The notes beneath the pieces are model-generated. The model was not told the origin of the DNA. It ran no database searches and saw only the letters and a program-made list of their open reading frames with translations. 63,466 nucleotides of DNA. Origin: a virus. The position numbers and the translations under genes are program-made. Positions 1 through 63,466 of the stretch are shown one piece after another. Positions within the stretch are counted from its first letter, which is position 1. Each line of letters starts with the position of its first letter. Location of the stretch: the IMG/VR virus record IMGVR_UViG_3300030060_007512, positions 1 through 63,466 of that record. The stretch is one strand, 5' to 3'.

Positions 1-2
1 CG

Positions 3-386
3 GTTGACTTTCAGAATAATCTAAATAATTTTGGTTCAGGTCAAGTTGTAATGTATAGTGACAGAATAGTTATTGGTACTAAAACAGACTCTATATTACT
101 ATCTACTGCTAATACTATTGCTCTATGCACTCAAAACTGGCAACATGATGTTGATACTGTATTAGATATTTTAACAGATTTAATTGATCAAGTATCTAAA
201 TTATCAACTGAAGTACAAAATCAAGCTAGAGCAAGTGCAACACAAACATTTCCAGTACCTATAGTTGGATCAACTTTATTAAGTGTACAATCCCCTACGT
301 TTAGTACATCATTACAAAATGCTATAAATATAAGTACAACAGTAAATTCATTAAAAAGTAATTTAGAAGCATTAAAGCAAAAATAG
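3..386 (+). CDS. Baseplate/hub-like structural protein, C-terminal part (5' end outside window)
   Basis: The reading frame is open from the left edge (VDFQNNLNNFGSG...) and the first ATG at 51 is internal, so this is the C-terminal part of a longer gene. It contains a beta-rich stretch of the type 'SDRIVIGTKTDSILLST', which I associate with hub or spike proteins of T4-like marine phages, followed by a helical tail rich in Q, S and T. It lies just upstream of a small gene and baseplate gp25, which fits a baseplate role. That it is a gp5-like or other hub protein is inference; the missing N-terminus would decide it. Confidence 0.6.
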   Translation, partial: VDFQNNLNNFGSGQVVMYSDRIVIGTKTDSILLSTANTIALCTQNWQHDVDTVLDILTDLIDQVSKLSTEVQNQARASATQTFPVPIVGSTLLSVQSPTFSTSLQNAINISTTVNSLKSNLEALKQK

Positions 387-395
387 AAGTGGTTT

Positions 396-403
396 ATATT
401 TAT
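396..403 (+). promoter_or_regulatory. Late-promoter-like motif ATATTTAT
   Basis: Core ATATTTAT followed by TATATAT lies in the 46-nt gap before the gene starting at 433, 29 nt from its ATG. It matches the consensus shared by 17 intergenic sites in this window. Confidence 0.55.
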
Positions 404-432
404 TATATATACCATAATTGTGGAGAAAAAAA

Positions 433-780
433 ATGGCAAAAGTAAACAAATTAGCTCAAGTTATAAGAAAAATAGTACGTGAAGAAGTACAAAAAGAAGT
501 ACGAAATGTATTAAACGAGCAAAAACAAAAATCTAATGTTGATAGTTTAACACTTAATGAAGCGTTATCTCAAACAGAAGATGATTTTCCAACTATGAAA
601 CAATTCACCTCACAAGATGCAAGAGCAGGTTTCGCTGCTTTACAAAACGGGTACGACCAACCACCAAATGCATTAGAAGGACATAATGGTAGAATAGTTT
701 CAACTGACAAGGTGGATCCTTCTGTTACAAAAGCTATGACAAGAGATTATTCAGAATTAGTAAAGAGGTTTAAGAAATAA
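433..780 (+). CDS. Small conserved protein with N-terminal 'IREEV' helix
   Basis: A protein of 115 residues. An upstream ATG at 418 is possible, but 433 is preceded by GGAG at proper spacing and starts MAKVNKLAQ, so 433 is preferred. The N-terminus (IRKIVREEVQKEV) is a charged amphipathic helix related to the N-termini of several other small proteins here (33843, 39675, 41129). The rest is polar, with no recognised domain. Its stop codon overlaps the gp25 start (TAATG), so it is translationally coupled to the baseplate operon. Function unknown; a virion or assembly role is inferred from position. Confidence 0.75.
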   Translation: MAKVNKLAQVIRKIVREEVQKEVRNVLNEQKQKSNVDSLTLNEALSQTEDDFPTMKQFTSQDARAGFAALQNGYDQPPNALEGHNGRIVSTDKVDPSVTKAMTRDYSELVKRFKK

Positions 781-1196
781 TGGCAAAATTAGTACCATCA
801 TTATCAAGCGAGCAAATTGTACTTTCAGGTGATATAGCTGTAGGTATTGGATTTCCTTTGAACGTTGGTACTCCTAATCAAAATTTTACTACCACTAAAC
901 AGATTCATGATAATTTAAGAAATTTAATATTAACTATGAAAGGTGAAAGACCTATGCAACCTACTTTTGGTAGTGATCTTTACAATTTACTTTTCGAACC
1001 TCTTTATGAAGACACATTAACATTAGCTTGTTCAGACGCAATTAAATCAGCTGTAGCGCAGTGGATGCCGTTTGTTACTATAGAAGATGTTGATGTACAA
1101 GAACAAAGAGATAAGAATTTAATATTTGTTAGAGTATCATATAGTGTTCAAGGATGGACGCCTGACAATACACTTAATTTAGCGGTGAAAGTATAA
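780..1196 (+). CDS. gp25: Baseplate wedge protein gp25 (GPW/gp25 family)
   Basis: 138 residues, the usual size of the gp25/GPW lysozyme-like fold family. In T4 gp25 is part of the inner wedge and helps start sheath assembly. Seen here are the family features: an N-terminal extended region, the conserved segment GERPMQPTFGSDL with the E-P-F-G core, then LFEPLYEDT and a C-terminal beta hairpin. Start and stop codons overlap those of its neighbours by TAATG on both sides, placing it in one operon with gp6. Strong assignment. Confidence 0.93.
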   Translation: MAKLVPSLSSEQIVLSGDIAVGIGFPLNVGTPNQNFTTTKQIHDNLRNLILTMKGERPMQPTFGSDLYNLLFEPLYEDTLTLACSDAIKSAVAQWMPFVTIEDVDVQEQRDKNLIFVRVSYSVQGWTPDNTLNLAVKV

Positions 1197-3073
1197 TGGC
1201 TTATAATGGATCAAATCAAATAAAAGATGTAAAATATACACATAGAGACTTCGGTGGGTTAAAAAATAAACTTATTGAATTTGCTAAAACTTATTTTCCA
1301 AGTTCAGTAACAGACTTTTCAGAAGCTTCACCTTCAACTATGTTTATTGAAATGGCAGCATACGTAGGTGATGTTCTTTCTTTCTATACTGATTATGCAA
1401 TGAAAGAAACGATGCTTCATAGAGCAACAGAAAAGAAAAATATTTATGCTATTGCTCAAGCTTTCGGGTACAAGCCTAAACTAACAGCACCTGCAACTGT
1501 AAATATAAAAGTAATGTGCTTGATACCTTCTGCAGGTACAGGTAATAACATAAAACCTAATTACGATTATGCACCACGTATTGCATCAGGTATGACTATA
1601 TCAGACGCAGGCGGGACTAAATTTCATACAAATGATGTAGTTGATTTTGCTGTTTCTAGTTCAGTTGATCAAACTGATATACAAGTATATTCAACAGATG
1701 CATCAACCGGTAGACCAGAGTTTTATATATTTTCAAAAACAGTAAATGCTATGAGTGGTCAAAAATTGGTAAAGCAGATACAAACCGGGCCAGTTAGAGA
1801 GTATCCTTCTTTTATAGTTAATGATACACAAGTACAGAGTATTGATTCGGTTGTAGATTCAGATGGTAATAGTTGGACACAAGTTCCATTTTTAGCTCAA
1901 TCTACAGTATTTGATGAATCAGTAAATGATATAGCAAACGATCCTTACTTATCTGAAGGATCTAATAACACGCCTTATGTATTAAGATTAAAAACAGTTA
2001 AGAGAAGGTTTACAACTAGAATAACTGAAGGTGAAAAAATAGAGTTAAGATTTGGTGCTGGTATTACTGGTGATCAAGATGAAACTATTATACCTAATCC
2101 TGAAAATATTGGTTCAAACTTACCATCTGGTGTTAATAATTTAGATAAAGCTTTTGATCCTTCTAACTTTCTTTATACAGATGTATATGGTCAAGCCCCA
2201 GGTAATACTACTTTAACAGTAAGATATACAAAGGGATATGGACTAGGTGCAAATGTACCAAGTGGAACAATTACTAATATTGATAGTAAAACAGTAACAT
2301 TTGATCCTGCTAAAACTTTAATAAGCGGTACAAGAACTGCTGTTGTAGATTCTATAACTATTAATAATGATGAGCCTGCATCTGGTGGTGCAGCTTCTGA
2401 AAATACAGAAACTGTTAGACAGAATGCTCTAGGATATTTTGCTACTCAAAATAGAATGGTAACAAGAGAAGATTATGTAGTTCGTGCTTTAAGTATGCCA
2501 TCTAAATTTGGCTCAGTTGCTAAAGCATTTGTAGCATCAGATGAACAAATGTTGCCAAATGAAGTTAGTGCTAATAATCCATTAGCGGTAAATTTATATG
2601 TACTAACTTATAATAAAGATAAACAGCTAACAACTGTTCCAAGAGCTGCTAAAGATAATTTAAGAACATATTTATCTCAATATAGAATGTTAACTGATGC
2701 TATCAACATAAAAGATGGTTTTATAGTTAATATAGGTATTGACTTTGAAATTACCGTATTACCGGGACATAATTCGAACGAGGTATTATTAAAATGCATA
2801 AAATCATTAAGTGATAAATATAATATTGATAAATTAAGTTTTGCAAGTGCTCTTTATTTAACTGACATATATTTATGTTTAGCTAATGTATTAGGAGTGC
2901 AATCAGTAACAGATGTAAAGGTTAAAAATTTATTTAATGGAGATTATTCTGAACATAGATATAATTTACAAGAAGCAGAATATCAAAATGTAATTTATCC
3001 ATCATTAGATCCTTCTGTATTTGAAATAAAGTTTCCGTCTAAAGATATTAGTGGTAAAGTAATAACGTATTAG
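1196..3073 (+). CDS. gp6: Baseplate wedge protein gp6
   Basis: 625 residues, close to T4 gp6 (about 660). The N-terminal region carries the family signature (SPSTMFIEMAAYVGDVLSFY, residues about 45-65), then the baseplate J-like core and a C-terminal region that in T4 dimerises to form the continuous wedge ring. It follows gp25 directly with overlapping stop and start codons, the standard T4-like order. Strong assignment. Confidence 0.93.
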   Translation: MAYNGSNQIKDVKYTHRDFGGLKNKLIEFAKTYFPSSVTDFSEASPSTMFIEMAAYVGDVLSFYTDYAMKETMLHRATEKKNIYAIAQAFGYKPKLTAPATVNIKVMCLIPSAGTGNNIKPNYDYAPRIASGMTISDAGGTKFHTNDVVDFAVSSSVDQTDIQVYSTDASTGRPEFYIFSKTVNAMSGQKLVKQIQTGPVREYPSFIVNDTQVQSIDSVVDSDGNSWTQVPFLAQSTVFDESVNDIANDPYLSEGSNNTPYVLRLKTVKRRFTTRITEGEKIELRFGAGITGDQDETIIPNPENIGSNLPSGVNNLDKAFDPSNFLYTDVYGQAPGNTTLTVRYTKGYGLGANVPSGTITNIDSKTVTFDPAKTLISGTRTAVVDSITINNDEPASGGAASENTETVRQNALGYFATQNRMVTREDYVVRALSMPSKFGSVAKAFVASDEQMLPNEVSANNPLAVNLYVLTYNKDKQLTTVPRAAKDNLRTYLSQYRMLTDAINIKDGFIVNIGIDFEITVLPGHNSNEVLLKCIKSLSDKYNIDKLSFASALYLTDIYLCLANVLGVQSVTDVKVKNLFNGDYSEHRYNLQEAEYQNVIYPSLDPSVFEIKFPSKDISGKVITY

Positions 3074-3081
3074 GGATAATT

Positions 3082-4164
3082 ATGATAAAGACTATATTTC
3101 CATCTAAGGATGCAACATTATACGAACATACAGCTAGTATGAATACTGGTCTAGATCCTATACTTGATATACAAAAAGACGTTTCAGGATCAGGAGGAGA
3201 TCTATTTCGCTCTAGAGCTGTAATACAGTTTGATACTGACACTGTTTCTGCTTCTTTAGCTGCTCAAGGAATTAACACAGGTTCGGATTCAGGAAGCTTA
3301 AAATATTTCTTAAAGATGTTTGTATCAGAAGAAGTTGATGTACCTTTAGCCTATAAGTTAGTAGTTCACCCAATAAGAGAAGGGTGGACTATGGGTTCAG
3401 GAAAATTTACAAGTTCTCCTATCGTTACTAACGGATGTTCATGGACTAATAAAGGTGCCCAAGCTTGGGAAGATGCTGGTGGGTATTTCTTTTCTGGTTC
3501 ACATGCATCTGAATCTGTTATACAAACATTTAGCAATGTTACAGGTGATATTGAAGTAGATGTAACAGAAATGATTGAAACTATACATAGCGGCACTAGA
3601 CACAATTTTGGTTTTATAGTAAAGCGAGTAAGCTCTGAAGAAAGTGATGAAAATGAATTTGGAAAATTATCTTATTATTCAAGAGAAACTAATACTATTT
3701 ATCCACCAAAGTTAGAAGCAAGATATAAAGATGTAAGTAACTCTTTTGATGTAGCTGCAACTGGTTCCGAAGTTACTGTAAATGATATTATAAAAATAAG
3801 ACCTAGATTACAGCCTGAATATAGACGCGGAGATACTACTAGAATTTTTGTAGATATTGATAAGCAATATAGTGGTCGCTCTCAAGTTGGAGCTGCTGGT
3901 GTTATTTCAAGACATTATTTACCGCAATCATCTTCATTTGCAATTAAAGATGTTGCAACTAATGAATATGTTTTTAATCATGATGAAAATTATACTCAAA
4001 TCGGTAGAACAAATAACACGTTAAATTATTTTGATTTAGATACAAATGGATTATTTCCTGAAAGACATTATTGTGTAGAATTCAAAGTAAATTATTATTC
4101 AGGCACTAGTGTAGTGGCTACAAAACATTATAAACCAAATTTATATTTTAGAATAGCGAGATAA
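3082..4164 (+). CDS. DNRLRE/carbohydrate-binding-like virion protein
   Basis: 360 residues. The N-terminal 210 residues look like the DNRLRE beta-sandwich family: an initial SKDATLYEHTASMNTG motif, a conserved RAVIQFD strand, the R-E-G-W segment near residue 95, and a closing YPPKLEARYKD strand. Such domains occur in secreted and phage surface proteins and may bind glycans. The C-terminal third is a different beta-rich domain. An AGGGA site precedes the start. It sits in the baseplate/tail operon after gp6, so a peripheral baseplate or adsorption role is inferred. Confidence 0.7.
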   Translation: MIKTIFPSKDATLYEHTASMNTGLDPILDIQKDVSGSGGDLFRSRAVIQFDTDTVSASLAAQGINTGSDSGSLKYFLKMFVSEEVDVPLAYKLVVHPIREGWTMGSGKFTSSPIVTNGCSWTNKGAQAWEDAGGYFFSGSHASESVIQTFSNVTGDIEVDVTEMIETIHSGTRHNFGFIVKRVSSEESDENEFGKLSYYSRETNTIYPPKLEARYKDVSNSFDVAATGSEVTVNDIIKIRPRLQPEYRRGDTTRIFVDIDKQYSGRSQVGAAGVISRHYLPQSSSFAIKDVATNEYVFNHDENYTQIGRTNNTLNYFDLDTNGLFPERHYCVEFKVNYYSGTSVVATKHYKPNLYFRIAR

Positions 4165-4165
4165 C

Positions 4166-5731
4166 ATGGCATACGGAGCATCAGGTGGAGGATCAGGACA
4201 ATCTTCGTTTACGGCAGATACAAATCAAACCGCAAACGCAAGAGAAACGCCTACGGGTAATGGTAGAAATAGTGTTTCTTATGAATCAACGTTTGATGGT
4301 AAACCTGATACATCACCAGCTGATACTGGTTCTATTTATAACATAATAGGTGAAACACCCGGAACAATAGATGTTGATGATTCGTTTTTTATTACTGACG
4401 AATTTGAGGATGGTGATCTCGTAAATATTTTATCTAGAAAATTACGTAATCCTATTTTCGATAAGAGTGATATTGAAGAAGCTCAAGATATAAAAATATT
4501 TGAACTATTACCTAAAGAACCTACATACCCTGATACACCACCTCAATCGTTAGATGTATATGTCGCTAATTGGTCACGTGTAATTAACTTTGGTGGTGTT
4601 ACTGATCCAACAAAAGATCCAAGAGTAGAAAGTTTAGGTGACTGGTCTATTGAGCAGTGGACTGAACGTCATAGATGGCCTACAGTTGCAACGCTTGATC
4701 CTACATATATGTTCTTTACTCAAGACCCTGCATTATTTTATTCCGCAAATGCTATAAGTCACTATGAGCCTGATGAAAACGGTGATATACAAGCAATAAA
4801 AATACCAGACACAGAGGTAAGTTGGCTATTAGATGGTAAAGAAGTTGCCTCAGGTAAGCCATTCTTAAGACTTTCAGCGTTAGATAGAACAGTTGAGGTT
4901 AGAGACGGAGTAGGTGCAGTGATACCTAGAACGCTAACTTGTGTAGTAAAAAATGATAAAGGTGAATTTAGAAAAGATGTAAAATTTGCTGCTATAAATT
5001 CAGATGATTCTGGCACATTAGAAAATGTATCAGGATTAGGTGATAGTGAAGTAGATAACTTTTCATCTACTTACGAAGGTTCATTTGTATACGATAATAA
5101 TCCTGATAGCCCTAACTATAAAAGAGCTGTATTTGAACCCGATCCAAGATATGAAGCAAGAAGAATTTTTGTAAGATTTAGATGGGATCCGTTCGATAAA
5201 GATAAATGGTCAAGAAGAAGAAAGTTTAAGAAAAATACAGCTACTGTTACAATTGATGGTCAAAGAGTATTCAGAGGACCTGGTACTGATATGCACGATA
5301 AGTTTAAGAATAGAGATAAGAAGAAAGGAAGACATCAGGATGCTATGGCTTATTTTCCTGAAATTTTTAACGATAACGGTAGACTAAAGACAAAATATAG
5401 AAATAAAGGCGGCGGACAATTAGCTGATATAGGTGTATTTGATTTAACACAAGGAAGAAAATCTGCTCTATTTTATGATGAAATAGACAAAGGTGAGGGC
5501 GATTTATATATGTTCGAAAAGAAGCCAGGTCCATTTACAGGTAAAGTATATCTTAAAAAACGAGTAAGAAAGGGTGGCTGGTTTAGTAAGAAGATAGATG
5601 TATTTTATGAAAAAAATCTTAGCTTTGTTAATAATGAGCTATCATTAGATACAGCATTTAATACAGAAACAAATACAGTACAAGATATTGATCTTGGTGT
5701 ATTTAATGTAAGTTATACAAAGGGTGATTAA
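4166..5731 (+). CDS. Virion structural protein, unknown (Ig-like segment)
   Basis: 521 residues beginning one nucleotide after the previous stop. The first 60 residues are Gly/Ser/Thr/Asn rich and probably flexible. Residues about 205-270 (EVSWLLDGKEVASG... to ...FAAINSDDSG) read like an immunoglobulin-type fold. The C-terminal part is rich in basic and aromatic residues, with an RRRKFKKNTATVTIDG segment. I do not recognise a family. Position between gp6 and a very large tail protein suggests a baseplate or fibre-attachment component. Confidence 0.65.
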   Translation: MAYGASGGGSGQSSFTADTNQTANARETPTGNGRNSVSYESTFDGKPDTSPADTGSIYNIIGETPGTIDVDDSFFITDEFEDGDLVNILSRKLRNPIFDKSDIEEAQDIKIFELLPKEPTYPDTPPQSLDVYVANWSRVINFGGVTDPTKDPRVESLGDWSIEQWTERHRWPTVATLDPTYMFFTQDPALFYSANAISHYEPDENGDIQAIKIPDTEVSWLLDGKEVASGKPFLRLSALDRTVEVRDGVGAVIPRTLTCVVKNDKGEFRKDVKFAAINSDDSGTLENVSGLGDSEVDNFSSTYEGSFVYDNNPDSPNYKRAVFEPDPRYEARRIFVRFRWDPFDKDKWSRRRKFKKNTATVTIDGQRVFRGPGTDMHDKFKNRDKKKGRHQDAMAYFPEIFNDNGRLKTKYRNKGGGQLADIGVFDLTQGRKSALFYDEIDKGEGDLYMFEKKPGPFTGKVYLKKRVRKGGWFSKKIDVFYEKNLSFVNNELSLDTAFNTETNTVQDIDLGVFNVSYTKGD

Positions 5732-5733
5732 CG

Positions 5734-8700
5734 ATGGCTTTAGATAGAACAGAATTTATATTAGATGATTTTCACGCACCTGAGTTTGATCCTAACTTAG
5801 GTAACACTATAAAAATTACATCTGGTGAAACATACCTTAATGCACCTTCTAATCTTGATTTAATAACTATAGATCTTTTAGATGAAGTTGATAGTGTTGT
5901 AAGTACTTTTACTGGTCATATTAGTAATATAGGTGGTATAAAATATGAAGCAGGATTACTTCATCTAGATACCTTTCAGATAGTTGCATCTCAATTTGGT
6001 AGAACAAGCGGTGGCTATCAGATTAAAATTAGTGGATATAGAAATTATATTCATGATGCTATTGTAGATCCTAATGATGAAACAAAACTTGTCGATGTAG
6101 ATGACGCTGTACCTAATCAGATTCAACATAGTAAATTGGAAGTAATTGAAGTATCTAAATCAGGTACAGAAGTTCGATTAAAAGCAACAGCTAAAAATGC
6201 TGTTTCGTTTGCAAATTTTTATAATTTTGAAACTCCTGGCTCGTTACCAATAGATGGATTCTATTGGAAGTATATGAACTTCTCTGATAATCCAAATATT
6301 AATACTACTGTTTATTTTGCAAAATATATCGACGGATATAATCCTTCTAAAAATTTAGCATTTTCTTCTGAAGCACAATATGCTGCTCATAGGGTTGAAC
6401 GAGGCTTAATGGGCCAAGACGGTGATGGTAGGTATGTGTATGATGGTGTTAGAGAAGTAAATCCTGATGGGTCTTTTCAATTTATACAATTTGTTGGTAA
6501 TCAAGGAGTAGCTGGATCAGCAGATGATATATGGCCTGTATATTTACAAGTTACTAAACCTTTATCAGGTGACAAATTAAATCTTGTTGCATTAAATTGG
6601 ATGTATCATGAGTATGTTCCTAAACCTGATGTGTCAAGTCCGAACGACCAACCTGAGCCAGTAGATACATTAATATTAAAACTCGCATCACCTGTACCAC
6701 CCTCTCTAAAAGCCGGAATTCAAGTTTCATTACTAAGACCGTTATTTATACCTTACAATGTTAACGTTGATATCGATATTCCTTTCTTAATAGATGAATC
6801 ATTTACCGAGTTAAGAGGGCCGAATCTACGCCTTGGGTTAGAAAAAAATTCAGCTAAAGCAACTTTAATTAAGAATGAAGAAGAATTGGTTGGTACTAAT
6901 CAAGATATTAAAAACAGATTAGAAGCTAAAATTATTAGCGGTTCAGGAATTGAAGTAAATTATGATTTTACTCAATATAAAAACTTTGTTCACTTTTCAT
7001 CTGCTGAAGAAAGGCTGAAAAACTTTAGATACAAGATTCAACAAATAGAACATTATGAATCTAAATCATTAGCGTTAGGTGACGGGTTTGCAGGAACTGA
7101 TAGTGATGTAACTGGCTCATCAGATGTAATAGCTAATAAATTGCAGTTTGATAATTTGAAAAGAGGATTCATTAGAAGTTTTACACCATATGAAGAGCAT
7201 TTATATTATGAATCATCATCAGTTGAAACCAGATATACCGACGAAGGTGAGATTACGTTAAACCCAACTACGTGGCCTAAATCTAATTCAGAAAGAACAG
7301 GATTAGGATATAATTTATTCTCTGTTACATCATCTGAAGCTACTACATGGTATACTGCTCAATTAACTACAGCATCACTTTACGATCAAACAAATATGTC
7401 TATGTTAAGAAACTCAATACCTATTCATATAAAAACTGATTCGGAAAATCAATCTTATGAAGTATTTATGGATATGGTTGGTGAGCACTTTGATACAATA
7501 TTTCATACTATAAAAGATTTTGAAGAAACATATAACCAAAAAGAGTCGGTATCAGAAGGTATATCAAAAGATTTATTATTAGATGCTGCTAAATCATTTG
7601 GTGTTAATTTATATCCTGGATACAGTTCTGCTGAACTTTGGGATTATGTATTAGGTACTAACAGTTCAGGGACTTATCAAGCATCCGGTTCAGGTGAAAC
7701 TCGCACGTTTGTAAAAAAAGATTCACATTCATCTGGGGATATAGAAAAGCAAACATGGAAACGAATAGTAAATAATTTACCTTTATTGTTAAAAACCAAA
7801 GGTACTGCTAGAGGGATACGAGCATTGCTCACTTCTTATGGCATTCCTTTAACGATATTAAATATTGATGAATACGGCGGTGCACCGGCAGAACGCTCGG
7901 CCGATAAACGAGAAATTCAAAAATTTAATTATGCTGTTGATTTTTCTGGTTCTGCACATATAGAAACAGCGCATAAAGTGATTGATTATGATAACCCTAA
8001 TTTGAACCTTTCTAATACAGGCACATCTAATCGTCTTTTAAGTATGTACGAATTTAGAATCGATACTTCAACTACTGAAAGTATGCACCTCGTAAGTTCA
8101 GATAAAGATGGTGCAGGTGAAGAACAATGGGTACTAATGTTAGAGCATTCATCTTCTGCAGCAGGACACGATTCACCTTCAGCAATCGCTGCAGGATCAG
8201 CATCCGTTTACGCTAATTACGGAAGATTAACATTTTATATATCAGGTTCAGCTGCTCAACCTGCTAAATCATGTTCAACTGATTATGCACCTTTTTATGA
8301 TAATGATTGGTGGAATATATCGTTTGGATGTACTGAATATTCTTATACTAGTAATAATACTTTTGAAATTAGATATGCAAAAGCATCTGAACATGCAGCA
8401 GGAAGAATAACACATTCAGGCTCTGCTTCTGTAAATACTACATCTCAAAATAATAATCAGTGGCATGACGGACAAGAACTTCGATGGGGTGGGTCAGGAT
8501 CATCTGCTCAAGCAGGATCTGATTTTCCTGAGTTAAAATGTTTTCATGGCTCAATGCAAGAGATAAGAGGATGGGCTGAGTACTTATCAACCGATGCTTT
8601 TCATCAACATACTTTAGCACCAACTTCTATAATAGGTGATACTATAGAAAGTGCTTACAATGACCTCTTTTTACGAATACCATTAGGAACAGATTTGAAA

Positions 8701-10035
8701 CGTTATGATGTAACATCAGCAGGTACTACACTTACTCTTGGTCATACAAACTATTCAGGGTCTATTCCAAATAATTATAATGCTGAAAGTGGTTATACTA
8801 CACCTTTCTCTTCTTTGAATAGACCTCGATTTATCGATTGGCAATCAATACCATTTATTCCTAAATCAGAAACGTATTATGTTAAAGTTCCTCACACAGC
8901 AGGGCCATCAAAACATTCAAACAAGATAAGAGTAGAAAATAATACATTACGTAATAATCAATTAAGCAGGGGAGAATCTTTTGAGCAATCTTCATTTGAT
9001 TCTAATCCTTTAGATTCAGAAGATTTATCAGTTGTATTATCACCAGCCGATCAAATTGATACCGATATTTCAATGCAGTTCGGTTCACTAGATTTAGATG
9101 ATTATATAGGTGACCCAAGAGATAAATACAAATATGAATATACAGGTTTAAGAAATCTTAAAAGTTTATATTTCAAAAAATATACTGGTGGAACTAATGT
9201 AATGGCATTCGTTCAATTTTTGAGAGCATTTAATAAAGGACTTTTCAAACAAATTGAAGATATGCTACCAGCTAGAGCTGATGCTATAGTAGGTATAGAA
9301 ATACGACCTAATCTTCTTGAAAGGCATAAAATTGCAACTGTAGCTAGTATGTCTCAAGAAAATTTACAACTTACATCTAGTATAACTTTAACATCAACAC
9401 ATGATCTACCGAACAGTGAAATAATAAATTCACAGACTTTCTTTGGTAGTGACATAGGTACTTTATCAGCATTAATTGGTGTTGGAGCTGCACCGTCTCA
9501 ACAAAGAAGTGGTTCAAATGATTATTTTAATTTATATAGGGGTGCAACTTATTTAAGAGATGTATTTGGTGAAGCAACAGAATCAGCTGTACAAACTTAT
9601 GTTTCAGGCTCACCTATATGGTCAGGCGGTGAAGATTTCAAATTTGTACCTACATTTAATCTATATCATAAGCCTGGTGCGTTTGAAGTGCCTGTAAGTC
9701 AATCCGGTGTAACTGGTTCAGCTGCAAAAGCGATATCAAATTTATATCCAAAATCAGTTGATATACAACCTAACTACATTTATAGCCCAGCACAAAGAAG
9801 ATTAATAATTGAAGGTACTAGAATTAATTCACCTGACTTTAATGTTGGAAGTAGTGAAACTATAGACGGTGGACCTGTTGCTGAATATTTATTAGTAAAT
9901 CCTAATATTATAACTGTTGATCCTAATCAAACAACAGATTCATTTGGCGATCCTGTAAGTCCATTGAGTGGATACAATCAAGGAAGAGGTGGAAGTGGGG
10001 GTACAAATCAAGCTTCACAAATAAATGTAAGATAA
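5734..10035 (+). CDS. Very large tail/baseplate structural protein (1433 aa)
   Basis: 1433 residues, the second largest protein in the window. Residues about 680-715 contain NLPLLLKTKGTARGIRALL followed by a YGIP segment, a motif I have seen in tail proteins of marine phages that link baseplate and fibres. Around residues 730-970 is a LamG-like beta-sandwich region (DFSGSAHIETAHKV... WNISFGC... GSMQEIRGWAEYL). The rest is beta-rich. It is the last gene before a promoter-like gap. It could be the functional counterpart of T4 gp7 or a proximal fibre; this is inference. Confidence 0.7.
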   Translation: MALDRTEFILDDFHAPEFDPNLGNTIKITSGETYLNAPSNLDLITIDLLDEVDSVVSTFTGHISNIGGIKYEAGLLHLDTFQIVASQFGRTSGGYQIKISGYRNYIHDAIVDPNDETKLVDVDDAVPNQIQHSKLEVIEVSKSGTEVRLKATAKNAVSFANFYNFETPGSLPIDGFYWKYMNFSDNPNINTTVYFAKYIDGYNPSKNLAFSSEAQYAAHRVERGLMGQDGDGRYVYDGVREVNPDGSFQFIQFVGNQGVAGSADDIWPVYLQVTKPLSGDKLNLVALNWMYHEYVPKPDVSSPNDQPEPVDTLILKLASPVPPSLKAGIQVSLLRPLFIPYNVNVDIDIPFLIDESFTELRGPNLRLGLEKNSAKATLIKNEEELVGTNQDIKNRLEAKIISGSGIEVNYDFTQYKNFVHFSSAEERLKNFRYKIQQIEHYESKSLALGDGFAGTDSDVTGSSDVIANKLQFDNLKRGFIRSFTPYEEHLYYESSSVETRYTDEGEITLNPTTWPKSNSERTGLGYNLFSVTSSEATTWYTAQLTTASLYDQTNMSMLRNSIPIHIKTDSENQSYEVFMDMVGEHFDTIFHTIKDFEETYNQKESVSEGISKDLLLDAAKSFGVNLYPGYSSAELWDYVLGTNSSGTYQASGSGETRTFVKKDSHSSGDIEKQTWKRIVNNLPLLLKTKGTARGIRALLTSYGIPLTILNIDEYGGAPAERSADKREIQKFNYAVDFSGSAHIETAHKVIDYDNPNLNLSNTGTSNRLLSMYEFRIDTSTTESMHLVSSDKDGAGEEQWVLMLEHSSSAAGHDSPSAIAAGSASVYANYGRLTFYISGSAAQPAKSCSTDYAPFYDNDWWNISFGCTEYSYTSNNTFEIRYAKASEHAAGRITHSGSASVNTTSQNNNQWHDGQELRWGGSGSSAQAGSDFPELKCFHGSMQEIRGWAEYLSTDAFHQHTLAPTSIIGDTIESAYNDLFLRIPLGTDLKRYDVTSAGTTLTLGHTNYSGSIPNNYNAESGYTTPFSSLNRPRFIDWQSIPFIPKSETYYVKVPHTAGPSKHSNKIRVENNTLRNNQLSRGESFEQSSFDSNPLDSEDLSVVLSPADQIDTDISMQFGSLDLDDYIGDPRDKYKYEYTGLRNLKSLYFKKYTGGTNVMAFVQFLRAFNKGLFKQIEDMLPARADAIVGIEIRPNLLERHKIATVASMSQENLQLTSSITLTSTHDLPNSEIINSQTFFGSDIGTLSALIGVGAAPSQQRSGSNDYFNLYRGATYLRDVFGEATESAVQTYVSGSPIWSGGEDFKFVPTFNLYHKPGAFEVPVSQSGVTGSAAKAISNLYPKSVDIQPNYIYSPAQRRLIIEGTRINSPDFNVGSSETIDGGPVAEYLLVNPNIITVDPNQTTDSFGDPVSPLSGYNQGRGGSGGTNQASQINVR

Positions 10036-10057
10036 CTACTAAAAATTAATTAAATGT

Positions 10058-10065
10058 ATATTTAT
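10058..10065 (+). promoter_or_regulatory. Late-promoter-like motif ATATTTAT
   Basis: GTATATTTATTATATA in the 55-nt gap after the 1433-residue gene, 25 nt before the ATG at 10091, with a good GGAGAG ribosome site between. Confidence 0.6.
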
Positions 10066-10090
10066 TATATATAAGAATAGGAGAGTAAAA

Positions 10091-10750
10091 ATGGGATATT
10101 TAGATAACACATCTGTAACTGTTGATGCAGTTCTCACCAAGCTTGGAAGACAAAGACTTGCAGAGGGCGCACTCAGTATTACAAAGTTTGCACTTGCAGA
10201 TGATGAAGTAAATTATGCGATGTATGATACTTCACATAATTTAGGAACTTCGTTTTATGGTGAAGCTATAGAAAGAATGCCTCTTTTAGAAGCATTTACA
10301 AATGATCCACAAGCGATGAATAATAAACTGGTAACATTACCTAAAAATACACAAATACTACCTGTAGTAACTTTAGCACAATCATCTATATCTTTAACTA
10401 ATCCAGGTCAAACAGTAACATTAGAACCTCAAACATTGAATATCCTCAACGCAAATGCTTCAGGATATACATTTACAATTGGTAATACTGATATTGTTTC
10501 AATGCAAGTTATGGAAATGGCTACACAAACAGGAGGTACTGAAACCACAGCAATGCAAGCTAGAGGAGCTGGTTATATACCCCCTCAAACAGGAAATAAA
10601 TTATCAGGGACGGTTATTGGAATGTCAGTAAAACTTACTGCGTATTCTATTACTCAAACTACTTCAACAACACTTACAATATCAGGTAATGGTACAGGAG
10701 GGACAGTTACTGTTCCAGTTACTATTTCCAGAGATACATCACTAGACTAG
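10091..10750 (+). CDS. Conserved phage structural protein (tail/baseplate associated)
   Basis: 219 residues. The N-terminus (GYLDNTSVTVDAVLTKLGR) and the following 'LAEGALSITKFALADDEVNY' match a family I recall from many marine myoviruses. The C-terminal half is Thr/Ser/Gly rich with beta repeats, suggesting an exposed or trimeric domain. A strong RBS (AGGAGAG) precedes it. It opens a three-gene unit with 10761 and 11840. Molecular role unknown. Confidence 0.7.
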   Translation: MGYLDNTSVTVDAVLTKLGRQRLAEGALSITKFALADDEVNYAMYDTSHNLGTSFYGEAIERMPLLEAFTNDPQAMNNKLVTLPKNTQILPVVTLAQSSISLTNPGQTVTLEPQTLNILNANASGYTFTIGNTDIVSMQVMEMATQTGGTETTAMQARGAGYIPPQTGNKLSGTVIGMSVKLTAYSITQTTSTTLTISGNGTGGTVTVPVTISRDTSLD

Positions 10751-10760
10751 GAGAGAGTAA

Positions 10761-11828
10761 ATGGCATATACAATTTTTAATACTGACGATGTAATATTAG
10801 GTAATGTTGTTAACGGGGTAACATCAACTCTTTTTACAGGCAATGTATCCAGTTTAACTGCATTTCATACATCTTCAACTCAAACCGCATCAGTAAGTGG
10901 ACCTTATCAGTTTGAGCTTTATAATGCTAATCCTGCTTCTGATACTAGCGCTGAAGTACAAATGAGTATTGCTTATGGTATGTTCAGAGGATCAGGCTCA
11001 GTAAGACAAACAGGTGCTAGTATTGGTAATTCACCTACTAAAGCAGTTTTTTCTCAATTTAGAAATTTACTTTTAGATGATCCTACAGATGGAACAGCAT
11101 TTACTGATACTGATGGTTCAGGTCATGGTAGAATGTTTTTTATGACTATGAATCGTGCTAGATTTAAGCAAGGTGTAAATGCAGGTAACTGGGAGTTACA
11201 TTTATCTGCTTCTGCTGGACATTATACAACAAGTGTTGTAAAATTAATTGATGATTCATCTGTTTCTGACGGTGATACTGTTAACGGACATTTAGTTTAT
11301 AATATTGTTAGTGGTTCTGAAACAGATGGATGCTATAGTGATGGATCTGGTGATAAACATTACTGGGGTAAATTTTATCCTGAACTAGGAGTATTTGCAT
11401 TTTCAGGTAATAAATTTAGAAAAGGTAATACACTTGGACCACAATCATCACCAGGATTAGGAATGACAATTTCTGACAGCGCAAATACTAATGATAGAAT
11501 GAATAGAAAGTTTTATGATATGATTAATAGAGGTAAATACTTTTCTATTAGAGCTGAAGAAGATGTATCATCAACACACTATTTTGTAAGAGTAAAAAAC
11601 TCTCAATATAATTATTCTACTAATCACACTTATCAAAGAACAGGTTCGAGTGGTCAGATAAATGGTCAACTACTACATAATTCATTTATACAAAATCCAC
11701 AAACCTTTATAACTACAGTTGGATTGTATAATGATTTTAACGAATTATTAGCTGTTGCAAAACTCAGTAAACCATTACTTAAAAACTTTGAGAGGGAAAC
11801 TACGATAAGAATTAAGCTTGATCATTAA
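10761..11828 (+). CDS. Fibre/decoration protein with shared C-terminal module
   Basis: 355 residues, beta-rich and Ser/Gly/Thr rich. The C-terminal about 40 residues (ITTVGLYNDFNELLAVAKL then a K-rich end) are nearly the same as the C-terminus of the next gene, whereas the N-terminal parts differ. This suggests a common anchor or assembly module with different outer domains. RBS AGGAGAG. Virion surface role inferred. Confidence 0.68.
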   Translation: MAYTIFNTDDVILGNVVNGVTSTLFTGNVSSLTAFHTSSTQTASVSGPYQFELYNANPASDTSAEVQMSIAYGMFRGSGSVRQTGASIGNSPTKAVFSQFRNLLLDDPTDGTAFTDTDGSGHGRMFFMTMNRARFKQGVNAGNWELHLSASAGHYTTSVVKLIDDSSVSDGDTVNGHLVYNIVSGSETDGCYSDGSGDKHYWGKFYPELGVFAFSGNKFRKGNTLGPQSSPGLGMTISDSANTNDRMNRKFYDMINRGKYFSIRAEEDVSSTHYFVRVKNSQYNYSTNHTYQRTGSSGQINGQLLHNSFIQNPQTFITTVGLYNDFNELLAVAKLSKPLLKNFERETTIRIKLDH

Positions 11829-11839
11829 GGGGGTGTATA

Positions 11840-13648
11840 ATGTCTATATACAAAGAGGTAAAAACTACACCACTTAATAAAAAGCACGTAGCTCACAAAT
11901 CATGGACTATAACTGATGAAACAGCCGCTAACCATGGCATTATAAGTTTTAGTGGCCAATACTCTGATGGTGACTTTAGTATTAGTGACCCTAATGAAAG
12001 TAATATAGCAAACGAACCCAAAACTAGTGGAGATTACTTTAAGCGAAATATATGGAACTCTGTATATCATTTATACTATTGTGATGTAGAGAATGCATAT
12101 AAATCTAATGACAGTGAATACCTTTCACAACAGATTAGAGATATAAATCAAAAAGTTACTATAGTATCTATACCTTCTGGAATATTTGGAGATAGAATAA
12201 AAGAAGGCTCTGTTACTATGAGCGGTGGGCAGAAAGGTATTTTACGGGATGATGGTACAGGTAATTTAATAGATCATAATTTTAACGGTATAGCAGACTT
12301 CAAAGCCATAGATAGGGATGATTATATAATTAAAGTTGATTTTAATGATGGCTGGAAGTTAATAAAAGGAAATCCACTTGTAGGTACTCCAACTTTTAGA
12401 ACAGCTAACGAACATTTAGCAGATATATCAAGTGGGCCGTTTGAGCCGCATGGTGAAAATATAACATTTAATATTCATAGTACCGGTTATGATAGTAACA
12501 AAGATTATGGAATAAAAGACACTACTTACGTTGACTTTCACGGCGAACAAACTATTAATTCAGGGTCTAACAGTTTTGTTGAAATAAAAAATACACAAAC
12601 ATTAGCTAATAATGCTAGGTGGAATTCTGATTTTGCTGTTTCGTTTTGGGTAAAGGCAGGCGTATCACAATCTGTTACTTCTAGTTTTACAGGTGGGTAT
12701 CCTGTAGGAGCAGGCTCTTTACCTCCAATAGGTACTTATCAATATCGTACACTTAAAGATCATGATCATAATGTTATTGTTACTTCACGTCAATGGTCAA
12801 ATACAGTACCATGGGAAATAAATATTTATAACAGTACAACTGCTAGAAAAGGTAAATTAAGATTCTTAAGAGGTAAAACAGAAAATTTTACTGAAATTAC
12901 TTCTTCTGCAATAAATGATGATACATGGCATCATGTAGTTGCACAAATAGCTACCGGCTCTATGCAACTTTGGGTTGATGGTACACTTCAAACTTCAAAA
13001 GCTGATCCTATGGCAGATGAAATAGTTGCTGACAATACTACTAATATACATATTGGTGCCAGAAGGTGGGGATTCAAATCTAGAACATACTTCGGTGAAG
13101 TTGAAAATAAAAAAGTTGTTAATGGTCAATTGCAAACAGTATTTCAAAATGTTTTTAACAATAAAGCTAAAAATTATATATACCCATTCAAAGGTAGTAT
13201 GGATAAATTTAAGCTTATGAGAAGAGCTCTTACAACTCCTGAGATTACATCATTGAATACTTATTATAGAGATACTAATATTGTTGGTAATGTTTTTTAT
13301 AATCATGGTATGTTAACGATAACTGATGTTACAGGATCTTATAATGAATTACTAAATGATTACATATTAAATTTTCAAGGAACAACTGAACACACTATTC
13401 ATAATTATCAATGTGTAGTTGAAGATGAACAATTTAACATAACATATAATCCATCTGCAAGAGTTAATTATGATCTAAACAATGAAAGATTAAGAGGGTT
13501 TGCAACATCATCTGAGTTTACACCTTATATTACTACTATTGGATTATATAATGACTTTAATGAGTTACTAGCAGTTGCAAAACTAGCTAACCCGGTTAAA
13601 AGTCCATCTGATTTAGACATAGTTTTTAACGTTCAGTTTGATACATAA
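11840..13648 (+). CDS. LamG-domain fibre/adsorption protein
   Basis: 602 residues. Residues about 265-475 form a LamG/concanavalin-like domain: FAVSFWVKAG, WEINIYNS, DTWHHVVAQI, MQLWVDG, INIHIGARRW-type strands and GSMDKFKLMRRALTTPEI at its end. Such domains bind glycans, as expected for host recognition. The C-terminus (ITTIGLYNDFNELLAVAKL) is shared with the protein encoded at 10761. A GGGGG ribosome site precedes the ATG. Last gene of the unit before the nuclease. Confidence 0.78.
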   Translation: MSIYKEVKTTPLNKKHVAHKSWTITDETAANHGIISFSGQYSDGDFSISDPNESNIANEPKTSGDYFKRNIWNSVYHLYYCDVENAYKSNDSEYLSQQIRDINQKVTIVSIPSGIFGDRIKEGSVTMSGGQKGILRDDGTGNLIDHNFNGIADFKAIDRDDYIIKVDFNDGWKLIKGNPLVGTPTFRTANEHLADISSGPFEPHGENITFNIHSTGYDSNKDYGIKDTTYVDFHGEQTINSGSNSFVEIKNTQTLANNARWNSDFAVSFWVKAGVSQSVTSSFTGGYPVGAGSLPPIGTYQYRTLKDHDHNVIVTSRQWSNTVPWEINIYNSTTARKGKLRFLRGKTENFTEITSSAINDDTWHHVVAQIATGSMQLWVDGTLQTSKADPMADEIVADNTTNIHIGARRWGFKSRTYFGEVENKKVVNGQLQTVFQNVFNNKAKNYIYPFKGSMDKFKLMRRALTTPEITSLNTYYRDTNIVGNVFYNHGMLTITDVTGSYNELLNDYILNFQGTTEHTIHNYQCVVEDEQFNITYNPSARVNYDLNNERLRGFATSSEFTPYITTIGLYNDFNELLAVAKLANPVKSPSDLDIVFNVQFDT

Positions 13649-13649
13649 T

Positions 13650-14090
13650 ATGAGTCATTGGTTATATAAAAATAAAACATTAGATGAAGCCCCTGAAGGG
13701 TATTTTGGTTTTGTGTATTTAATTACAAATCTAAAATCAGGCAGAAAGTATATTGGAAGAAAATATTTCGGCACAACTCGACGTGTAAAAGTGGCTGGTA
13801 AAAAAAGACGTAAAGTAATTAGAAAAGATTCTAATTGGAAAGAATATACTGGATCATCTAAAGAATTAAATCAAGATATAAAAACGTTAGGAATGTTGCA
13901 ATTTCGATTTGAAATTCTTATATTAGGTAGAACTAAAGGTCAAGTTAATTATTTAGAAGAAAATATACATCATAGATTTCATGTATCTTCTAGTTACGAG
14001 TTTTATAATGATTGTATAGGTCCACGAAGATTTGCTAATGTAAAGCTAGAAGAAGGCGTACATGATATTATTAAAAATATTGTTGTTTAA
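13650..14090 (+). CDS. SegE-like GIY-YIG endonuclease
   Basis: 146 residues from the ATG at 13650, one base after the upstream stop; an ATG at 13638 is in frame but overlaps that gene. The N-terminal domain has the GIY-YIG pattern as GFVYLITN...KYIGRKYF, then a Lys/Arg-rich insert, NWKEYTGSSKELNQDIKTLG and a later Glu-containing helix (NYLEENIHHRF). This resembles the putative SegE GIY-YIG family of T4-like phages. Roles could be homing, or host-DNA cutting like the related T4 endonuclease II. No separate DNA-binding domain follows. No SD is seen, so coupling to the upstream gene is likely. Confidence 0.72.
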   Translation: MSHWLYKNKTLDEAPEGYFGFVYLITNLKSGRKYIGRKYFGTTRRVKVAGKKRRKVIRKDSNWKEYTGSSKELNQDIKTLGMLQFRFEILILGRTKGQVNYLEENIHHRFHVSSSYEFYNDCIGPRRFANVKLEEGVHDIIKNIVV

Positions 14091-14098
14091 TTAAATTA

Positions 14099-14112
14099 TT
14101 TTTCTTATATTT
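14099..14112 (+). promoter_or_regulatory. Second-class promoter-like motif TTTTTCTTATATTT
   Basis: This 14-mer recurs almost exactly at 42097 and 61670, always in the gap before a non-structural gene. Here it overlaps a copy of ATATTTAT (14107-14114), so the primase/SbcDC unit may be served by both classes. Confidence 0.5.
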
Positions 14113-14114
14113 AT
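14107..14114 (+). promoter_or_regulatory. Late-promoter-like motif ATATTTAT abutting a start codon
   Basis: CTTATATTTATACT ends 3 nt before the GTG start at 14118. There is no room for an SD, so a transcript from this site would be leaderless or nearly so. Confidence 0.45.
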
Positions 14115-14117
14115 ACT

Positions 14118-15029
14118 GTGAGTTTATTGAGTTTACTAGAATCGGTTATAGGTAGGTCTAAAAAGACCTCAGGCAATAATGTTTCATTCAAATGTCCTTT
14201 ATGCAATCATTACAAGCATAAATTAGAGGTAGATTTGAATACACAATATTGGCACTGTTGGGTATGCAATTCTAAGGGAAGAAAATTATATAATCTTTTC
14301 AAAAAAATAGGTGCTACTGTAACGCAAATAAAAGACTTAAATAAATTTGTTGATTCTTATATTCCAGTAAAAGAAGAAAGAGAAGAACATGTATCATTAC
14401 CTCCTGAGTTTAAGCTTATATTAAATGGTAACAAAAATAATCCTGAGTTTAGAAATGCTGTTATGTACTTAAAAAATCGTGGTATTACTAAACATGATAT
14501 AGTAAGATATGGTATTGGTTATTGCGAAACAGGTCAATATGAAAAAATGATTATTATTCCTAGTTATGATAGAGATGGTAAATTAAATTTCTTTACAGGT
14601 AGAAGTTATTATAAAGATGCATCTTTTAAGCATAAGAATCCTAAAGTATCTAAAGATATAATAGGATTTGATTTACTTATAAACTGGAATCAACCTATCA
14701 CTATTGTAGAAGGTGCTTTCGATGCTATAGCTGTAAAACGTAACGCTATTCCGCTATTTGGTAAAATAATATTAAATAAGCTCAAGAAAGAAATAATTGA
14801 AAAGAAAGTAAAAGATATTTATATAGCTTTAGATTCTGATGCTAGAGACAAAGCGCTAGATATATGTCAATATTTTATAGAAAACGGCATTAAAGTTTAT
14901 TTAATCGAATTAGGTGATAAAGATCCTTCTGAAATCGGTTATAAGAATGTAACAACATTAAAGAGTGTAACTACAAATATTACAGGTAGTGGACTTATGA
15001 TGCAAAAATTAGGGAGCATGTTTGGATGA
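14118..15029 (+). CDS. DNA primase, DnaG type (gp61-like)
   Basis: 303 residues from a GTG start; no better ATG or SD is visible. An N-terminal CHC2-type zinc finger is seen as C26-x2-C29 ... H46-C47-x2-C50. The TOPRIM core follows, with the catalytic Glu in VEGAFDAIAV (E198) and the DxD motif in ALDSDA (D239, D241). It would make RNA primers for lagging-strand synthesis, as gp61 does with the gp41 helicase in T4. The stop overlaps the SbcD-SbcC start (ATGA). No helicase domain is attached. Confidence 0.88.
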   Translation: MSLLSLLESVIGRSKKTSGNNVSFKCPLCNHYKHKLEVDLNTQYWHCWVCNSKGRKLYNLFKKIGATVTQIKDLNKFVDSYIPVKEEREEHVSLPPEFKLILNGNKNNPEFRNAVMYLKNRGITKHDIVRYGIGYCETGQYEKMIIIPSYDRDGKLNFFTGRSYYKDASFKHKNPKVSKDIIGFDLLINWNQPITIVEGAFDAIAVKRNAIPLFGKIILNKLKKEIIEKKVKDIYIALDSDARDKALDICQYFIENGIKVYLIELGDKDPSEIGYKNVTTLKSVTTNITGSGLMMQKLGSMFG

Positions 15030-18000
15030 TTCAAAATATAAAACTTAACTTCGATAAAGTAGAAAAAATACTACACGTTGCTGATATACATATTCGTAAT
15101 TATCAACGACATAAAGAATATAGAGAGGTATTTAAGCAACTTTATTCTGCATGTAAAGATTTACCTGAAAATAGTTTAATATATGTAGCTGGGGATATAG
15201 TTCACAATAAGACTGATATATCACCAGAGTTAATTGATATTACTTCTGAATTCTTAAATACTTTAGCTAATATTAGACCAACTATTATTATTACTGGTAA
15301 CCACGATACTAACTTGAATAATACTAGCAGGTTAGATGCATTAACTCCTATTGTAAATAATCTAAACAATAAAAATTTATATTATCTAAAAGACTCAGGC
15401 GTTTACAAATTTGGTAATATTCACTTTACAGTATTTAGTATATTTGACCACCCTTCTACATATATAAAAGCAGAAAGTTTTAATGCAGAAACAAAAATAG
15501 CTTTATTCCATGGACCTGTCAAGTCTTCAAAAACTGATATAGGCTATGAAGTAACAGGCGATGAATATACAGCTGATTTATTTAACGGCTACGATATATC
15601 CCTATTAGGTGATATACATAAACGTCAATATGTTGATAAAGATAAAAAGATATGTTATCCAGGCTCTCTTATACAACAAAATTTTGGTGAAGCTTTTAAG
15701 CATCATGGGTATGCTATATGGGATGTAAAAACTCGTAAACCTAAGTTTACTGATATATCAAATAATTATGGTTTTTATACTATAGATATCAAAGATGGTA
15801 AAATGCCTGTAATTAATGACATACCAAAATATCCTAGATTAAGATTACGTACTAAAAATACAACTGAAGCTGAAGTTAAAACTATACTTAAGCAGATTAA
15901 AAAGAAATGTAGAGCTAATGATGTAGTAATTATAAAGCAAGATAAAATTAAAGGTCAAGCAAGTACTTCTAGATCATTAACTAGAGATGTTAGAGATATA
16001 AACTATCAAAATAAACTCTTACAAGAATATATAGAAAAAAATCATGATATTGATTCTATTATGATGAGACAAATTCGTAGTATAAATAAATCATTGAATG
16101 AACTTATACCTAATGAAGAAATATCTCGTTCTGTTACCTGGAAACTAAAAAAGTTTGAATTCTCTAATATGTTTAGTTACGGCGAAAATAATGTAGTTAA
16201 TTTTGAGCGCGCTAAAGATGTTGTAGGGATATTTGCTCCTAATCACGCTGGTAAATCTGCTATTCTAGATTCAGTATCTTTTTGTATATTTGATAGGTGT
16301 AGTAGAGGTAAGCTAGCTACTGATATAATGAATAATAAAAAGAATAATTTTTATTGTAAATTAAATTTTGAAATAGACGGCACAGATTATTTTATCGAAC
16401 GAAAAGCAAAGCGGATACTAAAAGGTTGGATGAAAGGTAAAGTTAGAGTTGATGTTGACTTTTGGTATGTAGATGAAGAAGGAAATAATATATCTCTAAA
16501 TGGAGAACAAAGGCGTGAAACCGATAAAAATATACAAGGCTACCTAGGCCAGTATGAGGATTTTATTTTAACTGCTCTGTCAGTACAAAATAATAATACA
16601 GGTTTTATAGATATGTCTCAGCATGAGAAAAAAGATCTTTTATCTCAATTTTTAGATATTACCGTGTTTGATTCTTTATATAAATTAGCTAACGAAGAGA
16701 TACGAGACGTACAAGCATTATTAAAAGATTTTGGTAGTACAGATTATTCACAGCAATTAGTTGATGCTGAAGAAAAATTAGAAAAAGATCAAAAACGTCA
16801 CGGTGAATATGAAGGACATAAAGCTACTTTAGAAAAAGAAATAAAATCTATACAAAAGCAGGTATTAGCTAAGACTAAAACTTTACATAAACGAGTACCG
16901 CTTGATGATATCGATAATTTAGAGTTAGAGCTAATAGGATTAAATAATAATATTGAGACTATTAATACCAGATTAGAGTCAGATGAAAAAATAGCTGAAG
17001 GTAACAAGCTTAAGATTAAAAAAGCTAATGAAGTTTTATTAAATTATGATATAGATAAAGTAAATGCAAACTATAATAAATATAATGAAACCTTAACAAA
17101 GGTTACACAATTAGAGCAGGTACGTGATCGTTTAAGATTAGAAGTTAAACATAAACTTGAAAAATTAGAAAATAAAAGTGAGTTTGATCCTAATTGTGAG
17201 TTTTGTAAAAAAAGAGAAAGTAAATATATCGAAATGTCTAAAACTGTTAAGTTAGATTTAGAACAAGATAAAATTAAAGCTAAACAAACTTTAGAAGAGC
17301 TCTCTATACATAATTTATTTATTGAAAATAATGCTACTGTTATAGATGATTATAATAAAATAGATAAATTAAATTCGTTACTTATACAAATCGAACGAGA
17401 AAGAAATACGGGCAGGATAGCTTATTATAAAGCTAAAGAAAAACGAGATGGATTTCAAAATAGAGTAAACGAAATAAATAAAAAGATTAAAAAATATCAT
17501 ACTAACATTAAAGCTATAGAAGAAAACAAAACTATTAATCTTGAAATTAGTGAACTTAATAATACAGAAAGCGATTTACAAATTGAGCTAAATAGTGTCT
17601 CATCTAAATGTCAATTGTGCTATAGTGATATAAAAGTTTTGAAATCTCAAATTAAAAATATTAATACACAAATTAAAAAAGCTCATACTCTTGAAACTAA
17701 ATTAAAAGCATATGAATATTATTTAGATGCTATCCAGCGTGATGGTATACCTTATGAAATTATTTCTGATACACTCCCTTATATCGAAGAAGAGATAAAT
17801 AATATATTATCTCAAATAGTTGATTTTAAGTTAGAGTTCGATGTAGATGGTAAAAATATTTTAACGTATATAAAATATGGTGAAGATAATAAATGGCCTC
17901 TTGAAATGACATCAGGTATGGAAAAATTTATATCCTCCTTGGCTGTAAGAGTTGCATTAATTAATATATCAAGTCTTCCTAGACCTACATTTTTAGCTAT

Positions 18001-18181
18001 TGATGAAGGATTTGGTAATCTTGATACTAACAATATTAATTCTATAGCTATGCTTTTTGATTATCTAAAACTTCAATTCGATTTTATACTAATTATATCA
18101 CATATTGATATAATGAGAGATATGGTTGATGGTACTGTTGAAATAAGCAGAAAGAATGATTTAAGTAACGTTATTTACTAA
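15026..18181 (+). CDS. Single-chain SbcD-SbcC (gp47-gp46) recombination nuclease/ATPase
   Basis: 1051 residues that join two normally separate subunits. Residues 1-350 are the Mre11/SbcD phosphoesterase: ADIH (D20, H22), GD (D57), GNHD (N92, H93, D94), LFHGP and GDIHK. Residues about 370-1051 are Rad50/SbcC: Walker A in APNHAGKSA (K410), long coiled coil with CEFC (C724, C727) as likely zinc hook and a second CQLC (C862, C865), the SGMEKF signature, and Walker B in LAIDEGFGN (D993, E994). In T4 the complex drives recombination-dependent replication and host DNA breakdown. All key residues are present. Confidence 0.93.
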   Translation: MIQNIKLNFDKVEKILHVADIHIRNYQRHKEYREVFKQLYSACKDLPENSLIYVAGDIVHNKTDISPELIDITSEFLNTLANIRPTIIITGNHDTNLNNTSRLDALTPIVNNLNNKNLYYLKDSGVYKFGNIHFTVFSIFDHPSTYIKAESFNAETKIALFHGPVKSSKTDIGYEVTGDEYTADLFNGYDISLLGDIHKRQYVDKDKKICYPGSLIQQNFGEAFKHHGYAIWDVKTRKPKFTDISNNYGFYTIDIKDGKMPVINDIPKYPRLRLRTKNTTEAEVKTILKQIKKKCRANDVVIIKQDKIKGQASTSRSLTRDVRDINYQNKLLQEYIEKNHDIDSIMMRQIRSINKSLNELIPNEEISRSVTWKLKKFEFSNMFSYGENNVVNFERAKDVVGIFAPNHAGKSAILDSVSFCIFDRCSRGKLATDIMNNKKNNFYCKLNFEIDGTDYFIERKAKRILKGWMKGKVRVDVDFWYVDEEGNNISLNGEQRRETDKNIQGYLGQYEDFILTALSVQNNNTGFIDMSQHEKKDLLSQFLDITVFDSLYKLANEEIRDVQALLKDFGSTDYSQQLVDAEEKLEKDQKRHGEYEGHKATLEKEIKSIQKQVLAKTKTLHKRVPLDDIDNLELELIGLNNNIETINTRLESDEKIAEGNKLKIKKANEVLLNYDIDKVNANYNKYNETLTKVTQLEQVRDRLRLEVKHKLEKLENKSEFDPNCEFCKKRESKYIEMSKTVKLDLEQDKIKAKQTLEELSIHNLFIENNATVIDDYNKIDKLNSLLIQIERERNTGRIAYYKAKEKRDGFQNRVNEINKKIKKYHTNIKAIEENKTINLEISELNNTESDLQIELNSVSSKCQLCYSDIKVLKSQIKNINTQIKKAHTLETKLKAYEYYLDAIQRDGIPYEIISDTLPYIEEEINNILSQIVDFKLEFDVDGKNILTYIKYGEDNKWPLEMTSGMEKFISSLAVRVALINISSLPRPTFLAIDEGFGNLDTNNINSIAMLFDYLKLQFDFILIISHIDIMRDMVDGTVEISRKNDLSNVIY

Positions 18182-18188
18182 TTATTTG

Positions 18189-18196
18189 ATATTTAT
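18189..18196 (+). promoter_or_regulatory. Late-promoter-like motif ATATTTAT
   Basis: GATATTTATATA directly after the SbcD-SbcC stop, 42 nt before the ATG at 18239. It separates DNA-metabolism genes from the following tail-fibre block. Confidence 0.6.
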
Positions 18197-18202
18197 ATAC
18201 GA

Positions 18203-18221
18203 TACCTGCGTAAAGTAGGTA
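18203..18221 (+). promoter_or_regulatory. Leader hairpin upstream of 18239 gene
   Basis: TACCTGC - GTAAA - GTAGGTA can fold into a 7-bp stem with one G-U pair. It lies between the promoter-like motif and the RBS (CGGAGAT). A mRNA-stabilising role is a guess. Confidence 0.35.
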
Positions 18222-18238
18222 GATATACGGAGATAATA

Positions 18239-20341
18239 ATGATACAAAGACGAGTTGGTATACTTAAACCTGAGTTCAACGAAACGGTACTTATAAATCA
18301 AACCTCATTTGATTCAGAGTACTTTCGTCTTGATAGTATGCCTGAATCTCTCACAGCTGGTAAGAACATATTTAAGATATTTGGTAACAATCAATTACTA
18401 GCTAGTAAATCACAGATTTTAATCCAAGTAACAGATGTAAATGGAGCTGCCGTATATCACCATGTAAATAATTATGTTGATCCAGGAGGTAGAATAGTAG
18501 TAGGGATATGGATATATCCTGAAACACCGCCTGGACTAGGTAGAATTGAAATTTTAGGTGTTGCTACTCAAAGACCAGACGGTAGAAGTATACCCCAATC
18601 TTTTAGAAATCGTTATAATGTAAAGTGGTCTAAAGAACTTATTATACAACCTGACGCAATTAACGATACACCTATTATTTTCCAAAAAGTACCAGGTGTT
18701 AAAATTTTTGAAAATGAAAGAGAGTATCTTACTCAAACTTATCTTGCTGGTTCATCAATAGCAAGTCAATCAGTTGGTCAACTTTCTTATACTTATAGTG
18801 GATTTGGTGATGCAACTATAACTATGGGAAATGCTGACCCTCACGGGCTAAGGTTTTCAGCATCTATGGCGGGTGGACTGTTAACTATTGAAGAACCTAA
18901 TTTTACTCTACCTTCTAACTATTCTTTACAGCCAGGTACTATGGATAATGAGACAGGAAATTTACCTGCTTATACATCTTATATTTCTCAAGTAATAAAT
19001 TATAACACTATAAAAGTAGATCCATATGTTTTACCAGTTCAATCTGAAACTAGTGTATCTCCGTTACCAGGTAGTGGACGAAGTGTACCTGTAACTTCAA
19101 CAGTTAATTCAGCATACCCTGTGACTAGTTTCGGTCTAAGTAATTATTCTATTGAATGGCAACAAGACGCTATACTTGCAACCGGATCACTTAACTCACA
19201 ATCATTCGCAAGTATAACTATGAAAAATATTGATCCAATAGCTGGTTCAGTACATAAAATAAAAACTTATATGAAGAGTGCAGGATTTGCTGATTTTGAT
19301 TTAGTAAGTACACAACTATTACAAGAACGAGATTTATTAATTAATGTTGATTCAGACCTTGCATTCGATAGAATAGGAGATTATAAAAGTCAAGAAATAA
19401 TAAATAATTTTTGGCACAGTGAATCTGTTAATCAATCCGGTCACCATCCTTATGCTTTACATGATGATAGTATTATGATATCATCGTTAAAAATTTCAGG
19501 GAGTGGTGAGTTATCAGGCTCGTCAAATTACCCAGCATTACCATTAGCTACCGATCCTTATGTAAAAGTTTATAGTAAACCTAATATTGATTTGTTTCAA
19601 AATAATGAATACCAAATAAAATTTAGAGTTGCTAATACTGCAGAAGGATATCGACCTCCACCTTTACCAACACCAGCTGGTGTTATTGGACAAATATCTT
19701 CATCATTAATGGATGTTTATATATCAGGAAGTAATATTCCTAATTCTGATACAAGGAATTTAGGTCATAAGCTAGTATCGCTTGAAACAGAAAACGCAGC
19801 ACCTCATTTAGTAAATAGTGTAACCAATTTTATCAATATATCAACGTTAGCTAATCAAACATCTACTCCTATTAGATTGCCTTTTACTTCACCACCAACT
19901 CTTACAAATGTTACATTGCCTGCAAACTTTGATGGTAATACAACATTAGAGGTAAATCCTAATGATATGCCATTTATGGACGAAAAACTTTTAGAGGTTG
20001 GCTTTACACCGGATTTTGATACTGATGCCCATATCGTTTTTGCAGTAACTAGAGGTAATTGGTATCTTTCAGATGTATCATTAGAAGGTGCTAGTGACTT
20101 TGGTTTTACTCCTAATCATACTTTTTTTGAAATACCTATACAAACTCCGCAAGCTGATGATATTCTTGATTTTAAGTTTGAATTTTATAATAGTAGAGAT
20201 CAAATAGCAAATATATCTTTGACTACACAATCACTTGATTTTGTCGGAAGTAATCTATTTATAAGTGGTAACGATAATATACTATCAGGTTCAGTTAATA
20301 TTGGCAACGGAATTATTATGCAAGGATTTAGAGCAGACTAG
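18239..20341 (+). CDS. Virion structural protein, first gene of tail-fibre block (700 aa)
   Basis: 700 residues. The N-terminal about 150 residues form a compact beta-rich region (VGILKPEFNETVLINQ..., GRIVVGIWIYPETPPGLG) resembling proteins that precede fibre genes in marine myoviruses. The remainder is Ser/Thr/Asn-rich beta structure without a recognised fold. It begins a unit that runs with good RBSs through the two long fibre genes downstream. A role as fibre base or baseplate-fibre connector is inferred only from position. Confidence 0.65.
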   Translation: MIQRRVGILKPEFNETVLINQTSFDSEYFRLDSMPESLTAGKNIFKIFGNNQLLASKSQILIQVTDVNGAAVYHHVNNYVDPGGRIVVGIWIYPETPPGLGRIEILGVATQRPDGRSIPQSFRNRYNVKWSKELIIQPDAINDTPIIFQKVPGVKIFENEREYLTQTYLAGSSIASQSVGQLSYTYSGFGDATITMGNADPHGLRFSASMAGGLLTIEEPNFTLPSNYSLQPGTMDNETGNLPAYTSYISQVINYNTIKVDPYVLPVQSETSVSPLPGSGRSVPVTSTVNSAYPVTSFGLSNYSIEWQQDAILATGSLNSQSFASITMKNIDPIAGSVHKIKTYMKSAGFADFDLVSTQLLQERDLLINVDSDLAFDRIGDYKSQEIINNFWHSESVNQSGHHPYALHDDSIMISSLKISGSGELSGSSNYPALPLATDPYVKVYSKPNIDLFQNNEYQIKFRVANTAEGYRPPPLPTPAGVIGQISSSLMDVYISGSNIPNSDTRNLGHKLVSLETENAAPHLVNSVTNFINISTLANQTSTPIRLPFTSPPTLTNVTLPANFDGNTTLEVNPNDMPFMDEKLLEVGFTPDFDTDAHIVFAVTRGNWYLSDVSLEGASDFGFTPNHTFFEIPIQTPQADDILDFKFEFYNSRDQIANISLTTQSLDFVGSNLFISGNDNILSGSVNIGNGIIMQGFRAD

Positions 20342-20350
20342 GAGATAGAT

Positions 20351-23300
20351 ATGGCAGAAATTAGAACTATAGATTATAAAGGTTTCAATCACGCTACAGG
20401 TAGTGGTGGTACACCCGGGTTCTTAATTTACTCTGGTTCACTTTCTTTAGGTTCAGATGTAAGTAGTATTACATCGTATTCAGGTGTTGGTATTGAAGCA
20501 ATCGGTGGCAGTGAATCATTCTTAAGATTTAGATCTAATCCTAATGAGCTAGATATAAGAACTAATAAATTCTTTTTAGGTAGTAATACTCAATTTATAT
20601 CTGGATCTGATGGTAATATAGAAATATCATCTAGTAATTTTCATTTAGATAATACAGGTGATGTTGTAATGCAAGGTACTATTACTGCAGAAGCGGGTGG
20701 TACAATCGGTGGTTGGTCAATAGGAACTACAGCACTATCATCGAGTGGTAATACTGTAATGTTAGATTCTGATGGTCCCTATCATATATCTGCTTCTGAT
20801 TTCCAAGTAGATACAGCTGGAGCAGTAACTGCAAGTGCTGGACTGATTGGCGGTTGGCAAATAAAAGACGGTAATATTTTTAGTCCGGGAATGTCTACTA
20901 CAAATGGTTCTGGTATAGCTTTAGAAGGAGACAGTCATCCTAGAATTATAGTTCAAAGCAGTACTAATAATTATGTATGGTTGAATTATACAAGCGCCAC
21001 CAACTATGGATTATCGAGCAAGCTTAATGGCAATCTTGTATTCACGCTTGGAAATCCAAGCGGTGAAGGTAACACTATAGCAGGCTGGTCCTTTGATACT
21101 CAAGCAATTGAAGGTGGTAGAATGCATATGAATAAAGAGGGATATATTTCATCTTCCGGAGCTGGAGGCTGGATGATTTCCTCATCTAATGCAGTAGATG
21201 ATCCTGTAGGTTTTATCTCATCATCTGCATTTAAGGTATCACCAGATGGAAGAATGACTGCAAGTGCTGGACTAATTGGCGGATTTATTATTGAATCAGA
21301 TTCACTTACAGCTAATGATGGTACAGCTTGGGATCCACTTAAATTAACAGCTGGTTCAGCTCCAAAGATTCATATAAGAAATAGTGGTGCAGATTATGTA
21401 AGAATGTTTTACGATTCAAATTCAGTATATGGAATAGAACAAAAAACATTTGCATCAGGAGAAAAAGCATTTCAACTAGGCTCTACAAATCAGATAGCAG
21501 GATGGTCTTTTAATCATGCATCACTTGATGGTGGTAGAATGCATATAAATAAAGAAGGTTATATTTCATCTTCTGGAGCAGGGGGTTGGATGATTTCCTC
21601 ATCTAATGCAGCAGAAGATCCTGTTGGATTTATTTCATCATCTAAATTCAAAGTATCAGCTGATGGTAGGCTAACTGCATCAGCAGCAACTATAGAAGGA
21701 AAAATAACTGCAGGTAGTGGTGAAATTGGTGGGTGGACTATAGAATCTGATAAATTAAGTAAAGGAACAGATGCAGATTATATAGCACTAATACCAGGAA
21801 CAGGTATACAAATGGGGGACTCTACATTTGCAGATGCACCATTTAGTGTAACAAATGCAGGTGTTGTAAAAGCAACTTCAGGAACTGTTGGTGGTTGGAC
21901 TTTAAGTAATGATAAACTTACAGGTAACAATATAATAATTAGCTCTTCAGGAGCTATTCAAACTTCTAATTTTATATCGTCTATGGTTGGCGGACTAGCA
22001 GGTTCTGGTTATCGAATAGGAGAGGATGGAATTGCAGAATTTGAAGAGGCTAGAATAAGAGGAACATTATCAACAGCAGTTTTCGAAAAAGAAACGGTTT
22101 CAGCTGTAGGTGGTGCATTAATAGTAGCAAATGCAACAGCATTAAAATCTGGCTCATTAATTTTATCAGGTAGTATAGCTACTGCATCTGTTGATAATGC
22201 AGCTGGATTTGTATCTGGTGAATATATTTTAGCTAAAGCTACAAGCTCTACCGGATTTACAGAAGAAATAATGAAAGTACATTCAGTAGATACATCTGCT
22301 AATACAATGGTTGTATCTAGAAGTATGAACGGTAACTTAATTCAAAGTATGTCATCAGGGCAAGTTTTAGTTTCACAAGGTGCAAATGGTACAGGATTTA
22401 TTTTATTGAATGCTACATCAGGCTCTGAAACTCCTTATATTGATATTGTTGAACGAACAGGAACTGGTGTTAATGATTTAGATATTAAAGTAAGGTTAGG
22501 TGATTTATCAGGAATAAGTGATAATAATTTTGGCACTTTATCAGGATTCGGTTTATATACTGATAATGTATTTCTTAAAGGTACAATATCTTCTTCTGCA
22601 GGTAATATAGGTGGATTCAATATATCATCTGAAGAAATAAAATCTGATAATAATAATTTAAGATTAAAAGCTAATGGAACTATAACCGGCTCAGATGTAT
22701 TATTTAATGGTGGAAGGGTAGGTGGGTTTACTATGGATGGTCATAGTTTAAGATCAACAGGTGTTGAAATAAATAATGCAACACAAACCCTTTTTATATC
22801 GTCAAGTAATTTCAAAGTCGATCATTCAGGTAATATGACCGGCTCTCAAGTTTTGTTTACTGGTGGGAAAATTGCAAACTTTACTATTGATGATCATTCA
22901 CTTACTACAACTGGTGTTGAAATAAACGATTCAACTCAAACCTATTTTATATCGTCAAGTAATTTCAAAGTCGATCATTCAGGTAATATGACTGGTTCAC
23001 AAGTTGATTTCACCGGTGGTACGATTGGCGGGTTTAATATATCTGATACTGAAATAAACTCTGATAATAATAATTTAAGATTAAAATCAAATGGTCAAAT
23101 AACAGCTAGTCAGGCACTATTTACGGGAGGTAAAATTGGTGGATGGACAATATCAAACTCGCATCTCCAAAGATTTACTGCTAACGGTGGGTTAGAGCTA
23201 GATTCTACAGCTCAAAAACTTTTTATATCTACAGGTTCTGATGGAGATAATAGTAAAATTATTGAAATAGGTAGACTAAACAGTACACAATTCGGTATTG

Positions 23301-23842
23301 TAGGTTATAACACTACAGGTACTGAAATTTTCAAATTAGGTGAAACAGGAAATAATATAGCAGGATTTAGTTTTGATGACGGTAAATTTTCTAAAGGCAC
23401 TAGTTTTCATATTTCCACATCAACTGATACAAGCGATTCAGTAGGATTTATATCATCATCAAACTTCAAGGTATCTCCAGGCGGTGTATTATCTGCTTCA
23501 AGTGCTAACTTTCAAGGTGATATAATAGCTCATAATATTACTGAAAAATTTGTAAAAGTAACTGATGCTAATTCAGGTTCGTTTTTAAGATATGTATCTG
23601 GTAATGCTACTACCGGTAAAAAGAATATAGTTTGTGATGGCTCTTTAGGTGGTGCTATTACATCTAATTTTGAAATAGCTACAACTGCAGCATTTACTTT
23701 AGCTGATATCGAACTAGCTAATACAGGTTCTCAATTAGCTACCGTAGATGTTTATATTACTACCGATGGCATGCATTTTGATAATGATGTTGTACAAACC
23801 GATCAACAAGAGGCATTTAACCAAAAAGTTGATGGAACCTAA
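20351..23842 (+). CDS. Repetitive tail-fibre protein (1163 aa)
   Basis: 1163 residues built from degenerate beta repeats with units such as GGWxIxxxxL, FISSSNFKVDxSGNMT and ASAGLIGG. Two near-identical blocks of about 55 residues recur 139 residues apart, and a 48-nt exact DNA repeat occurs further on. This is the architecture of a long trimeric beta-fibre shaft. RBS AGGAGA. It lacks an S74 chaperone of its own, but the next gene has one. Confidence 0.82.
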   Translation: MAEIRTIDYKGFNHATGSGGTPGFLIYSGSLSLGSDVSSITSYSGVGIEAIGGSESFLRFRSNPNELDIRTNKFFLGSNTQFISGSDGNIEISSSNFHLDNTGDVVMQGTITAEAGGTIGGWSIGTTALSSSGNTVMLDSDGPYHISASDFQVDTAGAVTASAGLIGGWQIKDGNIFSPGMSTTNGSGIALEGDSHPRIIVQSSTNNYVWLNYTSATNYGLSSKLNGNLVFTLGNPSGEGNTIAGWSFDTQAIEGGRMHMNKEGYISSSGAGGWMISSSNAVDDPVGFISSSAFKVSPDGRMTASAGLIGGFIIESDSLTANDGTAWDPLKLTAGSAPKIHIRNSGADYVRMFYDSNSVYGIEQKTFASGEKAFQLGSTNQIAGWSFNHASLDGGRMHINKEGYISSSGAGGWMISSSNAAEDPVGFISSSKFKVSADGRLTASAATIEGKITAGSGEIGGWTIESDKLSKGTDADYIALIPGTGIQMGDSTFADAPFSVTNAGVVKATSGTVGGWTLSNDKLTGNNIIISSSGAIQTSNFISSMVGGLAGSGYRIGEDGIAEFEEARIRGTLSTAVFEKETVSAVGGALIVANATALKSGSLILSGSIATASVDNAAGFVSGEYILAKATSSTGFTEEIMKVHSVDTSANTMVVSRSMNGNLIQSMSSGQVLVSQGANGTGFILLNATSGSETPYIDIVERTGTGVNDLDIKVRLGDLSGISDNNFGTLSGFGLYTDNVFLKGTISSSAGNIGGFNISSEEIKSDNNNLRLKANGTITGSDVLFNGGRVGGFTMDGHSLRSTGVEINNATQTLFISSSNFKVDHSGNMTGSQVLFTGGKIANFTIDDHSLTTTGVEINDSTQTYFISSSNFKVDHSGNMTGSQVDFTGGTIGGFNISDTEINSDNNNLRLKSNGQITASQALFTGGKIGGWTISNSHLQRFTANGGLELDSTAQKLFISTGSDGDNSKIIEIGRLNSTQFGIVGYNTTGTEIFKLGETGNNIAGFSFDDGKFSKGTSFHISTSTDTSDSVGFISSSNFKVSPGGVLSASSANFQGDIIAHNITEKFVKVTDANSGSFLRYVSGNATTGKKNIVCDGSLGGAITSNFEIATTAAFTLADIELANTGSQLATVDVYITTDGMHFDNDVVQTDQQEAFNQKVDGT
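21122..21620 (+). repeat. 417-nt-spaced internal repeat in fibre gene
   Basis: The segment encoding MHMNKEGYISSSGAGGWMIS recurs as MHINKEGYISSSGAGGWMIS exactly 417 nt later (21122 and 21539). Silent differences show that the repeat is old but kept under protein-level selection. Confidence 0.75.
22792..22992 (+). repeat. 48-nt perfect direct repeat in fibre gene
   Basis: The 48 nt at 22792-22839 recur without change at 22945-22992, 153 nt (51 codons) apart. They encode FISSSNFKVDHSGNMT. DNA identity, unlike the older repeats in the same gene, suggests recent duplication or gene conversion. Confidence 0.8.
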
Positions 23843-23861
23843 TTAATTAAGAGGAATAAAT

Positions 23862-25211
23862 ATGGCAAGTATAGATATGAATAAAGGAAATAGGTTTACA
23901 TTACGTAGGATTGGTGAAACAACATTAATTACCGACTCTACTGATCATTCACATGCTCCAACAGTATTTAGACAACAAGTAATAATATCCGGAAGTACCA
24001 AGTCAGGACATGGTACGTTTCAACCTGCTGTAGATGTTATAGTTGCAAATGAAGATCCTGCTGTGCGAATTACAACTACAGGATACGGTACAACTGAACC
24101 ACTTCTTGAACTTAGGCATACGAGTACTGACCAAAATCGTCACGCTTATATGCGTTTTAATCATACGTCAAATAACTTTTCAATGGGAGTAGTGCAAGGA
24201 AGTCTATCTGGATTAGATGATAAAGGATTTTTCGTTTTTAGTGATGATACTGATATCCAAACAGATGCCGATAGGATTATGATGTTCGATACAACTAAAA
24301 ATATTTATATACCAAACGGCGGTGTAGTAATTGGTGGTGCAGATGACGGTACTGAAGCAGAACCTGCAGACGGTACACTACGTGTTAACGAATATATTGA
24401 ACTTCCATTAGATATAAAAGCTACTGATGCAACTGCAATTTTTAATTTTCAGGAGGGCAGTACAAGTGGTTATCAAACTACATTTAATATGGACGATACT
24501 GGACTTAAGATTGGACACAATACTAGTGTTAGGAATTTTGAACTTCAAACTAACTCTGTTACTCGTATGACCTTAGCTGGTGATCAAACCAGAGTAGGTA
24601 TAGGAATTTCATCAGGAATGGATAAACGTCTTCATATTCATGATAGCGGAATTAAGATCGATGGAGCTTCTGCTCTTGATACAGACTCATCTAGATTCGT
24701 TATTGATACTGATAACTCAACAGCCCATAGATGTATGGAATTACGAAGTGATGATGGTATAGCATTCGTAGTTGATGCAGATGGTGGTATAGAAATGCCT
24801 AATCTAGATACATATTCATCTGGTGGTAACAACGTAAAATGGCATTCAAATGTAATTAAACGAAATTCTTCAACTCGTAAAGTAAAGAAGAATATAAAAG
24901 ATTTAGATAGTTCGTTTGTTGATAATTTTTCTAAACTAAGACCTGCACAATGGCTATGTAGAATGAGTGATCAGCCCGGATTTGGTTTTATAGCAGAAGA
25001 AATTTCAGAAGTTAATAAAAGTTATGCTACATATGGCCCTGATTGGACAAGAGACGAAAAAGGACAACAGATACGTATCGGTAAAAGAAAATTCAAAAAA
25101 GATAGTGATAAACAAGTACCTAATGGTCTTGATGAAACCGCTATCCTTACCGCTGCAGTAGCTAAAATACAACAATTAGAAAAACGTATAGAAGAATTGG
25201 AGAATAGATAA
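23862..25211 (+). CDS. Tail fibre/spike protein with S74 intramolecular chaperone
   Basis: 449 residues. Residues 1-330 are beta-rich fibre. The C-terminal about 115 residues match the peptidase S74 endosialidase-type chaperone: NSSTRKVKKNIKDL with the Ser-Lys pair, then LRPAQW, GFGFIAEEISEV and a final helix with AKIQQLEKRIEELE. In this family the domain trimerises the fibre and then cuts itself off. RBS AGAGG. The next gene starts at the stop codon (TAATG). Confidence 0.88.
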   Translation: MASIDMNKGNRFTLRRIGETTLITDSTDHSHAPTVFRQQVIISGSTKSGHGTFQPAVDVIVANEDPAVRITTTGYGTTEPLLELRHTSTDQNRHAYMRFNHTSNNFSMGVVQGSLSGLDDKGFFVFSDDTDIQTDADRIMMFDTTKNIYIPNGGVVIGGADDGTEAEPADGTLRVNEYIELPLDIKATDATAIFNFQEGSTSGYQTTFNMDDTGLKIGHNTSVRNFELQTNSVTRMTLAGDQTRVGIGISSGMDKRLHIHDSGIKIDGASALDTDSSRFVIDTDNSTAHRCMELRSDDGIAFVVDADGGIEMPNLDTYSSGGNNVKWHSNVIKRNSSTRKVKKNIKDLDSSFVDNFSKLRPAQWLCRMSDQPGFGFIAEEISEVNKSYATYGPDWTRDEKGQQIRIGKRKFKKDSDKQVPNGLDETAILTAAVAKIQQLEKRIEELENR

Positions 25212-26101
25212 TGGCAACATTTCAAGTTGAACAAACATTAAGTGCATTTACAAACGGTACAGGATCTAATTCTATAAGTAAAATACCAATATCGTGTACC
25301 GACCCTAGTGGTTCATTTCATATGCTTAAACCAGGCATTCCTTATTCACATTTTGAAAATGCAGCATCAATGTCACTTGCTGTTTTAGCTTCCTCTTCGT
25401 TTGCTATAGAAGCTGATCCAGATGATATTACAAGTGTACAATTTCGAATACCAGCAAAATCAGCTGGTACTACTCATGATAGAGTTGCATTTTATATATC
25501 TGGTAGTGGCGAGATAGGTGTTGGTACTAAAGACCCTGAATCATCATTTGATATTAGAGATGTAAAACAAGATATAGATCCTAAAAATGCAAAAAATGAT
25601 AAAGAAGCTTTACTTAAATTATCAAGAGATGCTGCAGAAAAAGATATACAAGCTGAAAAATTCCGTACTGCTAGAACCATTGGTGGAGTTAGTTTTGATG
25701 GTACAGCTAATATTAATCTACCTGGTGTAAATACAGCTGGAAATCAGAATACAACAGGAAATGCAGCAACAGCAACTTCAGCATCTTATGCTGTAACGAG
25801 TAGTATGACAACAGGTAATGCTAGTACTGCTGGTGAGGCAAGGACTGTTGTTGTAAGTTCTGATGTAGGTTCTGCTGATCATCCATTAACATTTATAGAT
25901 GATACAACACCTGACGGTTCAGCTGAAGCACTTCTAGCAGCTAATACTATTACAGTTAATCCAAGTACAGGTGCACTTACTTTAGGTAACTTAACCATTT
26001 CCTTTACACAAGGTGATGGTAAAAAAACATTCGGGACAATAACATTTATTGCTAATGATGCCCGTGGAACAAGAAGAACGGCTACCATAAATTTAACTTA
26101 A
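25211..26101 (+). CDS. Short tail-fibre protein with lambdoid-type repeat
   Basis: 296 residues. Residues about 154-185 contain TIGGVSFDGTANINLPGV followed by NQNTTGNAATAT, the classic repeat of T4 gp37 and lambda side-tail-fibre proteins. The C-terminus ends in a compact beta domain (ITFIANDARGTRRTATINL). It is translationally coupled to the S74 fibre gene. Likely a distal fibre or fibre-tip component. Confidence 0.75.
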   Translation: MATFQVEQTLSAFTNGTGSNSISKIPISCTDPSGSFHMLKPGIPYSHFENAASMSLAVLASSSFAIEADPDDITSVQFRIPAKSAGTTHDRVAFYISGSGEIGVGTKDPESSFDIRDVKQDIDPKNAKNDKEALLKLSRDAAEKDIQAEKFRTARTIGGVSFDGTANINLPGVNTAGNQNTTGNAATATSASYAVTSSMTTGNASTAGEARTVVVSSDVGSADHPLTFIDDTTPDGSAEALLAANTITVNPSTGALTLGNLTISFTQGDGKKTFGTITFIANDARGTRRTATINLT

Positions 26102-26115
26102 AATGCAATAGGATG

Positions 26116-26123
26116 ATATTTAT
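26116..26123 (+). promoter_or_regulatory. Late-promoter-like motif ATATTTAT abutting a start codon
   Basis: GATATTTATAT ends 2 nt before the ATG at 26126. With initiation a few bases downstream the mRNA would be leaderless; no SD is present. Confidence 0.5.
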
Positions 26124-26125
26124 AT

Positions 26126-26470
26126 ATGGCGACAATCACTAAAATAAAATGGAAAGACGCTAATTTCAAGTGGAATGATGCAGAAGGAGATGCTGCATAT
26201 CTTGATTTTACCGGTCACTTAAAATTTGAGTGGGATGAAGTTTTTCTTGTTGAAGTGGTTGGTACTGGAACAGGCAGTGTTCCATCAGTAGCTGATACAT
26301 TAGGTAAATTACCTAAAGAAAAGAAAAAGAAGTACATTAGATTAATAATGGACTTCAAAGGTGTTAAAATTTACGATGAGCGTAAAGAAGTAAAAAATAT
26401 TAAAGCTTATGCTAAAGATGTTAAATTAATAGCAGAGGAGATAAAACGAAATGTACAAATTATTCACTGA
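26126..26470 (+). CDS. Small conserved protein between fibre genes, unknown
   Basis: 114 residues. The N-terminus TITKIKWKDANFKWND is followed by mixed alpha/beta sequence and a KEKKKKYIRLI basic patch. I recall similar proteins in uncultured marine phages but know no function. No SD; the promoter-like motif touches the start codon. It overlaps the next gene by 20 nt. Confidence 0.65.
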   Translation: MATITKIKWKDANFKWNDAEGDAAYLDFTGHLKFEWDEVFLVEVVGTGTGSVPSVADTLGKLPKEKKKKYIRLIMDFKGVKIYDERKEVKNIKAYAKDVKLIAEEIKRNVQIIH

Positions 26471-27023
26471 TAAAATTGAAAATTTCGAAGCTAATATTAA
26501 ATTAGAAGGAGCATCGCCATCTAAATCTATTGCAAGATTGGTTGTAGAGGCATCTGATTTTAGTTTAATGTTTAAGGGTAGTGTTAATAATAATGGTAAA
26601 GTAACCGTTCCTGTTAAGAGGTTAAGAGGATTACTTGACGAAAACACTACCGGTACTATTAAGCTTGAAGTTATAGCGGAAGATACTTTTTTTACTCCAT
26701 GGGAAAGTAAATTTGAAGTTCATACATCTAAAAAAATTACTGTTGAAGTAAAATCACAAGCTAATACAATCATAGAAAGTAAAAAACCAAAAATTAAAGT
26801 TGAAGTTATGAACGATAAACAAGTTACATTAAGCGAGCGAGAGCACGTAATTAATATTGTAAAGATGTTAATTAAAGAAAAAATTAATATGAAAAATCTT
26901 ACTATTAAGAAAAACAAACTTAATAATATAATAGGTGAATATATTACCGAAAATAAAATCACAGACAAACAAAAGGCTCCTGTAATTAATAAAGTTATCA
27001 AAGTACTTGAAAAAACTAATTAA
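26451..27023 (+). CDS. Small conserved protein between fibre genes, unknown
   Basis: 190 residues. An N-terminal beta domain (residues 1-100, with ARLVVEASDFSLMF and GTIKLEVIAEDTFFTPWES) is followed by a Lys-rich linker and a C-terminal helical bundle of about 70 residues. It has its own GGAG site inside the end of the upstream gene. The pair 26126/26451 sits between fibre genes, so fibre assembly or attachment is plausible but unproven. Confidence 0.65.
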   Translation: MYKLFTDKIENFEANIKLEGASPSKSIARLVVEASDFSLMFKGSVNNNGKVTVPVKRLRGLLDENTTGTIKLEVIAEDTFFTPWESKFEVHTSKKITVEVKSQANTIIESKKPKIKVEVMNDKQVTLSEREHVINIVKMLIKEKINMKNLTIKKNKLNNIIGEYITENKITDKQKAPVINKVIKVLEKTN

Positions 27024-27036
27024 GGAGTAAGCGGTT

Positions 27037-30000
27037 ATGGCCGGACCTAACGATTTTACAAATCAAAATATTCAAGATACTTATCAGAGAGTCTTGCAAA
27101 TATCCAGTAGCAATATAGTTACTGATGGTACTGGTTCTGTAGTACCTATACTTCAAGCAACAGCATCAAATGCTGTCAGTGCATCGTATGCAGTATCTGC
27201 ATCTCATGAAATAATTTTAGAAGTATCATCATCATATGCAGAAAGTGCATCATTTGCATTAACTGCATCATATGTAGATTCAAGTACATTAGATACATTC
27301 AAACAAACTGGACATAGAAATGGAGATTCTGTTATAACAGGTTCATTGTTTGTTTCAGCATCAAATGGAAATATAACAGCTTCAGGTAACATAAGTGCTA
27401 GTGGTAATTTAGAAATAAGTTCAAGTATAACGTTTGGTGATGGAATTGCTAAAATTATTGGACCTGGTAATAATGATTATATACTATTATCTACTGATAA
27501 TATAGATTTCTACTTAAATGGTGCGGAAGCTGTTTCATTTGATCCTAATCAAATAATAATGAATGCCTCTAATCATAATATTGATTTTAAGGTTATGCAT
27601 GATAATGCTGTTGCAGCTATTCAAACAGATGCTTCAACTAATAGAGTAAAAATAAGAGATTTTGTTACAATAGGTAGTGGTTCAGCACCAAATGCCGATC
27701 CTAATACATTGTTAGTATCAGGAAGCTCACAATTTGTAGGAGATATAACAGCATCAGGTAATATAAGTGCTAGCGGTAATATAATATCAGATAAAGTTCA
27801 TGCAAATGTAATAGCTGGTAAAGTAGATGGGTCGGGCATAGTATTAGGTTCTGCAAGTGATATTCACGTAACAGCATCAGGTAATATAAGCGCAAGTGGA
27901 ACTATAACAGCGAACTCATTTCTAGTACCTTTTGGATCTTCTATTTTAGGTGAAGATTCATCAGGAAATATTAATGATATAATAGTTACGAATGGAGCAG
28001 ATTCTCTTGGTGTATCTTTTGGCGATTCTGATCATAGTACCATTTTAGCAGGAGGAGCTATAACCTTAGACTCAGTTCTAGATATTCATTTGAATGCAGA
28101 TGGGGGAGATGTTAACTTTGCTGACGGTGCAGGAGGAACTACGGTTAATATAAATACAACAGCAGGTGATATAAGTGCAAGTGGAGTAATATCAGGCTCT
28201 AATATTGTTAAATCAATGAGTACAGGTACTGGCAATAATGTAACACTTACTTTATATGATGGAACAACATTCACAAGAACTATTAATAATGTAACTAATG
28301 CAACTAATGCAACAAATGCAGATTGTTCTGATAAAGTTAAAACTATAACTTGTGATGCAAACGCAGAAAGATTTATTACCTTTGTAGATGATGATAATGA
28401 CCCTGCAGCGTGTGAAACTGTAAAAACAAATCCAGCATTAAGATGGAATTGTGCTAAAAGAATACTTATAGTAGACGGTGCAATAAAATCTAAAGGTTCA
28501 GACGTTACTATTATGAGCGGTTCTATTTCAATGTCAGGTGATCTAGTAATTACAGGAAGTATAAGCTCTAGTACTCCAGGTACAAGTTTAATATTTACTA
28601 CCGGCTCATTTAATCATATTATTACTGATGGTGATACTATTGAATTTAGAAATGCTTCAACGAAAGCAGTTGAAGGTAATCTAGTATTTGACCCTACCAA
28701 CGGACTTACTGTAAAAACTGCAGATAAAACAGCAGAATCAAATATTAAAATAGCAAATATAACAGCAGGTGAAACTTTAATAGTTGGAGGTCGCAGTGAC
28801 TTCGAAGGAGAAATAAGTACATCTGCTGGTATTTATGTAGAATCACAAAGTGCAGCAGGCGCAGGAAAAGGTTATGTGCAAGCTGTTAACTATCGAAGTA
28901 TTAGTGATACTAATAAGGGTGTGGTATTTGGTACTTCTAAAGAAAAAAATTATTATCGAGCAAATGGTTCTCACGAATTTATTGATGCCCCTGTAAATAT
29001 TGATGGTAATGTAAGTGCAAGTGGTAATCTAAATGCGGCAATAGTAAGAGCAGGCGATCCATTAAGAGGTATATATACTAGCATGCAACAAAATGTTATT
29101 GCTGTACCAGGCCATGTAAATACAATAAAGCTTCAAGGAGGTGTTGATGTAGGAACAGAAATTGGAAAAGAACCTACAATTGCATCAGACAATGGTGTTG
29201 CTATAATAATAAATGCGTTAGAAGCAGGACATTCTGGATCTTTTAGTATTTACAATGCAACAAATTCAACAACTATACCGGGTGTAAATAGTAGTGAAAT
29301 ATTTGCAATTGATGAAGATGGTAATATAACAGCTTCAGGAGATATAAGTGCAAGTGGAACAGGAACATTTGAAACAATTCAAATGGACGATAATAGAAAA
29401 ATATCTTTTGGAAACTCACAAGATTTATCAATATTCCACGATGGGGCTAATTCATATATACATGATACTGGTACAGGAAGATTGAACATTAAAGGTGGAG
29501 CTGGTGTAAACATTATATCACCGGCTGACGAAAATATGGCAACTTTTGAAGGTAATGGAGAAGTAAATCTTTACTATAATAATGTTAAAAAGTTTGAAAC
29601 AACTAATACTGGAATACAAGTAGCTGGTGATATAATAGCAACCGATTCAACAAATATTTCAGGTTCAAGTACAACCACTGGATCTTTAGCTAGAGTAGAA
29701 TCTATCAGTAATAAAACAGGTAATATTACTACTGATAGTAGTCAAATTGTATCTGCAGATTCTCTAGCTATTAAAGCTGCTACAGATATAAGATTATCTG
29801 CCAATGGTGAAGATATATTCTTTTCCGATGGATCTTCTGATAAACTTACTATATCTACCGGCACTGTTCCTACAATAACTGTTGATGGAAATCATACACT
29901 TGATATTAGTGGTGATTATAAAATTGATGTTGATGGCGATGATATACAGTTTCTCGGTAGCAGCACTCTTCGTGCACAATTACATTTAGATACAATTCCT

Positions 30001-30576
30001 GAGCTCGAGTTTATTGGTAAACAAGCAAATATAAGAGTTGATGACGGAGCTGGTACAGGTGCATTAGTTATAGGAGCTTCTGCAGGAGCCTATCAGTACG
30101 GTACTGATAAAAACTACCCTAATGCATTATTAGGTGGAGGACAAGGAGATTCAACGTATGTTGGATTTTCTGGAAATGAATTAACTCCTGTAGATATGAC
30201 AGATGTTCAATTCATATCAGGTTCATTAAAAAATGTTTCAGGTGGTACAATACAAGTAACACATTCTTGGCCAATACCACCTGGAGCTAAAGTAAACGGA
30301 TGTGCTCTAGTAGCAGATAGTGGTACATCATATAGATTAGAAATGCCTAGCCTTGCTCCATTTTGCGGAGCTATGGACTCGGTAAAGACAGGAATTACAT
30401 CTGTTACATGTCCAGCCAGAGCAGGCTATAAACGTCTAGGCCTTACATTATTAAGTAAAACAGAAGCAAACAAATTAGTTAATTCAGATGGCTTAGGAAA
30501 TCGCGTTTTAATGACTGCAGATGTTCCTAACAATGTAACTGTAAATGGACTGGCTTACTCGTATGAATTACTTTAG
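27037..30576 (+). CDS. Repetitive tail-fibre protein (1179 aa)
   Basis: 1179 residues rich in Ser, Ala, Gly, Asn and Thr. It shows repeated units of the kind TASGNISASG, and an N-terminal AVSASYAVSAS repeat, both typical of marine myovirus fibres. The last about 150 residues form a less repetitive globular tip with four cysteines (NGCALVAD, APFCGAM, VTCPARA and others). RBS AAGGAG. Probably a receptor-binding fibre; target unknown. Confidence 0.8.
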   Translation: MAGPNDFTNQNIQDTYQRVLQISSSNIVTDGTGSVVPILQATASNAVSASYAVSASHEIILEVSSSYAESASFALTASYVDSSTLDTFKQTGHRNGDSVITGSLFVSASNGNITASGNISASGNLEISSSITFGDGIAKIIGPGNNDYILLSTDNIDFYLNGAEAVSFDPNQIIMNASNHNIDFKVMHDNAVAAIQTDASTNRVKIRDFVTIGSGSAPNADPNTLLVSGSSQFVGDITASGNISASGNIISDKVHANVIAGKVDGSGIVLGSASDIHVTASGNISASGTITANSFLVPFGSSILGEDSSGNINDIIVTNGADSLGVSFGDSDHSTILAGGAITLDSVLDIHLNADGGDVNFADGAGGTTVNINTTAGDISASGVISGSNIVKSMSTGTGNNVTLTLYDGTTFTRTINNVTNATNATNADCSDKVKTITCDANAERFITFVDDDNDPAACETVKTNPALRWNCAKRILIVDGAIKSKGSDVTIMSGSISMSGDLVITGSISSSTPGTSLIFTTGSFNHIITDGDTIEFRNASTKAVEGNLVFDPTNGLTVKTADKTAESNIKIANITAGETLIVGGRSDFEGEISTSAGIYVESQSAAGAGKGYVQAVNYRSISDTNKGVVFGTSKEKNYYRANGSHEFIDAPVNIDGNVSASGNLNAAIVRAGDPLRGIYTSMQQNVIAVPGHVNTIKLQGGVDVGTEIGKEPTIASDNGVAIIINALEAGHSGSFSIYNATNSTTIPGVNSSEIFAIDEDGNITASGDISASGTGTFETIQMDDNRKISFGNSQDLSIFHDGANSYIHDTGTGRLNIKGGAGVNIISPADENMATFEGNGEVNLYYNNVKKFETTNTGIQVAGDIIATDSTNISGSSTTTGSLARVESISNKTGNITTDSSQIVSADSLAIKAATDIRLSANGEDIFFSDGSSDKLTISTGTVPTITVDGNHTLDISGDYKIDVDGDDIQFLGSSTLRAQLHLDTIPELEFIGKQANIRVDDGAGTGALVIGASAGAYQYGTDKNYPNALLGGGQGDSTYVGFSGNELTPVDMTDVQFISGSLKNVSGGTIQVTHSWPIPPGAKVNGCALVADSGTSYRLEMPSLAPFCGAMDSVKTGITSVTCPARAGYKRLGLTLLSKTEANKLVNSDGLGNRVLMTADVPNNVTVNGLAYSYELL

Positions 30577-30606
30577 GTAATTTATATAATTTTTAATATT
30601 AATTAG

Positions 30607-30614
30607 ATATTTAT
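30607..30614 (+). promoter_or_regulatory. Late-promoter-like motif ATATTTAT abutting a start codon
   Basis: GATATTTATAAGT ends 4 nt before the ATG at 30619; no SD lies between. Candidate leaderless transcript. Confidence 0.5.
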
Positions 30615-30618
30615 AAGT

Positions 30619-33021
30619 ATGAATAGAGAACAAAATTTAGGAACTTGGTTAGCTGATCAAATAATATCAGAAGAGAAAACAACTATAAAAAATATAGTTG
30701 CTATCTATCCTGGAAGATTTCAGCCTATGGGAAAACATCATGCTGAAACTTATAAATGGTTGAAATCCAAATTCAAAGACGCATGGGTTGTAACATCTGA
30801 TAAAGTAGACCTTCCTAAATCTCCTTTTTCATTTAATGAAAAGAAAAAAATTATAAACTCACATGGCATACGAAACGTTGTAAAAGTTAAAAATCCTTAT
30901 CAAGCCGTTGAACTACTAAAAAAATATGATCCAAAAACAACAGCAGCTGTATTTATGGTTGGTGCTAAAGATGCACAACGTTTAGGAGGTAAATTTTTTA
31001 GACCTTGGAAAGGAAAAGCTGAAGTAGGGTATAAAGATGGCGCTTATACTTTAATTGCTCCTCACGTTAGTTTGAAAGTACCAGGTTACGGAGAAATGTC
31101 AGGTACAGCGATAAGACAAGCGTTAGGTGCTAAAGCTATAGATAGTAAATCACGAGCTCAATTATTCAAACATATTTTTGGGCATATGAAAAATTATAAA
31201 CTTATTACCAAGAAGTTAGGTGTTAATGAATCTATACTAAATTTTATAGCTTCAGGAAGAGTTGAAAAAATTATAAAAGAGAGTAGTAATGTAGCAGGCG
31301 GTCATGTAGATGACGGTCCTCAAACATGGTATCAAACACAAAGACATTATAAACAATCTACTGATAGTATTGCAAAAAAGTTTGGTATGCAAGTTATAAA
31401 TTATCTTTCAGGAGATAGTGAATTACTTAAAGAACCATCTAGATATTCAAACACAAGACAGCCATCTAACTTTCCTTCTGGTGTTGCAGGTAAAACTACT
31501 ACAGTTGCTCCAAAAGAATATCCAAACATTACAGCTTATAGAAAATGGAAAGCAGAAAAAGATAAATTAGCTAAATCATTAGGTTACGAATTATTAAATT
31601 ATTTAGGAGCTGGTGAATCTACTAAACATCCAGAACCTAATAAAGAAGTAAAAATACCAACTAACGAAGAAATTAAAATTCCTATCGAAATAGGTGATAC
31701 TGTATTAGGTGGTAAATTTAAGAATAAAAAAATAGTCGTAAAAACTATTTCTAAAAATGAAAAAGGTGATATTTTAATAAACGGCAGACCATTATTAAAA
31801 TTTAGACTAATGAATGAAGGATTAATATTAGAAGGCGGTGCTTACGGGCATATGTCTCATCCTTTTGATGATAAAAAATTAACCTTTGGAGATTTCAAAC
31901 AAATGATAAATATTGCCCTTCAAGGTAAACTAAATCTTGAATCGGCTGCAACTGAAAAAACTGATGGTCAAAATTTATTTATTACATGGGATACTGAATT
32001 AAAAGCTGCTAGAAATAATGGTGATATTAAAAGAGGTGGAATGGATGCTAAAACCTTTGCTGCTAAATGGAAAGGCAGAGGTAATATAGAAAAAGCATTT
32101 ACTTATGCATTTAGAGATTTAAGTAAAGCTATATCTAGATTATCAGAGAAACAAAAATTAAAAATATTTAATGATGGTAATAACTGGATGAATATGGAAA
32201 TAATGTATCCTCAATCTGCTAACGTTATAGTTTATGATGCACCTAAATTACAATTTCATGGTGTATTAAGATATGAAAAAGGTGCTCCTGTAGGTACAGT
32301 AAAAGATGGTGCAAGAATACTAGCCGGTATGATTAAACAAGTTGATGCTAATATTCAAAAGAGTTTTAGTATAATAGGGCCTCATGTACTTAAAGTAAAG
32401 CCAGTTCAAAACTTTGGCGAAAAAATACCTTATTTTACTAAAAAATTACAAAAGCTTATGTCATCATATAATATGAAAGATTCTAATATGTTTGCTGATT
32501 ATCATCAAGCTTGGTGGGATAATTATATTGATAAAAACTTCAAAGGTTTAGAGAATAGAATTAAAATGGGATTAGTTAAACGCTGGGCGTTTTTTGATAA
32601 ATCATTTAGATTAAATGCTAAAAATATTGAAGATCAAGAATTAAGAGAAAAAATAATTGAATTTGATAAACAAAAGCATAAAGGCACAGTACAAGATACT
32701 ATGAAACCTTTTGAATTATTATTTTTTGAATTAGGTGTTGAAGTTCTAAAAAATGTAGAAAACTTTTTAGCTGTAAATCCTGATAAAGCTGTACAGAATA
32801 TAAAGAAGCAAGTATCTAAAGCTATTAGTGATGTTCGTAAAGGTGGTGATATTAAAAAATTAAATAGAATGGGACAACAATTAAATAAATTAAATTCTAT
32901 TGGTGGATGGAAAGCAGTAATACCATCTGAAGGGCTAGTATTTATATATAAAGGTAAAACATATAAACTTACAGGTGCATTTGGTCCTATAAATCAAATT
33001 GCAGGTATGATGACGTTTTAA
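30619..33021 (+). CDS. Two-domain protein: HIGH-type nucleotidyltransferase plus ligase-like KxDG domain
   Basis: 800 residues. Residues 23-200 are a HIGH-superfamily nucleotidyltransferase: GRFQPMGKHH (H41 is the conserved second His; the first is Gly), SPFSFNEKK and the closing SGTAIRQAL. Residues about 230-335 hold two copies of a 'K-x-LGxELLNYL' helical repeat. Residues about 410-660 resemble a covalent nucleotidyltransferase (ligase) core: EKTDGQN with K447, WMNMEIMYP and VLKVKPV as possible motifs I, III and V. Substrates unknown. The protein may modify nucleotides or RNA ends, or be structural. Confidence 0.72.
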   Translation: MNREQNLGTWLADQIISEEKTTIKNIVAIYPGRFQPMGKHHAETYKWLKSKFKDAWVVTSDKVDLPKSPFSFNEKKKIINSHGIRNVVKVKNPYQAVELLKKYDPKTTAAVFMVGAKDAQRLGGKFFRPWKGKAEVGYKDGAYTLIAPHVSLKVPGYGEMSGTAIRQALGAKAIDSKSRAQLFKHIFGHMKNYKLITKKLGVNESILNFIASGRVEKIIKESSNVAGGHVDDGPQTWYQTQRHYKQSTDSIAKKFGMQVINYLSGDSELLKEPSRYSNTRQPSNFPSGVAGKTTTVAPKEYPNITAYRKWKAEKDKLAKSLGYELLNYLGAGESTKHPEPNKEVKIPTNEEIKIPIEIGDTVLGGKFKNKKIVVKTISKNEKGDILINGRPLLKFRLMNEGLILEGGAYGHMSHPFDDKKLTFGDFKQMINIALQGKLNLESAATEKTDGQNLFITWDTELKAARNNGDIKRGGMDAKTFAAKWKGRGNIEKAFTYAFRDLSKAISRLSEKQKLKIFNDGNNWMNMEIMYPQSANVIVYDAPKLQFHGVLRYEKGAPVGTVKDGARILAGMIKQVDANIQKSFSIIGPHVLKVKPVQNFGEKIPYFTKKLQKLMSSYNMKDSNMFADYHQAWWDNYIDKNFKGLENRIKMGLVKRWAFFDKSFRLNAKNIEDQELREKIIEFDKQKHKGTVQDTMKPFELLFFELGVEVLKNVENFLAVNPDKAVQNIKKQVSKAISDVRKGGDIKKLNRMGQQLNKLNSIGGWKAVIPSEGLVFIYKGKTYKLTGAFGPINQIAGMMTF

Positions 33022-33029
33022 GGGTTATT

Positions 33030-33602
33030 ATGAGAAAAGGAATATCAACAAGTAAAGTAAAAAGAATGAGAAATTTAGTTTCAGGTAACTTTAGTTCTAA
33101 AACTAAAATTCGTAGTGGGTATTTGAAAAAAGAAGATAGTCGTAAAGAAGGCGATGTTTGGAAAGAAAGAGGAAAAACTTGGACTATAAAAAATGGTATT
33201 AAGCGTACAATTAATAAAATGGATAATGCTAGAAAATTAATTAATATACCACTATCTTGCCCTAAATGTATTAATTCACTTTCACACCCTGCTCATAAAA
33301 AAATGTTTAGACGTTGGGGTATGTGTTTAACTTGCGTTACAAAATGGGAGCAAGAAATGATTGATAATGGTACATATAAAGAATGGTCTAGTCAATTTGA
33401 TAGTGATAATTTTAACGCGTTTATAAAAGATATAAAGGTAGAGTATGATGAGTGGTTAGAATCAAGAAACTCTAAACAATTTATTACTGAAGCAGGCGAT
33501 ATTGAAGACTGGAATGGTGGTAAAGATTCTGAAACACTTAAAGAAGAATTTAACGAAAATTTAGAAAAATTAATTGAGAAGAGAAATGGCCAGACTGACT
33601 AA
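33030..33602 (+). CDS. Zinc-ribbon protein upstream of packaging genes, unknown
   Basis: 190 residues. A treble-clef or ribbon pattern is seen as SCPKC (about residue 76) and CLTC 19 residues later, with H residues between. The N-terminus is very basic (RKGISTSKVKRMRNL). The C-terminus is acidic with a coil. AGGG precedes the ATG. I do not recognise the family. DNA or protein binding near packaging genes is plausible. Confidence 0.65.
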   Translation: MRKGISTSKVKRMRNLVSGNFSSKTKIRSGYLKKEDSRKEGDVWKERGKTWTIKNGIKRTINKMDNARKLINIPLSCPKCINSLSHPAHKKMFRRWGMCLTCVTKWEQEMIDNGTYKEWSSQFDSDNFNAFIKDIKVEYDEWLESRNSKQFITEAGDIEDWNGGKDSETLKEEFNENLEKLIEKRNGQTD

Positions 33603-33840
33603 TGAACATTTAAGTAACGAAATTAATTTAGTAAAGCAAGAGCTTGAATATCTAAAAAAGAATCAAGATAAAATGCAAGCTGATCTTTCTATGATTAAAG
33701 AACGTCTACTAAATCCTGACGAAGGTACTATAGCTAGAGTAAATAAGAATACTCAGTTTAGAAAATCTACTACAAAGGTTTTATGGTCAATTTGGATAGC
33801 ACTAATTGGAATATTAACTAAAATGATATTTTGGGATTAA
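33586..33840 (+). CDS. Small coiled-coil plus C-terminal membrane protein (XhlA/holin-like)
   Basis: 84 residues from the ATG at 33586, which follows a GAGAAGAG purine run and overlaps the upstream gene by 17 nt. An N-terminal coiled coil (NEINLVKQELEYLKKNQDKM) leads to a C-terminal hydrophobic segment, VLWSIWIALIGILTKMIFW. This order matches XhlA-type holin-associated proteins. A lysis role is inferred from architecture and neighbours, not from sequence identity. Confidence 0.6.
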   Translation: MARLTNEHLSNEINLVKQELEYLKKNQDKMQADLSMIKERLLNPDEGTIARVNKNTQFRKSTTKVLWSIWIALIGILTKMIFWD

Positions 33841-33842
33841 TT

Positions 33843-34256
33843 ATGAAAATAAAAGATTTAATAAAAGAAGAAGTACAAAAGATGTTAGAAGCATCTATGA
33901 CAAAAGGATTTAGAAAAGCAGTTGAAGCTCTTCAAGATATTCAACTTAAACAACAGAAATTAAGAAAAGCTTTTGTTGCAGAAAAAAATCCTAAAAAGAA
34001 AGATAAATTAAAACAAGCTCTTATTAATATGCATAAAATCGTTCAGAAAGCTGAACTTGACTTTAATAGAGCTATTTCTAATGAACCTGTTGATTTAGAA
34101 GAAATAGATGTAAGAAAAACTCATGGTGATAGAAGAATTGAAAACCCTAAGACAGGCAATGATGTTAAATTAAGAACAGCGCTAAAGGCAAAAAAAGGTA
34201 CTCAAGTTTATCAAAAAGCTAGAAAAATTTATAATAGATTAAAAGATAAGGAGTAA
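33843..34256 (+). CDS. Small basic helical protein with N-terminal 'LIKEEV' helix
   Basis: 137 residues from ATG 33843, two bases after the upstream stop. The N-terminus KIKDLIKEEVQKMLEAS is of the same type as several other small proteins in this genome. A long helical hairpin follows, then KTGNDVKLRTALKAKKGTQVYQKA at the C-terminus, a segment I have seen in other marine phage proteins. Very Lys-rich. Function unknown. Confidence 0.65.
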   Translation: MKIKDLIKEEVQKMLEASMTKGFRKAVEALQDIQLKQQKLRKAFVAEKNPKKKDKLKQALINMHKIVQKAELDFNRAISNEPVDLEEIDVRKTHGDRRIENPKTGNDVKLRTALKAKKGTQVYQKARKIYNRLKDKE

Positions 34257-34260
34257 GATT

Positions 34261-34557
34261 ATGAAAAAGTTATGGCAAGTATTATTAGGTATTGGAGCAA
34301 TTATTTTAGGTATTTTTGCTATGTCAGCAGGACGTGGTAATAAAAAACAATTCAAAAAAGACCTTAAAGATAATAAAAAGAAAATTAAGGATATAAAAAA
34401 GAAAACTGAACAATCTAAAAAGGAAAAGAAGAAGATAGAAGAAAAAGTTGTTAAGCAAGATAAAAAAATAAAAGATACTAAAAGTAAAGTAAAATCAACT
34501 AAATCAGCTAAAAAAACTGTTTCTGATTTTAAGAATAAATATAGGAGTAAAAAGTAA
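34261..34557 (+). CDS. Small membrane protein with Lys-rich coiled coil
   Basis: 98 residues. One N-terminal membrane segment (WQVLLGIGAIILGIFAMSAG) is followed by a long, extremely Lys-rich coiled coil. RBS AAGGAG, and the stop overlaps the next start by one base. Adjacent to a spanin candidate and an XhlA-like protein, so it may belong to a lysis cassette. No catalytic domain. Confidence 0.6.
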   Translation: MKKLWQVLLGIGAIILGIFAMSAGRGNKKQFKKDLKDNKKKIKDIKKKTEQSKKEKKKIEEKVVKQDKKIKDTKSKVKSTKSAKKTVSDFKNKYRSKK

Positions 34558-34952
34558 TGAAAAAAATATTATATATTTTAGGAATTATATTATTAGCGTC
34601 TTGCGCTGCTCCTAAAAAATGTTGTGCTCAAGATAAAATAGTTAAAATACCTCAATCTGAATTAGATGCATTCTTTCTAGCAGTTGATACTTTAGAATAC
34701 CAAGATTCTATTAAAACTGTATTAATCGCAGATCTTGAATTACAATTATTAAATAAGACTAATCTTAATTTTACCAATGAAACTATAATTCTAAATCAAA
34801 ATTATGAAATCGAAATGCTTAATGACCAAATTAAACTATATTCAGATAGATTAAAAATAACTGATAAGTGGTATAATAAAAGGTGGTTTGGTGTTGTAGT
34901 CGGCGTTGTAGGAACATCGACAGCAATTTACTTGGCAGGTCAAATTCAATAA
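34557..34952 (+). CDS. Lipoprotein with C-terminal membrane anchor: candidate unimolecular spanin
   Basis: 131 residues. The N-terminus is a lipoprotein signal peptide with a perfect lipobox (L13-A-S-C16), which would put the mature end in the outer membrane. The C-terminus has one membrane segment (WFGVVVGVVGTSTAIYLAG). The middle about 90 residues are predicted helical. Lipobox plus C-terminal transmembrane anchor is the defining layout of u-spanins such as T1 gp11, which fuse inner and outer membranes at lysis. This implies a Gram-negative host. Confidence 0.65.
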   Translation: MKKILYILGIILLASCAAPKKCCAQDKIVKIPQSELDAFFLAVDTLEYQDSIKTVLIADLELQLLNKTNLNFTNETIILNQNYEIEMLNDQIKLYSDRLKITDKWYNKRWFGVVVGVVGTSTAIYLAGQIQ

Positions 34953-34964
34953 TTTAATTTCTAT

Positions 34965-34972
34965 ATATTTAT
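34965..34972 (+). promoter_or_regulatory. Late-promoter-like motif ATATTTAT near the terminase start
   Basis: CTATATATTTATATATAC ends 6 nt before the ATG at 34979; no SD is possible. If initiation occurs about 6-7 nt past the motif, the terminase mRNA begins at its AUG. Confidence 0.55.
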
Positions 34973-34978
34973 ATATAC

Positions 34979-36559
34979 ATGGCTAAAGATATAAAACAAA
35001 TAATACAATCAGAGTATATAAAGTGCGCAAAAGATCCTGTACACTTTATGAGGAAGTATTGTAAAATTCAACACCCAACCCGGGGTAAAATAAATTTTGA
35101 TTTATATCCATTTCAAGAAAAAGCTCTTACGCAGTTCAAAGATCATGATTATAATATTATTCTTAAATCACGTCAATTAGGTATATCTACTCTTACAGCG
35201 GGATACACTCTATGGGGTATGATATTTAATGCTGATTTTAACGCATTAGTTATTGCAATTAAACAAGATACAGCAAAAAATCTTGTAACTAAAATACGTG
35301 TAATGCATGAAAATTTACCATCGTGGTTAAAAGGTCAAGTATTAGAAGATAATAAATTATCATTACGATTAAAAAATGGCTCTCAAGTTAAAGCTGTTTC
35401 TTCTTCTCCTGATGCAGGTAGATCAGAAGCACTATCTTTACTAGTTATTGATGAGGCAGCATTTATTGATGGTATTGATGAAATATGGACTTCAGCACAA
35501 CAAACTCTTGCTACCGGTGGTAGATGTATTGCGTTATCAACACCTAATGGAGTAGGTAATTGGTTTCATAAAGAATGGGTAAAAGCTGAAAACGGCGAAA
35601 ATAAATTCAGTACTATTAGATTACACTGGACAGTGCATCCTGAACGTAATCAAACATGGAGAGATGAACAAGATGTAATTTTAGGTACTGATCAAGCAGC
35701 TCAAGAATGTGATTGTGATTTTATTTCATCTGGTAATTCAGTTATACCCGGTCCTTTATTAGAATGGTATAAAACTAATATGTGTCAAGATCCTGTTGAA
35801 AAACGAGGTCATGATAATTCATACTGGGTATGGGAATATCCTAATTATACAAAAGATTATGTTGTTGTAGCAGACGTTGCAAGAGGTGATGGTGCAGACT
35901 ACTCTACCTTTCATGTTATTGATATTGAGTCAGTTACTCAAGTAGCTGAATATAAAGGTCAAATAGGTGTTAAAGAGTTTGGTAATATGTTAGTAAATGT
36001 TGCTACTGAATATAATGAAGCATTATTAGTAGTTGAGAACGCTAATATAGGATGGGCAGCTTTACAACCTGCAATAGATAGAGGCTATAGAAATTTATAT
36101 TATACATATAAACACGATGGTGTTGTTGATCCTGAAGTTCAGCTTAAAAAAGGCTATGATATGAAAGATAAATCACAAATGGTACCAGGTTTTACAACAT
36201 CTGCTAGGACTAGACCACTTTTGATATCAAAGCTAGATATTTATTTTAGAGAAAAAGCGTGTGTTGTGCGTTCGACTAGACTTATTGACGAACTGTTTGT
36301 TTTCGTTTGGAGAGGTTCTAGACCGGAAGCACAATCTGGGTATAACGATGATTTAGTAATGGCATTCTCTATTGCTATGTATATTCGTGATACAGCTTTG
36401 AAATTAAGAAACGAAGGATTAGAACTTAATAAAAGAGCTATAGGATTGATGGGAACAAATACATCATACAATGGAGTTTACACGCAAAAAACTGATCCTG
36501 ACGATTCATGGAATATGAATTTAGGAAACAACAAAGAAGATTTAACATGGTTATTATAA
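34979..36559 (+). CDS. gp17: Large terminase subunit (gp17)
   Basis: 526 residues, a little shorter than T4 gp17 (610). The ATPase domain shows the Walker A-type KSRQLGIST (residues 63-71), Walker B with the catalytic carboxylate in LLVIDEAAF (D158, E159) and a coupling STPNG motif. The nuclease domain shows VVVADVARGDG (D299), LLVVENANIG and a C-terminal NDDLVMA. It powers DNA packaging through the portal and cuts concatemers. No small terminase is recognised in the window. The start is unusual in lacking an SD. Confidence 0.96.
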   Translation: MAKDIKQIIQSEYIKCAKDPVHFMRKYCKIQHPTRGKINFDLYPFQEKALTQFKDHDYNIILKSRQLGISTLTAGYTLWGMIFNADFNALVIAIKQDTAKNLVTKIRVMHENLPSWLKGQVLEDNKLSLRLKNGSQVKAVSSSPDAGRSEALSLLVIDEAAFIDGIDEIWTSAQQTLATGGRCIALSTPNGVGNWFHKEWVKAENGENKFSTIRLHWTVHPERNQTWRDEQDVILGTDQAAQECDCDFISSGNSVIPGPLLEWYKTNMCQDPVEKRGHDNSYWVWEYPNYTKDYVVVADVARGDGADYSTFHVIDIESVTQVAEYKGQIGVKEFGNMLVNVATEYNEALLVVENANIGWAALQPAIDRGYRNLYYTYKHDGVVDPEVQLKKGYDMKDKSQMVPGFTTSARTRPLLISKLDIYFREKACVVRSTRLIDELFVFVWRGSRPEAQSGYNDDLVMAFSIAMYIRDTALKLRNEGLELNKRAIGLMGTNTSYNGVYTQKTDPDDSWNMNLGNNKEDLTWLL

Positions 36560-36571
36560 GGAGTATAAAAA

Positions 36572-38341
36572 ATGGCAGATAAGACTTTTTTTGGAAGACT
36601 GCAAACATTATTTTCAACTAATGCAGTAGTACGTAGAGTTGGAACAAATAAATTAAAGGTTATAGATGTAAATAAAGTTCAATCTAATAGTGGATTAGCA
36701 ACTAATAGACTCATAGATAGATATACTAAACTACACGGCTCATTAAGTAATTTAACATATAATCAATATCAAAATTATCAAGTACAAAGATTAAATTTAT
36801 TTACTGACTATGAATCGATGGATGATGATTCTATTATTTCTTCAGCATTAGATATTTATGCTGATGAATCCACTATAAAAAATGAATTCGATCAAGTATT
36901 AAGTATAAATTGTAAAGATCAAGATATTGAAAAAATATTACATAATTTATTCTATGATGTACTTAATATTGAATTTAATCTATGGCCTTGGATACGTAAT
37001 ATGTGTAAGTATGGTGACTTTTACTTAAAGTTAGATATTACTGAAAAATTAGGTGTAACAAATGCACAACCAATTTCAACTTATGAAATGGTAAGAGAAG
37101 AAGGCACCGACCCTGCTAAACCTGAGTATGTTAAATTTGTGCATGATATTTCATTAGCTGGTCAATCATCTAGTGGAGGTCAAACAACTAGAAAAGATTT
37201 TGAAAACTATGAAGTAGCTCACTTTAGATTATTGTCTGATACTAACTTTTTACCTTATGGTAAATCAATGCTTGAAGGTGCTAGAAAAGTTTGGAAACAA
37301 TTAACTCTTATGGAAGATGCTATGATGATTCATAGAATTATGCGTGCACCTGAAAAGAGAGTATTTAAGATAGATATAGGTAATATACCTCCTAATGAAG
37401 TTGATAACTATATGAGACAGGTTATCGATAAAATGAAAAAAACTCCTTATATAGACCAAACAACTGGTGAATATAATCTTAAGTTTAATATGCAAAATAT
37501 GCTAGAAGATTTTTACTTACCTGTAAGAGGTGGTCAGTCAGGTACTGAAATAGATTCATTATCAGGTATGGAATTTGGTGGTATTGAAGATGTTGATTAT
37601 CTTAAAAATAAAATATTTGCAGGGCTAAAAATACCTAAAGCATTTTTAGGGTATGATGAAACTACAGAAGGTAAAGCTACATTAGCTGCTGAAGATGTAA
37701 GATTTGCAAGAACTATAGAACGTATACAAAGAATAGTAACTTCTGAACTTACTAAAATTGCTATAGTACATCTATACTCACAAGGATATACTGATGAAAA
37801 ATTAGTTGATTTTAGTTTAGGATTAACTAACTCTTCAACTATTTACCAACAAGAAAAGATATCACTTTGGAAAGAAAAAGTTGATCTTGCTAGAGATATG
37901 AAAGATGGTAAAATGATGTCTGAAGAGTGGGTATATAAAAATATCTTTAATATGTCAGATCAAGAAATTGAAAAAGAAAGAGCGAGTGTTATTGAAGATG
38001 TTAAGCAAGCATTTAGAAAAACTAAAATTGAAGACGAAGGTGAAGATCCAGCTGCTGATCCAAAAATACAGCCAGATGATGATGAACCAACTGAATCATC
38101 AATTAACCCTGTTGGAAGACCACCTGAAGGTACTAAATATGGTACACAAGATCATGTTAGAGGTTCAGATCCTACAGGAAATGGCACGCGTATAAGAGAT
38201 ATTAAGAATAGAGATAGAAGCATAAAACATACATATAGAGAGAATATCGACTCTTTACTTAAAAGTATAGACAAAAACAAAAAACCATCATTATTAAGTG
38301 AAAATAATTTGATAGATGATGATTCTTTGCAAACAAGTTGA
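36572..38341 (+). CDS. gp20: Portal protein (gp20)
   Basis: 589 residues (T4 gp20 is 524). The family features are seen: NRLIDRYTKLHGSLSNL-type N-terminus, DYESMDDDSIISSALDIYADE, APEKRVFKIDIGNIPP (stem), DVDYLKNKIFAGLKIPKAFLG and TLAAEDVRFARTIERIQ. The C-terminal 80 residues are acidic, then basic and flexible, longer than in T4. It forms the dodecameric vertex ring through which gp17 packages DNA. AAGGAG site; 12 nt after the terminase. Confidence 0.95.
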   Translation: MADKTFFGRLQTLFSTNAVVRRVGTNKLKVIDVNKVQSNSGLATNRLIDRYTKLHGSLSNLTYNQYQNYQVQRLNLFTDYESMDDDSIISSALDIYADESTIKNEFDQVLSINCKDQDIEKILHNLFYDVLNIEFNLWPWIRNMCKYGDFYLKLDITEKLGVTNAQPISTYEMVREEGTDPAKPEYVKFVHDISLAGQSSSGGQTTRKDFENYEVAHFRLLSDTNFLPYGKSMLEGARKVWKQLTLMEDAMMIHRIMRAPEKRVFKIDIGNIPPNEVDNYMRQVIDKMKKTPYIDQTTGEYNLKFNMQNMLEDFYLPVRGGQSGTEIDSLSGMEFGGIEDVDYLKNKIFAGLKIPKAFLGYDETTEGKATLAAEDVRFARTIERIQRIVTSELTKIAIVHLYSQGYTDEKLVDFSLGLTNSSTIYQQEKISLWKEKVDLARDMKDGKMMSEEWVYKNIFNMSDQEIEKERASVIEDVKQAFRKTKIEDEGEDPAADPKIQPDDDEPTESSINPVGRPPEGTKYGTQDHVRGSDPTGNGTRIRDIKNRDRSIKHTYRENIDSLLKSIDKNKKPSLLSENNLIDDDSLQTS

Positions 38342-38348
38342 TATTTAT
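38341..38348 (+). promoter_or_regulatory. Late-promoter-like motif ATATTTAT
   Basis: GATATTTATATAAG overlaps the portal stop codon and lies 32 nt before the ATG at 38381. Confidence 0.6.
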
Positions 38349-38380
38349 ATAAGCATAGATGTATATATTGGAATAGTAAT

Positions 38381-39247
38381 ATGGCAAACATTAAACATAA
38401 TAAAATAAAAAATGTAGGTGTGTTATTCGAGTTACTTACTCGACAAATAACATCTGATACTATTAATGGTATTGGAAATTCACCAGCTATTTTTATTGTA
38501 AAAGAATTTTTTAACAAAAATTCGTATTTGAGTAAGGAATTAAATTTATATAAAGCGTTACAAGTTCAAAAATATAAAAATGAAGCTAGAGCTGAAAAAT
38601 TTATTGATGTTGTAGTTGCTGAACATAATAAACTATCAAGTGCTAAACTTAATAGAGAAAAATATAACCTTATAAAAGAAATAAAGTCAAAATACAATTT
38701 AGAAGATTTTTTCAAATCTCATGTTGCTAATTATAAATTAAATGCATCTATTTATAAAATACTTGAAAGTAAAAACAATAAAAGATTTTCTAATCCTATG
38801 AATGTAATGAAAAGTAGAGTTTTTCTTACTGAGCATATTCTTGAAAAATTTGGAAGTACTAAAAATACAAAAGAAACTATTATTAAAGAGTATTCTAAAC
38901 AAGATCAGGATTTAAGATTATTATCTTATAAAATTTTACTTGAGAAATTTAATAAAAAGTATGGTAAATTAAACGTTAAGCAGAAAAATTTACTAAAAGA
39001 ATATATTAATAATATATCTAATCTTTCTTCATTAAAAAAATATATTATTAAAGAAGTAAACACTGTAACTAAAGCTTTAAGTTTACTTACACCTAAAGTA
39101 AGTGATAAGGTTGTAAAGATAAAGCTTAAAGAAGTATCAGATCAATTAAAGCTTATAAAAAAAGAAAATAAAATAAGAGATAAGCATTTAGTCTCTGTAC
39201 TTCGTTCTTATAATTTAATTAAGGAGTTAAATAATGTCGTTAAATAA
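38381..39247 (+). CDS. Helical Lys-rich protein between portal and protease, unknown
   Basis: 288 residues, almost entirely helical and Lys-rich, beginning ANIKHNKIKNVGVLFELLTRQ. It occupies the place where T4 encodes prohead core proteins gp67 and gp68, and I recall similar proteins in marine T4-like phages. A role in the prohead core is inferred from position only. Overlaps the next gene by 14 nt. Confidence 0.7.
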   Translation: MANIKHNKIKNVGVLFELLTRQITSDTINGIGNSPAIFIVKEFFNKNSYLSKELNLYKALQVQKYKNEARAEKFIDVVVAEHNKLSSAKLNREKYNLIKEIKSKYNLEDFFKSHVANYKLNASIYKILESKNNKRFSNPMNVMKSRVFLTEHILEKFGSTKNTKETIIKEYSKQDQDLRLLSYKILLEKFNKKYGKLNVKQKNLLKEYINNISNLSSLKKYIIKEVNTVTKALSLLTPKVSDKVVKIKLKEVSDQLKLIKKENKIRDKHLVSVLRSYNLIKELNNVVK

Positions 39248-39674
39248 ATTATTAGAAAAAAAATTAAAAGAAGTTGAAGAAGAACTAGAAGAAATATCTA
39301 CAACAGGCGCAGGTGAAGCATATAATACTAAATATGCATTTGGTGATTTAGATGATGATGATGTTGAAAAATCAGGGTATAAAAAAGTAAAAGAATCTAA
39401 ATTTAGAAAAATGGCATCTGCTTCTTTTCTTAATGAAGTTTCATATAATGAATATAAAAAGAATAATGATTTTTCAGCTAAACAAAAAGTTAATAAATCT
39501 ATAAAAGAAGTTAGTAGTAAACTTTTTAGAATTGAACGTATTATTAATCAGAATATAAAATTAAAAACAGAAGAAGGTATTGATAATAAACAGTACTGGA
39601 AATCTACTAGAAAAAATTTATATAAGATATCAGAACGTATGATGCGTATTGGTGAAAAATTAAGGAAATTCTAA
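39234..39674 (+). CDS. Small helical head-region protein, unknown
   Basis: 146 residues. An acidic N-terminal coil (LLEKKLKEVEEELEE) is followed by ISTTGAGEAYNTKYAFG, a motif I recall from marine phages, then DDDDV and a basic helical C-terminus. AAGGAG site within the end of the upstream gene. Likely virion assembly by location. Confidence 0.65.
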   Translation: MSLNKLLEKKLKEVEEELEEISTTGAGEAYNTKYAFGDLDDDDVEKSGYKKVKESKFRKMASASFLNEVSYNEYKKNNDFSAKQKVNKSIKEVSSKLFRIERIINQNIKLKTEEGIDNKQYWKSTRKNLYKISERMMRIGEKLRKF

Positions 39675-39800
39675 ATGAGCAAAGATATTATTAATGAAAA
39701 TATTACTATCGAAGAAATGCGAAAAATTATTCGCACCGAACTTGCTCGTATATTTTTCGATTTATACCGAAAACGTAGCACGTGGGAGAGATTAGGATGA
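39675..39800 (+). CDS. Short overlooked ORF (41 aa), coupled to prohead protease
   Basis: An ATG immediately after the upstream stop opens a 41-residue frame (MSKDIINENITIEEMRKIIR...) ending in a TGA that overlaps the protease ATG (ATGA). It fills the gap exactly. The middle (EEMRKIIRTELARIFF) is the same kind of amphipathic helix seen at the N-termini of genes at 433 and 41129. Its tight fit on both sides argues for a real gene. Function unknown. Confidence 0.55.
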   Translation: MSKDIINENITIEEMRKIIRTELARIFFDLYRKRSTWERLG

Positions 39801-40426
39801 GTAAAACATTACTTATAGATTATACACCATTTGATATATCACCACAAATGATTATTGAATCTGAACAACAGAATAATGGTAGAGTTATTGTGTCAGGTGT
39901 GTTGCAACGTGCTGGTGCGAAAAATCAAAACGGAAGAGTATACCCAAAAGATATTCTAATGAGAGAAGTAAACGAATATAAAAAAGTTCAAATATCTGAA
40001 AGAAGAGCTTTAGGTGAATTAGATCACCCTGATACTTCTGTAGTTAATTTAGCTAACGCTTCTCATAATATATTAGATGTATGGTGGAACGGAGATGATG
40101 TAATGGGTAAAGTTGAAGTTCTTTCAACACCATCAGGTAATATACTTAAAGAGCTATTAAGATCAGGTATTAAACTTGGTATATCATCTAGAGGACTTGG
40201 TTCAGTAAAACAAATTAGTGAAGATACTGTTGCAGTACAAAATGATTTTGAATTAGTATGCTGGGATTTCGTTTCAAATCCATCAACACATGGAGCTTTC
40301 ATGAAGCCTATGAATGAATCAGTTGGCAGTAAAATTAAAAAAGATAAATTTTTCAAAGTAAATAATATTATTAGTGAAATGCTTTGCGACTTAACTTGCA
40401 AATGTGCATTACCTAATCAGGAGTAG
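39797..40426 (+). CDS. gp21: Prohead protease (gp21)
   Basis: 209 residues from ATG 39797, which follows GGGAG at 8 nt and overlaps the preceding TGA; a GTG at 39782 in frame is less likely. T4-type (S80/U9) prohead protease signatures: GRVYP, GELDHPD with catalytic H77, the LGISSRGLGS motif with catalytic Ser (S130 or S131), and CWDFVSNPST. It cleaves scaffold and capsid N-termini during maturation. Confidence 0.93.
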   Translation: MSKTLLIDYTPFDISPQMIIESEQQNNGRVIVSGVLQRAGAKNQNGRVYPKDILMREVNEYKKVQISERRALGELDHPDTSVVNLANASHNILDVWWNGDDVMGKVEVLSTPSGNILKELLRSGIKLGISSRGLGSVKQISEDTVAVQNDFELVCWDFVSNPSTHGAFMKPMNESVGSKIKKDKFFKVNNIISEMLCDLTCKCALPNQE

Positions 40427-40430
40427 ATAA

Positions 40431-41126
40431 ATGAAATTAAAAAATATATTAAAAGAAAGCAATAAAGAAGCATTTAATAGATCTCTTACTAAAGAAGAAA
40501 AAAGAGATGTTATGAATGCTGTATCTAAATTTAACGATTTCGGTGCTAAAGTATATAAAACTAATGAAATTAAAGATATGGTAGAAGCAATTAAAAGTAT
40601 GACTAAAGGAGCTTCTAATCTCGCTTTACAAGAAACCGGTGATTGGTTTGATGCTGTTACAGTAAAAAGAGATATGTCTGAAGTAAATAAATCTGCTAAA
40701 TTATTTGAAAAAGCTGCAACTGAATTATCCACTCTTCAGCAAAGGCTTGAGTCAGTATTTGAAGATATTGGTCACAAATTAGGTAAGTATTATGATATAT
40801 CAGAAGCTATGGACCCAGTAGGAAAAGAGGATGGTGATATAGATAATGATGGTGATGAAGATGAATCAGATGAGTATCTAGCAAAGAAAAGATCTGCTAT
40901 TACTAAAGCGATTAAAAACGAAACTAAACTAACTAAAATTGCTGAAGCTGCTCCTAAAATGAAAGATAGCAAAGAGACTGAAAACATTAAAAAAATATTT
41001 CAAATGGCAAACCTTGCTAGAAAAGGTGGTATGGGTAATAGATACGGAAAAGAATTTGAAAAGGCTAAAAAGAGAGCAGTTAAAGCTTTAGCAGATATGT
41101 ACCAATATTCAAAGATAGGAGGGTAA
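40431..41126 (+). CDS. Head-region protein with EF-hand-like loop
   Basis: 231 residues. Helical N-terminal two thirds, then an acidic loop DGDIDNDGDEDESDEYL (about residues 126-142) that fits an EF-hand or dockerin-type calcium-binding loop (D-x-D-x-D-G), followed by a helix and a basic C-terminus. CAGGAG site. It lies between protease and scaffold, so a prohead or capsid-associated calcium-dependent role is possible. I do not recognise the family beyond the loop. Confidence 0.65.
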   Translation: MKLKNILKESNKEAFNRSLTKEEKRDVMNAVSKFNDFGAKVYKTNEIKDMVEAIKSMTKGASNLALQETGDWFDAVTVKRDMSEVNKSAKLFEKAATELSTLQQRLESVFEDIGHKLGKYYDISEAMDPVGKEDGDIDNDGDEDESDEYLAKKRSAITKAIKNETKLTKIAEAAPKMKDSKETENIKKIFQMANLARKGGMGNRYGKEFEKAKKRAVKALADMYQYSKIGG

Positions 41127-41128
41127 TA

Positions 41129-42073
41129 ATGAACGAAACTAAATTAAGACAGTTAATATCAGAAGAAATTAGATTTCTTTTATCAGAAAGATTTGGTTCT
41201 AAAAGATTACAATCTATAGTTAGTGGTATGGGTAAATGGGAAAAAACTGCATTTCTAAAAGCTGGTGTTAAAACCGGACTAGATTGGAACTCAATTACTG
41301 ATGCTGATATCAAAAGAGTAGCGAAAACTCCTGCTCAATTATACGGTAAACAAGGTATATATCTTATTTTAGCTATTAAAGATTTTGACTTTACAGAATC
41401 AGGTAGATACGGTTGGACTAATAAAATTAAAAAAGGTCAAATGATCGGAATGATGGTAGGTGGTAAGGTAGCATATGTAACTAAAAATGGTTTAGGACCG
41501 AAATCTAAATATGGATATAGTGGTAAGGATAAAGTTGGTATAGATAAAGTAGGTGCAAGAAGTGTTAAAAGTATGTCTGAAATGCCTCATATAGTATTTC
41601 AAATAAATTATGAAAATAAAAGAGATGCACTAAAAGACAAACAAAGAATGCGTGCTAACATAAAATTTGGTGCAACAGCATTCAAAACTGATAAAGAATT
41701 CAAGCAAGAAAATCTAAAAAGATATAAAGAAGCTTTAGCTAACTCTGCTGATAAATCAGAAAAAATACACAAACAAGTTCTTGCTGCTGTTCAATATTCT
41801 AACAAATTAGTTGAGAAAGCGGTTAAAGAAGGTACAATGACTAAATATCAAGCAATGGGTGTTGATATAGGTGGTAAAATACATGAGTTACAATACGTAA
41901 CAAGACTACAAAATCAGATTCTAGATAATTATGCTAGATATACTGATTATGATAATAAATCTAAAAGCGATGAACGTTCAGCTGATTACTATGGTGAACA
42001 AAGAGCTCAATACGCACTTAAGATTAAACAATACGTTGGATATATGTTAAAAAATCAATTTAATAAGTGGTAA
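41129..42073 (+). CDS. Head-region protein, unknown (314 aa)
   Basis: 314 residues. The N-terminus TKLRQLISEEIRFLLSERF is the recurring amphipathic helix. Residues about 75-155 form a beta-rich domain (GIYLILAIKDFDF... GQMIGMMVGGKVAYV). The C-terminal half is helical and charged. A strong AGGAGGG RBS precedes it. No known family recognised. It ends the head unit that begins at 38381. Confidence 0.65.
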   Translation: MNETKLRQLISEEIRFLLSERFGSKRLQSIVSGMGKWEKTAFLKAGVKTGLDWNSITDADIKRVAKTPAQLYGKQGIYLILAIKDFDFTESGRYGWTNKIKKGQMIGMMVGGKVAYVTKNGLGPKSKYGYSGKDKVGIDKVGARSVKSMSEMPHIVFQINYENKRDALKDKQRMRANIKFGATAFKTDKEFKQENLKRYKEALANSADKSEKIHKQVLAAVQYSNKLVEKAVKEGTMTKYQAMGVDIGGKIHELQYVTRLQNQILDNYARYTDYDNKSKSDERSADYYGEQRAQYALKIKQYVGYMLKNQFNKW

Positions 42074-42096
42074 TATTTAGTTGGTTAATTGTAGTT

Positions 42097-42110
42097 TTTT
42101 TCTTATATTA
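42097..42110 (+). promoter_or_regulatory. Second-class promoter-like motif TTTTTCTTATATTA
   Basis: Located 35 nt before the bS21 ATG. The 14-mer is identical to that at 61670, and a TTG occurs at the same distance upstream in both (42089 and 61662). Confidence 0.5.
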
Positions 42111-42145
42111 AGGTAATTAATAATCGTTTAACTAAAATTATAAAA

Positions 42146-42505
42146 ATGCGAAAAAATTATGAAGGAGGCCAAGGCCCTCCTAAAAAAGCCTTTCGAAGAA
42201 AAAGATGGTCTAGGCAAGACTTTTATGTACCAGGTAATCCGAGAGGAGTTAAAGTACCTGACAATTCACCAGCAGCTTTAGAAAAAAGTTTACGTTATCT
42301 TAAACGTCAAATGAAAGATGCTGATATCGTTGGTAAACTTAGAGCTAATCAAGAGTATACTAAACCTTCAGCTAAACGTAGAAAACAGATGCAAGATGCT
42401 GTTAGAAAGCAACAGTTGAGAGATAAAATTAGTAAACAGTATTGGGATAATTTTACATGGATAGTCCCACCATCTAAAAATACTGGACCTGAATTACCAT
42501 TTTAA
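42146..42505 (+). CDS. rpsU: Phage-encoded ribosomal protein bS21
   Basis: 119 residues. Residues about 35-95 align along their length with bacterial bS21: VKVPDNSPAALEKSLRYLKR, then IVGKLRANQEYTKPSAKRRK and a basic helix, matching the family pattern of KVxxN, ALRRFKR, VLxExRRREYYEKPSxKRKR. Extra N-terminal (about 36 residues, basic) and C-terminal (about 20 residues, ending PPSKNTGPELPF) extensions are present. bS21 sits next to the anti-SD of 16S rRNA and affects initiation. It has its own promoter-like motif and terminator, and no SD of its own. Confidence 0.85.
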   Translation: MRKNYEGGQGPPKKAFRRKRWSRQDFYVPGNPRGVKVPDNSPAALEKSLRYLKRQMKDADIVGKLRANQEYTKPSAKRRKQMQDAVRKQQLRDKISKQYWDNFTWIVPPSKNTGPELPF

Positions 42506-42511
42506 TAAAAG

Positions 42512-42538
42512 AAACCCGAAAATTTTTCGGGTTTTTTT
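42512..42538 (+). terminator. Rho-independent terminator after bS21
   Basis: AAACCCGAAA - ATT - TTTCGGGTTT, a 10-bp perfect stem, followed by a T-run. It isolates the bS21 gene from the scaffold/capsid unit. Confidence 0.9.
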
Positions 42539-42559
42539 ATATATTTTATATTTACGTAT

Positions 42560-42567
42560 ATATTTAT
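42560..42567 (+). promoter_or_regulatory. Late-promoter-like motif ATATTTAT (distal, capsid unit)
   Basis: GTATATATTTATATGTG just after the terminator, 106 nt before the scaffold ATG. With the proximal copy at 42654 it gives the capsid unit two candidate promoters. Confidence 0.5.
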
Positions 42568-42580
42568 ATGTGTACAAAAT

Positions 42581-42642
42581 ATACTATCATTTATATAGTA
42601 TTAGATACAAAATTAATATCTATTAAGATTCCTAATAATCTT
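42581..42642 (+). promoter_or_regulatory. Structured leader of the scaffold/capsid mRNA
   Basis: Two inverted repeats lie between the two promoter-like motifs: ATACTAT/ATAGTAT (42581-42587 with 42595-42601) and AAGATT/AATCTT (42625-42630 with 42637-42642). They could fold in a transcript from 42560 and stabilise it. The gap 42506-42673 holds only the terminator, these hairpins and the motifs. Confidence 0.35.
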
Positions 42643-42653
42643 ATTTCCACATT

Positions 42654-42661
42654 ATATTTAT
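42654..42661 (+). promoter_or_regulatory. Late-promoter-like motif ATATTTAT (proximal, capsid unit)
   Basis: ATTATATTTATTGGAG runs into the scaffold RBS; 12 nt to the ATG at 42674. Confidence 0.45.
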
Positions 42662-42673
42662 TGGAGACAAATT

Positions 42674-43672
42674 ATGTCAAAAGACTTGTTAAAAGAAGCA
42701 ATTGCTGATGCAAAAGCTGTTAGAGAAACTGCTATCGCTAATGCTAAACTTGCTCTAGAAGAAGCTTTCACACCTAAACTTCAATCTATGTTATCTGCAA
42801 AATTGCAAGAAGATGATATGGAAGATGAAGAAGAAGACGTTGATGTTGCAGAAATGGAACATGGCGAGGAAGAAGCTGAAGAAGGTATGCATGCCGACGA
42901 TGAAACAGAAGAAGGAATGCATGGCGACGATGAAGCTGAAGAAGGTATGAGAGAAGAAGACGAAGAGGAAGAAGAAGGTATGAGAGAAGAGGACGAAGAG
43001 GAAGCTGAAGAGGGAATGCGTGAAGAAGATGAAGAGGAAGAGGGTGACCTTGACCTTGAATCTATCATTAGAGAACTTGAAGGCGAAGATGAAGAAGAAG
43101 CTGAAGAAGGAATGCGTGAGCAATCTGACTCAAGCGATCTCGGAAAAGGCGATAACAAAATGGATCAAGCGTCTGGTAAAGACCAAGACGATCCAGGTAA
43201 AGGTAAGTTAAAAGAAGAAGAAGAAGGTGATGATGAAGAAATCGATTTAGACGAAGTAATCAGATCACTAACTGAAGAAGATGAAGACGAAGAAGGTATG
43301 GAAGAAGAGGAAGATAAAGATGCTGAACTAGAAGAAGCATATAATACTATCAGATCTCTTAAATCTACACTTCAAGAAGTTAATCTTCTAAATGCTAAAT
43401 TATTATTCTCAAACAAATTGTTTAAGGGTAATAACTTAAGTGAATCTCAAAAGATGAAAGTTATCGAAACATTCGATAGAGCATCTAATTTGAGAGAAGT
43501 TAAGTTAGTATATTCTACTTTAGCTGAATCATTTACCGGTAAGTCAGTTTCAAAGAAAGGCTTAACAGAAGGATTCGCTTCTAGAAAATCAAACTCAACA
43601 GCTCCGAAAGGACAAATTGTTGAATCAAATGGCATGGCAAATCGTATGAAGCGATTAGCTGGCTTATTGTAA
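42674..43672 (+). CDS. gp22: Prohead scaffold/core protein (gp22-like)
   Basis: 332 residues. Order: a helical N-terminus, a very acidic low-complexity region (residues about 48-230) with repeats of the type EEGMREEDEEE, and a helical C-terminus ending NRMKRLAGLL, as gp22 homologues often do. Scaffold identity rests on position between protease gp21 and capsid gp23, acidity and the C-terminus. The many Glu sites would suit the gp21 protease, which cuts after Glu. RBS TTGGAGA. Confidence 0.8.
   Translation: MSKDLLKEAIADAKAVRETAIANAKLALEEAFTPKLQSMLSAKLQEDDMEDEEEDVDVAEMEHGEEEAEEGMHADDETEEGMHGDDEAEEGMREEDEEEEEGMREEDEEEAEEGMREEDEEEEGDLDLESIIRELEGEDEEEAEEGMREQSDSSDLGKGDNKMDQASGKDQDDPGKGKLKEEEEGDDEEIDLDEVIRSLTEEDEDEEGMEEEEDKDAELEEAYNTIRSLKSTLQEVNLLNAKLLFSNKLFKGNNLSESQKMKVIETFDRASNLREVKLVYSTLAESFTGKSVSKKGLTEGFASRKSNSTAPKGQIVESNGMANRMKRLAGLL
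42812..43130 (+). repeat. Glu/Asp-rich codon repeats in scaffold gene
   Basis: GAA/GAG/GAT-rich tandem degenerate units encode GMHxDDExEE and GMREEDEEE about 5-6 times. They explain long open frames in other phases and strands here, none of which is a gene. Confidence 0.7.
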
Positions 43673-43709
43673 AATTATTAACGTATTTAAGAAATAGGAG
43701 AGACAAAAA

Positions 43710-45278
43710 ATGTCAAACATTTCAAATTTATTAAACGATGCTCAATCAACTTACAGACAACAGTTGAATGAGACAAAAAAATACGTATCTAAATGGGAAA
43801 AGACTGGATTACTTGAAGGAATCGATCACGATTACGAAAAGCATAACACTGCAATCTTATTAGAAAATCAGGCAAGAGAACTTGTAACTGAAAACTCTAA
43901 AATTGGTGGTGCTAGCTCAGAAGAGTGGAACGGTGTTGCTTTACCATTAGTTAGACGTATTTTCGGCGAAATCTTTGCAAAAGAATTCGTTAGTGTACAA
44001 CCAATGAACCTTCCATCTGGTCTAGTATTTTATCTAGATTTCAAGTATGGTACAGGTGGTGCTAATGACAGACAAGTTAGCGGAACAGACGTGATGGGTA
44101 ATACTTCATCATCAAGCTCACCAACAGGTGGTCTTTACGGTGATGGTAACGGAACTGGTGATAAAGCAGGATACACGCTTAAAAAGCAAAGTACTACTTT
44201 AGCTGCTGGTGCATTTAGTTCACAAACAGCTGCTAACGGTGATGGTGTTGAAATCACAATATCTAATCTTAACGCTGATTTAGATTTAGATTTAGTTGGT
44301 GCTATCGTAATTACTTCAGCTTCAGTTTTAGTTAACGAAGTTGGAACAATTACAGGTTCAACTAATGATACTAAAATCATGTTTAAGAACAACAAAGGTG
44401 ATGCGATGAGAGCTGGTGATATCTTAACTGTAAATTACTACTTGAACACTACTACTGCTGCTTCAAGAGGTGACTTCGAAGATTCAACTGCAACTCCTGC
44501 GGGATCTGTAAATGATGGATCTGATGATATCGGTATTCCAGAAATGAATGTTCAATTGAGACAAGAAGCTCTTGTTGCAAAGACTAGAAAACTAAAAGTT
44601 GTTTGGTCACCTGAATTTGCTCAAGACTTGAACGCTTATCACTCAATTGACGCAGAAGCAGAATTAACATCAATGCTATCAGAGTACATCTCGATGGAAA
44701 TCGATATGGAAATTTTAGCAATGTTAGATAGAGCTGCTGATACAGTTTCTGGTAATGTTGGTTCATTTACTTTAGAATCTGCTGCTAATGGATATGCTCC
44801 TACAGTATCTAATGCAACTGCAAGATACGACTTAGGAACATGGGCACAAACTTTAGGCTATCAAATGCAAAAAGTTTCTAACAATATCCATAAGTTAACT
44901 ATGAGAGGTGGTGCTAACTTTGCTGTAGTATCTCCAGAGATAGCTGCAATTATCGAATCTATTCCAGGATTCTCAGCTGATACTGATGGTACTGCTACTC
45001 AGTTTGCTGCAGGTGTAACTAAAGTAGGTGCTTTTGCAAATAGATATACTATTTACAAGAATCCTTACAGACCAACTGCTGCTGGTATCTTAATGGGCTT
45101 CAGAGGTAATCAATTCTTAGAAACTGGTGCTGTTTATGCTCCATATATTCCATTAATTATGACTCCTCTAGTGTATGACCCAACTAACTTCACTCCAAGA
45201 AAAGGTGTGATGACTAGATACGCGAAGAAAGTTGTAAGACCTGAATTCTACGGAAAAGTTAACGTAACAATTAACTAA
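43710..45278 (+). CDS. gp23: Major capsid protein (gp23)
   Basis: 522 residues, as in T4 gp23 (521). HK97-type capsid of the T4 family: N-terminal TGLLEGIDHDYEKHNTAILLENQ, VALPLVRRIFGEIFAKEFVSVQPM, then the inserted Ser/Thr/Gly-rich region, KLKVVWSPEFAQDLNAYHSID, and C-terminal PFxxxYAPYIPL-type sequence with YDPTNFTPRKGVMTRYAKK. The N-terminal part is expected to be removed by gp21. Strong AGGAGAG site and, downstream, a terminator. Confidence 0.97.
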   Translation: MSNISNLLNDAQSTYRQQLNETKKYVSKWEKTGLLEGIDHDYEKHNTAILLENQARELVTENSKIGGASSEEWNGVALPLVRRIFGEIFAKEFVSVQPMNLPSGLVFYLDFKYGTGGANDRQVSGTDVMGNTSSSSSPTGGLYGDGNGTGDKAGYTLKKQSTTLAAGAFSSQTAANGDGVEITISNLNADLDLDLVGAIVITSASVLVNEVGTITGSTNDTKIMFKNNKGDAMRAGDILTVNYYLNTTTAASRGDFEDSTATPAGSVNDGSDDIGIPEMNVQLRQEALVAKTRKLKVVWSPEFAQDLNAYHSIDAEAELTSMLSEYISMEIDMEILAMLDRAADTVSGNVGSFTLESAANGYAPTVSNATARYDLGTWAQTLGYQMQKVSNNIHKLTMRGGANFAVVSPEIAAIIESIPGFSADTDGTATQFAAGVTKVGAFANRYTIYKNPYRPTAAGILMGFRGNQFLETGAVYAPYIPLIMTPLVYDPTNFTPRKGVMTRYAKKVVRPEFYGKVNVTIN

Positions 45279-45301
45279 TTCTAATTAGAATTAATATTAA
45301 G

Positions 45302-45326
45302 AGCCCTCTTCGGAGGGCTTTTTTTA
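45302..45326 (+). terminator. Rho-independent terminator after major capsid gene
   Basis: AGCCCTC - TTCG - GAGGGCT, a 7-bp GC-rich stem closed by a stable UUCG tetraloop, followed by seven T. Confidence 0.95.
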
Positions 45327-45347
45327 TGGATATATATGTACATATTG

Positions 45348-45355
45348 ATATTTAT
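45348..45355 (+). promoter_or_regulatory. Late-promoter-like motif ATATTTAT
   Basis: TTGATATTTATTATAAA follows the capsid terminator, 20 nt before the PhoH ATG. Confidence 0.6.
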
Positions 45356-45375
45356 TATAAATAAAGGAGAACAGT

Positions 45376-46053
45376 ATGGCACAACCATTTTCTAAAGACG
45401 CAGGTGCAAAGAATAATAAGAAAGGTTATCGCTTTTTATTATCTTTGAACGATGAACAAAAAGAAGCTAAACGTGAAATTTTAGATAACACTGTTTCGAT
45501 AATTCTTGGTAAAGCCGGATCGGGTAAGACCTTGTTAGCGTGCCAAATCGCACTTCAGGAAGTCCTACAAAAGAAAAGGAAAAAAATAATTATTACCCGT
45601 CCGACTATATCTAAAGAAGATCTTGGTCATTTACCAGGTAATATGGAAGAAAAAATGTCTCCATGGGTAGCACCAATATATGGTAATATGTATCAATTAT
45701 TAAGAAGAGAACGAGTTGATAAAATGATTAAAGATGGTCAGATAGAGATTGTACCAGTTTCATATATGAGAGGTAGAACTTTTTTAGATGCATCAGTAAT
45801 TGTAGATGAGTGTCAGAATTTAGATCATGAGCAAACACTTATGATACTTCAACGAATTGGATTAAATAGTAGGATGATGTTCTGTGGTGATTCACAGCAA
45901 GTTGATTTGAAAAAAGGCGGTGATAGTGGCCTTCAATTTTTATCATCAGTTAATACTGTAAATGGACTACATACTATAGAATTATTAGAAAACCACAGAC
46001 ATCCTATATTAGATGATATTCTTAAGGTATATAAAGAAAAACACGCTAAATAA
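45376..46053 (+). CDS. phoH: PhoH-family P-loop ATPase
   Basis: 225 residues. Walker A is GKAGSGKT (residues 45-52), with IITRPTISKEDLGHLPG, the SYMRGRTF helicase-like motif, Walker B VIVDECQN and CGDSQQVDL downstream, all typical of PhoH. The family is common in marine phages; biochemical work on related proteins points to RNA-linked ATPase or helicase activity, but its phage role is not settled. AAGGAG site. It is placed alone between the capsid terminator and the neck genes. Confidence 0.93.
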   Translation: MAQPFSKDAGAKNNKKGYRFLLSLNDEQKEAKREILDNTVSIILGKAGSGKTLLACQIALQEVLQKKRKKIIITRPTISKEDLGHLPGNMEEKMSPWVAPIYGNMYQLLRRERVDKMIKDGQIEIVPVSYMRGRTFLDASVIVDECQNLDHEQTLMILQRIGLNSRMMFCGDSQQVDLKKGGDSGLQFLSSVNTVNGLHTIELLENHRHPILDDILKVYKEKHAK

Positions 46054-46064
46054 CTTTTAATTTG

Positions 46065-46072
46065 ATATTTAT
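46065..46072 (+). promoter_or_regulatory. Late-promoter-like motif ATATTTAT
   Basis: TTTGATATTTATATTAG lies 31 nt before the ATG at 46104. Confidence 0.6.
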
Positions 46073-46103
46073 ATTAGACTAATAATATCTATAGAGGAAT
46101 AAT

Positions 46104-47255
46104 ATGGCAACAACAACTGTATATGACGGAACAGCTGGTGACATTAGTGGTAGTACTCCTTTTGGTATATACGATGAGCATTCTGATTTCCAAACTGATG
46201 GACCTAAAGTAGCTGATTGGTGTGCTAGAAGGATAGGGTATCCTATTGTCGATATTGAGCTCCAAGATCAAAATTTCTTTGCATGCTTTGAAGAAGCTGT
46301 AACGGAATATTCATCTCAAGTAAATAGATTTAATATAAAAGAAAATTTATTAACACTGAGAGGTAATTCAACTGCATCTAACTATACCCATAAACACTTT
46401 AATCCAGGGTTAGATGATATTGTAGGGATATCTAAAGCATATGGTACTGAAGCTGGCGTGGGAGGTGATGTAAAACTATATACAGGCTCTGTATCAATGT
46501 CAAAAAATCAAGGTGTATACGATTTGACTGATTCTAATTTAGTAACTTTAGAAAATGGTACTGTAGGTTCAGATTCAATAGAAGTTAGAAGAGTATTTTA
46601 TGAAGCTACACCTGCTATGACACGATTTTTTGATCCACATATAGGTTCAGGACTAGGCTCACAGCAAATGTTAAATACATTTGGTTGGGGTAACTATTCA
46701 CCAGCAATAAATTATTTATTAATGCCAATGTATGATGATTTATTACGTATACAAGCTATAGAATTTAACGATCTAATGAGAAAATCAGCTTACTCATTTC
46801 ACATACAAGGAAACAGAATAAGAGTATTTCCTTTACCTGATAGTTCTTATAAATTGTATTTTCATTATATAAAGGTAAGTGATAGAAGAACTATATCATT
46901 TGATGGTGGACTAGTTTCTGATTTTTCTAACGCACAATATAATAATATGACCTATAATAATATTAACGATCCAGGTAAACAGTGGATTAAAAAATACACT
47001 TTAGCATTAGTTAAAGAACTATTAGGTTCTATTAGAGGTAAATATGGTTCAATGCCTATACCTAACGGCGATGTATCCTTAGACGGTGATACTCTACGTT
47101 CTGAAGGTGCTGCTGAAAGAGATGCTCTAATATCAGAATTGAGAGAAGATTTAGAAGCAGCTTCTAAACGTCAATTAATGGAAAAGCAAAATGATATTGC
47201 TAACTTCCACCAAGAAACTATGAATAAAATGCCATACGGCATATATATTGGATAA
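46104..47255 (+). CDS. gp13: Neck / head-completion protein (gp13-like)
   Basis: 383 residues (T4 gp13 is 309). The segment VADWCARRIGYPIVDIELQD followed by FFACFEEAVTEYSSQVN is a signature I associate with neck proteins of marine T4-like phages, and later YLLMPMYDDLLRIQAIEFND and a beta region. It follows PhoH and precedes gp14- and gp15-like genes, the standard neck order. It would form the ring that joins portal and tail. Confidence 0.75.
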   Translation: MATTTVYDGTAGDISGSTPFGIYDEHSDFQTDGPKVADWCARRIGYPIVDIELQDQNFFACFEEAVTEYSSQVNRFNIKENLLTLRGNSTASNYTHKHFNPGLDDIVGISKAYGTEAGVGGDVKLYTGSVSMSKNQGVYDLTDSNLVTLENGTVGSDSIEVRRVFYEATPAMTRFFDPHIGSGLGSQQMLNTFGWGNYSPAINYLLMPMYDDLLRIQAIEFNDLMRKSAYSFHIQGNRIRVFPLPDSSYKLYFHYIKVSDRRTISFDGGLVSDFSNAQYNNMTYNNINDPGKQWIKKYTLALVKELLGSIRGKYGSMPIPNGDVSLDGDTLRSEGAAERDALISELREDLEAASKRQLMEKQNDIANFHQETMNKMPYGIYIG

Positions 47256-47260
47256 CGATT

Positions 47261-47857
47261 ATGCCTATATTTGGTAGAACTAACGATAGAAAGCTTATTA
47301 AGCACTTCAGTAGAGAAGTAATGGAAGATATTATTGATACTCCTGTAATTGTATTTAAGCCGTATATTACTAAATCGAATACTAATTTATATGGTGAAGG
47401 TGTTAATGGTGATAAAGCTTGGAGAACAGGTGTTTTACTTCATGCAATGGTAAATAGAGAGGATCAAGAATATATGCAGACAGATTACGGTATAGATATT
47501 AATCAAAAAATTACATATAGTTTTCTTAATGAAGATATAATGAGTAAAAATAGTAAATTTGATACTGGTGAAGAATCTGCATTTAGCATACAGATTGGCG
47601 ATTTAGTATACTATGACTCTAATTATTGGGAAATTGATAGTTTAACAAAAAATCAATATTTGTTTGGAAGAAATCAAAACGTAATAGAAGGTGATGCACA
47701 AGATTTTGGCTTTAGTAGTACTACGGATATGCATGGTGAAAGTTTATCTACTATAGCAGCTGCTCATTTAACTAGAAAATCTAGATTAAATATTGAATCA
47801 CCATCAGAGAGTAATATTAAAAGTGTTACTAGCGAAATAAACGGACTTTATAGATAA
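47261..47857 (+). CDS. gp14: Neck protein (gp14-like)
   Basis: 198 residues (T4 gp14 is 256). Beta-rich with LIKHFSREVMEDIIDTPVIVFK near the N-terminus and IGDLVYYDSNYWEIDSL further on, plausible for the family. Placed between gp13-like and gp15-like genes and coupled to the latter by TAATGG overlap. The assignment depends largely on gene order. Confidence 0.65.
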   Translation: MPIFGRTNDRKLIKHFSREVMEDIIDTPVIVFKPYITKSNTNLYGEGVNGDKAWRTGVLLHAMVNREDQEYMQTDYGIDINQKITYSFLNEDIMSKNSKFDTGEESAFSIQIGDLVYYDSNYWEIDSLTKNQYLFGRNQNVIEGDAQDFGFSSTTDMHGESLSTIAAAHLTRKSRLNIESPSESNIKSVTSEINGLYR

Positions 47858-48654
47858 TGGCAAATAAAGATATTAAACATAATAGAAATAATGTTAATCG
47901 AGCAGAACAAACTCGACGAGATAATGATAATAATAAAGATTTATCTATTGGGTTATATGATATCGATGAAACTATCAAATATTATTTTGATGAAGTATTA
48001 AAACTTCAGATAACTGATAGTGGTGGTAATATTAATAAAGTGCCTGTAAAATATGCATCTCCAGAAAATTGGAAAAGTTATCAAACTAATGATTTAAGAC
48101 GAGATTCAAGAGGTAAAATACAATTACCTATTCTTACATTTAAGAGAGATAGTATCACAAAAAATAGAAATCTTGGTAATAAAGTTGATGCTAATAAACC
48201 TATTTATACTTTTGTAGATAGAGGTAGAGATCCTAATCAAAGGTATGATAGATTAACAATGCTTAATCAAAGACAAACAGGTGCTAAATATTCTAGAGTG
48301 CTAGAAAAAATAGTTGTACCTGATTATATTACTGTAAATTATTCCTGCGTTGTTTATACTGAATTTTTAACTCAGATGAATACAATTATCGAAGCTATAA
48401 GTTACGGTGAAGGAGGATATTGGGGTGATAAAAGTAAATATATGGTTAGAGCTAAAGTAGATGAATTTCCTAGCGCAGTTGAATTAGCTATAGGAGAGGA
48501 TCGAGTAGTAAAGAGTGAATTTTCATTAACAATAGAAGGACATATTATACCTAAGACTATACAAAAACAAATACAACAAGGAAGTTCTAAGGTATTAACT
48601 AAAACAAAAATACAGCTAGGCGAATCAGTTGTATCGGATATAACTAAAATTTAA
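47857..48654 (+). CDS. gp15: Tail sheath stabiliser / tail completion protein (gp15-like)
   Basis: 265 residues, near T4 gp15 (272). A charged N-terminus leads to IKYYFDEVLKLQITDSGG, VPVKYASPENWKSY, KIQLPILTFKRDSI and a C-terminal beta region. This pattern (KVPV-Y-W, LP-xx-F-R) is that of the gp15/gp3 tail-terminator group. It would cap the tail and receive the neck. gp3 is the alternative. Confidence 0.68.
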   Translation: MANKDIKHNRNNVNRAEQTRRDNDNNKDLSIGLYDIDETIKYYFDEVLKLQITDSGGNINKVPVKYASPENWKSYQTNDLRRDSRGKIQLPILTFKRDSITKNRNLGNKVDANKPIYTFVDRGRDPNQRYDRLTMLNQRQTGAKYSRVLEKIVVPDYITVNYSCVVYTEFLTQMNTIIEAISYGEGGYWGDKSKYMVRAKVDEFPSAVELAIGEDRVVKSEFSLTIEGHIIPKTIQKQIQQGSSKVLTKTKIQLGESVVSDITKI

Positions 48655-48668
48655 TAAGGAGAAATGTT

Positions 48669-48914
48669 ATGACTAAAATTAAGAAAGACGAGCTTAATAA
48701 AATCAAGGGATCAATCGAATTACAAACACAATTTACTACAAGGTTAGGAGATACTGAATTACAGATTCTTACCTTGAAGGAAACGAAAAAAAATATATTA
48801 AACAAAATAAATGACATAATTGAAGAACGTGGTCAATATTTAGAACAGCTTAAGGAAACTTATGGTGACGGCACATTAAATATTGATACAGGAGAATTTA
48901 CTGTTACAAAGTAA
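48669..48914 (+). CDS. Small coiled-coil protein upstream of sheath, unknown
   Basis: 81 residues, mostly one coiled coil (ELNKIKGSIELQTQF... ILNKINDIIEERGQYLEQL) ending in a short beta segment. AAGGAG site. It is part of the neck unit. Function unknown. Confidence 0.65.
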   Translation: MTKIKKDELNKIKGSIELQTQFTTRLGDTELQILTLKETKKNILNKINDIIEERGQYLEQLKETYGDGTLNIDTGEFTVTK

Positions 48915-48933
48915 AGTTTGAGGTTTTTGTCAT

Positions 48934-48941
48934 ATATTTAT
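48934..48941 (+). promoter_or_regulatory. Late-promoter-like motif ATATTTAT
   Basis: CATATATTTATATAAG lies 44 nt before the sheath ATG. An AT-only hairpin (ATAATTA/TAATTAT, 48948-48970) sits between it and the RBS. Confidence 0.6.
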
Positions 48942-48985
48942 ATAAGAATAATTATATACTTGGTAATTATATTAGGAGACAATAA

Positions 48986-50758
48986 ATGGCAGAAAAAATA
49001 GTTAGCCCGGGCGTCTTTACCAGAGAAAATGATCTATCGTTTTTACCCGCTGGTATTGGAGAAATTGGTGCAGCAATAGTAGGTCCTACTGTAAAAGGAC
49101 CTGTACTTGTACCAACATTAGTTTCTACATACGCAGAATACGTTGATAAATTTGGTGATACTTTCCAATCTGGAAGTGATTACTATCAATACTTAACATC
49201 TCATACAGCAGAAAGATATTTGCAGTTTGGTGGTGCATTAACAGTTGTTAGAATAGCAGGAGATAGTTTTTCTGTAGCTACTGCTAGTGTTAATACTTCA
49301 TCTGCAGCAACAACAGCTGGAAGTAAATCATTTACTTTACATACACTATCTCATGGAGCAACACTAAACAGTGTAGATTCAGCTGGTGCAGTGACAGAAG
49401 GAGCAAATAATCTTTTACCTAATGGTACTAAAGATAATTTAAGATATGAGATAACTGGTAAAAATAATGAAACTGGTACCTTTAATGTTAATATTAGAAG
49501 AGGTAATGATACATCGAACAACAAAGTAATTGTTGAACAATTTAATGGTGTTAACTTGGATCCTAATACAAGTAATTATATCGGTAAAGCGATTGGTGAT
49601 TCATATTTCCAAATTCAAGGTACAGAATCTGATCCTTATATTCAAGCAGTTGGTGATTATGAAAATAAATCTACCTTAGTAAGAGTTGAAGTTCATAAAC
49701 AAACTGTAAATTATTTAGATGAAAATGGTGCTGTTAGAGTACCTGCTGCATCTGCTTCTTTACCTGCTAACGGTTCAGGGTCTTTAGGTGGTGCATTCGG
49801 CGGTGGTGCTGATGGTAATACTGTTACAGGTGCTAGAAAATATTATGAGAATATTGATACTAATAACTCTCAAGGATATGATCTAAATGATCTATCTAAT
49901 GCTAATGGAGGTAGTGCTTATGCTAAAGGACTTCAGTTATTAGCTAACCAAGATTTTTATGATATTAATATGATATTAGTACCTGGTGCGAATCAAAATG
50001 AGCATGCTGCAGTTGTTAATAAAGCAATATCAGTAGCTGAGACTAGAGGTGATGCAATCGCAATTGTTGATCCAGTACCTCACAATACTACAACACTTTC
50101 GACTGTAACAGGTGAAGCTAACGATTATAATACAAGTTATGCAGCTATGTATTGGCCATGGGTCAAGATTGCTGATAATCAACTTGGATTGAATAGATGG
50201 GTACCGCCTTCAGTAGTAATGCCTGGTGTAATGTCGTTTAATGACTCAATTGCTGCAGAATGGTTTGCTCCTGCTGGATTAAACAGAGGTGGTATTAATG
50301 CTATTAGAGCAGAAAGAAACTTAACTCATACAGATAGAGATACTTTGTATGAAGGTAAAATAAATCCTATAGCAACTTTTCCTGGAGTAGGAGTATGTGC
50401 TTGGGGTCAAAAAACATTACAGAAAAAAGCTTCTGCATTAGATAGAATTAATGTAAGAAGACTATTAATTAATCTTAAGAAATTTATTGCTTCAACTTCT
50501 AGATTCCTAGTATTCGAAAACAATACTGTAGCTACTAGAAATAGATTCTTATCTTCAGTTGTTCCTTACATGGAAGAAGTTCAAGCTAACCAAGGACTCT
50601 TTGCTTTCAAAGTTGTAATGGATACTACAAACAATACACCTGATGTAATCGATAGAAATATCTTAAAAGGTGATATATTCTTACAACCAGCTAAAGCAGC
50701 AGAATTCATAGTAATAGACTTTAATGTCTTACCAACAGGTGCAACTTTTGGTGATTAA
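48986..50758 (+). CDS. gp18: Tail sheath protein (gp18)
   Basis: 590 residues (T4 gp18 is 659). Family features: SPGVFTRENDLSF near the N-terminus, GAAIVGPTVKGP, YLQFGGALTVVRIAG, the C-terminal INVRRLLINLKKFI, FLxxVVPYM-type segment and KAAEFIVIDFNVLPTGATF end. It forms the contractile sheath around the tube. TTAGGAG site. Confidence 0.95.
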   Translation: MAEKIVSPGVFTRENDLSFLPAGIGEIGAAIVGPTVKGPVLVPTLVSTYAEYVDKFGDTFQSGSDYYQYLTSHTAERYLQFGGALTVVRIAGDSFSVATASVNTSSAATTAGSKSFTLHTLSHGATLNSVDSAGAVTEGANNLLPNGTKDNLRYEITGKNNETGTFNVNIRRGNDTSNNKVIVEQFNGVNLDPNTSNYIGKAIGDSYFQIQGTESDPYIQAVGDYENKSTLVRVEVHKQTVNYLDENGAVRVPAASASLPANGSGSLGGAFGGGADGNTVTGARKYYENIDTNNSQGYDLNDLSNANGGSAYAKGLQLLANQDFYDINMILVPGANQNEHAAVVNKAISVAETRGDAIAIVDPVPHNTTTLSTVTGEANDYNTSYAAMYWPWVKIADNQLGLNRWVPPSVVMPGVMSFNDSIAAEWFAPAGLNRGGINAIRAERNLTHTDRDTLYEGKINPIATFPGVGVCAWGQKTLQKKASALDRINVRRLLINLKKFIASTSRFLVFENNTVATRNRFLSSVVPYMEEVQANQGLFAFKVVMDTTNNTPDVIDRNILKGDIFLQPAKAAEFIVIDFNVLPTGATFGD

Positions 50759-50760
50759 TG

Positions 50761-50768
50761 ATATTTAT
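50761..50768 (+). promoter_or_regulatory. Late-promoter-like motif ATATTTAT
   Basis: TGATATTTATAATAAATAG immediately after the sheath stop, 21 nt before the tube ATG. Confidence 0.6.
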
Positions 50769-50789
50769 AATAAATAGAGGAGAATAACA

Positions 50790-51293
50790 ATGCCAGATTT
50801 CGAACAATTTAGCCCCGAATCATTCATGGCCGGACCTGAAGAATTATTTGTACCCAAGACAGCCAATAGGTTTGTTATGACAGTTGCAAACATTCCTTCG
50901 TTTCTAGTTAAAAAAGTAACTAGACCTGGAATAAGTTTCGGTGAGATTAAATTAGATCATATTAATACTTATAGAAAATTACAAGGTAAAGCAGATTGGC
51001 AAGATGTATCGATGACATTATACGATCCAATCATACCATCTGGTGCTACTTATGTAATAGACTGGGTAAGATTAGGATATCAATCAGCAACTGGGCTAGC
51101 TGGTTATCCATCAGAGTATAAAAAAGAAGTAACTGTAGAAGGATTAGATCCTGCAGGAAATATTTGTGAAAGATTCATATTGAAAGGTGCTTTCATATCA
51201 TCAGCTGAGTTTGGTGAATATGATTGGGCTAACGATCAACCATTAGAGATTTCAGTAACAATGAAATACGATTGGGCACTTTGGGATCTATAA
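50790..51293 (+). CDS. gp19: Tail tube protein (gp19)
   Basis: 167 residues, the size of T4 gp19 (163). Features: TANRFVMTVANIPSFLVKKV, RPGISFGEIKLDHINTYRKL, DWQDVSMTLYDPI and the closing DQPLEISVTMKYDWALW strand. It stacks as hexamers to form the inner tube. GAGGAG site, directly after the sheath gene. Confidence 0.95.
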   Translation: MPDFEQFSPESFMAGPEELFVPKTANRFVMTVANIPSFLVKKVTRPGISFGEIKLDHINTYRKLQGKADWQDVSMTLYDPIIPSGATYVIDWVRLGYQSATGLAGYPSEYKKEVTVEGLDPAGNICERFILKGAFISSAEFGEYDWANDQPLEISVTMKYDWALWDL

Positions 51294-51304
51294 GGAGATA
51301 AGAT

Positions 51305-51508
51305 ATGGCAGCACGTACACAAGCTAATACTAAAGTTAAAACGTTTCTAGTAGATGTAACAGCTACAGTCGATTCAGGTAGTGCTGGATTAGCTAAAGAT
51401 GTTAATGATTATATATTAACTCTTGATGATACATTAACTGTACATACTACTATGGCTACTGCTGGATATGGCAATAAAGTAATTTTTACTGTAACTGCTG
51501 AAAAATAA
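51305..51508 (+). CDS. Small tail-region protein, unknown (67 aa)
   Basis: 67 residues, Thr/Ala/Val rich and probably all beta. AAGGAG site, 12 nt after the tube gene and just ahead of a terminator. It may be a minor virion or tube-associated protein; nothing more specific is visible. Confidence 0.6.
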   Translation: MAARTQANTKVKTFLVDVTATVDSGSAGLAKDVNDYILTLDDTLTVHTTMATAGYGNKVIFTVTAEK

Positions 51509-51528
51509 TATCGCTACTCAAAAATAAA

Positions 51529-51558
51529 GAAAGTCCTAGAAATCCTAGGACTTTTTTT
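51529..51558 (+). terminator. Rho-independent terminator after tail-tube unit
   Basis: AAGTCCTAG - AAATC - CTAGGACTT, a 9-bp perfect stem followed by a T-run (51552-51558). Confidence 0.93.
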
Positions 51559-51566
51559 GTTGGTGT

Positions 51567-51574
51567 ATATTTAT
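51567..51574 (+). promoter_or_regulatory. Late-promoter-like motif ATATTTAT
   Basis: GTGTATATTTATTATAG follows the terminator, 29 nt before the ATG at 51604. Together they make a clear transcription-unit boundary. Confidence 0.65.
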
Positions 51575-51603
51575 TATAGAACAATATAAATAGGAGTTAT
51601 AGA

Positions 51604-52449
51604 ATGGCACAAAAGTTAACAGACGCTCAAATAAAAGCAAAAATTATTGCAAACGCTCAATCAGAAAGTAAATCAAAAAATGATAATGATTCATTATTTC
51701 CAACAGAAATAGTACCATTACCATCTAAAGGATTAGTATATCCACTTGATCATCCTTTATCTTCAGGTGAAGTAGAAATACGCTATATGACCGCTAAAGA
51801 TGAAGATATACTTACAAATCCTAACTACCTTAAACGTGGACTAGCATTAGATAAATTATATGAAGCTATTGTTGTAGGTAATGGTAAAGGTCAGCCAGTA
51901 AATATGAATGAAATGATTATGGGTGATAGAAGTGCTGTAATGTTAGCTGCAAGGCTCCTTGGTTATGGAAGTGATTACGATATTACTGTAACACATCCTG
52001 ACACTGGTAAAGAAATACCTCATACAGTAGATTTGAATATACTTAAACCTAAAGATATTGACGAGTCATTATATAAAAATTCAAGAGAATTTGAATATGA
52101 GTTGCCTGTAAGTAAAAAGGTTGTAGTATTTAAGCTACAAACAATTGTAGAGCAAAAGTCGATCGAAAAAGCTATCAGATCTCAAGAAAAAGCAGGTATT
52201 CCTTTAAGAAATCAAACAACTACATTAAAAGAATGTATTGTAAGTATTGACGGTAATGATGATCCTAAATTTATTAATAGCTTTGTAGATAACTATTTAC
52301 TTGCTAAAGATTCATTACATTTAAGGAAGTTTATGCTAGATATTAACCCTGATTTTGATTTAACAGTTGTTATTGATATTCCAACTGAAGATTTTTATCA
52401 GGAAATGGCTCTGCCAATTGACACCTCCTTTTTTTGGCCTAGGCTCTGA
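51604..52449 (+). CDS. gp26-like baseplate hub assembly / tail-assembly chaperone protein
   Basis: 281 residues. The segment VPLPSKGLVYPLDHPLSSGE, then VEIRYMTAKDEDILTNPNYL and KLYEAIV, matches the T4_baseplate family (T4 gp26). It lies between tail tube and tape measure, the place of tail-assembly chaperones in most phages. Its last codons run through a T7 tract (52429-52435) and stop at TGA 52447. A +1 shift there would continue into the next frame to give a protein of about 353 residues. TAGGAG site. Confidence 0.82.
   Translation: MAQKLTDAQIKAKIIANAQSESKSKNDNDSLFPTEIVPLPSKGLVYPLDHPLSSGEVEIRYMTAKDEDILTNPNYLKRGLALDKLYEAIVVGNGKGQPVNMNEMIMGDRSAVMLAARLLGYGSDYDITVTHPDTGKEIPHTVDLNILKPKDIDESLYKNSREFEYELPVSKKVVVFKLQTIVEQKSIEKAIRSQEKAGIPLRNQTTTLKECIVSIDGNDDPKFINSFVDNYLLAKDSLHLRKFMLDINPDFDLTVVIDIPTEDFYQEMALPIDTSFFWPRL
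52429..52435 (+). other. Candidate +1 programmed frameshift site (T7 tract)
   Basis: The codons TCC TTT TTT TGG in the gp26-like frame contain seven T. Dropping one T, by ribosomal or RNA-polymerase slippage, joins the upstream frame to an open frame with protein-like sequence and no credible start of its own. The stop of the zero frame is only 12 nt further on. Confidence 0.6.
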
Positions 52450-52666
52450 TTACAGGGCCGTTCTGCACCAAACGTTGTTTTATATACTAGACAACGGACC
52501 AGGCTTCTCGTGGTCTGAACTATATACTATGCCTATAGATCTGCGTAGATTCTATCAGAAACTCGTAGTTAAAAAAGTAAAAGAGCGAAATGAAATTATA
52601 GAAGCTCAAAATAAAAAAGTAAAATCTATTAAGGGTAACCTACCGAATATTCCACGTAAAAAGTAA
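52436..52666 (+). CDS. Frameshifted C-terminal extension of the gp26-like protein
   Basis: 76 residues entered by the +1 shift (GLGSDYRAVLHQTLFYIL...). The text SELYTMPIDLRRFYQKLVVKK and the following charged helix look like real protein. The only ATG before the shift site (52367) lies inside the upstream gene in another phase, codes an implausible hydrophobic stretch and has no SD; an inner ATG within YTMPID also lacks one. This resembles the second half of the G/GT-type chaperones. The alternative is a separate gene with a weak start. Confidence 0.6.
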   Translation, partial: GLGSDYRAVLHQTLFYILDNGPGFSWSELYTMPIDLRRFYQKLVVKKVKERNEIIEAQNKKVKSIKGNLPNIPRKK

Positions 52667-52674
52667 ATAGTTTG

Positions 52675-52682
52675 ATATTTAT
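52675..52682 (+). promoter_or_regulatory. Late-promoter-like motif ATATTTAT
   Basis: TTTGATATTTATAATATA lies 32 nt before the ATG at 52715. Confidence 0.6.
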
Positions 52683-52714
52683 AATATATAAAACCATACA
52701 TATGGAGAGATATT

Positions 52715-52912
52715 ATGAGTAAACAAAATTTACGAGAAGGATTTCTTGATACAGCGTTGAAAGGCGTATTAGGTGTCTATTTCGGTGGCAAGCTTATCGA
52801 TAGACTTGCACGTAAACAAGCAATGAAAGACCCTAAAGTAAAAGCAAGGGTTGCAGATCTAAAAAAAGCTATAGCTGATTTCGATGCAGTTGTAGCTAAA
52901 TACGAAAAGTAA
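52715..52912 (+). CDS. Small helical protein upstream of tape measure, unknown
   Basis: 65 residues: a hydrophobic stretch ALKGVLGVYFGGKLI, then a basic and a charged helix (RVADLKKAIADFDAVVAK). GGAGAG site. It opens the tape-measure unit. Function unknown; possibly membrane- or tape-associated. Confidence 0.6.
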   Translation: MSKQNLREGFLDTALKGVLGVYFGGKLIDRLARKQAMKDPKVKARVADLKKAIADFDAVVAKYEK

Positions 52913-52918
52913 TAGTAT

Positions 52919-54739
52919 ATGAGTTCAGAGAAAGAGTTAAATATTCTTAAAAAACAGGTAGAGATGGCCAGTCAAAAACAGGCCTTGGAAGAAAAATACC
53001 TGGAAGTCTTAAGACAGAAGAACGATCAAAGCCAAGAGTACCTCAATCAAGAGGCTAAAGTCAAGGCTATGAACGAAGCTAATCTTAAGATTAAAGAAAA
53101 AGAATTAAGCCTCGAGGTTGAACTTTCTGATAAGATAGAAGAAAAAGCTAGCCGTATGAAAAAGCTAGCTGCAGTAGGTACAGCATTTGTAGCTACACTC
53201 GATAAAATGCAAGATCTTATTAAACGTGGTAGTGATAATACTAGAAGTACTGCGGATGCTATGGGCGTTAATGTTAATGAAGCTAGAAAGCTAAATACTG
53301 AAATTTTAGCACAAATGAAAGGATCTAACAAGTATAATACTAACTTGAAAGATTCTGTAGCAACCATGAGTGCATTAAATGACGCATATGGAGGAGCTAT
53401 GAAATTTACTGCTGAACAAGCTGTAAATCTAGATGTTGCTTCTAAAAAATTAGGTATATCTTCAAGTGAAGCTGCTAATTTTAGTAAATTAATGTTTGAA
53501 ACTTCAGGCGCTACACTAGAAACATCAACTAACTTAATGGCAGGTATTAAATCTTTATCAGATGCATCAGGTGTTAAGTTTTCTAGTGTAATGAAAGATA
53601 TAGCTGCTTCTGGTGCAGAGATGGCAAGAACGTTTGGTATGTCAGGTGATGAAATTGGAATCATGGCTGTTGCAGCTCGTAGATTAGGATTCGAGTTAAA
53701 CGATGTAGTTAACATGAATAAGTCTTTACTTGATGTAGAAGGTAGTATTGAAAAGCAAATGATTGCTAATGTGATGACCGGTAAAAATATGAATCTAGAT
53801 AAAGCTAGAGCATTGGCTATCGAAGGTGATCATGAAGCAATGTTAAAAGAAGTTGTTAAGCAAGCAGGTGATCTTGATGGATTAAACTCATTGCAAATAC
53901 AAGCACTTAATGAAGCATTAGGTGTTGATATATTGAAATTAAAAAATGCTAAAGAGCTGGAAAAAACACGTCAAGAAGATGCTAAAAAAGCTCAAGAAAT
54001 TGCAGATACAGAAGCATTAATTAGAGAGGGTAAAATAGCAGAATTTGGGTTACAGTTAGAGCGTGATGCAGCTGCTGCTACCGGTGAAGAACGTAGAATG
54101 AATTTTGAAAATAATATGCTTGATATGGCAGCTCAACAATTAGAAAACTCTGAGCATGCTAATAATTTAGCAATGATATTTCAAGGTATACAGATGGTGA
54201 TTCAAGGACTTATGGTTGCACAATCTATTGCTGCTATGGTTAAAGCTCAAAACGAAAAGAAAGCTGCAGCTGCTTCTGCCGCTCAATTGCCTAAATTAGG
54301 TGCTGAAGTTGGATTACGAACTGCGAGTGCAACTGCTGCATTAACAACTAACGCTGCTGCTACATTTGGTTTAGGTACTGTGATTGCAATGGCTGCTGTA
54401 GCATTAGGAGTTGGTGCATTACTAGGATATATGATGACATCTCCAAGTCCTGCGCCTGCTACTGTTCCAACTGGTGACCTTGGTATTGATCCTAACGGTG
54501 GACCAATAGTAATGTCACCTCAAGAAGGGGGTATTTTCCAAGGAACGAAGAATGATGGTGTTTCAATGAGCCCTAGTCATGGAACAAAAGGGGGTGGAAA
54601 CGGTAGTATGAATCTTAAGCCATTATTAGATAAAATGGATCAACTCATAGCTGCTGTTCAAAAAGGTAGAGTATTAAGTGTTGACGGTTACCAACTTAAC
54701 GAAGCTATTCATTTAGAAAAAGCGCCGATGGGATTATAA
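52919..54739 (+). CDS. Tail tape-measure protein
   Basis: 606 residues, close to T4 gp29 (590). N-terminal 90 residues form a coiled coil; the middle is a long Ala-rich helical region (SVATMSALNDAYGG, ELNDVVNMNKSLLD); two hydrophobic segments lie at about 417-443 and 480-506; the end is Gly/Pro/Ser-rich. This is the layout of tape measures, which set tail length. It is directly downstream of the chaperone pair. Assignment by architecture and place; no SD is obvious. Confidence 0.8.
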   Translation: MSSEKELNILKKQVEMASQKQALEEKYLEVLRQKNDQSQEYLNQEAKVKAMNEANLKIKEKELSLEVELSDKIEEKASRMKKLAAVGTAFVATLDKMQDLIKRGSDNTRSTADAMGVNVNEARKLNTEILAQMKGSNKYNTNLKDSVATMSALNDAYGGAMKFTAEQAVNLDVASKKLGISSSEAANFSKLMFETSGATLETSTNLMAGIKSLSDASGVKFSSVMKDIAASGAEMARTFGMSGDEIGIMAVAARRLGFELNDVVNMNKSLLDVEGSIEKQMIANVMTGKNMNLDKARALAIEGDHEAMLKEVVKQAGDLDGLNSLQIQALNEALGVDILKLKNAKELEKTRQEDAKKAQEIADTEALIREGKIAEFGLQLERDAAAATGEERRMNFENNMLDMAAQQLENSEHANNLAMIFQGIQMVIQGLMVAQSIAAMVKAQNEKKAAAASAAQLPKLGAEVGLRTASATAALTTNAAATFGLGTVIAMAAVALGVGALLGYMMTSPSPAPATVPTGDLGIDPNGGPIVMSPQEGGIFQGTKNDGVSMSPSHGTKGGGNGSMNLKPLLDKMDQLIAAVQKGRVLSVDGYQLNEAIHLEKAPMGL

Positions 54740-54740
54740 T

Positions 54741-56096
54741 ATGGGAATACTACAACCAGGTTCAAATCAAAAAAAGTCTATGAGAAGATATTATGATCAG
54801 CTCAAAAAAGATAGATATGGTGGTAAGCCAAGAAATTACTTACCTTCGCAAACTAATGTACAGCAACAAGCTTTTGCTGGACGATATACAGGTTTAAGAA
54901 GACAAGGTAGAGGTGCTCTTATATTAGGTGGATTATATCTTTTAGGTTCATTTAGATCTATAGAACCAAGATTATTTACAGCAGGTAAATATCTTGTAGC
55001 TCCTGTTATTAACACAACAGTAGCTGGTAAAGCTCTTAAAACTGCTACGAATGCTTTAAGAACTGCTCAACAGTTAGGTGTTTTACCAACTGAACTTACA
55101 AATACATACGCTGATATACCAGTTAACTTTGATCCAAAAAAGCCATTTGAAAGAATTACATCTATTTTCAAAGATAAAGGATTACAATCTAAAGATGTAA
55201 GAAAACGTTATGGACTATTATATGGAGATGATAGATCACATGATTCGCGTTTACTTGATACTGCAACTGCTGGTGGTGTACCTGATTTAATACCTATTTT
55301 ATTCAAAGGATTTGATGCTGCTGGTGATGAAGTAATGGTTCCAATGAGAGGTATGATAGCTGGATTATCAGATACAGTAACACCAACTTGGAATGAAACA
55401 ATGTATGTAGGAAGACCTCAAGGTGTTGTTTCATATGGAGGATTTACTAGAGAAATTGCTTTTGATTTAACAGTAGCTGCTGTTGCAGGTAAAGATTTAA
55501 GGCCAATGTGGAAAAGAATAAATAAACTAGCTGAATTTGTATTACCTCAATCAGATGGAGATAGTGGATTTAGATTTGCTGGTAGATTATGTAAAGTAAC
55601 AATAGGTAACTATCTTGATGATGAACTTTGTGCTATGACTTCAATGGCAATTACACCTAATGAAGAAATGATGTGGGAAATAGAGGATCCTGAAATACAT
55701 CACGATTCGATTACTTTAACACCACCTATTGGAGCGCAATTAAGAGAAGCGGTGCAACGTAAAATAAATAAAGGAAGAGAGAAGAAGGTACAAGCACTAG
55801 AAAAAGCAAATGCTTCAGAAGAAGAAGTACAAAAAGTAAAATCTAAAATAAAAAAGTTTCCTAAAACGCGTAAAGAAAGAAGAAAGCTTGATGCAAAAGG
55901 AGAAGGTAATGGTTATACAAGATTTGTTATGCCTAGAGTTTGTACAATATCTATAGGACTAAAAGTATTACATAATAGAGTTCCAGGAGCAGATGATAAT
56001 AACGGTGGATTATTTAATGTTAATGAATCAGCGGGATTAAAAAAGCCAACTGAAACACCAGGAAATCCTGAAACTAACTTAAATGTATTTGGGTAA
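54741..56096 (+). CDS. Baseplate-tail tube junction-like protein
   Basis: 451 residues. A hydrophobic segment at about 58-74 is followed by a domain with WNETMYVGRPQGVVSYGGFTR, FDLTVAAVAGKDLRPMWKRI, LAEFVLPQS and VTIGNYLDDELC, a pattern I know from tail proteins placed between tape measure and baseplate hub. The C-terminal third has a basic helical insert and an acidic tail. It may be the counterpart of T4 gp48 or gp54; not certain. Confidence 0.62.
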   Translation: MGILQPGSNQKKSMRRYYDQLKKDRYGGKPRNYLPSQTNVQQQAFAGRYTGLRRQGRGALILGGLYLLGSFRSIEPRLFTAGKYLVAPVINTTVAGKALKTATNALRTAQQLGVLPTELTNTYADIPVNFDPKKPFERITSIFKDKGLQSKDVRKRYGLLYGDDRSHDSRLLDTATAGGVPDLIPILFKGFDAAGDEVMVPMRGMIAGLSDTVTPTWNETMYVGRPQGVVSYGGFTREIAFDLTVAAVAGKDLRPMWKRINKLAEFVLPQSDGDSGFRFAGRLCKVTIGNYLDDELCAMTSMAITPNEEMMWEIEDPEIHHDSITLTPPIGAQLREAVQRKINKGREKKVQALEKANASEEEVQKVKSKIKKFPKTRKERRKLDAKGEGNGYTRFVMPRVCTISIGLKVLHNRVPGADDNNGGLFNVNESAGLKKPTETPGNPETNLNVFG

Positions 56097-56113
56097 TATA
56101 TAGGAGTTATTAA

Positions 56114-56413
56114 ATGAGATATAAAGCTAATAGTTTATTAAAAAAGGAAAGAAGTAAGCCTATACAATCTACATATGTATTAGGTAAAATACCTTTCTCA
56201 CCTAATGATCGATATGTTGAAGTTACTACAACTGATAGATTAGATCTTATTGCTCATAAATATTATGGCAATAGAGATTTTTGGTGGATTATTGCTGACG
56301 CAAATGGTATAGGTAAAGGAACACTTAATATTGATGATGGTAAAATATTACGCTTACCAGCTGATCCTCAAGGAATAACTACTTCTAATAAGAATAATAC
56401 TTCGGGATACTAA
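56114..56413 (+). CDS. gp53: LysM-like baseplate wedge protein (gp53-like)
   Basis: 99 residues. The core YVEVTTTDRLDLIAHKYYGN followed by DFWWIIADANG and a LRLPAD end is a LysM-like fold, as in T4 gp53 and related small tail proteins (gpX). T4 gp53 is longer (196), so this is a compact version. AGGAG site. It sits before the hub gene, as similar proteins do in many phages. Confidence 0.75.
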   Translation: MRYKANSLLKKERSKPIQSTYVLGKIPFSPNDRYVEVTTTDRLDLIAHKYYGNRDFWWIIADANGIGKGTLNIDDGKILRLPADPQGITTSNKNNTSGY

Positions 56414-56414
56414 T

Positions 56415-59400
56415 ATGTCAGGGTTCAGAGGAATATTTCTTGATGCTATGCACCCGTTAATAGTAAGACGGTTAGATGCTGATACTAATGCTTTAACTTT
56501 TAGAGGCCCTAATCAAGCAATGACTGATCTTGATCAAACAGCTGCTTTTAGATACTTTCAAGAGAGAACACCGTGGATAAGAGTTTGTCCATTTGCGATA
56601 CCACAAACAACTTTTTTAGCTAATCCTAATGTATCAATATATAATATTCCTGAAGTCCCTGATTGGAGAGATTGGATAATCTGGGGTGGTAAAGGTATAA
56701 ATCACGGCGGTGGGTATCAAACGGTTGAAGGTGGAGAAGCTGGAACTGATTCAAGCGTTTCAGGTGACGCAGGTGGTAGGCAATGGGTAGCAGGTAGACC
56801 TTATGGTAGTGCAGCTGATTGGAAAGCAAATAATTTTAATGAAGATATTGGTGTTCGTCATAGTGCCGGTAATGTTGCAGGTATTGGTAATTCCGGACAT
56901 TCTTTATATAGATCAACAGCACAAGGTTGGAGAGGGCAAGATGTACTTGGGATGAAATCAAGTCCAGTGCCCGGTATTTTAGCATTAAATGTAAGTAATA
57001 AAGGTGACTTAGGAACTATTAGAAGAGCTTCTTTCGATATAAAAGTTTTTAATACTGATGATCTAGAAGCTATAGAAATGATGTATATGATTCCTGGTAT
57101 ATCTGTACTTGTAGAATGGGGATGGTTTCATCCTACAAAATATATTGATCCTATAAATGTTGAACTAATAACAGATGGTAGTACTTTAAGTAATACTAAT
57201 CTTATTAATACTGAAATATTAAGAAAGTCATATGGTATTACTAAAGGACTCCCAGGCGATGCAAGACCTTTATATAATTTAGAAGAGCAAGCAAACGCGG
57301 TAATAACTGACCCAACTGGACCTGATGCAGGTATTTACGATGGACTATTAGGTGTAGTAACCAAATTTAATTGGACTAATGATGGTGCTGGTGGATATGA
57401 TTGTAGAGTTGATGTTGTATCACCTGGCTCATTAGCGACCGGTATTCCTACTGTAAGTTTTGATTGTGGTGGTGAAATGGAGGTTGAAGGTAAAAAAATC
57501 CAAGTTTCAGATGTAAGAACTATAGTTTCTTTAATTAAAAAAGAAAGTAGAGCTATTGAAGCTGCTCCTGCTGAAGATAATGCTTCTAAACAATCAAAGA
57601 ATAATATAGGTAAAATTGAACTTGGTGATCCAGCTGGTGAACAAGATGTAGCAATAGATGGTGGTGGTGAATCAGGGGTAACAGTTAAAGTAAATCCTAA
57701 AAAATTAAATACCAGTGCTTATAATATTAAAATTACTAAAGATCAAAACGGTGATTTACAATTTGAAGAATCAACAGGTAGTTCTTCTAAAGAAGAATAT
57801 TTTATAGGAGAGTTCAAAGGAGGAAAACGTCAAAAAACAACATTAATTAAAGGTGATAGAACTTGGTGGAATAAATGTGTTGCATATTGTATGTATGCTG
57901 ATGATATAAGGAAAGCTGGAATTAATGTAACAGACGCAAGAAACGGTATAGTAGATATGTCAAAAATTACTAGACCTAATGGTGGAAAACCTGATTTAGA
58001 TTATTTAGAAGATAGATTCCAAAATAGTAAGGTAAGTGATTTTTTATGGTCTGGTGGTGCAAACGATAATGGTATGGCTAATATGGAGTTGAAATGGGGA
58101 GACCAACTTCGTGATGGTGATTTTTTTATAAAAAGAGATCCTAAACCAAGTAAAAAAGGTTCTACTTTAGGAAAACATTATACTATTTGGATAATAACAT
58201 TTAGTGGTATAGTTGATCATACAACATCAGGTAACAACCTTTACTTAAATTATAGAAATTGGTTTAATCCATGGGGCGTTAAAAAATTAATACCTAAAAT
58301 GGAAGATCCTGGACAGGAAGATATACCTTTAGGTCAACGTACTGTTAAAGCTTCTTCAGAAGATATAAAAGGGTATATGTCTAAAGATGCTGCAGCTAAA
58401 AAATATGGATGGAAAACTACAGATGATGGTAAAACATATGTTGATGAAACCGGTCAAAAGGTTGATTGGGGAGAATATGGACCGTATGCAGTTGAACAAC
58501 AGACAGGTATAACAGTATATACTAAAGATGATAATGGTAATTATAAAGAGGTTGCATCTTTTGAAGGTGATAATGCAAAATCAGATGAACAGTTAGTAGC
58601 TGATCTAGTTGCTAAAGCTAAAGGTATTGATAATCAAAAAGCAGATGATAGAGAAAATGAATTAAATGAAAATATGAAAGTTGATGCTGAGATAACAAAT
58701 ACAGCTCAAAATTTAGGAATGCTTTCTTGGGTTAACAGTGATGATTTCAAATCAGGTAAAAAACCTGTAAGGTTAAGTGGAAGTGGTAAATTTCATAAAG
58801 TAATTTATGCAAACAATCAACCTGTACATGCACCTAAAATTGGTGGTCTTGATAGTAAAGTAAGAGAAAATGTAACCGAAGAATTAGGTTATGATTTTGT
58901 AATGGGTAAGACAGCTAACTTATTACCTGTAGGTTCTGTAGTTTATGGTAATACATATGTAACGTGGAGGTTTATAGAAGATTATATTATAAACGAATTA
59001 TATATGCCTAAAGCAGTTAAGCCTGGACAAAACGAAGAAAATGATAATAACACAACTCTTGATACTTTATTTAGATCTTGTACAAGAATGACTGATAATG
59101 AAAAAGCGACTTTAGATCCTGATGTTGCTAAATTAGTTGGTGTCGAGTTTGATGATGACGGATTACTTACACCTCAATCAAGGAATAGAGAAGTTTGGAA
59201 GCCTGTACATATAGTCAACCACTCAGGATTAAGATCGCTAGACCCAACTGTTTGTTATATTCCAGGTCAAGAAACTTTAGATGCTATGATTATTACTGCA
59301 GAAGGTTCAGGTGGTGCAAGTGGAGGTGAACATTTATTAGATGCGGGCCTATCAGGAGCTTCTAAATATCTAAAAGGAGAAGATTGTTTTAATAAATTTA

Positions 59401-61028
59401 TAGGAATTGGTCCTAACGGATTACCTAATGTTCCAACTAATAGTGGCATTTTAAGAAACATTATGATAAATGCAGATTTAGTATTAGAATCTGCTGAAAA
59501 ATCTGAAAATGTTAGAAAATTTTGTTTAACGATTCTTGATGCAGTAAATACAGCATGTGGTAAGCCATGGAGTTTCAAAATGCTTACTAATTCAGCTTTA
59601 GGTCAAATAAGTATAATTGATGAAAATTACACACCAACTGAATTTGTTGATGATTATTCAAGTGGGTGGACAGGAATGCAGGAAGTTAACGGATATAAAA
59701 TTTATAAATTTGCTGCAGCTGGTACTAATAATGTTTTAAGAGATGTAAAGATACAATCTAAAATACCTAATGAATTAGCTACAATGGCATATTACGGTAC
59801 TATGGGTACAGGTAATGAAAAAGGTTCATCGATACAGATGTTTCAAATGTATGGTGCAGGTATATCTGATAGATTAAAATCTATCTCATCTATTAAAATA
59901 TTAGGTAGTACAACCGGATCTGCAGAAGATAGACAAGCTGCTGAAGAAAAATTATTAAATTCATATAGAAACTTATTAGGTGATACTAGAAGGATTGAAT
60001 TAAATGGAACTGACGAAACTGAACCTATCGAAGAAGGTGTAAGAATAGCTGAACAATATGTAAGAAAATATATTCATGGTGATACTCAAACTGTCGGTTC
60101 ATACAGGCCACCTATTCCTATTGACGTATCATTAACTTTACATGGAATATCAGGAATATATATGGGTAATGCGATTCATATAAAGACTACTTCTGAAGGA
60201 GGTATATTACCTGATAGATATCGAGATACTGTAGCTTTACAAATTACATCTGTAGATCATAGTATTACGCCAGAAGATTGGACAACAAGTATAGGTACAT
60301 TAATGAGACCGATAAATGATTCAGGTAATAAGCCTGAAGCAAAAATTATAGAGCAACCACCTACAGAATATAAAAAGAAAACTACATTCAAATCTGGTGG
60401 TGCAAATGGTCCTAAAGATAATAAAAGTTTAGATGCTCTTCATCCTGTTGTAGCAGCAGCTTGGTTAAGAGTTGAAGCTAAACTAAAAGCTGATGGATGG
60501 CAACCTCAAATTGTAACTTGTTTTAGATCTCTTAAATCTCAAGCTAAAAAAGCTTCATCTGGAAAATCACAAGTTACATTTGGTAATCACTGTGCAATTA
60601 ATGAGAAAGGTGAGCCTAATTCACAAGCTATGGATATTATAGATAAGCGTTATTCATATGGTAATAATAAAAAGACTATAGCTGAAAAAGGTAAAAAGTT
60701 TGTAAAAGATCAAGCATTTAAGTTTTGGGCAGAAGCAGCAAGATATGGTAAAATGGAAGGATTTTCATGGGGTGGAGATTTTTCTTGGAAAGGAAATAAA
60801 TATAAGAAAAATGGTGATTATGATCCAGATGCTTCAAAAGTAAATACTAAGAAAAAATATTCACCTACTCATATTGGTTGGGACCCAGGACACCTTGAAA
60901 TGATTGGTAAGACTGTTAATGGTGTGAAAATGCCATCGATGAGAGAAAGTGCAAAAACAGCGACTAAATTTTACGGTAGAAAAATACATACTAAAAATAA
61001 AGAAAATCCAAATATTAATTTAGTATAA
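56415..61028 (+). CDS. Giant baseplate hub protein with cell-wall hydrolase domains (1537 aa)
   Basis: 1537 residues, the largest protein here. The N-terminal third contains hub-like beta domains (IKVFNTDDLEAIEMMYMIPG, SVLVEWGWF). Residues about 470-620 resemble a CHAP or NlpC/P60 cysteine hydrolase: WWNKCVAYC (C488), then DGDFF and GKHYTIW (H588). Residues about 1345-1500 are an M15 (VanY/L,D-Ala-Glu) peptidase: H1392, D1407 in AMDI and H1493-x-E1495 in PGHLEM, all metal ligands or catalytic. It would open the peptidoglycan during injection. The CHAP call is weaker than the M15 call. Confidence 0.78.
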   Translation: MSGFRGIFLDAMHPLIVRRLDADTNALTFRGPNQAMTDLDQTAAFRYFQERTPWIRVCPFAIPQTTFLANPNVSIYNIPEVPDWRDWIIWGGKGINHGGGYQTVEGGEAGTDSSVSGDAGGRQWVAGRPYGSAADWKANNFNEDIGVRHSAGNVAGIGNSGHSLYRSTAQGWRGQDVLGMKSSPVPGILALNVSNKGDLGTIRRASFDIKVFNTDDLEAIEMMYMIPGISVLVEWGWFHPTKYIDPINVELITDGSTLSNTNLINTEILRKSYGITKGLPGDARPLYNLEEQANAVITDPTGPDAGIYDGLLGVVTKFNWTNDGAGGYDCRVDVVSPGSLATGIPTVSFDCGGEMEVEGKKIQVSDVRTIVSLIKKESRAIEAAPAEDNASKQSKNNIGKIELGDPAGEQDVAIDGGGESGVTVKVNPKKLNTSAYNIKITKDQNGDLQFEESTGSSSKEEYFIGEFKGGKRQKTTLIKGDRTWWNKCVAYCMYADDIRKAGINVTDARNGIVDMSKITRPNGGKPDLDYLEDRFQNSKVSDFLWSGGANDNGMANMELKWGDQLRDGDFFIKRDPKPSKKGSTLGKHYTIWIITFSGIVDHTTSGNNLYLNYRNWFNPWGVKKLIPKMEDPGQEDIPLGQRTVKASSEDIKGYMSKDAAAKKYGWKTTDDGKTYVDETGQKVDWGEYGPYAVEQQTGITVYTKDDNGNYKEVASFEGDNAKSDEQLVADLVAKAKGIDNQKADDRENELNENMKVDAEITNTAQNLGMLSWVNSDDFKSGKKPVRLSGSGKFHKVIYANNQPVHAPKIGGLDSKVRENVTEELGYDFVMGKTANLLPVGSVVYGNTYVTWRFIEDYIINELYMPKAVKPGQNEENDNNTTLDTLFRSCTRMTDNEKATLDPDVAKLVGVEFDDDGLLTPQSRNREVWKPVHIVNHSGLRSLDPTVCYIPGQETLDAMIITAEGSGGASGGEHLLDAGLSGASKYLKGEDCFNKFIGIGPNGLPNVPTNSGILRNIMINADLVLESAEKSENVRKFCLTILDAVNTACGKPWSFKMLTNSALGQISIIDENYTPTEFVDDYSSGWTGMQEVNGYKIYKFAAAGTNNVLRDVKIQSKIPNELATMAYYGTMGTGNEKGSSIQMFQMYGAGISDRLKSISSIKILGSTTGSAEDRQAAEEKLLNSYRNLLGDTRRIELNGTDETEPIEEGVRIAEQYVRKYIHGDTQTVGSYRPPIPIDVSLTLHGISGIYMGNAIHIKTTSEGGILPDRYRDTVALQITSVDHSITPEDWTTSIGTLMRPINDSGNKPEAKIIEQPPTEYKKKTTFKSGGANGPKDNKSLDALHPVVAAAWLRVEAKLKADGWQPQIVTCFRSLKSQAKKASSGKSQVTFGNHCAINEKGEPNSQAMDIIDKRYSYGNNKKTIAEKGKKFVKDQAFKFWAEAARYGKMEGFSWGGDFSWKGNKYKKNGDYDPDASKVNTKKKYSPTHIGWDPGHLEMIGKTVNGVKMPSMRESAKTATKFYGRKIHTKNKENPNINLV

Positions 61029-61038
61029 GGAGATAAAA

Positions 61039-61653
61039 ATGGCTGAAAAAGATAACAGTAAAGAATATAAACATGAATCGATACACGGAGATCCTTCTGC
61101 TGAACAATCTATGACTGGTCTACAATTCTTTACTGAAGGCGATGAGTCTACTGATTTAGGTCATAGAGAAGAGTATGAAAATAGAAAAGGTCTCGCAACT
61201 ACAAATATATTACCACCTCCTATAAATGGACCTATCCCTATAAGTGATTTATTAGTTGAAAGTAGAAAGCGTTCAATTATATTACGATATACTGGTGAGA
61301 TTAGAGAAGTTGCACCTGATGTAGCTGCAGAATTTGAAGAAGAATTAGCTAAAGGAATTTATTTTTTAATTAATTTTTACTGGCCACAACAACAAAAAAA
61401 TAGAAAAACTGTTGAAATGAGAAAGCGTGAAGTAATTGATATAGCAGTTGCTCAAGCGCCTGTAGAATTAAGAAAAAATGTTGCTGAATGGTTTTCTTAT
61501 CAAGTTTCTCAAGGTCCAGAGTCAAATGAACCGCAATCAACAAGAAGATTGCGTAAAGATCCTGATTTATATAAATCACCTTTGACAGCACCGGTAGTTA
61601 ATGATACGGATAATAGGAGTCTAGAGAGTGATTCTGATTATTCTAGAGGTTAG
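61039..61653 (+). CDS. Baseplate-region protein, unknown (204 aa)
   Basis: 204 residues. Disordered, acidic ends flank a central alpha/beta part (VESRKRSIILRYTGEIREV, EEELAKGIYFLINFYW). AAGGAG site, 10 nt after the hub gene. It is the last gene of the tail unit. A virion role is inferred; no family recognised. Confidence 0.62.
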   Translation: MAEKDNSKEYKHESIHGDPSAEQSMTGLQFFTEGDESTDLGHREEYENRKGLATTNILPPPINGPIPISDLLVESRKRSIILRYTGEIREVAPDVAAEFEEELAKGIYFLINFYWPQQQKNRKTVEMRKREVIDIAVAQAPVELRKNVAEWFSYQVSQGPESNEPQSTRRLRKDPDLYKSPLTAPVVNDTDNRSLESDSDYSRG

Positions 61654-61669
61654 TTGTTTATTTGAATAG

Positions 61670-61683
61670 TTTTTCTTATATTA
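61670..61683 (+). promoter_or_regulatory. Second-class promoter-like motif TTTTTCTTATATTA
   Basis: It lies 22 nt before the polymerase ATG and is identical over 14 nt to the site before bS21; TTG is at 61662-61664, the same spacing as there. Confidence 0.5.
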
Positions 61684-61705
61684 GGTAAAGTTTCAAAAGG
61701 TTATA

Positions 61706-62971
61706 ATGATTGTAGATAATGATAAAATACTATCTCAACTAAAAGTTGAGTATAATAATTCTGAATCAATAGTAATACCTATATACAGTGATATTCGTAA
61801 ACATAGAGTAATTAACAAATTATCACTTTTGTATATTTATATTATTAATTCGAAAAAGACTTACTGTATTCTTGTAAATCATTCTGATAAAATCTACAAT
61901 ATCGATAGCTTAAGCTTTATTAATAATGATAGTATTAAATATACTTATAGTACAGGTATAAAAAATTCTATAAATATTGATGCGTTATACTATCTTACAA
62001 ATTTATGTAATATTAATAAAGAAGAGTTATATACTGAATCACATAAGTTTTTTTATAATAAGTATTGGAAGCTTGATAATATAAATGATGTTATACCAGT
62101 CTATAAACATTTAGAGTATTGCAATAAAATAAAAGAAAAAACATTACAAGTAATTAAAAATAAAAATTTACCTGGGTTTACTGAATATAATAAAAAAGTG
62201 ATACCTGCTTTTAGAAGTATTGAAAATAATGGACTTGCAACTTATAACGGCGTTGAATTTACTAAATATAATTTATGGACAACTACAGGTAGACCAAGTA
62301 ATTCATTTAATGGAATAAACTATGCAGCGTTAAATAAAGAAGATGGTACAAGAGAAAAATATATTAGTAGATTCGATAAAGGTAAATTAGTAGAGTTTGA
62401 TTTCGATGCATATCATTTAAGATTAATTGCAAAAATGATTAACTATGATTTGCCTAAAACTTCTATGCATACTTATTTAGGTAAATATTATTTTGGAAAA
62501 GATCTTATAACTAAAGATGAGTATAATGAATCTAAAGCAGTATCGTTCAAAATACTATATGGTGGTGTTCCTAAAGAGTTTGAAAATATTCCATTTTTTA
62601 GTAAAGTAAAGAGCTATATTTTTGAACTTTGGGATATTTATATTAGTAAAGGTTATGTAGAAACACCTATATTCAAAAGAAAGGTTCATGCAGAGAATCT
62701 CAAAGATAGAGATATTAAACCTCAAACATTATTTAATTATCTAATTCAATCTATGGAAACTGAACAGAATGTTTTAATAATTGAGTCGATACAGAATATG
62801 TTGAAAGATTATCAAAGTAAGCTTGTATTATATACTTATGATGCGCTATTATTTGATATTCACCCTAATGAAATATCTTTATTAAATAATATAAAAGATA
62901 CAATGATTTACCCAGTAAAATGTAAAACGGGACATAATTATAATAAAATGAATCTTTATACCTTTGAGTAG
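61706..62971 (+). CDS. Short divergent family-A DNA polymerase
   Basis: 421 residues. The polymerase core is recognisable: TTTGRPSNSFNGINYAALN; motif A EFDFDAYHLR with D232; motif B KAVSFKILYGG (K277, F281, Y285); motif C YTYDALLFD with D379. The motif-A Glu (steric gate, E710 in E. coli Pol I) is His (H237), and motif C lacks the usual HDE context. The N-terminal 190 residues show no 3'-5' exonuclease motifs that I can see. T4 uses a family-B polymerase, so this differs. AAGG site. Confidence 0.85.
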   Translation: MIVDNDKILSQLKVEYNNSESIVIPIYSDIRKHRVINKLSLLYIYIINSKKTYCILVNHSDKIYNIDSLSFINNDSIKYTYSTGIKNSINIDALYYLTNLCNINKEELYTESHKFFYNKYWKLDNINDVIPVYKHLEYCNKIKEKTLQVIKNKNLPGFTEYNKKVIPAFRSIENNGLATYNGVEFTKYNLWTTTGRPSNSFNGINYAALNKEDGTREKYISRFDKGKLVEFDFDAYHLRLIAKMINYDLPKTSMHTYLGKYYFGKDLITKDEYNESKAVSFKILYGGVPKEFENIPFFSKVKSYIFELWDIYISKGYVETPIFKRKVHAENLKDRDIKPQTLFNYLIQSMETEQNVLIIESIQNMLKDYQSKLVLYTYDALLFDIHPNEISLLNNIKDTMIYPVKCKTGHNYNKMNLYTFE

Positions 62972-62979
62972 GTATCTAG

Positions 62980-62987
62980 ATATTTAT
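62980..62987 (+). promoter_or_regulatory. Late-promoter-like motif ATATTTAT
   Basis: TAGATATTTATATATAGG, 13 nt before the ATG at 63001, right after the polymerase stop. Confidence 0.55.
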
Positions 62988-63000
62988 ATATAGGAAATTT

Positions 63001-63466
63001 ATGAAATATTTTATAGAAAAAGCATTAACTGATTGGGCATATAAAGTCAATGACGGTTGTCCAGATCCACACAATAGAACTCATATTCAGATTCTAGAAA
63101 GTGTGTTACGTCAGTATGGATGTGATGAAAATTTTATAAAAGAATATATACCTCGCGTTGTTGATCCTGCTAAACATTCATCTAAAACTTTTCAAGAGTT
63201 TTGTGTTGAAGTAGGAAAAATTATTAGTGAAGATAAATTACTTACAGAAGCGTCAGTATTTGATGATAAATATACTGTTGGTACTGAATTTATTGCAATT
63301 AAAAATACTGATGATCTTTTTAAGAGAGGTGGTGTTACTCCTCCCAAAGGCCCGTTTTTCAAATCAAGCCCAGTCGATAACGCAATTGAAGTTAATATTG
63401 GTGCTGGTATTACTTTCTATATAAAATCAGGAAATGACGTTTATAAAATAACTGGACCTAAAGGCA
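63001..63466 (+). CDS. Partial gene, open to the window end: phage protein with 'ALTDWAYKVNDGCPDP' N-terminus
   Basis: At least 155 residues, cut by the right edge. It starts MKYFIEKALTDWAYKVND, then HIQILESVLRQYGCDENFIKEY, an N-terminal helical module I recall from structural proteins of marine phages. From about residue 80 it turns into a beta-rich, Gly-containing region (YTVGTEFIAI, IEVNIGAGITFYI). GGAAA precedes the ATG and a late-type motif is upstream, which fits a virion protein. Function not determined. Confidence 0.7.
   Translation, partial: MKYFIEKALTDWAYKVNDGCPDPHNRTHIQILESVLRQYGCDENFIKEYIPRVVDPAKHSSKTFQEFCVEVGKIISEDKLLTEASVFDDKYTVGTEFIAIKNTDDLFKRGGVTPPKGPFFKSSPVDNAIEVNIGAGITFYIKSGNDVYKITGPKG

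Follow-up and report, generated by a model that had tools for sequence, protein, structure and literature searches.

In a lineage of T4-like phages encoding ribosomal protein bS21, I found that genes behind a late-type promoter motif are mostly led by a Shine-Dalgarno (SD) sequence, while genes behind an early-type motif mostly lack one, as does the bS21 gene itself. Therefore, the rule by which start sites are read may be switched in the middle of infection. It is an evenly balanced proposition that the phage bS21 acts in a Bacteroidota host to switch translation from SD-less early genes to SD-led late genes. A little more tentatively, this T4-like lineage may turn SD-blind Bacteroidota ribosomes into SD-reading ones by means of a bS21 that leaves the anti-SD sequence exposed, and may have evolved two sets of start signals.

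The window (the whole stretch of DNA analysed here, 63,466 nucleotides) comes from IMG/VR and represents part of the genome of a T4-like myovirus. It has 32% G+C and nearly all genes on the plus strand, where all features described below lie. Its head cluster comprises the genes for portal protein gp20, prohead protease, bS21, major capsid protein gp23, and PhoH, and has the Portal_T4, Peptidase_S77, and Gp23 matches of a T4-like myovirus. The portal gene (36572..38341; PF07230, 1.3e-78) has an SD, AAGGAG, in its leader. The protease gene (39782..40426) matches Peptidase_S77. Another head-region gene (42674..43672) has TTGGAGA before its ATG, and the gp23 gene (43710..45278; PF07068, 3.1e-70) has AGGAGA in its leader. 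The bS21 gene lies about 1.2 kb upstream of gp23. Searches across the window for tRNAs and Rfam families found none.

The original prediction was that a protein of 119 residues aligns along the whole of bacterial bS21 and has extra extensions at both ends. Pfam, PHROG, and solved ribosome structures agree with this. The ORF (42146..42505) matches PF01165 (Ribosomal_S21) with 36.9 bits (cut-off 27; E = 2.9e-9), residues 45-89 being aligned on positions 10-54 of the 55-position profile. The PHROG match is "ribosomal protein S21", and the bS21 chains of ribosome structures match residues 35-95, which roughly delimit the core. Judged by these matches, the ORF is a genuine bS21 with N- and C-terminal extensions. 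The net charge of the protein is about +18. The N-terminal extension (residues 1-34) is basic and is kept in relatives. The C-terminal tail (about residues 96-119; 25-30 extra residues) contains W..IV in the window protein and recurs in relatives, often ending with WTxIxxGxA. A loss of the basic residues that contact rRNA would have spoken against the prediction; K53, R54, K57, K73, and P74 of the conserved basic/KP core are all retained.

It was also predicted that the gene has its own promoter-like motif, in common with primase and polymerase genes, and a strong terminator, and both were found. The promoter is a two-box motif of the early/middle type, GTTG-N18-CTTATATT (42080..42109), recognized by its enrichment on the coding strand. 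In the window, GTTG-N15-22-CTTATATT occurs four times on the coding strand and never on the other strand (0.4 in shuffled sequences). One site is at 13895, and the others precede a DnaG_N-like primase gene (14082..15029; its hit is slightly below the Pfam cut-off), the DNA polymerase A gene (DNA_pol_A; 61653..62971), and bS21. The primase and polymerase genes are SD-less. The counts on the coding and other strands are 10 and 0 in contig G001, 7 and 0 in Flavobacterium phage immuto, and 0 and 0 in phage Mel-JY01, with 0-0.4 in shuffled sequences. The TTG and TATATT boxes resemble the -33 TTG and -7 TAnnTTTG of Bacteroidota sigmaA promoters, TAnnTTTG being the flavobacterial sigmaA consensus (PMC9723704). 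The bS21 unit is closed by an intrinsic terminator (42508..42538) with a stem of 14 pairs and a T-run; the region contains four terminator-like sites, where 0.8 would be expected. In many relatives (e.g., L033, L045, and L061), a hairpin with a T-run overlaps the spacer of the bS21 promoter, immediately upstream of the -10-like box; the terminator of the upstream head gene might in this way insulate bS21 from late read-through. Downstream of the unit and before the next head gene lies a late-type motif, TATTTATA (42561..42568), with 23 occurrences on the coding strand and 7 on the other strand across the window (10.5 in shuffled sequences). This motif often precedes head and tail genes across the whole family and is probably a late promoter.

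The bS21 leader (42110..42145) is SD-less, A-rich, and unstructured (SD energy, +2.1 kcal/mol; fold z-score, 0.16), and folding around the start codon of the window gene revealed no unusual structure. The leader contains an element, GTTTAACTAAAA (42126..42137), which is present once in the window and is kept before bS21 in much of the clade, even where the bS21 proteins share only about 40% identity. It was not found elsewhere in the scanned genomes. A strong SD on the bS21 gene, as in host-style autoregulation, is missing. Rather, the SD-like sequence GAAGGAGG is present only within the ORF, as part of a small hairpin, AGGAGG...CCTCCT (42161..42181). It is located 15-22 nt into the ORF, where no in-frame start follows at the distance of an SD, and it occurs in close relatives only. 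It might serve for feedback by ribosomes with a free anti-SD, or might merely reflect the EGG..PP codons.

An SD was scored when GGAG, GAGG, GGGG, or AAGGA was present at -17 to -4 relative to the first ATG. By this rule, 58% of the window genes have an SD, compared with about 6% of in-frame internal ATGs as a control. Phages of Bacteroidia are nearly SD-free (0-7%), as in immuto (2%), Cellulophaga phage phi14:2 (2/29), and Flavobacterium phage 11b (0/38); the value for genome G009 is also 2%. None of the 37 non-redundant bS21 leaders has an SD, on contigs whose average SD fraction is about 53% (p = 1.6e-12 for 36 of them, by a statistic that ignores kinship).

The genes starting within 90 nt after an early-type motif, [CG]TTATATT, were compared with those after the late-type motif in five genomes (the window, G001, G002, G003, and G006). 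An SD was found in 11 of the 68 genes after the early-type motif (16%) and in 45 of the 64 after the late-type motif (70%; p = 2.4e-10). The split persists at equal minimum distances from promoter to start (p < 1e-4). After this distance matching and the comparison with late promoters, short leaders alone are insufficient to account for the SD-less promoter-proximal genes.

In each of three longer relatives, a scan revealed a single SD-poor block, a contiguous run of 35-37 short genes, with SDs on 0/36 genes in G003, 2/35 in G004, and 4/37 in G005 (permutation, 1/300, 0/300, and 0/300, respectively). Pooled, 6 of the 108 block genes have an SD versus 184/386 (48%) elsewhere (p = 4.6e-18). Genes internal to operons in the block are likewise SD-less, and the bS21 gene lies outside the block. 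In the start contexts of block genes, A peaks at -13 to -11 and at -3; G peaks at -11 to -7 in those of the remaining genes. The A peaks at -13 to -11 are close to those of immuto and G009; A-3, A-6, A-12, and A-13 are the positions named by McNutt et al. (PMC9976891). G002 has a weaker trend (4/30; permutation, 44/300). The scan found no significant block in the fragments G001, G006, and G008, and the early block is absent from the window and G001, both of which are fragments. No such block was found in Escherichia coli phage T6, and that of Pelagibacter phage Mosig is short and not significant. An SD-poor early block as a general T4 trait was rejected on these two phages. In Mel-JY01 (L011, PP395634.1), 43% of the genes with homologues in the window have an SD versus 19% of the rest, a similar but weaker split.

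The bS21 of Flavobacterium johnsoniae, through Tyr54 stacked on A1534, steers the 3' tail of 16S rRNA into a pocket of bS18 and bS6, and ribosomes with dC or Y54A bS21, as well as those without bS21, prefer strong-SD mRNAs (PMC9976891). In the set examined by Chen et al., all bS21s, whether of phages or of bacteria, were reported to have an aromatic residue at position 54 (PMC9723584). I located the equivalent position by counting from the conserved KP (KP+13). In the window bS21, it is Arg87. Thus, the aromatic residue that marks anti-SD hiding of the Bacteroidia type is absent. The window clade has Arg at this position, or Ala or Asn in a few lineages. Among bS21 phages, the median SD fraction is 0.18 in Tyr54 lineages and 0.53 in the others (p = 5e-4). 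In the cellular Bacteroidota sampled, Bacteroidia-like bS21s have Tyr or His at position 54, and those of other classes have Arg. SD starts account for 5/127 in aromatic-54 genomes and 43/212 in Arg-54 genomes (p = 1e-5); for this pooled test, residues were read by eye (Tyr in G147 and G183; Arg in G141, G095, G137, G021, and G201), G112, which has His, was placed with the aromatic-54 genomes, and G019 was excluded. An absolute rule equating the loss of Tyr54 with SD use was rejected. A sister group (L077, L080, and L082), and also L089, have Tyr at position 54 yet use SDs (0.25-0.62); therefore, the loss of Tyr54 is not required. The bS21s of L077, L080, and L082 have Tyr54 in an ARYIQ-like context and a short N-terminal extension. 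In L195 (LR756501.1, a 735-kb phage), the bS21 gene at 20001 encodes Tyr54 and is itself preceded by a strong SD, AAAGGAGG, an arrangement like that of host rpsU and the reverse of that in the window.

Two scans of IMG/VR yielded over 80 bS21 loci. Where a locus holds both genes, bS21 usually lies about 1.1-2.3 kb before gp23, and many contigs share the bS21 gene, its location upstream of gp23, and the lack of an SD in its leader. A tree of gp23 places 42 of its 57 rows in the window clade (support, 98/98) and immuto, Mel-JY01, and the uncultured huge phage LR756508 outside this clade. A tblastn search of cultured phages with the window bS21 gave no match, and searches with other family members led to Mel-JY01 and to Pseudomonas and Pelagibacter phages. 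The single hit among bacterial genomes, in a Saprospiraceae MAG, was rejected as a phage-type relative, as it looks cellular and has Tyr54.

The suggestion that a bS21 phylogeny would identify the host failed, because the phage bS21s form a clade of their own apart from host bS21s; with few columns and long branches, the tree does not name a donor. The two-box promoter common with immuto and the start contexts of the SD-less blocks in G003-G005 are of host type. They point to Bacteroidota, which I consider probable as the host phylum from the phage sequences. Mel-JY01 is as close to the window as immuto by gp23 and terminase. Two or three bS21 genes are present in some Bacteroidota genomes (G054, G105, G113, G120, G135, and G157), a possible sign of ribosome heterogeneity in the hosts too.

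The switch might work as follows. At the beginning, unmodified host ribosomes, with the anti-SD held in the bS21/bS18/bS6 pocket, would translate the SD-less A-rich early leaders and that of bS21. The early genes and bS21 would be driven by the host-type TTG/TATATT promoter, insulated from the late head operons. The phage bS21 would then compete its way onto 30S subunits; the bS21 of phage HTVC008M can enter E. coli ribosomes (PMC6375957). With Arg at the Tyr54 position and the N- and C-terminal arms, stacking on A1534 would be lost and the 3' tail of 16S rRNA would be freed. Finally, the modified ribosomes would prefer SD-led late phage mRNAs over SD-less host mRNAs. I infer the incorporation, the unmasking, and the temporal order, and several points count against such a switch. 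The putative timing of bS21 is taken from its promoter class, and published bS21 phages express bS21 late (PMC9723584). In F. johnsoniae, only strong SDs gain from the loss of bS21 (PMC9976891); the phage SDs are mostly AAGGAG/GGAGA, and therefore the unmasking would have to be more complete. Host rpsU, whose leader often has a strong SD, would be expected to profit from a freed anti-SD as well. The host, too, is a presumed one, and no bacterial genome carrying the phage was found (gp23 in 0 of 395 Bacteroidota genomes).

It is rather unlikely that SD use simply follows an SD-using host (an Arg-54 Bacteroidota, a cyanobacterium, or other) and that the phage bS21 only supplies or replaces a loosely bound protein. 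Such an explanation gains from Arg-54 being normal in many non-Bacteroidia Bacteroidota, with about 20% SD starts, from Mel-JY01, a close relative with bS21, SDs, and Microcystis as the recorded host, from the failure of the bS21 phylogeny to place the donor, and from SD use in the Tyr54 sister group. However, it predicts neither the SD-less blocks (6/108) within SD-rich genomes, nor the split between early and late promoters, nor an SD-less bS21 leader in every lineage. T6, which infects an SD-using host, has no such block, and the two-box promoter is present in a Flavobacterium phage but absent from Mel-JY01.

Improbable, too, is a direct selection of phage mRNAs by bS21 with the anti-SD left in place, through the N-terminal arm (xPGxPxGVKVP) or the C-terminal arm (WTxIxxGxA) near the mRNA exit channel, perhaps together with the leader element. 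Both arms are conserved in the clade, as is GTTTAACTAAAA in the bS21 leaders, the action of Francisella bS21-2 depends on the leader (reviewed in PMC10931766), and the main divergence between phage and host bS21s lies near the mRNA according to Chen et al. (PMC9723584). What the late genes have in common is the SD and not GTTTAACTAAAA, which the scan of the genomes located before bS21 and nowhere else, so that it cannot mark late genes. A host shut-off, in which the phage bS21 poisons initiation on host mRNAs without positive selection of phage mRNAs, is very improbable. E. coli ribosomes with a pelagiphage bS21 are indeed only about 5% active in vitro, but that assay used a foreign ribosome, as its authors note (PMC6375957), and a shut-off leaves the SD distribution unexplained.

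Why many aquatic phages have a bS21 gene has a published answer, the preferential translation of phage mRNAs, which lacked a molecular rule. The genomes analysed here suggest a rule that is readable from sequence and testable in F. johnsoniae with SD-led and SD-less leaders. If the switch is true, a virus uses specialised ribosomes as a time switch, and nature has, in the change from Tyr54 to Arg, its own equivalent of the Y54A mutant made in the laboratory. As a whole, the original prediction is partly supported. Its idea that bS21 re-tunes initiation at the anti-SD is plausible, although published in general form (PMC6375957, PMC9723584, PMC9976891). Phage bS21 was known, as it said; it placed the novelty in the control and the extensions and missed the SD pattern and the Arg at position 54, where the novelty lies. 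In the literature searched, whose partial coverage is no proof of priority, neither the combination of SD-led late genes with SD-less early genes nor a non-aromatic residue 54 in presumed Bacteroidota phages was found to be described.

Immuto (Immutovirus), 49.6% identical to the window phage in gp23 and 57.2% in terminase, has the same two-box promoter, T4-like head genes, and PhoH. Unlike the window phage, it is essentially SD-free, and no bS21 was found in it. Mel-JY01 (47.5% in gp23 and 58.8% in terminase) has some SDs and a bS21 in the same head region, but this bS21 is short, without long extensions, and has Lys at position 54; the phage lacks the TTG/TATATT promoter, and its recorded host is a cyanobacterium. 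The Pelagibacter phages HTVC008M and Mosig also have a phage bS21, but belong to another T4-like lineage with Pelagibacter hosts. The freshwater Bacteroidetes huge phages of Chen et al. (2022) are myoviruses with bS21 among the terminase, portal, protease, and capsid genes; Bacteroidetes hosts were predicted, and bS21 was proposed to favour phage transcripts (PMC9723584). In those phages, bS21 is on the strand opposite to the head genes and has an aromatic residue 54, whereas in the window it is on the same strand and has Arg. The window also differs in the own promoter and terminator of bS21, its extensions, and the SD-led late genes; the searched parts of the text of Chen et al. contain no SD analysis of phage genes (PMC9723584). 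The bS21 of F. johnsoniae (McNutt et al., 2023; PMC9976891) belongs to the same family, and the mechanism of anti-SD hiding comes from that work. In that host, rpsU alone has a strong SD and other genes have none (PMC9976891); the window phage has the reverse.

Follow-up and report, generated by a model that had tools for sequence, protein, structure and literature searches.

A programmed +1 frameshift very likely operates in the gp26-type tail-assembly chaperone gene of the virus studied here, as judged by sequence comparison. We give a probability of about 0.88 to the full reading, in which this locus would make two chaperone proteins by a +1 slip of the ribosome. The sequence studied, called the window, comprises positions 1 to 63,466 of the record IMGVR_UViG_3300030060_007512, and the locus occupies positions 51,604-52,666 of its + strand. 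Comparison with relatives points to the conservation and selection of a +1-frame extension, to a rule for the slip site, to an avoidance of T before the run, to a stem downstream of it and to homology with chaperones of the -1 type. As far as checked, three things are new: the existence of a conserved +1 class, the rule for direction and the stem.

Results

Probable slip site and predicted products of the window locus

At its 3′ end the zero frame reads TCC TTT TTT TGG CCT AGG CTC TGA. The preliminary description of this locus had placed the stop of the gp26-like frame 12 nt after TCC TTT TTT TGG and had the +1 frame open across the junction for 76 codons, and the coordinates confirm both (Table 1), the 12 nt being counted from the second TTT codon, the coding part of the +1 frame being 52436-52663 and its stop TAA 52664-52666. 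A computed translation with a single +1 step gives a fusion of 353 residues, the size that had been proposed, with the predicted junction peptide ...DTSFFGLGSDYR... The +1 frame was also said to have no good start or ribosome binding site; indeed, only TTG start-like codons lie before or near the junction, with no Shine-Dalgarno sequence seen beside them. The motif TTTTTTTGGCCT is present in a single copy in the window, for 0.05 expected. T7 runs as such are rarer than chance over the whole window (45 seen, 82 expected). No tRNA genes were found in the window.

Table 1. Features of the chaperone locus and of its neighbours in the window.
Feature	Position	Strand	Basis or remark
Tail tube protein	50790..51293	+	tail tube family phrog_4542, E 5.5e-25
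Shine-Dalgarno AGGAG of the zero-frame gene	51592..51596	+	by reading; 7 nt 5′ of ATG 51604
TAC-N, gp26-like tail-assembly chaperone, zero-frame product of 281 aa	51604..52449	+	ORF, PF12322, phrog_150, model
Codon TCC before the run	52426..52428	+	third base not T, which removes the -1 heptamer
Slippery run TTT TTT T	52429..52435	+	P-site codon 52432-52434, A-site TGG 52435-52437
TAC-C, +1-frame extension of 76 aa (GLGSDYRAVLH...)	52436..52666	+	open frame, dN/dS, homology, helical model
Stem-loop GGCUCUG-AUUA-CAGGGCC	52442..52459	+	begins 7 nt past the P-site codon; takes in most of the zero-frame stop
Zero-frame stop TGA	52447..52449	+	ORF
Probable tape measure protein, 606 aa	52919..54739	+	position only; order as in immuto and SP-15; weak Mel-JY01 match

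The zero-frame product matches PF12322 T4_baseplate (E 1.3e-7, 31.9 bits for a cut-off of 24.5) and the baseplate hub family phrog_150 (E 2.7e-11); together with the comparison of relatives, the PF12322 match bears out the gp26 relationship suggested earlier. The TAC-N and TAC-C domains were modelled apart. The TAC-N model (pLDDT 93.8) resembles the model of the Bacillus SP-15 baseplate hub, with a TM score of 0.85 by target length, and a fold search ranked the HK97 chaperone 2ob9 first among PDB matches at a value that is not significant (E 0.31). The TAC-C model is helical (pLDDT 88.5); its fold search gave no significant match, the Moogle tape measure chaperone being among the weak ones. 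Sequence searches of the PDB returned nothing useful.

The placement had been likened to that of lambda G/GT, and this likeness stands: the tail tube gene on the 5′ side is identified by phrog_4542, and the probable tape measure gene on the 3′ side is assigned by its position and by the annotation of Flavobacterium phage immuto and SP-15, in which the order tail tube, chaperone, tape measure is also found and the tape measure genes are annotated. The 606-aa gene of the window has a weak match to a gene of Microcystis phage Mel-JY01. Between the tail tube and chaperone genes, a terminator-like inverted repeat with a T run is seen at 51529-51558, and SP-15 has an annotated terminator at the equivalent position.

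Conservation of the +1 arrangement

We count 134 distinct loci with the +1 arrangement, to which many metagenomes and several isolate genomes contributed, the isolates including immuto, Mel-JY01, SP-15 and Streptococcus phage GXN1; the loci are related, and these counts do not represent independent events. Comparison with relatives, which had been proposed as a check, thus finds the two-frame overlap again in other genomes. In nearly all loci of a first set the +1 frame runs on for 57 to 106 codons beyond the stop of the zero frame; the -1 frame is mostly shut within 14 codons. In a second set the arrangement was present in 85 of 88 loci, and one of the three exceptions (L318) has the same site with a shorter +1 frame. 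Selection on the +1 frame, another check suggested at the outset, is purifying: dN/dS of the extension has a median of 0.20, and none of the 49 usable pairs reaches 0.5.

The records of the four isolate phages consulted annotate no fused product, so that the C domain of their chaperone is overlooked or entered as a hypothetical gene of its own. The arrangement is also seen, with TTT TTT TGG CCT, in the assembly of a bacterial chromosome, candidate division WOR-3 (CP070664.1), where it may belong to a provirus, a phage contig or an injection system. Four related contigs (L038, L043, L045 and L049) have one in-frame TGA at the same place of the gp26-like gene, suggesting that TGA is read there as Trp.

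Rule for the slip site

To count among the 134, a locus needed an open +1 frame plus a YTT-then-Y site near the stop, so that the following rule is partly built into the set; the pattern was failed only by L318 and L344 of the second set and by the detached forms described below, and very few loci were left out because of the site alone. TTT fills the P site in 123 loci and CTT in 11, with T or C as the next base in every case. TTC never occupies the P site, for 28.7 cases expected from its usage elsewhere in the genes (a pooled expectation). The A-site codons are TGG (113), CCC (7), TAC (6), TTC (3), TAT (2), CAC, CGT and CCA (1 each). The rule also holds in 39/39 representatives taken one per cluster at <60% identity, and CTT TGG sites arise in several branches of the tree. 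A distant jumbo phage outside the 134 (LR756508.1) has TTT CTA with a +1 extension, that is, UUU_C.

All P-site variants fit a forward re-pairing, from CUU to UUU, UUU to UUU or UUU to UUC, as far as can be read from the codons; in the TTT CCC subgroup, the slip could take place on CCC instead of TTT. The slippery T7 run emphasized in the preliminary description is present, but T7 itself is not the signal, since TTT CTT TGG and the TTT C.. variants are equivalent. The same variants argue against a -2 slip on the run, which would reach the identical frame with one extra residue. The T7 run permits such a slip, and -2 frameshifting has been reported for phage Mu; however, TTT CTT TGG, TTC TTT CCC and TTC TTT CGT re-pair poorly two bases back, keep the architecture and all fit +1. 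We consider a -2 slip improbable.

The +1 direction that had been proposed is corroborated by the open +1 frame, the closed -1 frame and the missing heptamer in the window, and by the site rule in the 134 loci.

Relatives that shift in the opposite direction

Cyanophage-type and other classic T4-like relatives have NNT TTT TTC, and nearly all of them carry 55-66 further codons in the -1 frame. Profile comparison indicates that the +1 and -1 extensions are homologous (hhalign 91.2, E 1e-6; at most 1.1 in reversed and shuffled controls). T4 gp51 is matched at its C-terminus by the -1 extension (59.6, E 9e-5); a direct profile match between the +1 extension and gp51 failed (probability 0.2), and the gp51 link of the +1 extension runs via the -1 group. 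By homology, there are good grounds to place the window locus among the T4-like gp26/gp51 chaperones, while the -1 direction that defines them appears, from the reading frames, to be replaced by +1.

In the -1 group, a T-ending codon precedes the run in 68/68 loci; T was used there in locating the site, and one of 69 loci had no such site. In the +1 group, by contrast, the preceding codon ends in T in only 5 of the 104 loci having a T-ending synonym, for 56.6 expected from pooled codon usage, and in 2/39 clusters at 60% clustering. Thus GAC precedes the run 13 times and GAT never, AAC 19 times and AAT once, GAT and AAT being predominant elsewhere in the genes. CAG is likewise found 20 times and CAA never, though CAA predominates elsewhere; an A before the run is also avoided in some lineages, for a reason that is unexplained. 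The 595-kb uncultured phage LR756511.1 has GGT TTT TTC in a related gene, and its extension lies in the -1 frame, as expected under the direction rule. These comparisons suggest that a single U may set the direction of the shift.

One account, to which we give an even chance of being right, is that homologous T4-related chaperones switched shift direction, that the third base before UUUUUU decides it and that one subclade gained a stem as a stimulator. In this account, U makes the -1 heptamer and no U leaves forward slippage in the P site.

Downstream stem-loop

In the subclade of the window, a stem of 7 bp with a 4-nt loop begins 7 nt after the P-site codon. All 7/7 pairs are possible at this offset in 17 of the 134 loci and in none at any other offset tried. 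In a covariation analysis of 18 sequences, 97.6% of the cells are paired and the stem contains 17 double changes, compared with 4.7 in shuffles (0/500 shuffles as high); the rows had been picked for the stem, except L008 and L329, which inflates the pairing percentage and not the double changes. The covariation score is 0.507, versus at most 0.117 for slid versions of the stem. These alignments were built from sequences other than those of the isolate phages. The fold of the window region has a z of -3.05.

We sought a stem common to all +1 relatives and found that one subclade only has it. The stem is not essential to the +1 class, because most +1 relatives lack it at that geometry. A stem-loop stimulator on the 3′ side is rare for bacterial +1 sites.

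Transcriptional slippage, in which RNA polymerase would gain or lose a U at the T7 run and the fusion would then arise by ordinary translation, is very improbable. Most members have the T7 run, but the arrangement persists where no more than three T stand in a row (TTTCTTTGG, TTCTTTC), in line with the CTT and TTT-C variants, and the covarying stem together with the avoidance of T before the run fits ribosomal slippage better.

Initiation in the extension and detached forms

In 15 loci a +1-frame stop lies only 20 nt 5′ of the zero-frame stop, so the frame change must fall at the T run. In two loci (L035 and L298) the +1 frame lacks ATG, GTG and TTG over its whole length, and 66/134 loci have no start codon before codon 15 of the extension, with the consequence that the conserved FFGL..Y block cannot be made by initiation.

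In the tree, the +1 loci fall together with their detached relatives into a single group (support 100/99), separate from the -1 relatives. Rhizobium phage LG08, which shifts -1, adjoins this group on a long branch and its position is unsure, long branches limiting the deep branching order. Detached forms lie inside the +1 group at two places: L180, L182 and L203 have an in-frame TAG and then an ATG, and in L185 and L187 an insert after the zero-frame stop parts the two halves of the chaperone. By eye, this insert has a GIY-YIG/zinc-finger look and resembles a remnant of a homing endonuclease. From their place in the tree, the detached forms look derived.

These forms bear on the view that the extension is expressed as a gene in its own right, from a start codon of its own or by translational coupling. 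Their detached C domain has an ATG, and T4 has separate genes 26 and 51; yet the detached forms nest within the frameshifting clade, and a separate gene leaves the loci without a start codon unexplained, which makes this view very unlikely. Separate-gene relatives, named earlier as a finding that would speak against frameshifting, were found in these five loci, which, as stated, nest in the clade and look derived. Sequencing error or a decayed gene has a negligible probability: homopolymer runs are error-prone, but the two-frame arrangement is seen again in the 134 distinct loci, in metagenomes and isolates alike and under purifying selection, and is not due to chance or error.

Discussion

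We infer from these comparisons the slippage in vivo, its efficiency, the role of the stem and the chaperone function, and we propose the following course of events. Most ribosomes would halt at 52447 and release TAC-N. In a fraction of them, peptidyl-tRNA(Phe) on UUU 52432-52434 would, while the A site (UGG) is still empty, move one base forward and re-pair with UUU 52433-52435; these ribosomes would continue with GGC CUA... and make TAC-NC, of 353 aa. The missing U before the run would take away the -1 heptamer and, in the subclade of the window, the stem-loop 7 nt downstream probably slows the ribosome. By analogy with lambda gpG and gpGT, both forms may coat the tape measure protein and recruit the tail tube protein.

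In 2022, Vladimirov, Gautam and Davidson (Virology 566:9) reportedly described tail-assembly chaperones made by frameshifting in T4-like phages. With these chaperones the window locus shares the PF12322 N domain, a homologous C extension, two products per locus (predicted for the window) and an FF motif at the junction. It differs from them in direction, as cyanophage-type relatives shift -1 and T4 has two genes, whereas the window has a closed -1 frame, no heptamer and an apparent +1 shift. One source dates the identification of T4-like phage chaperones to 2022 and notes that in some of these phages a separate long gene is found instead (PMC10885494); in a 2025 paper, the T4-like sites are given as -1 (PMC12846349). 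The preliminary description considered a +1 event in a T4-like gp26 homologue unusual and knew of no account of it; we found no description of a +1 class in the gp26-type family in the literature searched, which misses most subscription papers, while frameshifted T4-like chaperones as such are already published.

Frameshifted tail chaperones are a known class (PMC5009743). In lambda, G/GT lies between the tail tube and tape measure genes and a shift near the 3′ end gives a short and a long form (PMC5009743). On comparative evidence, the shift in the window likewise lies near the 3′ end and would fuse a C domain, but lambda shifts -1 and no sequence similarity is shown. A +1 shift has been proposed for the chaperone of the myovirus HSTV-2 (PMC5009743, PMC8211752), which is an archaeal virus.

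The +1 site of Escherichia coli prfB works by P-site re-pairing on CUU_U or UUU_U (PMC10885494). The window and most relatives have UUU_U or CUU_U and the remaining relatives UUU_C; prfB differs by a stop codon in the A site and a Shine-Dalgarno sequence 3 nt before, neither of which is found in the +1 relatives (sense A-site codons; no conserved Shine-Dalgarno sequence by eye). Influenza PA-X, at UCC_UUU_CGU, offers a UUU_C slip in the P site without a stop, and TTC TTT CGT of GXN1 is nearly identical to it, although PA-X involves a eukaryotic ribosome and an unrelated gene. Listeria phage PSA also has +1 shifts in phage structural genes, but at CCC proline codons of its capsid and tail shaft genes.

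With the loci described here, a textbook -1 system, whose best-known members slip backward, would gain a +1 class that is large and conserved. Since matched homologous sites appear to shift in opposite ways at nearly the same sequence, nature offers in them a test of how the direction of ribosomal slippage is set, and its cause can be addressed directly by single-base changes.
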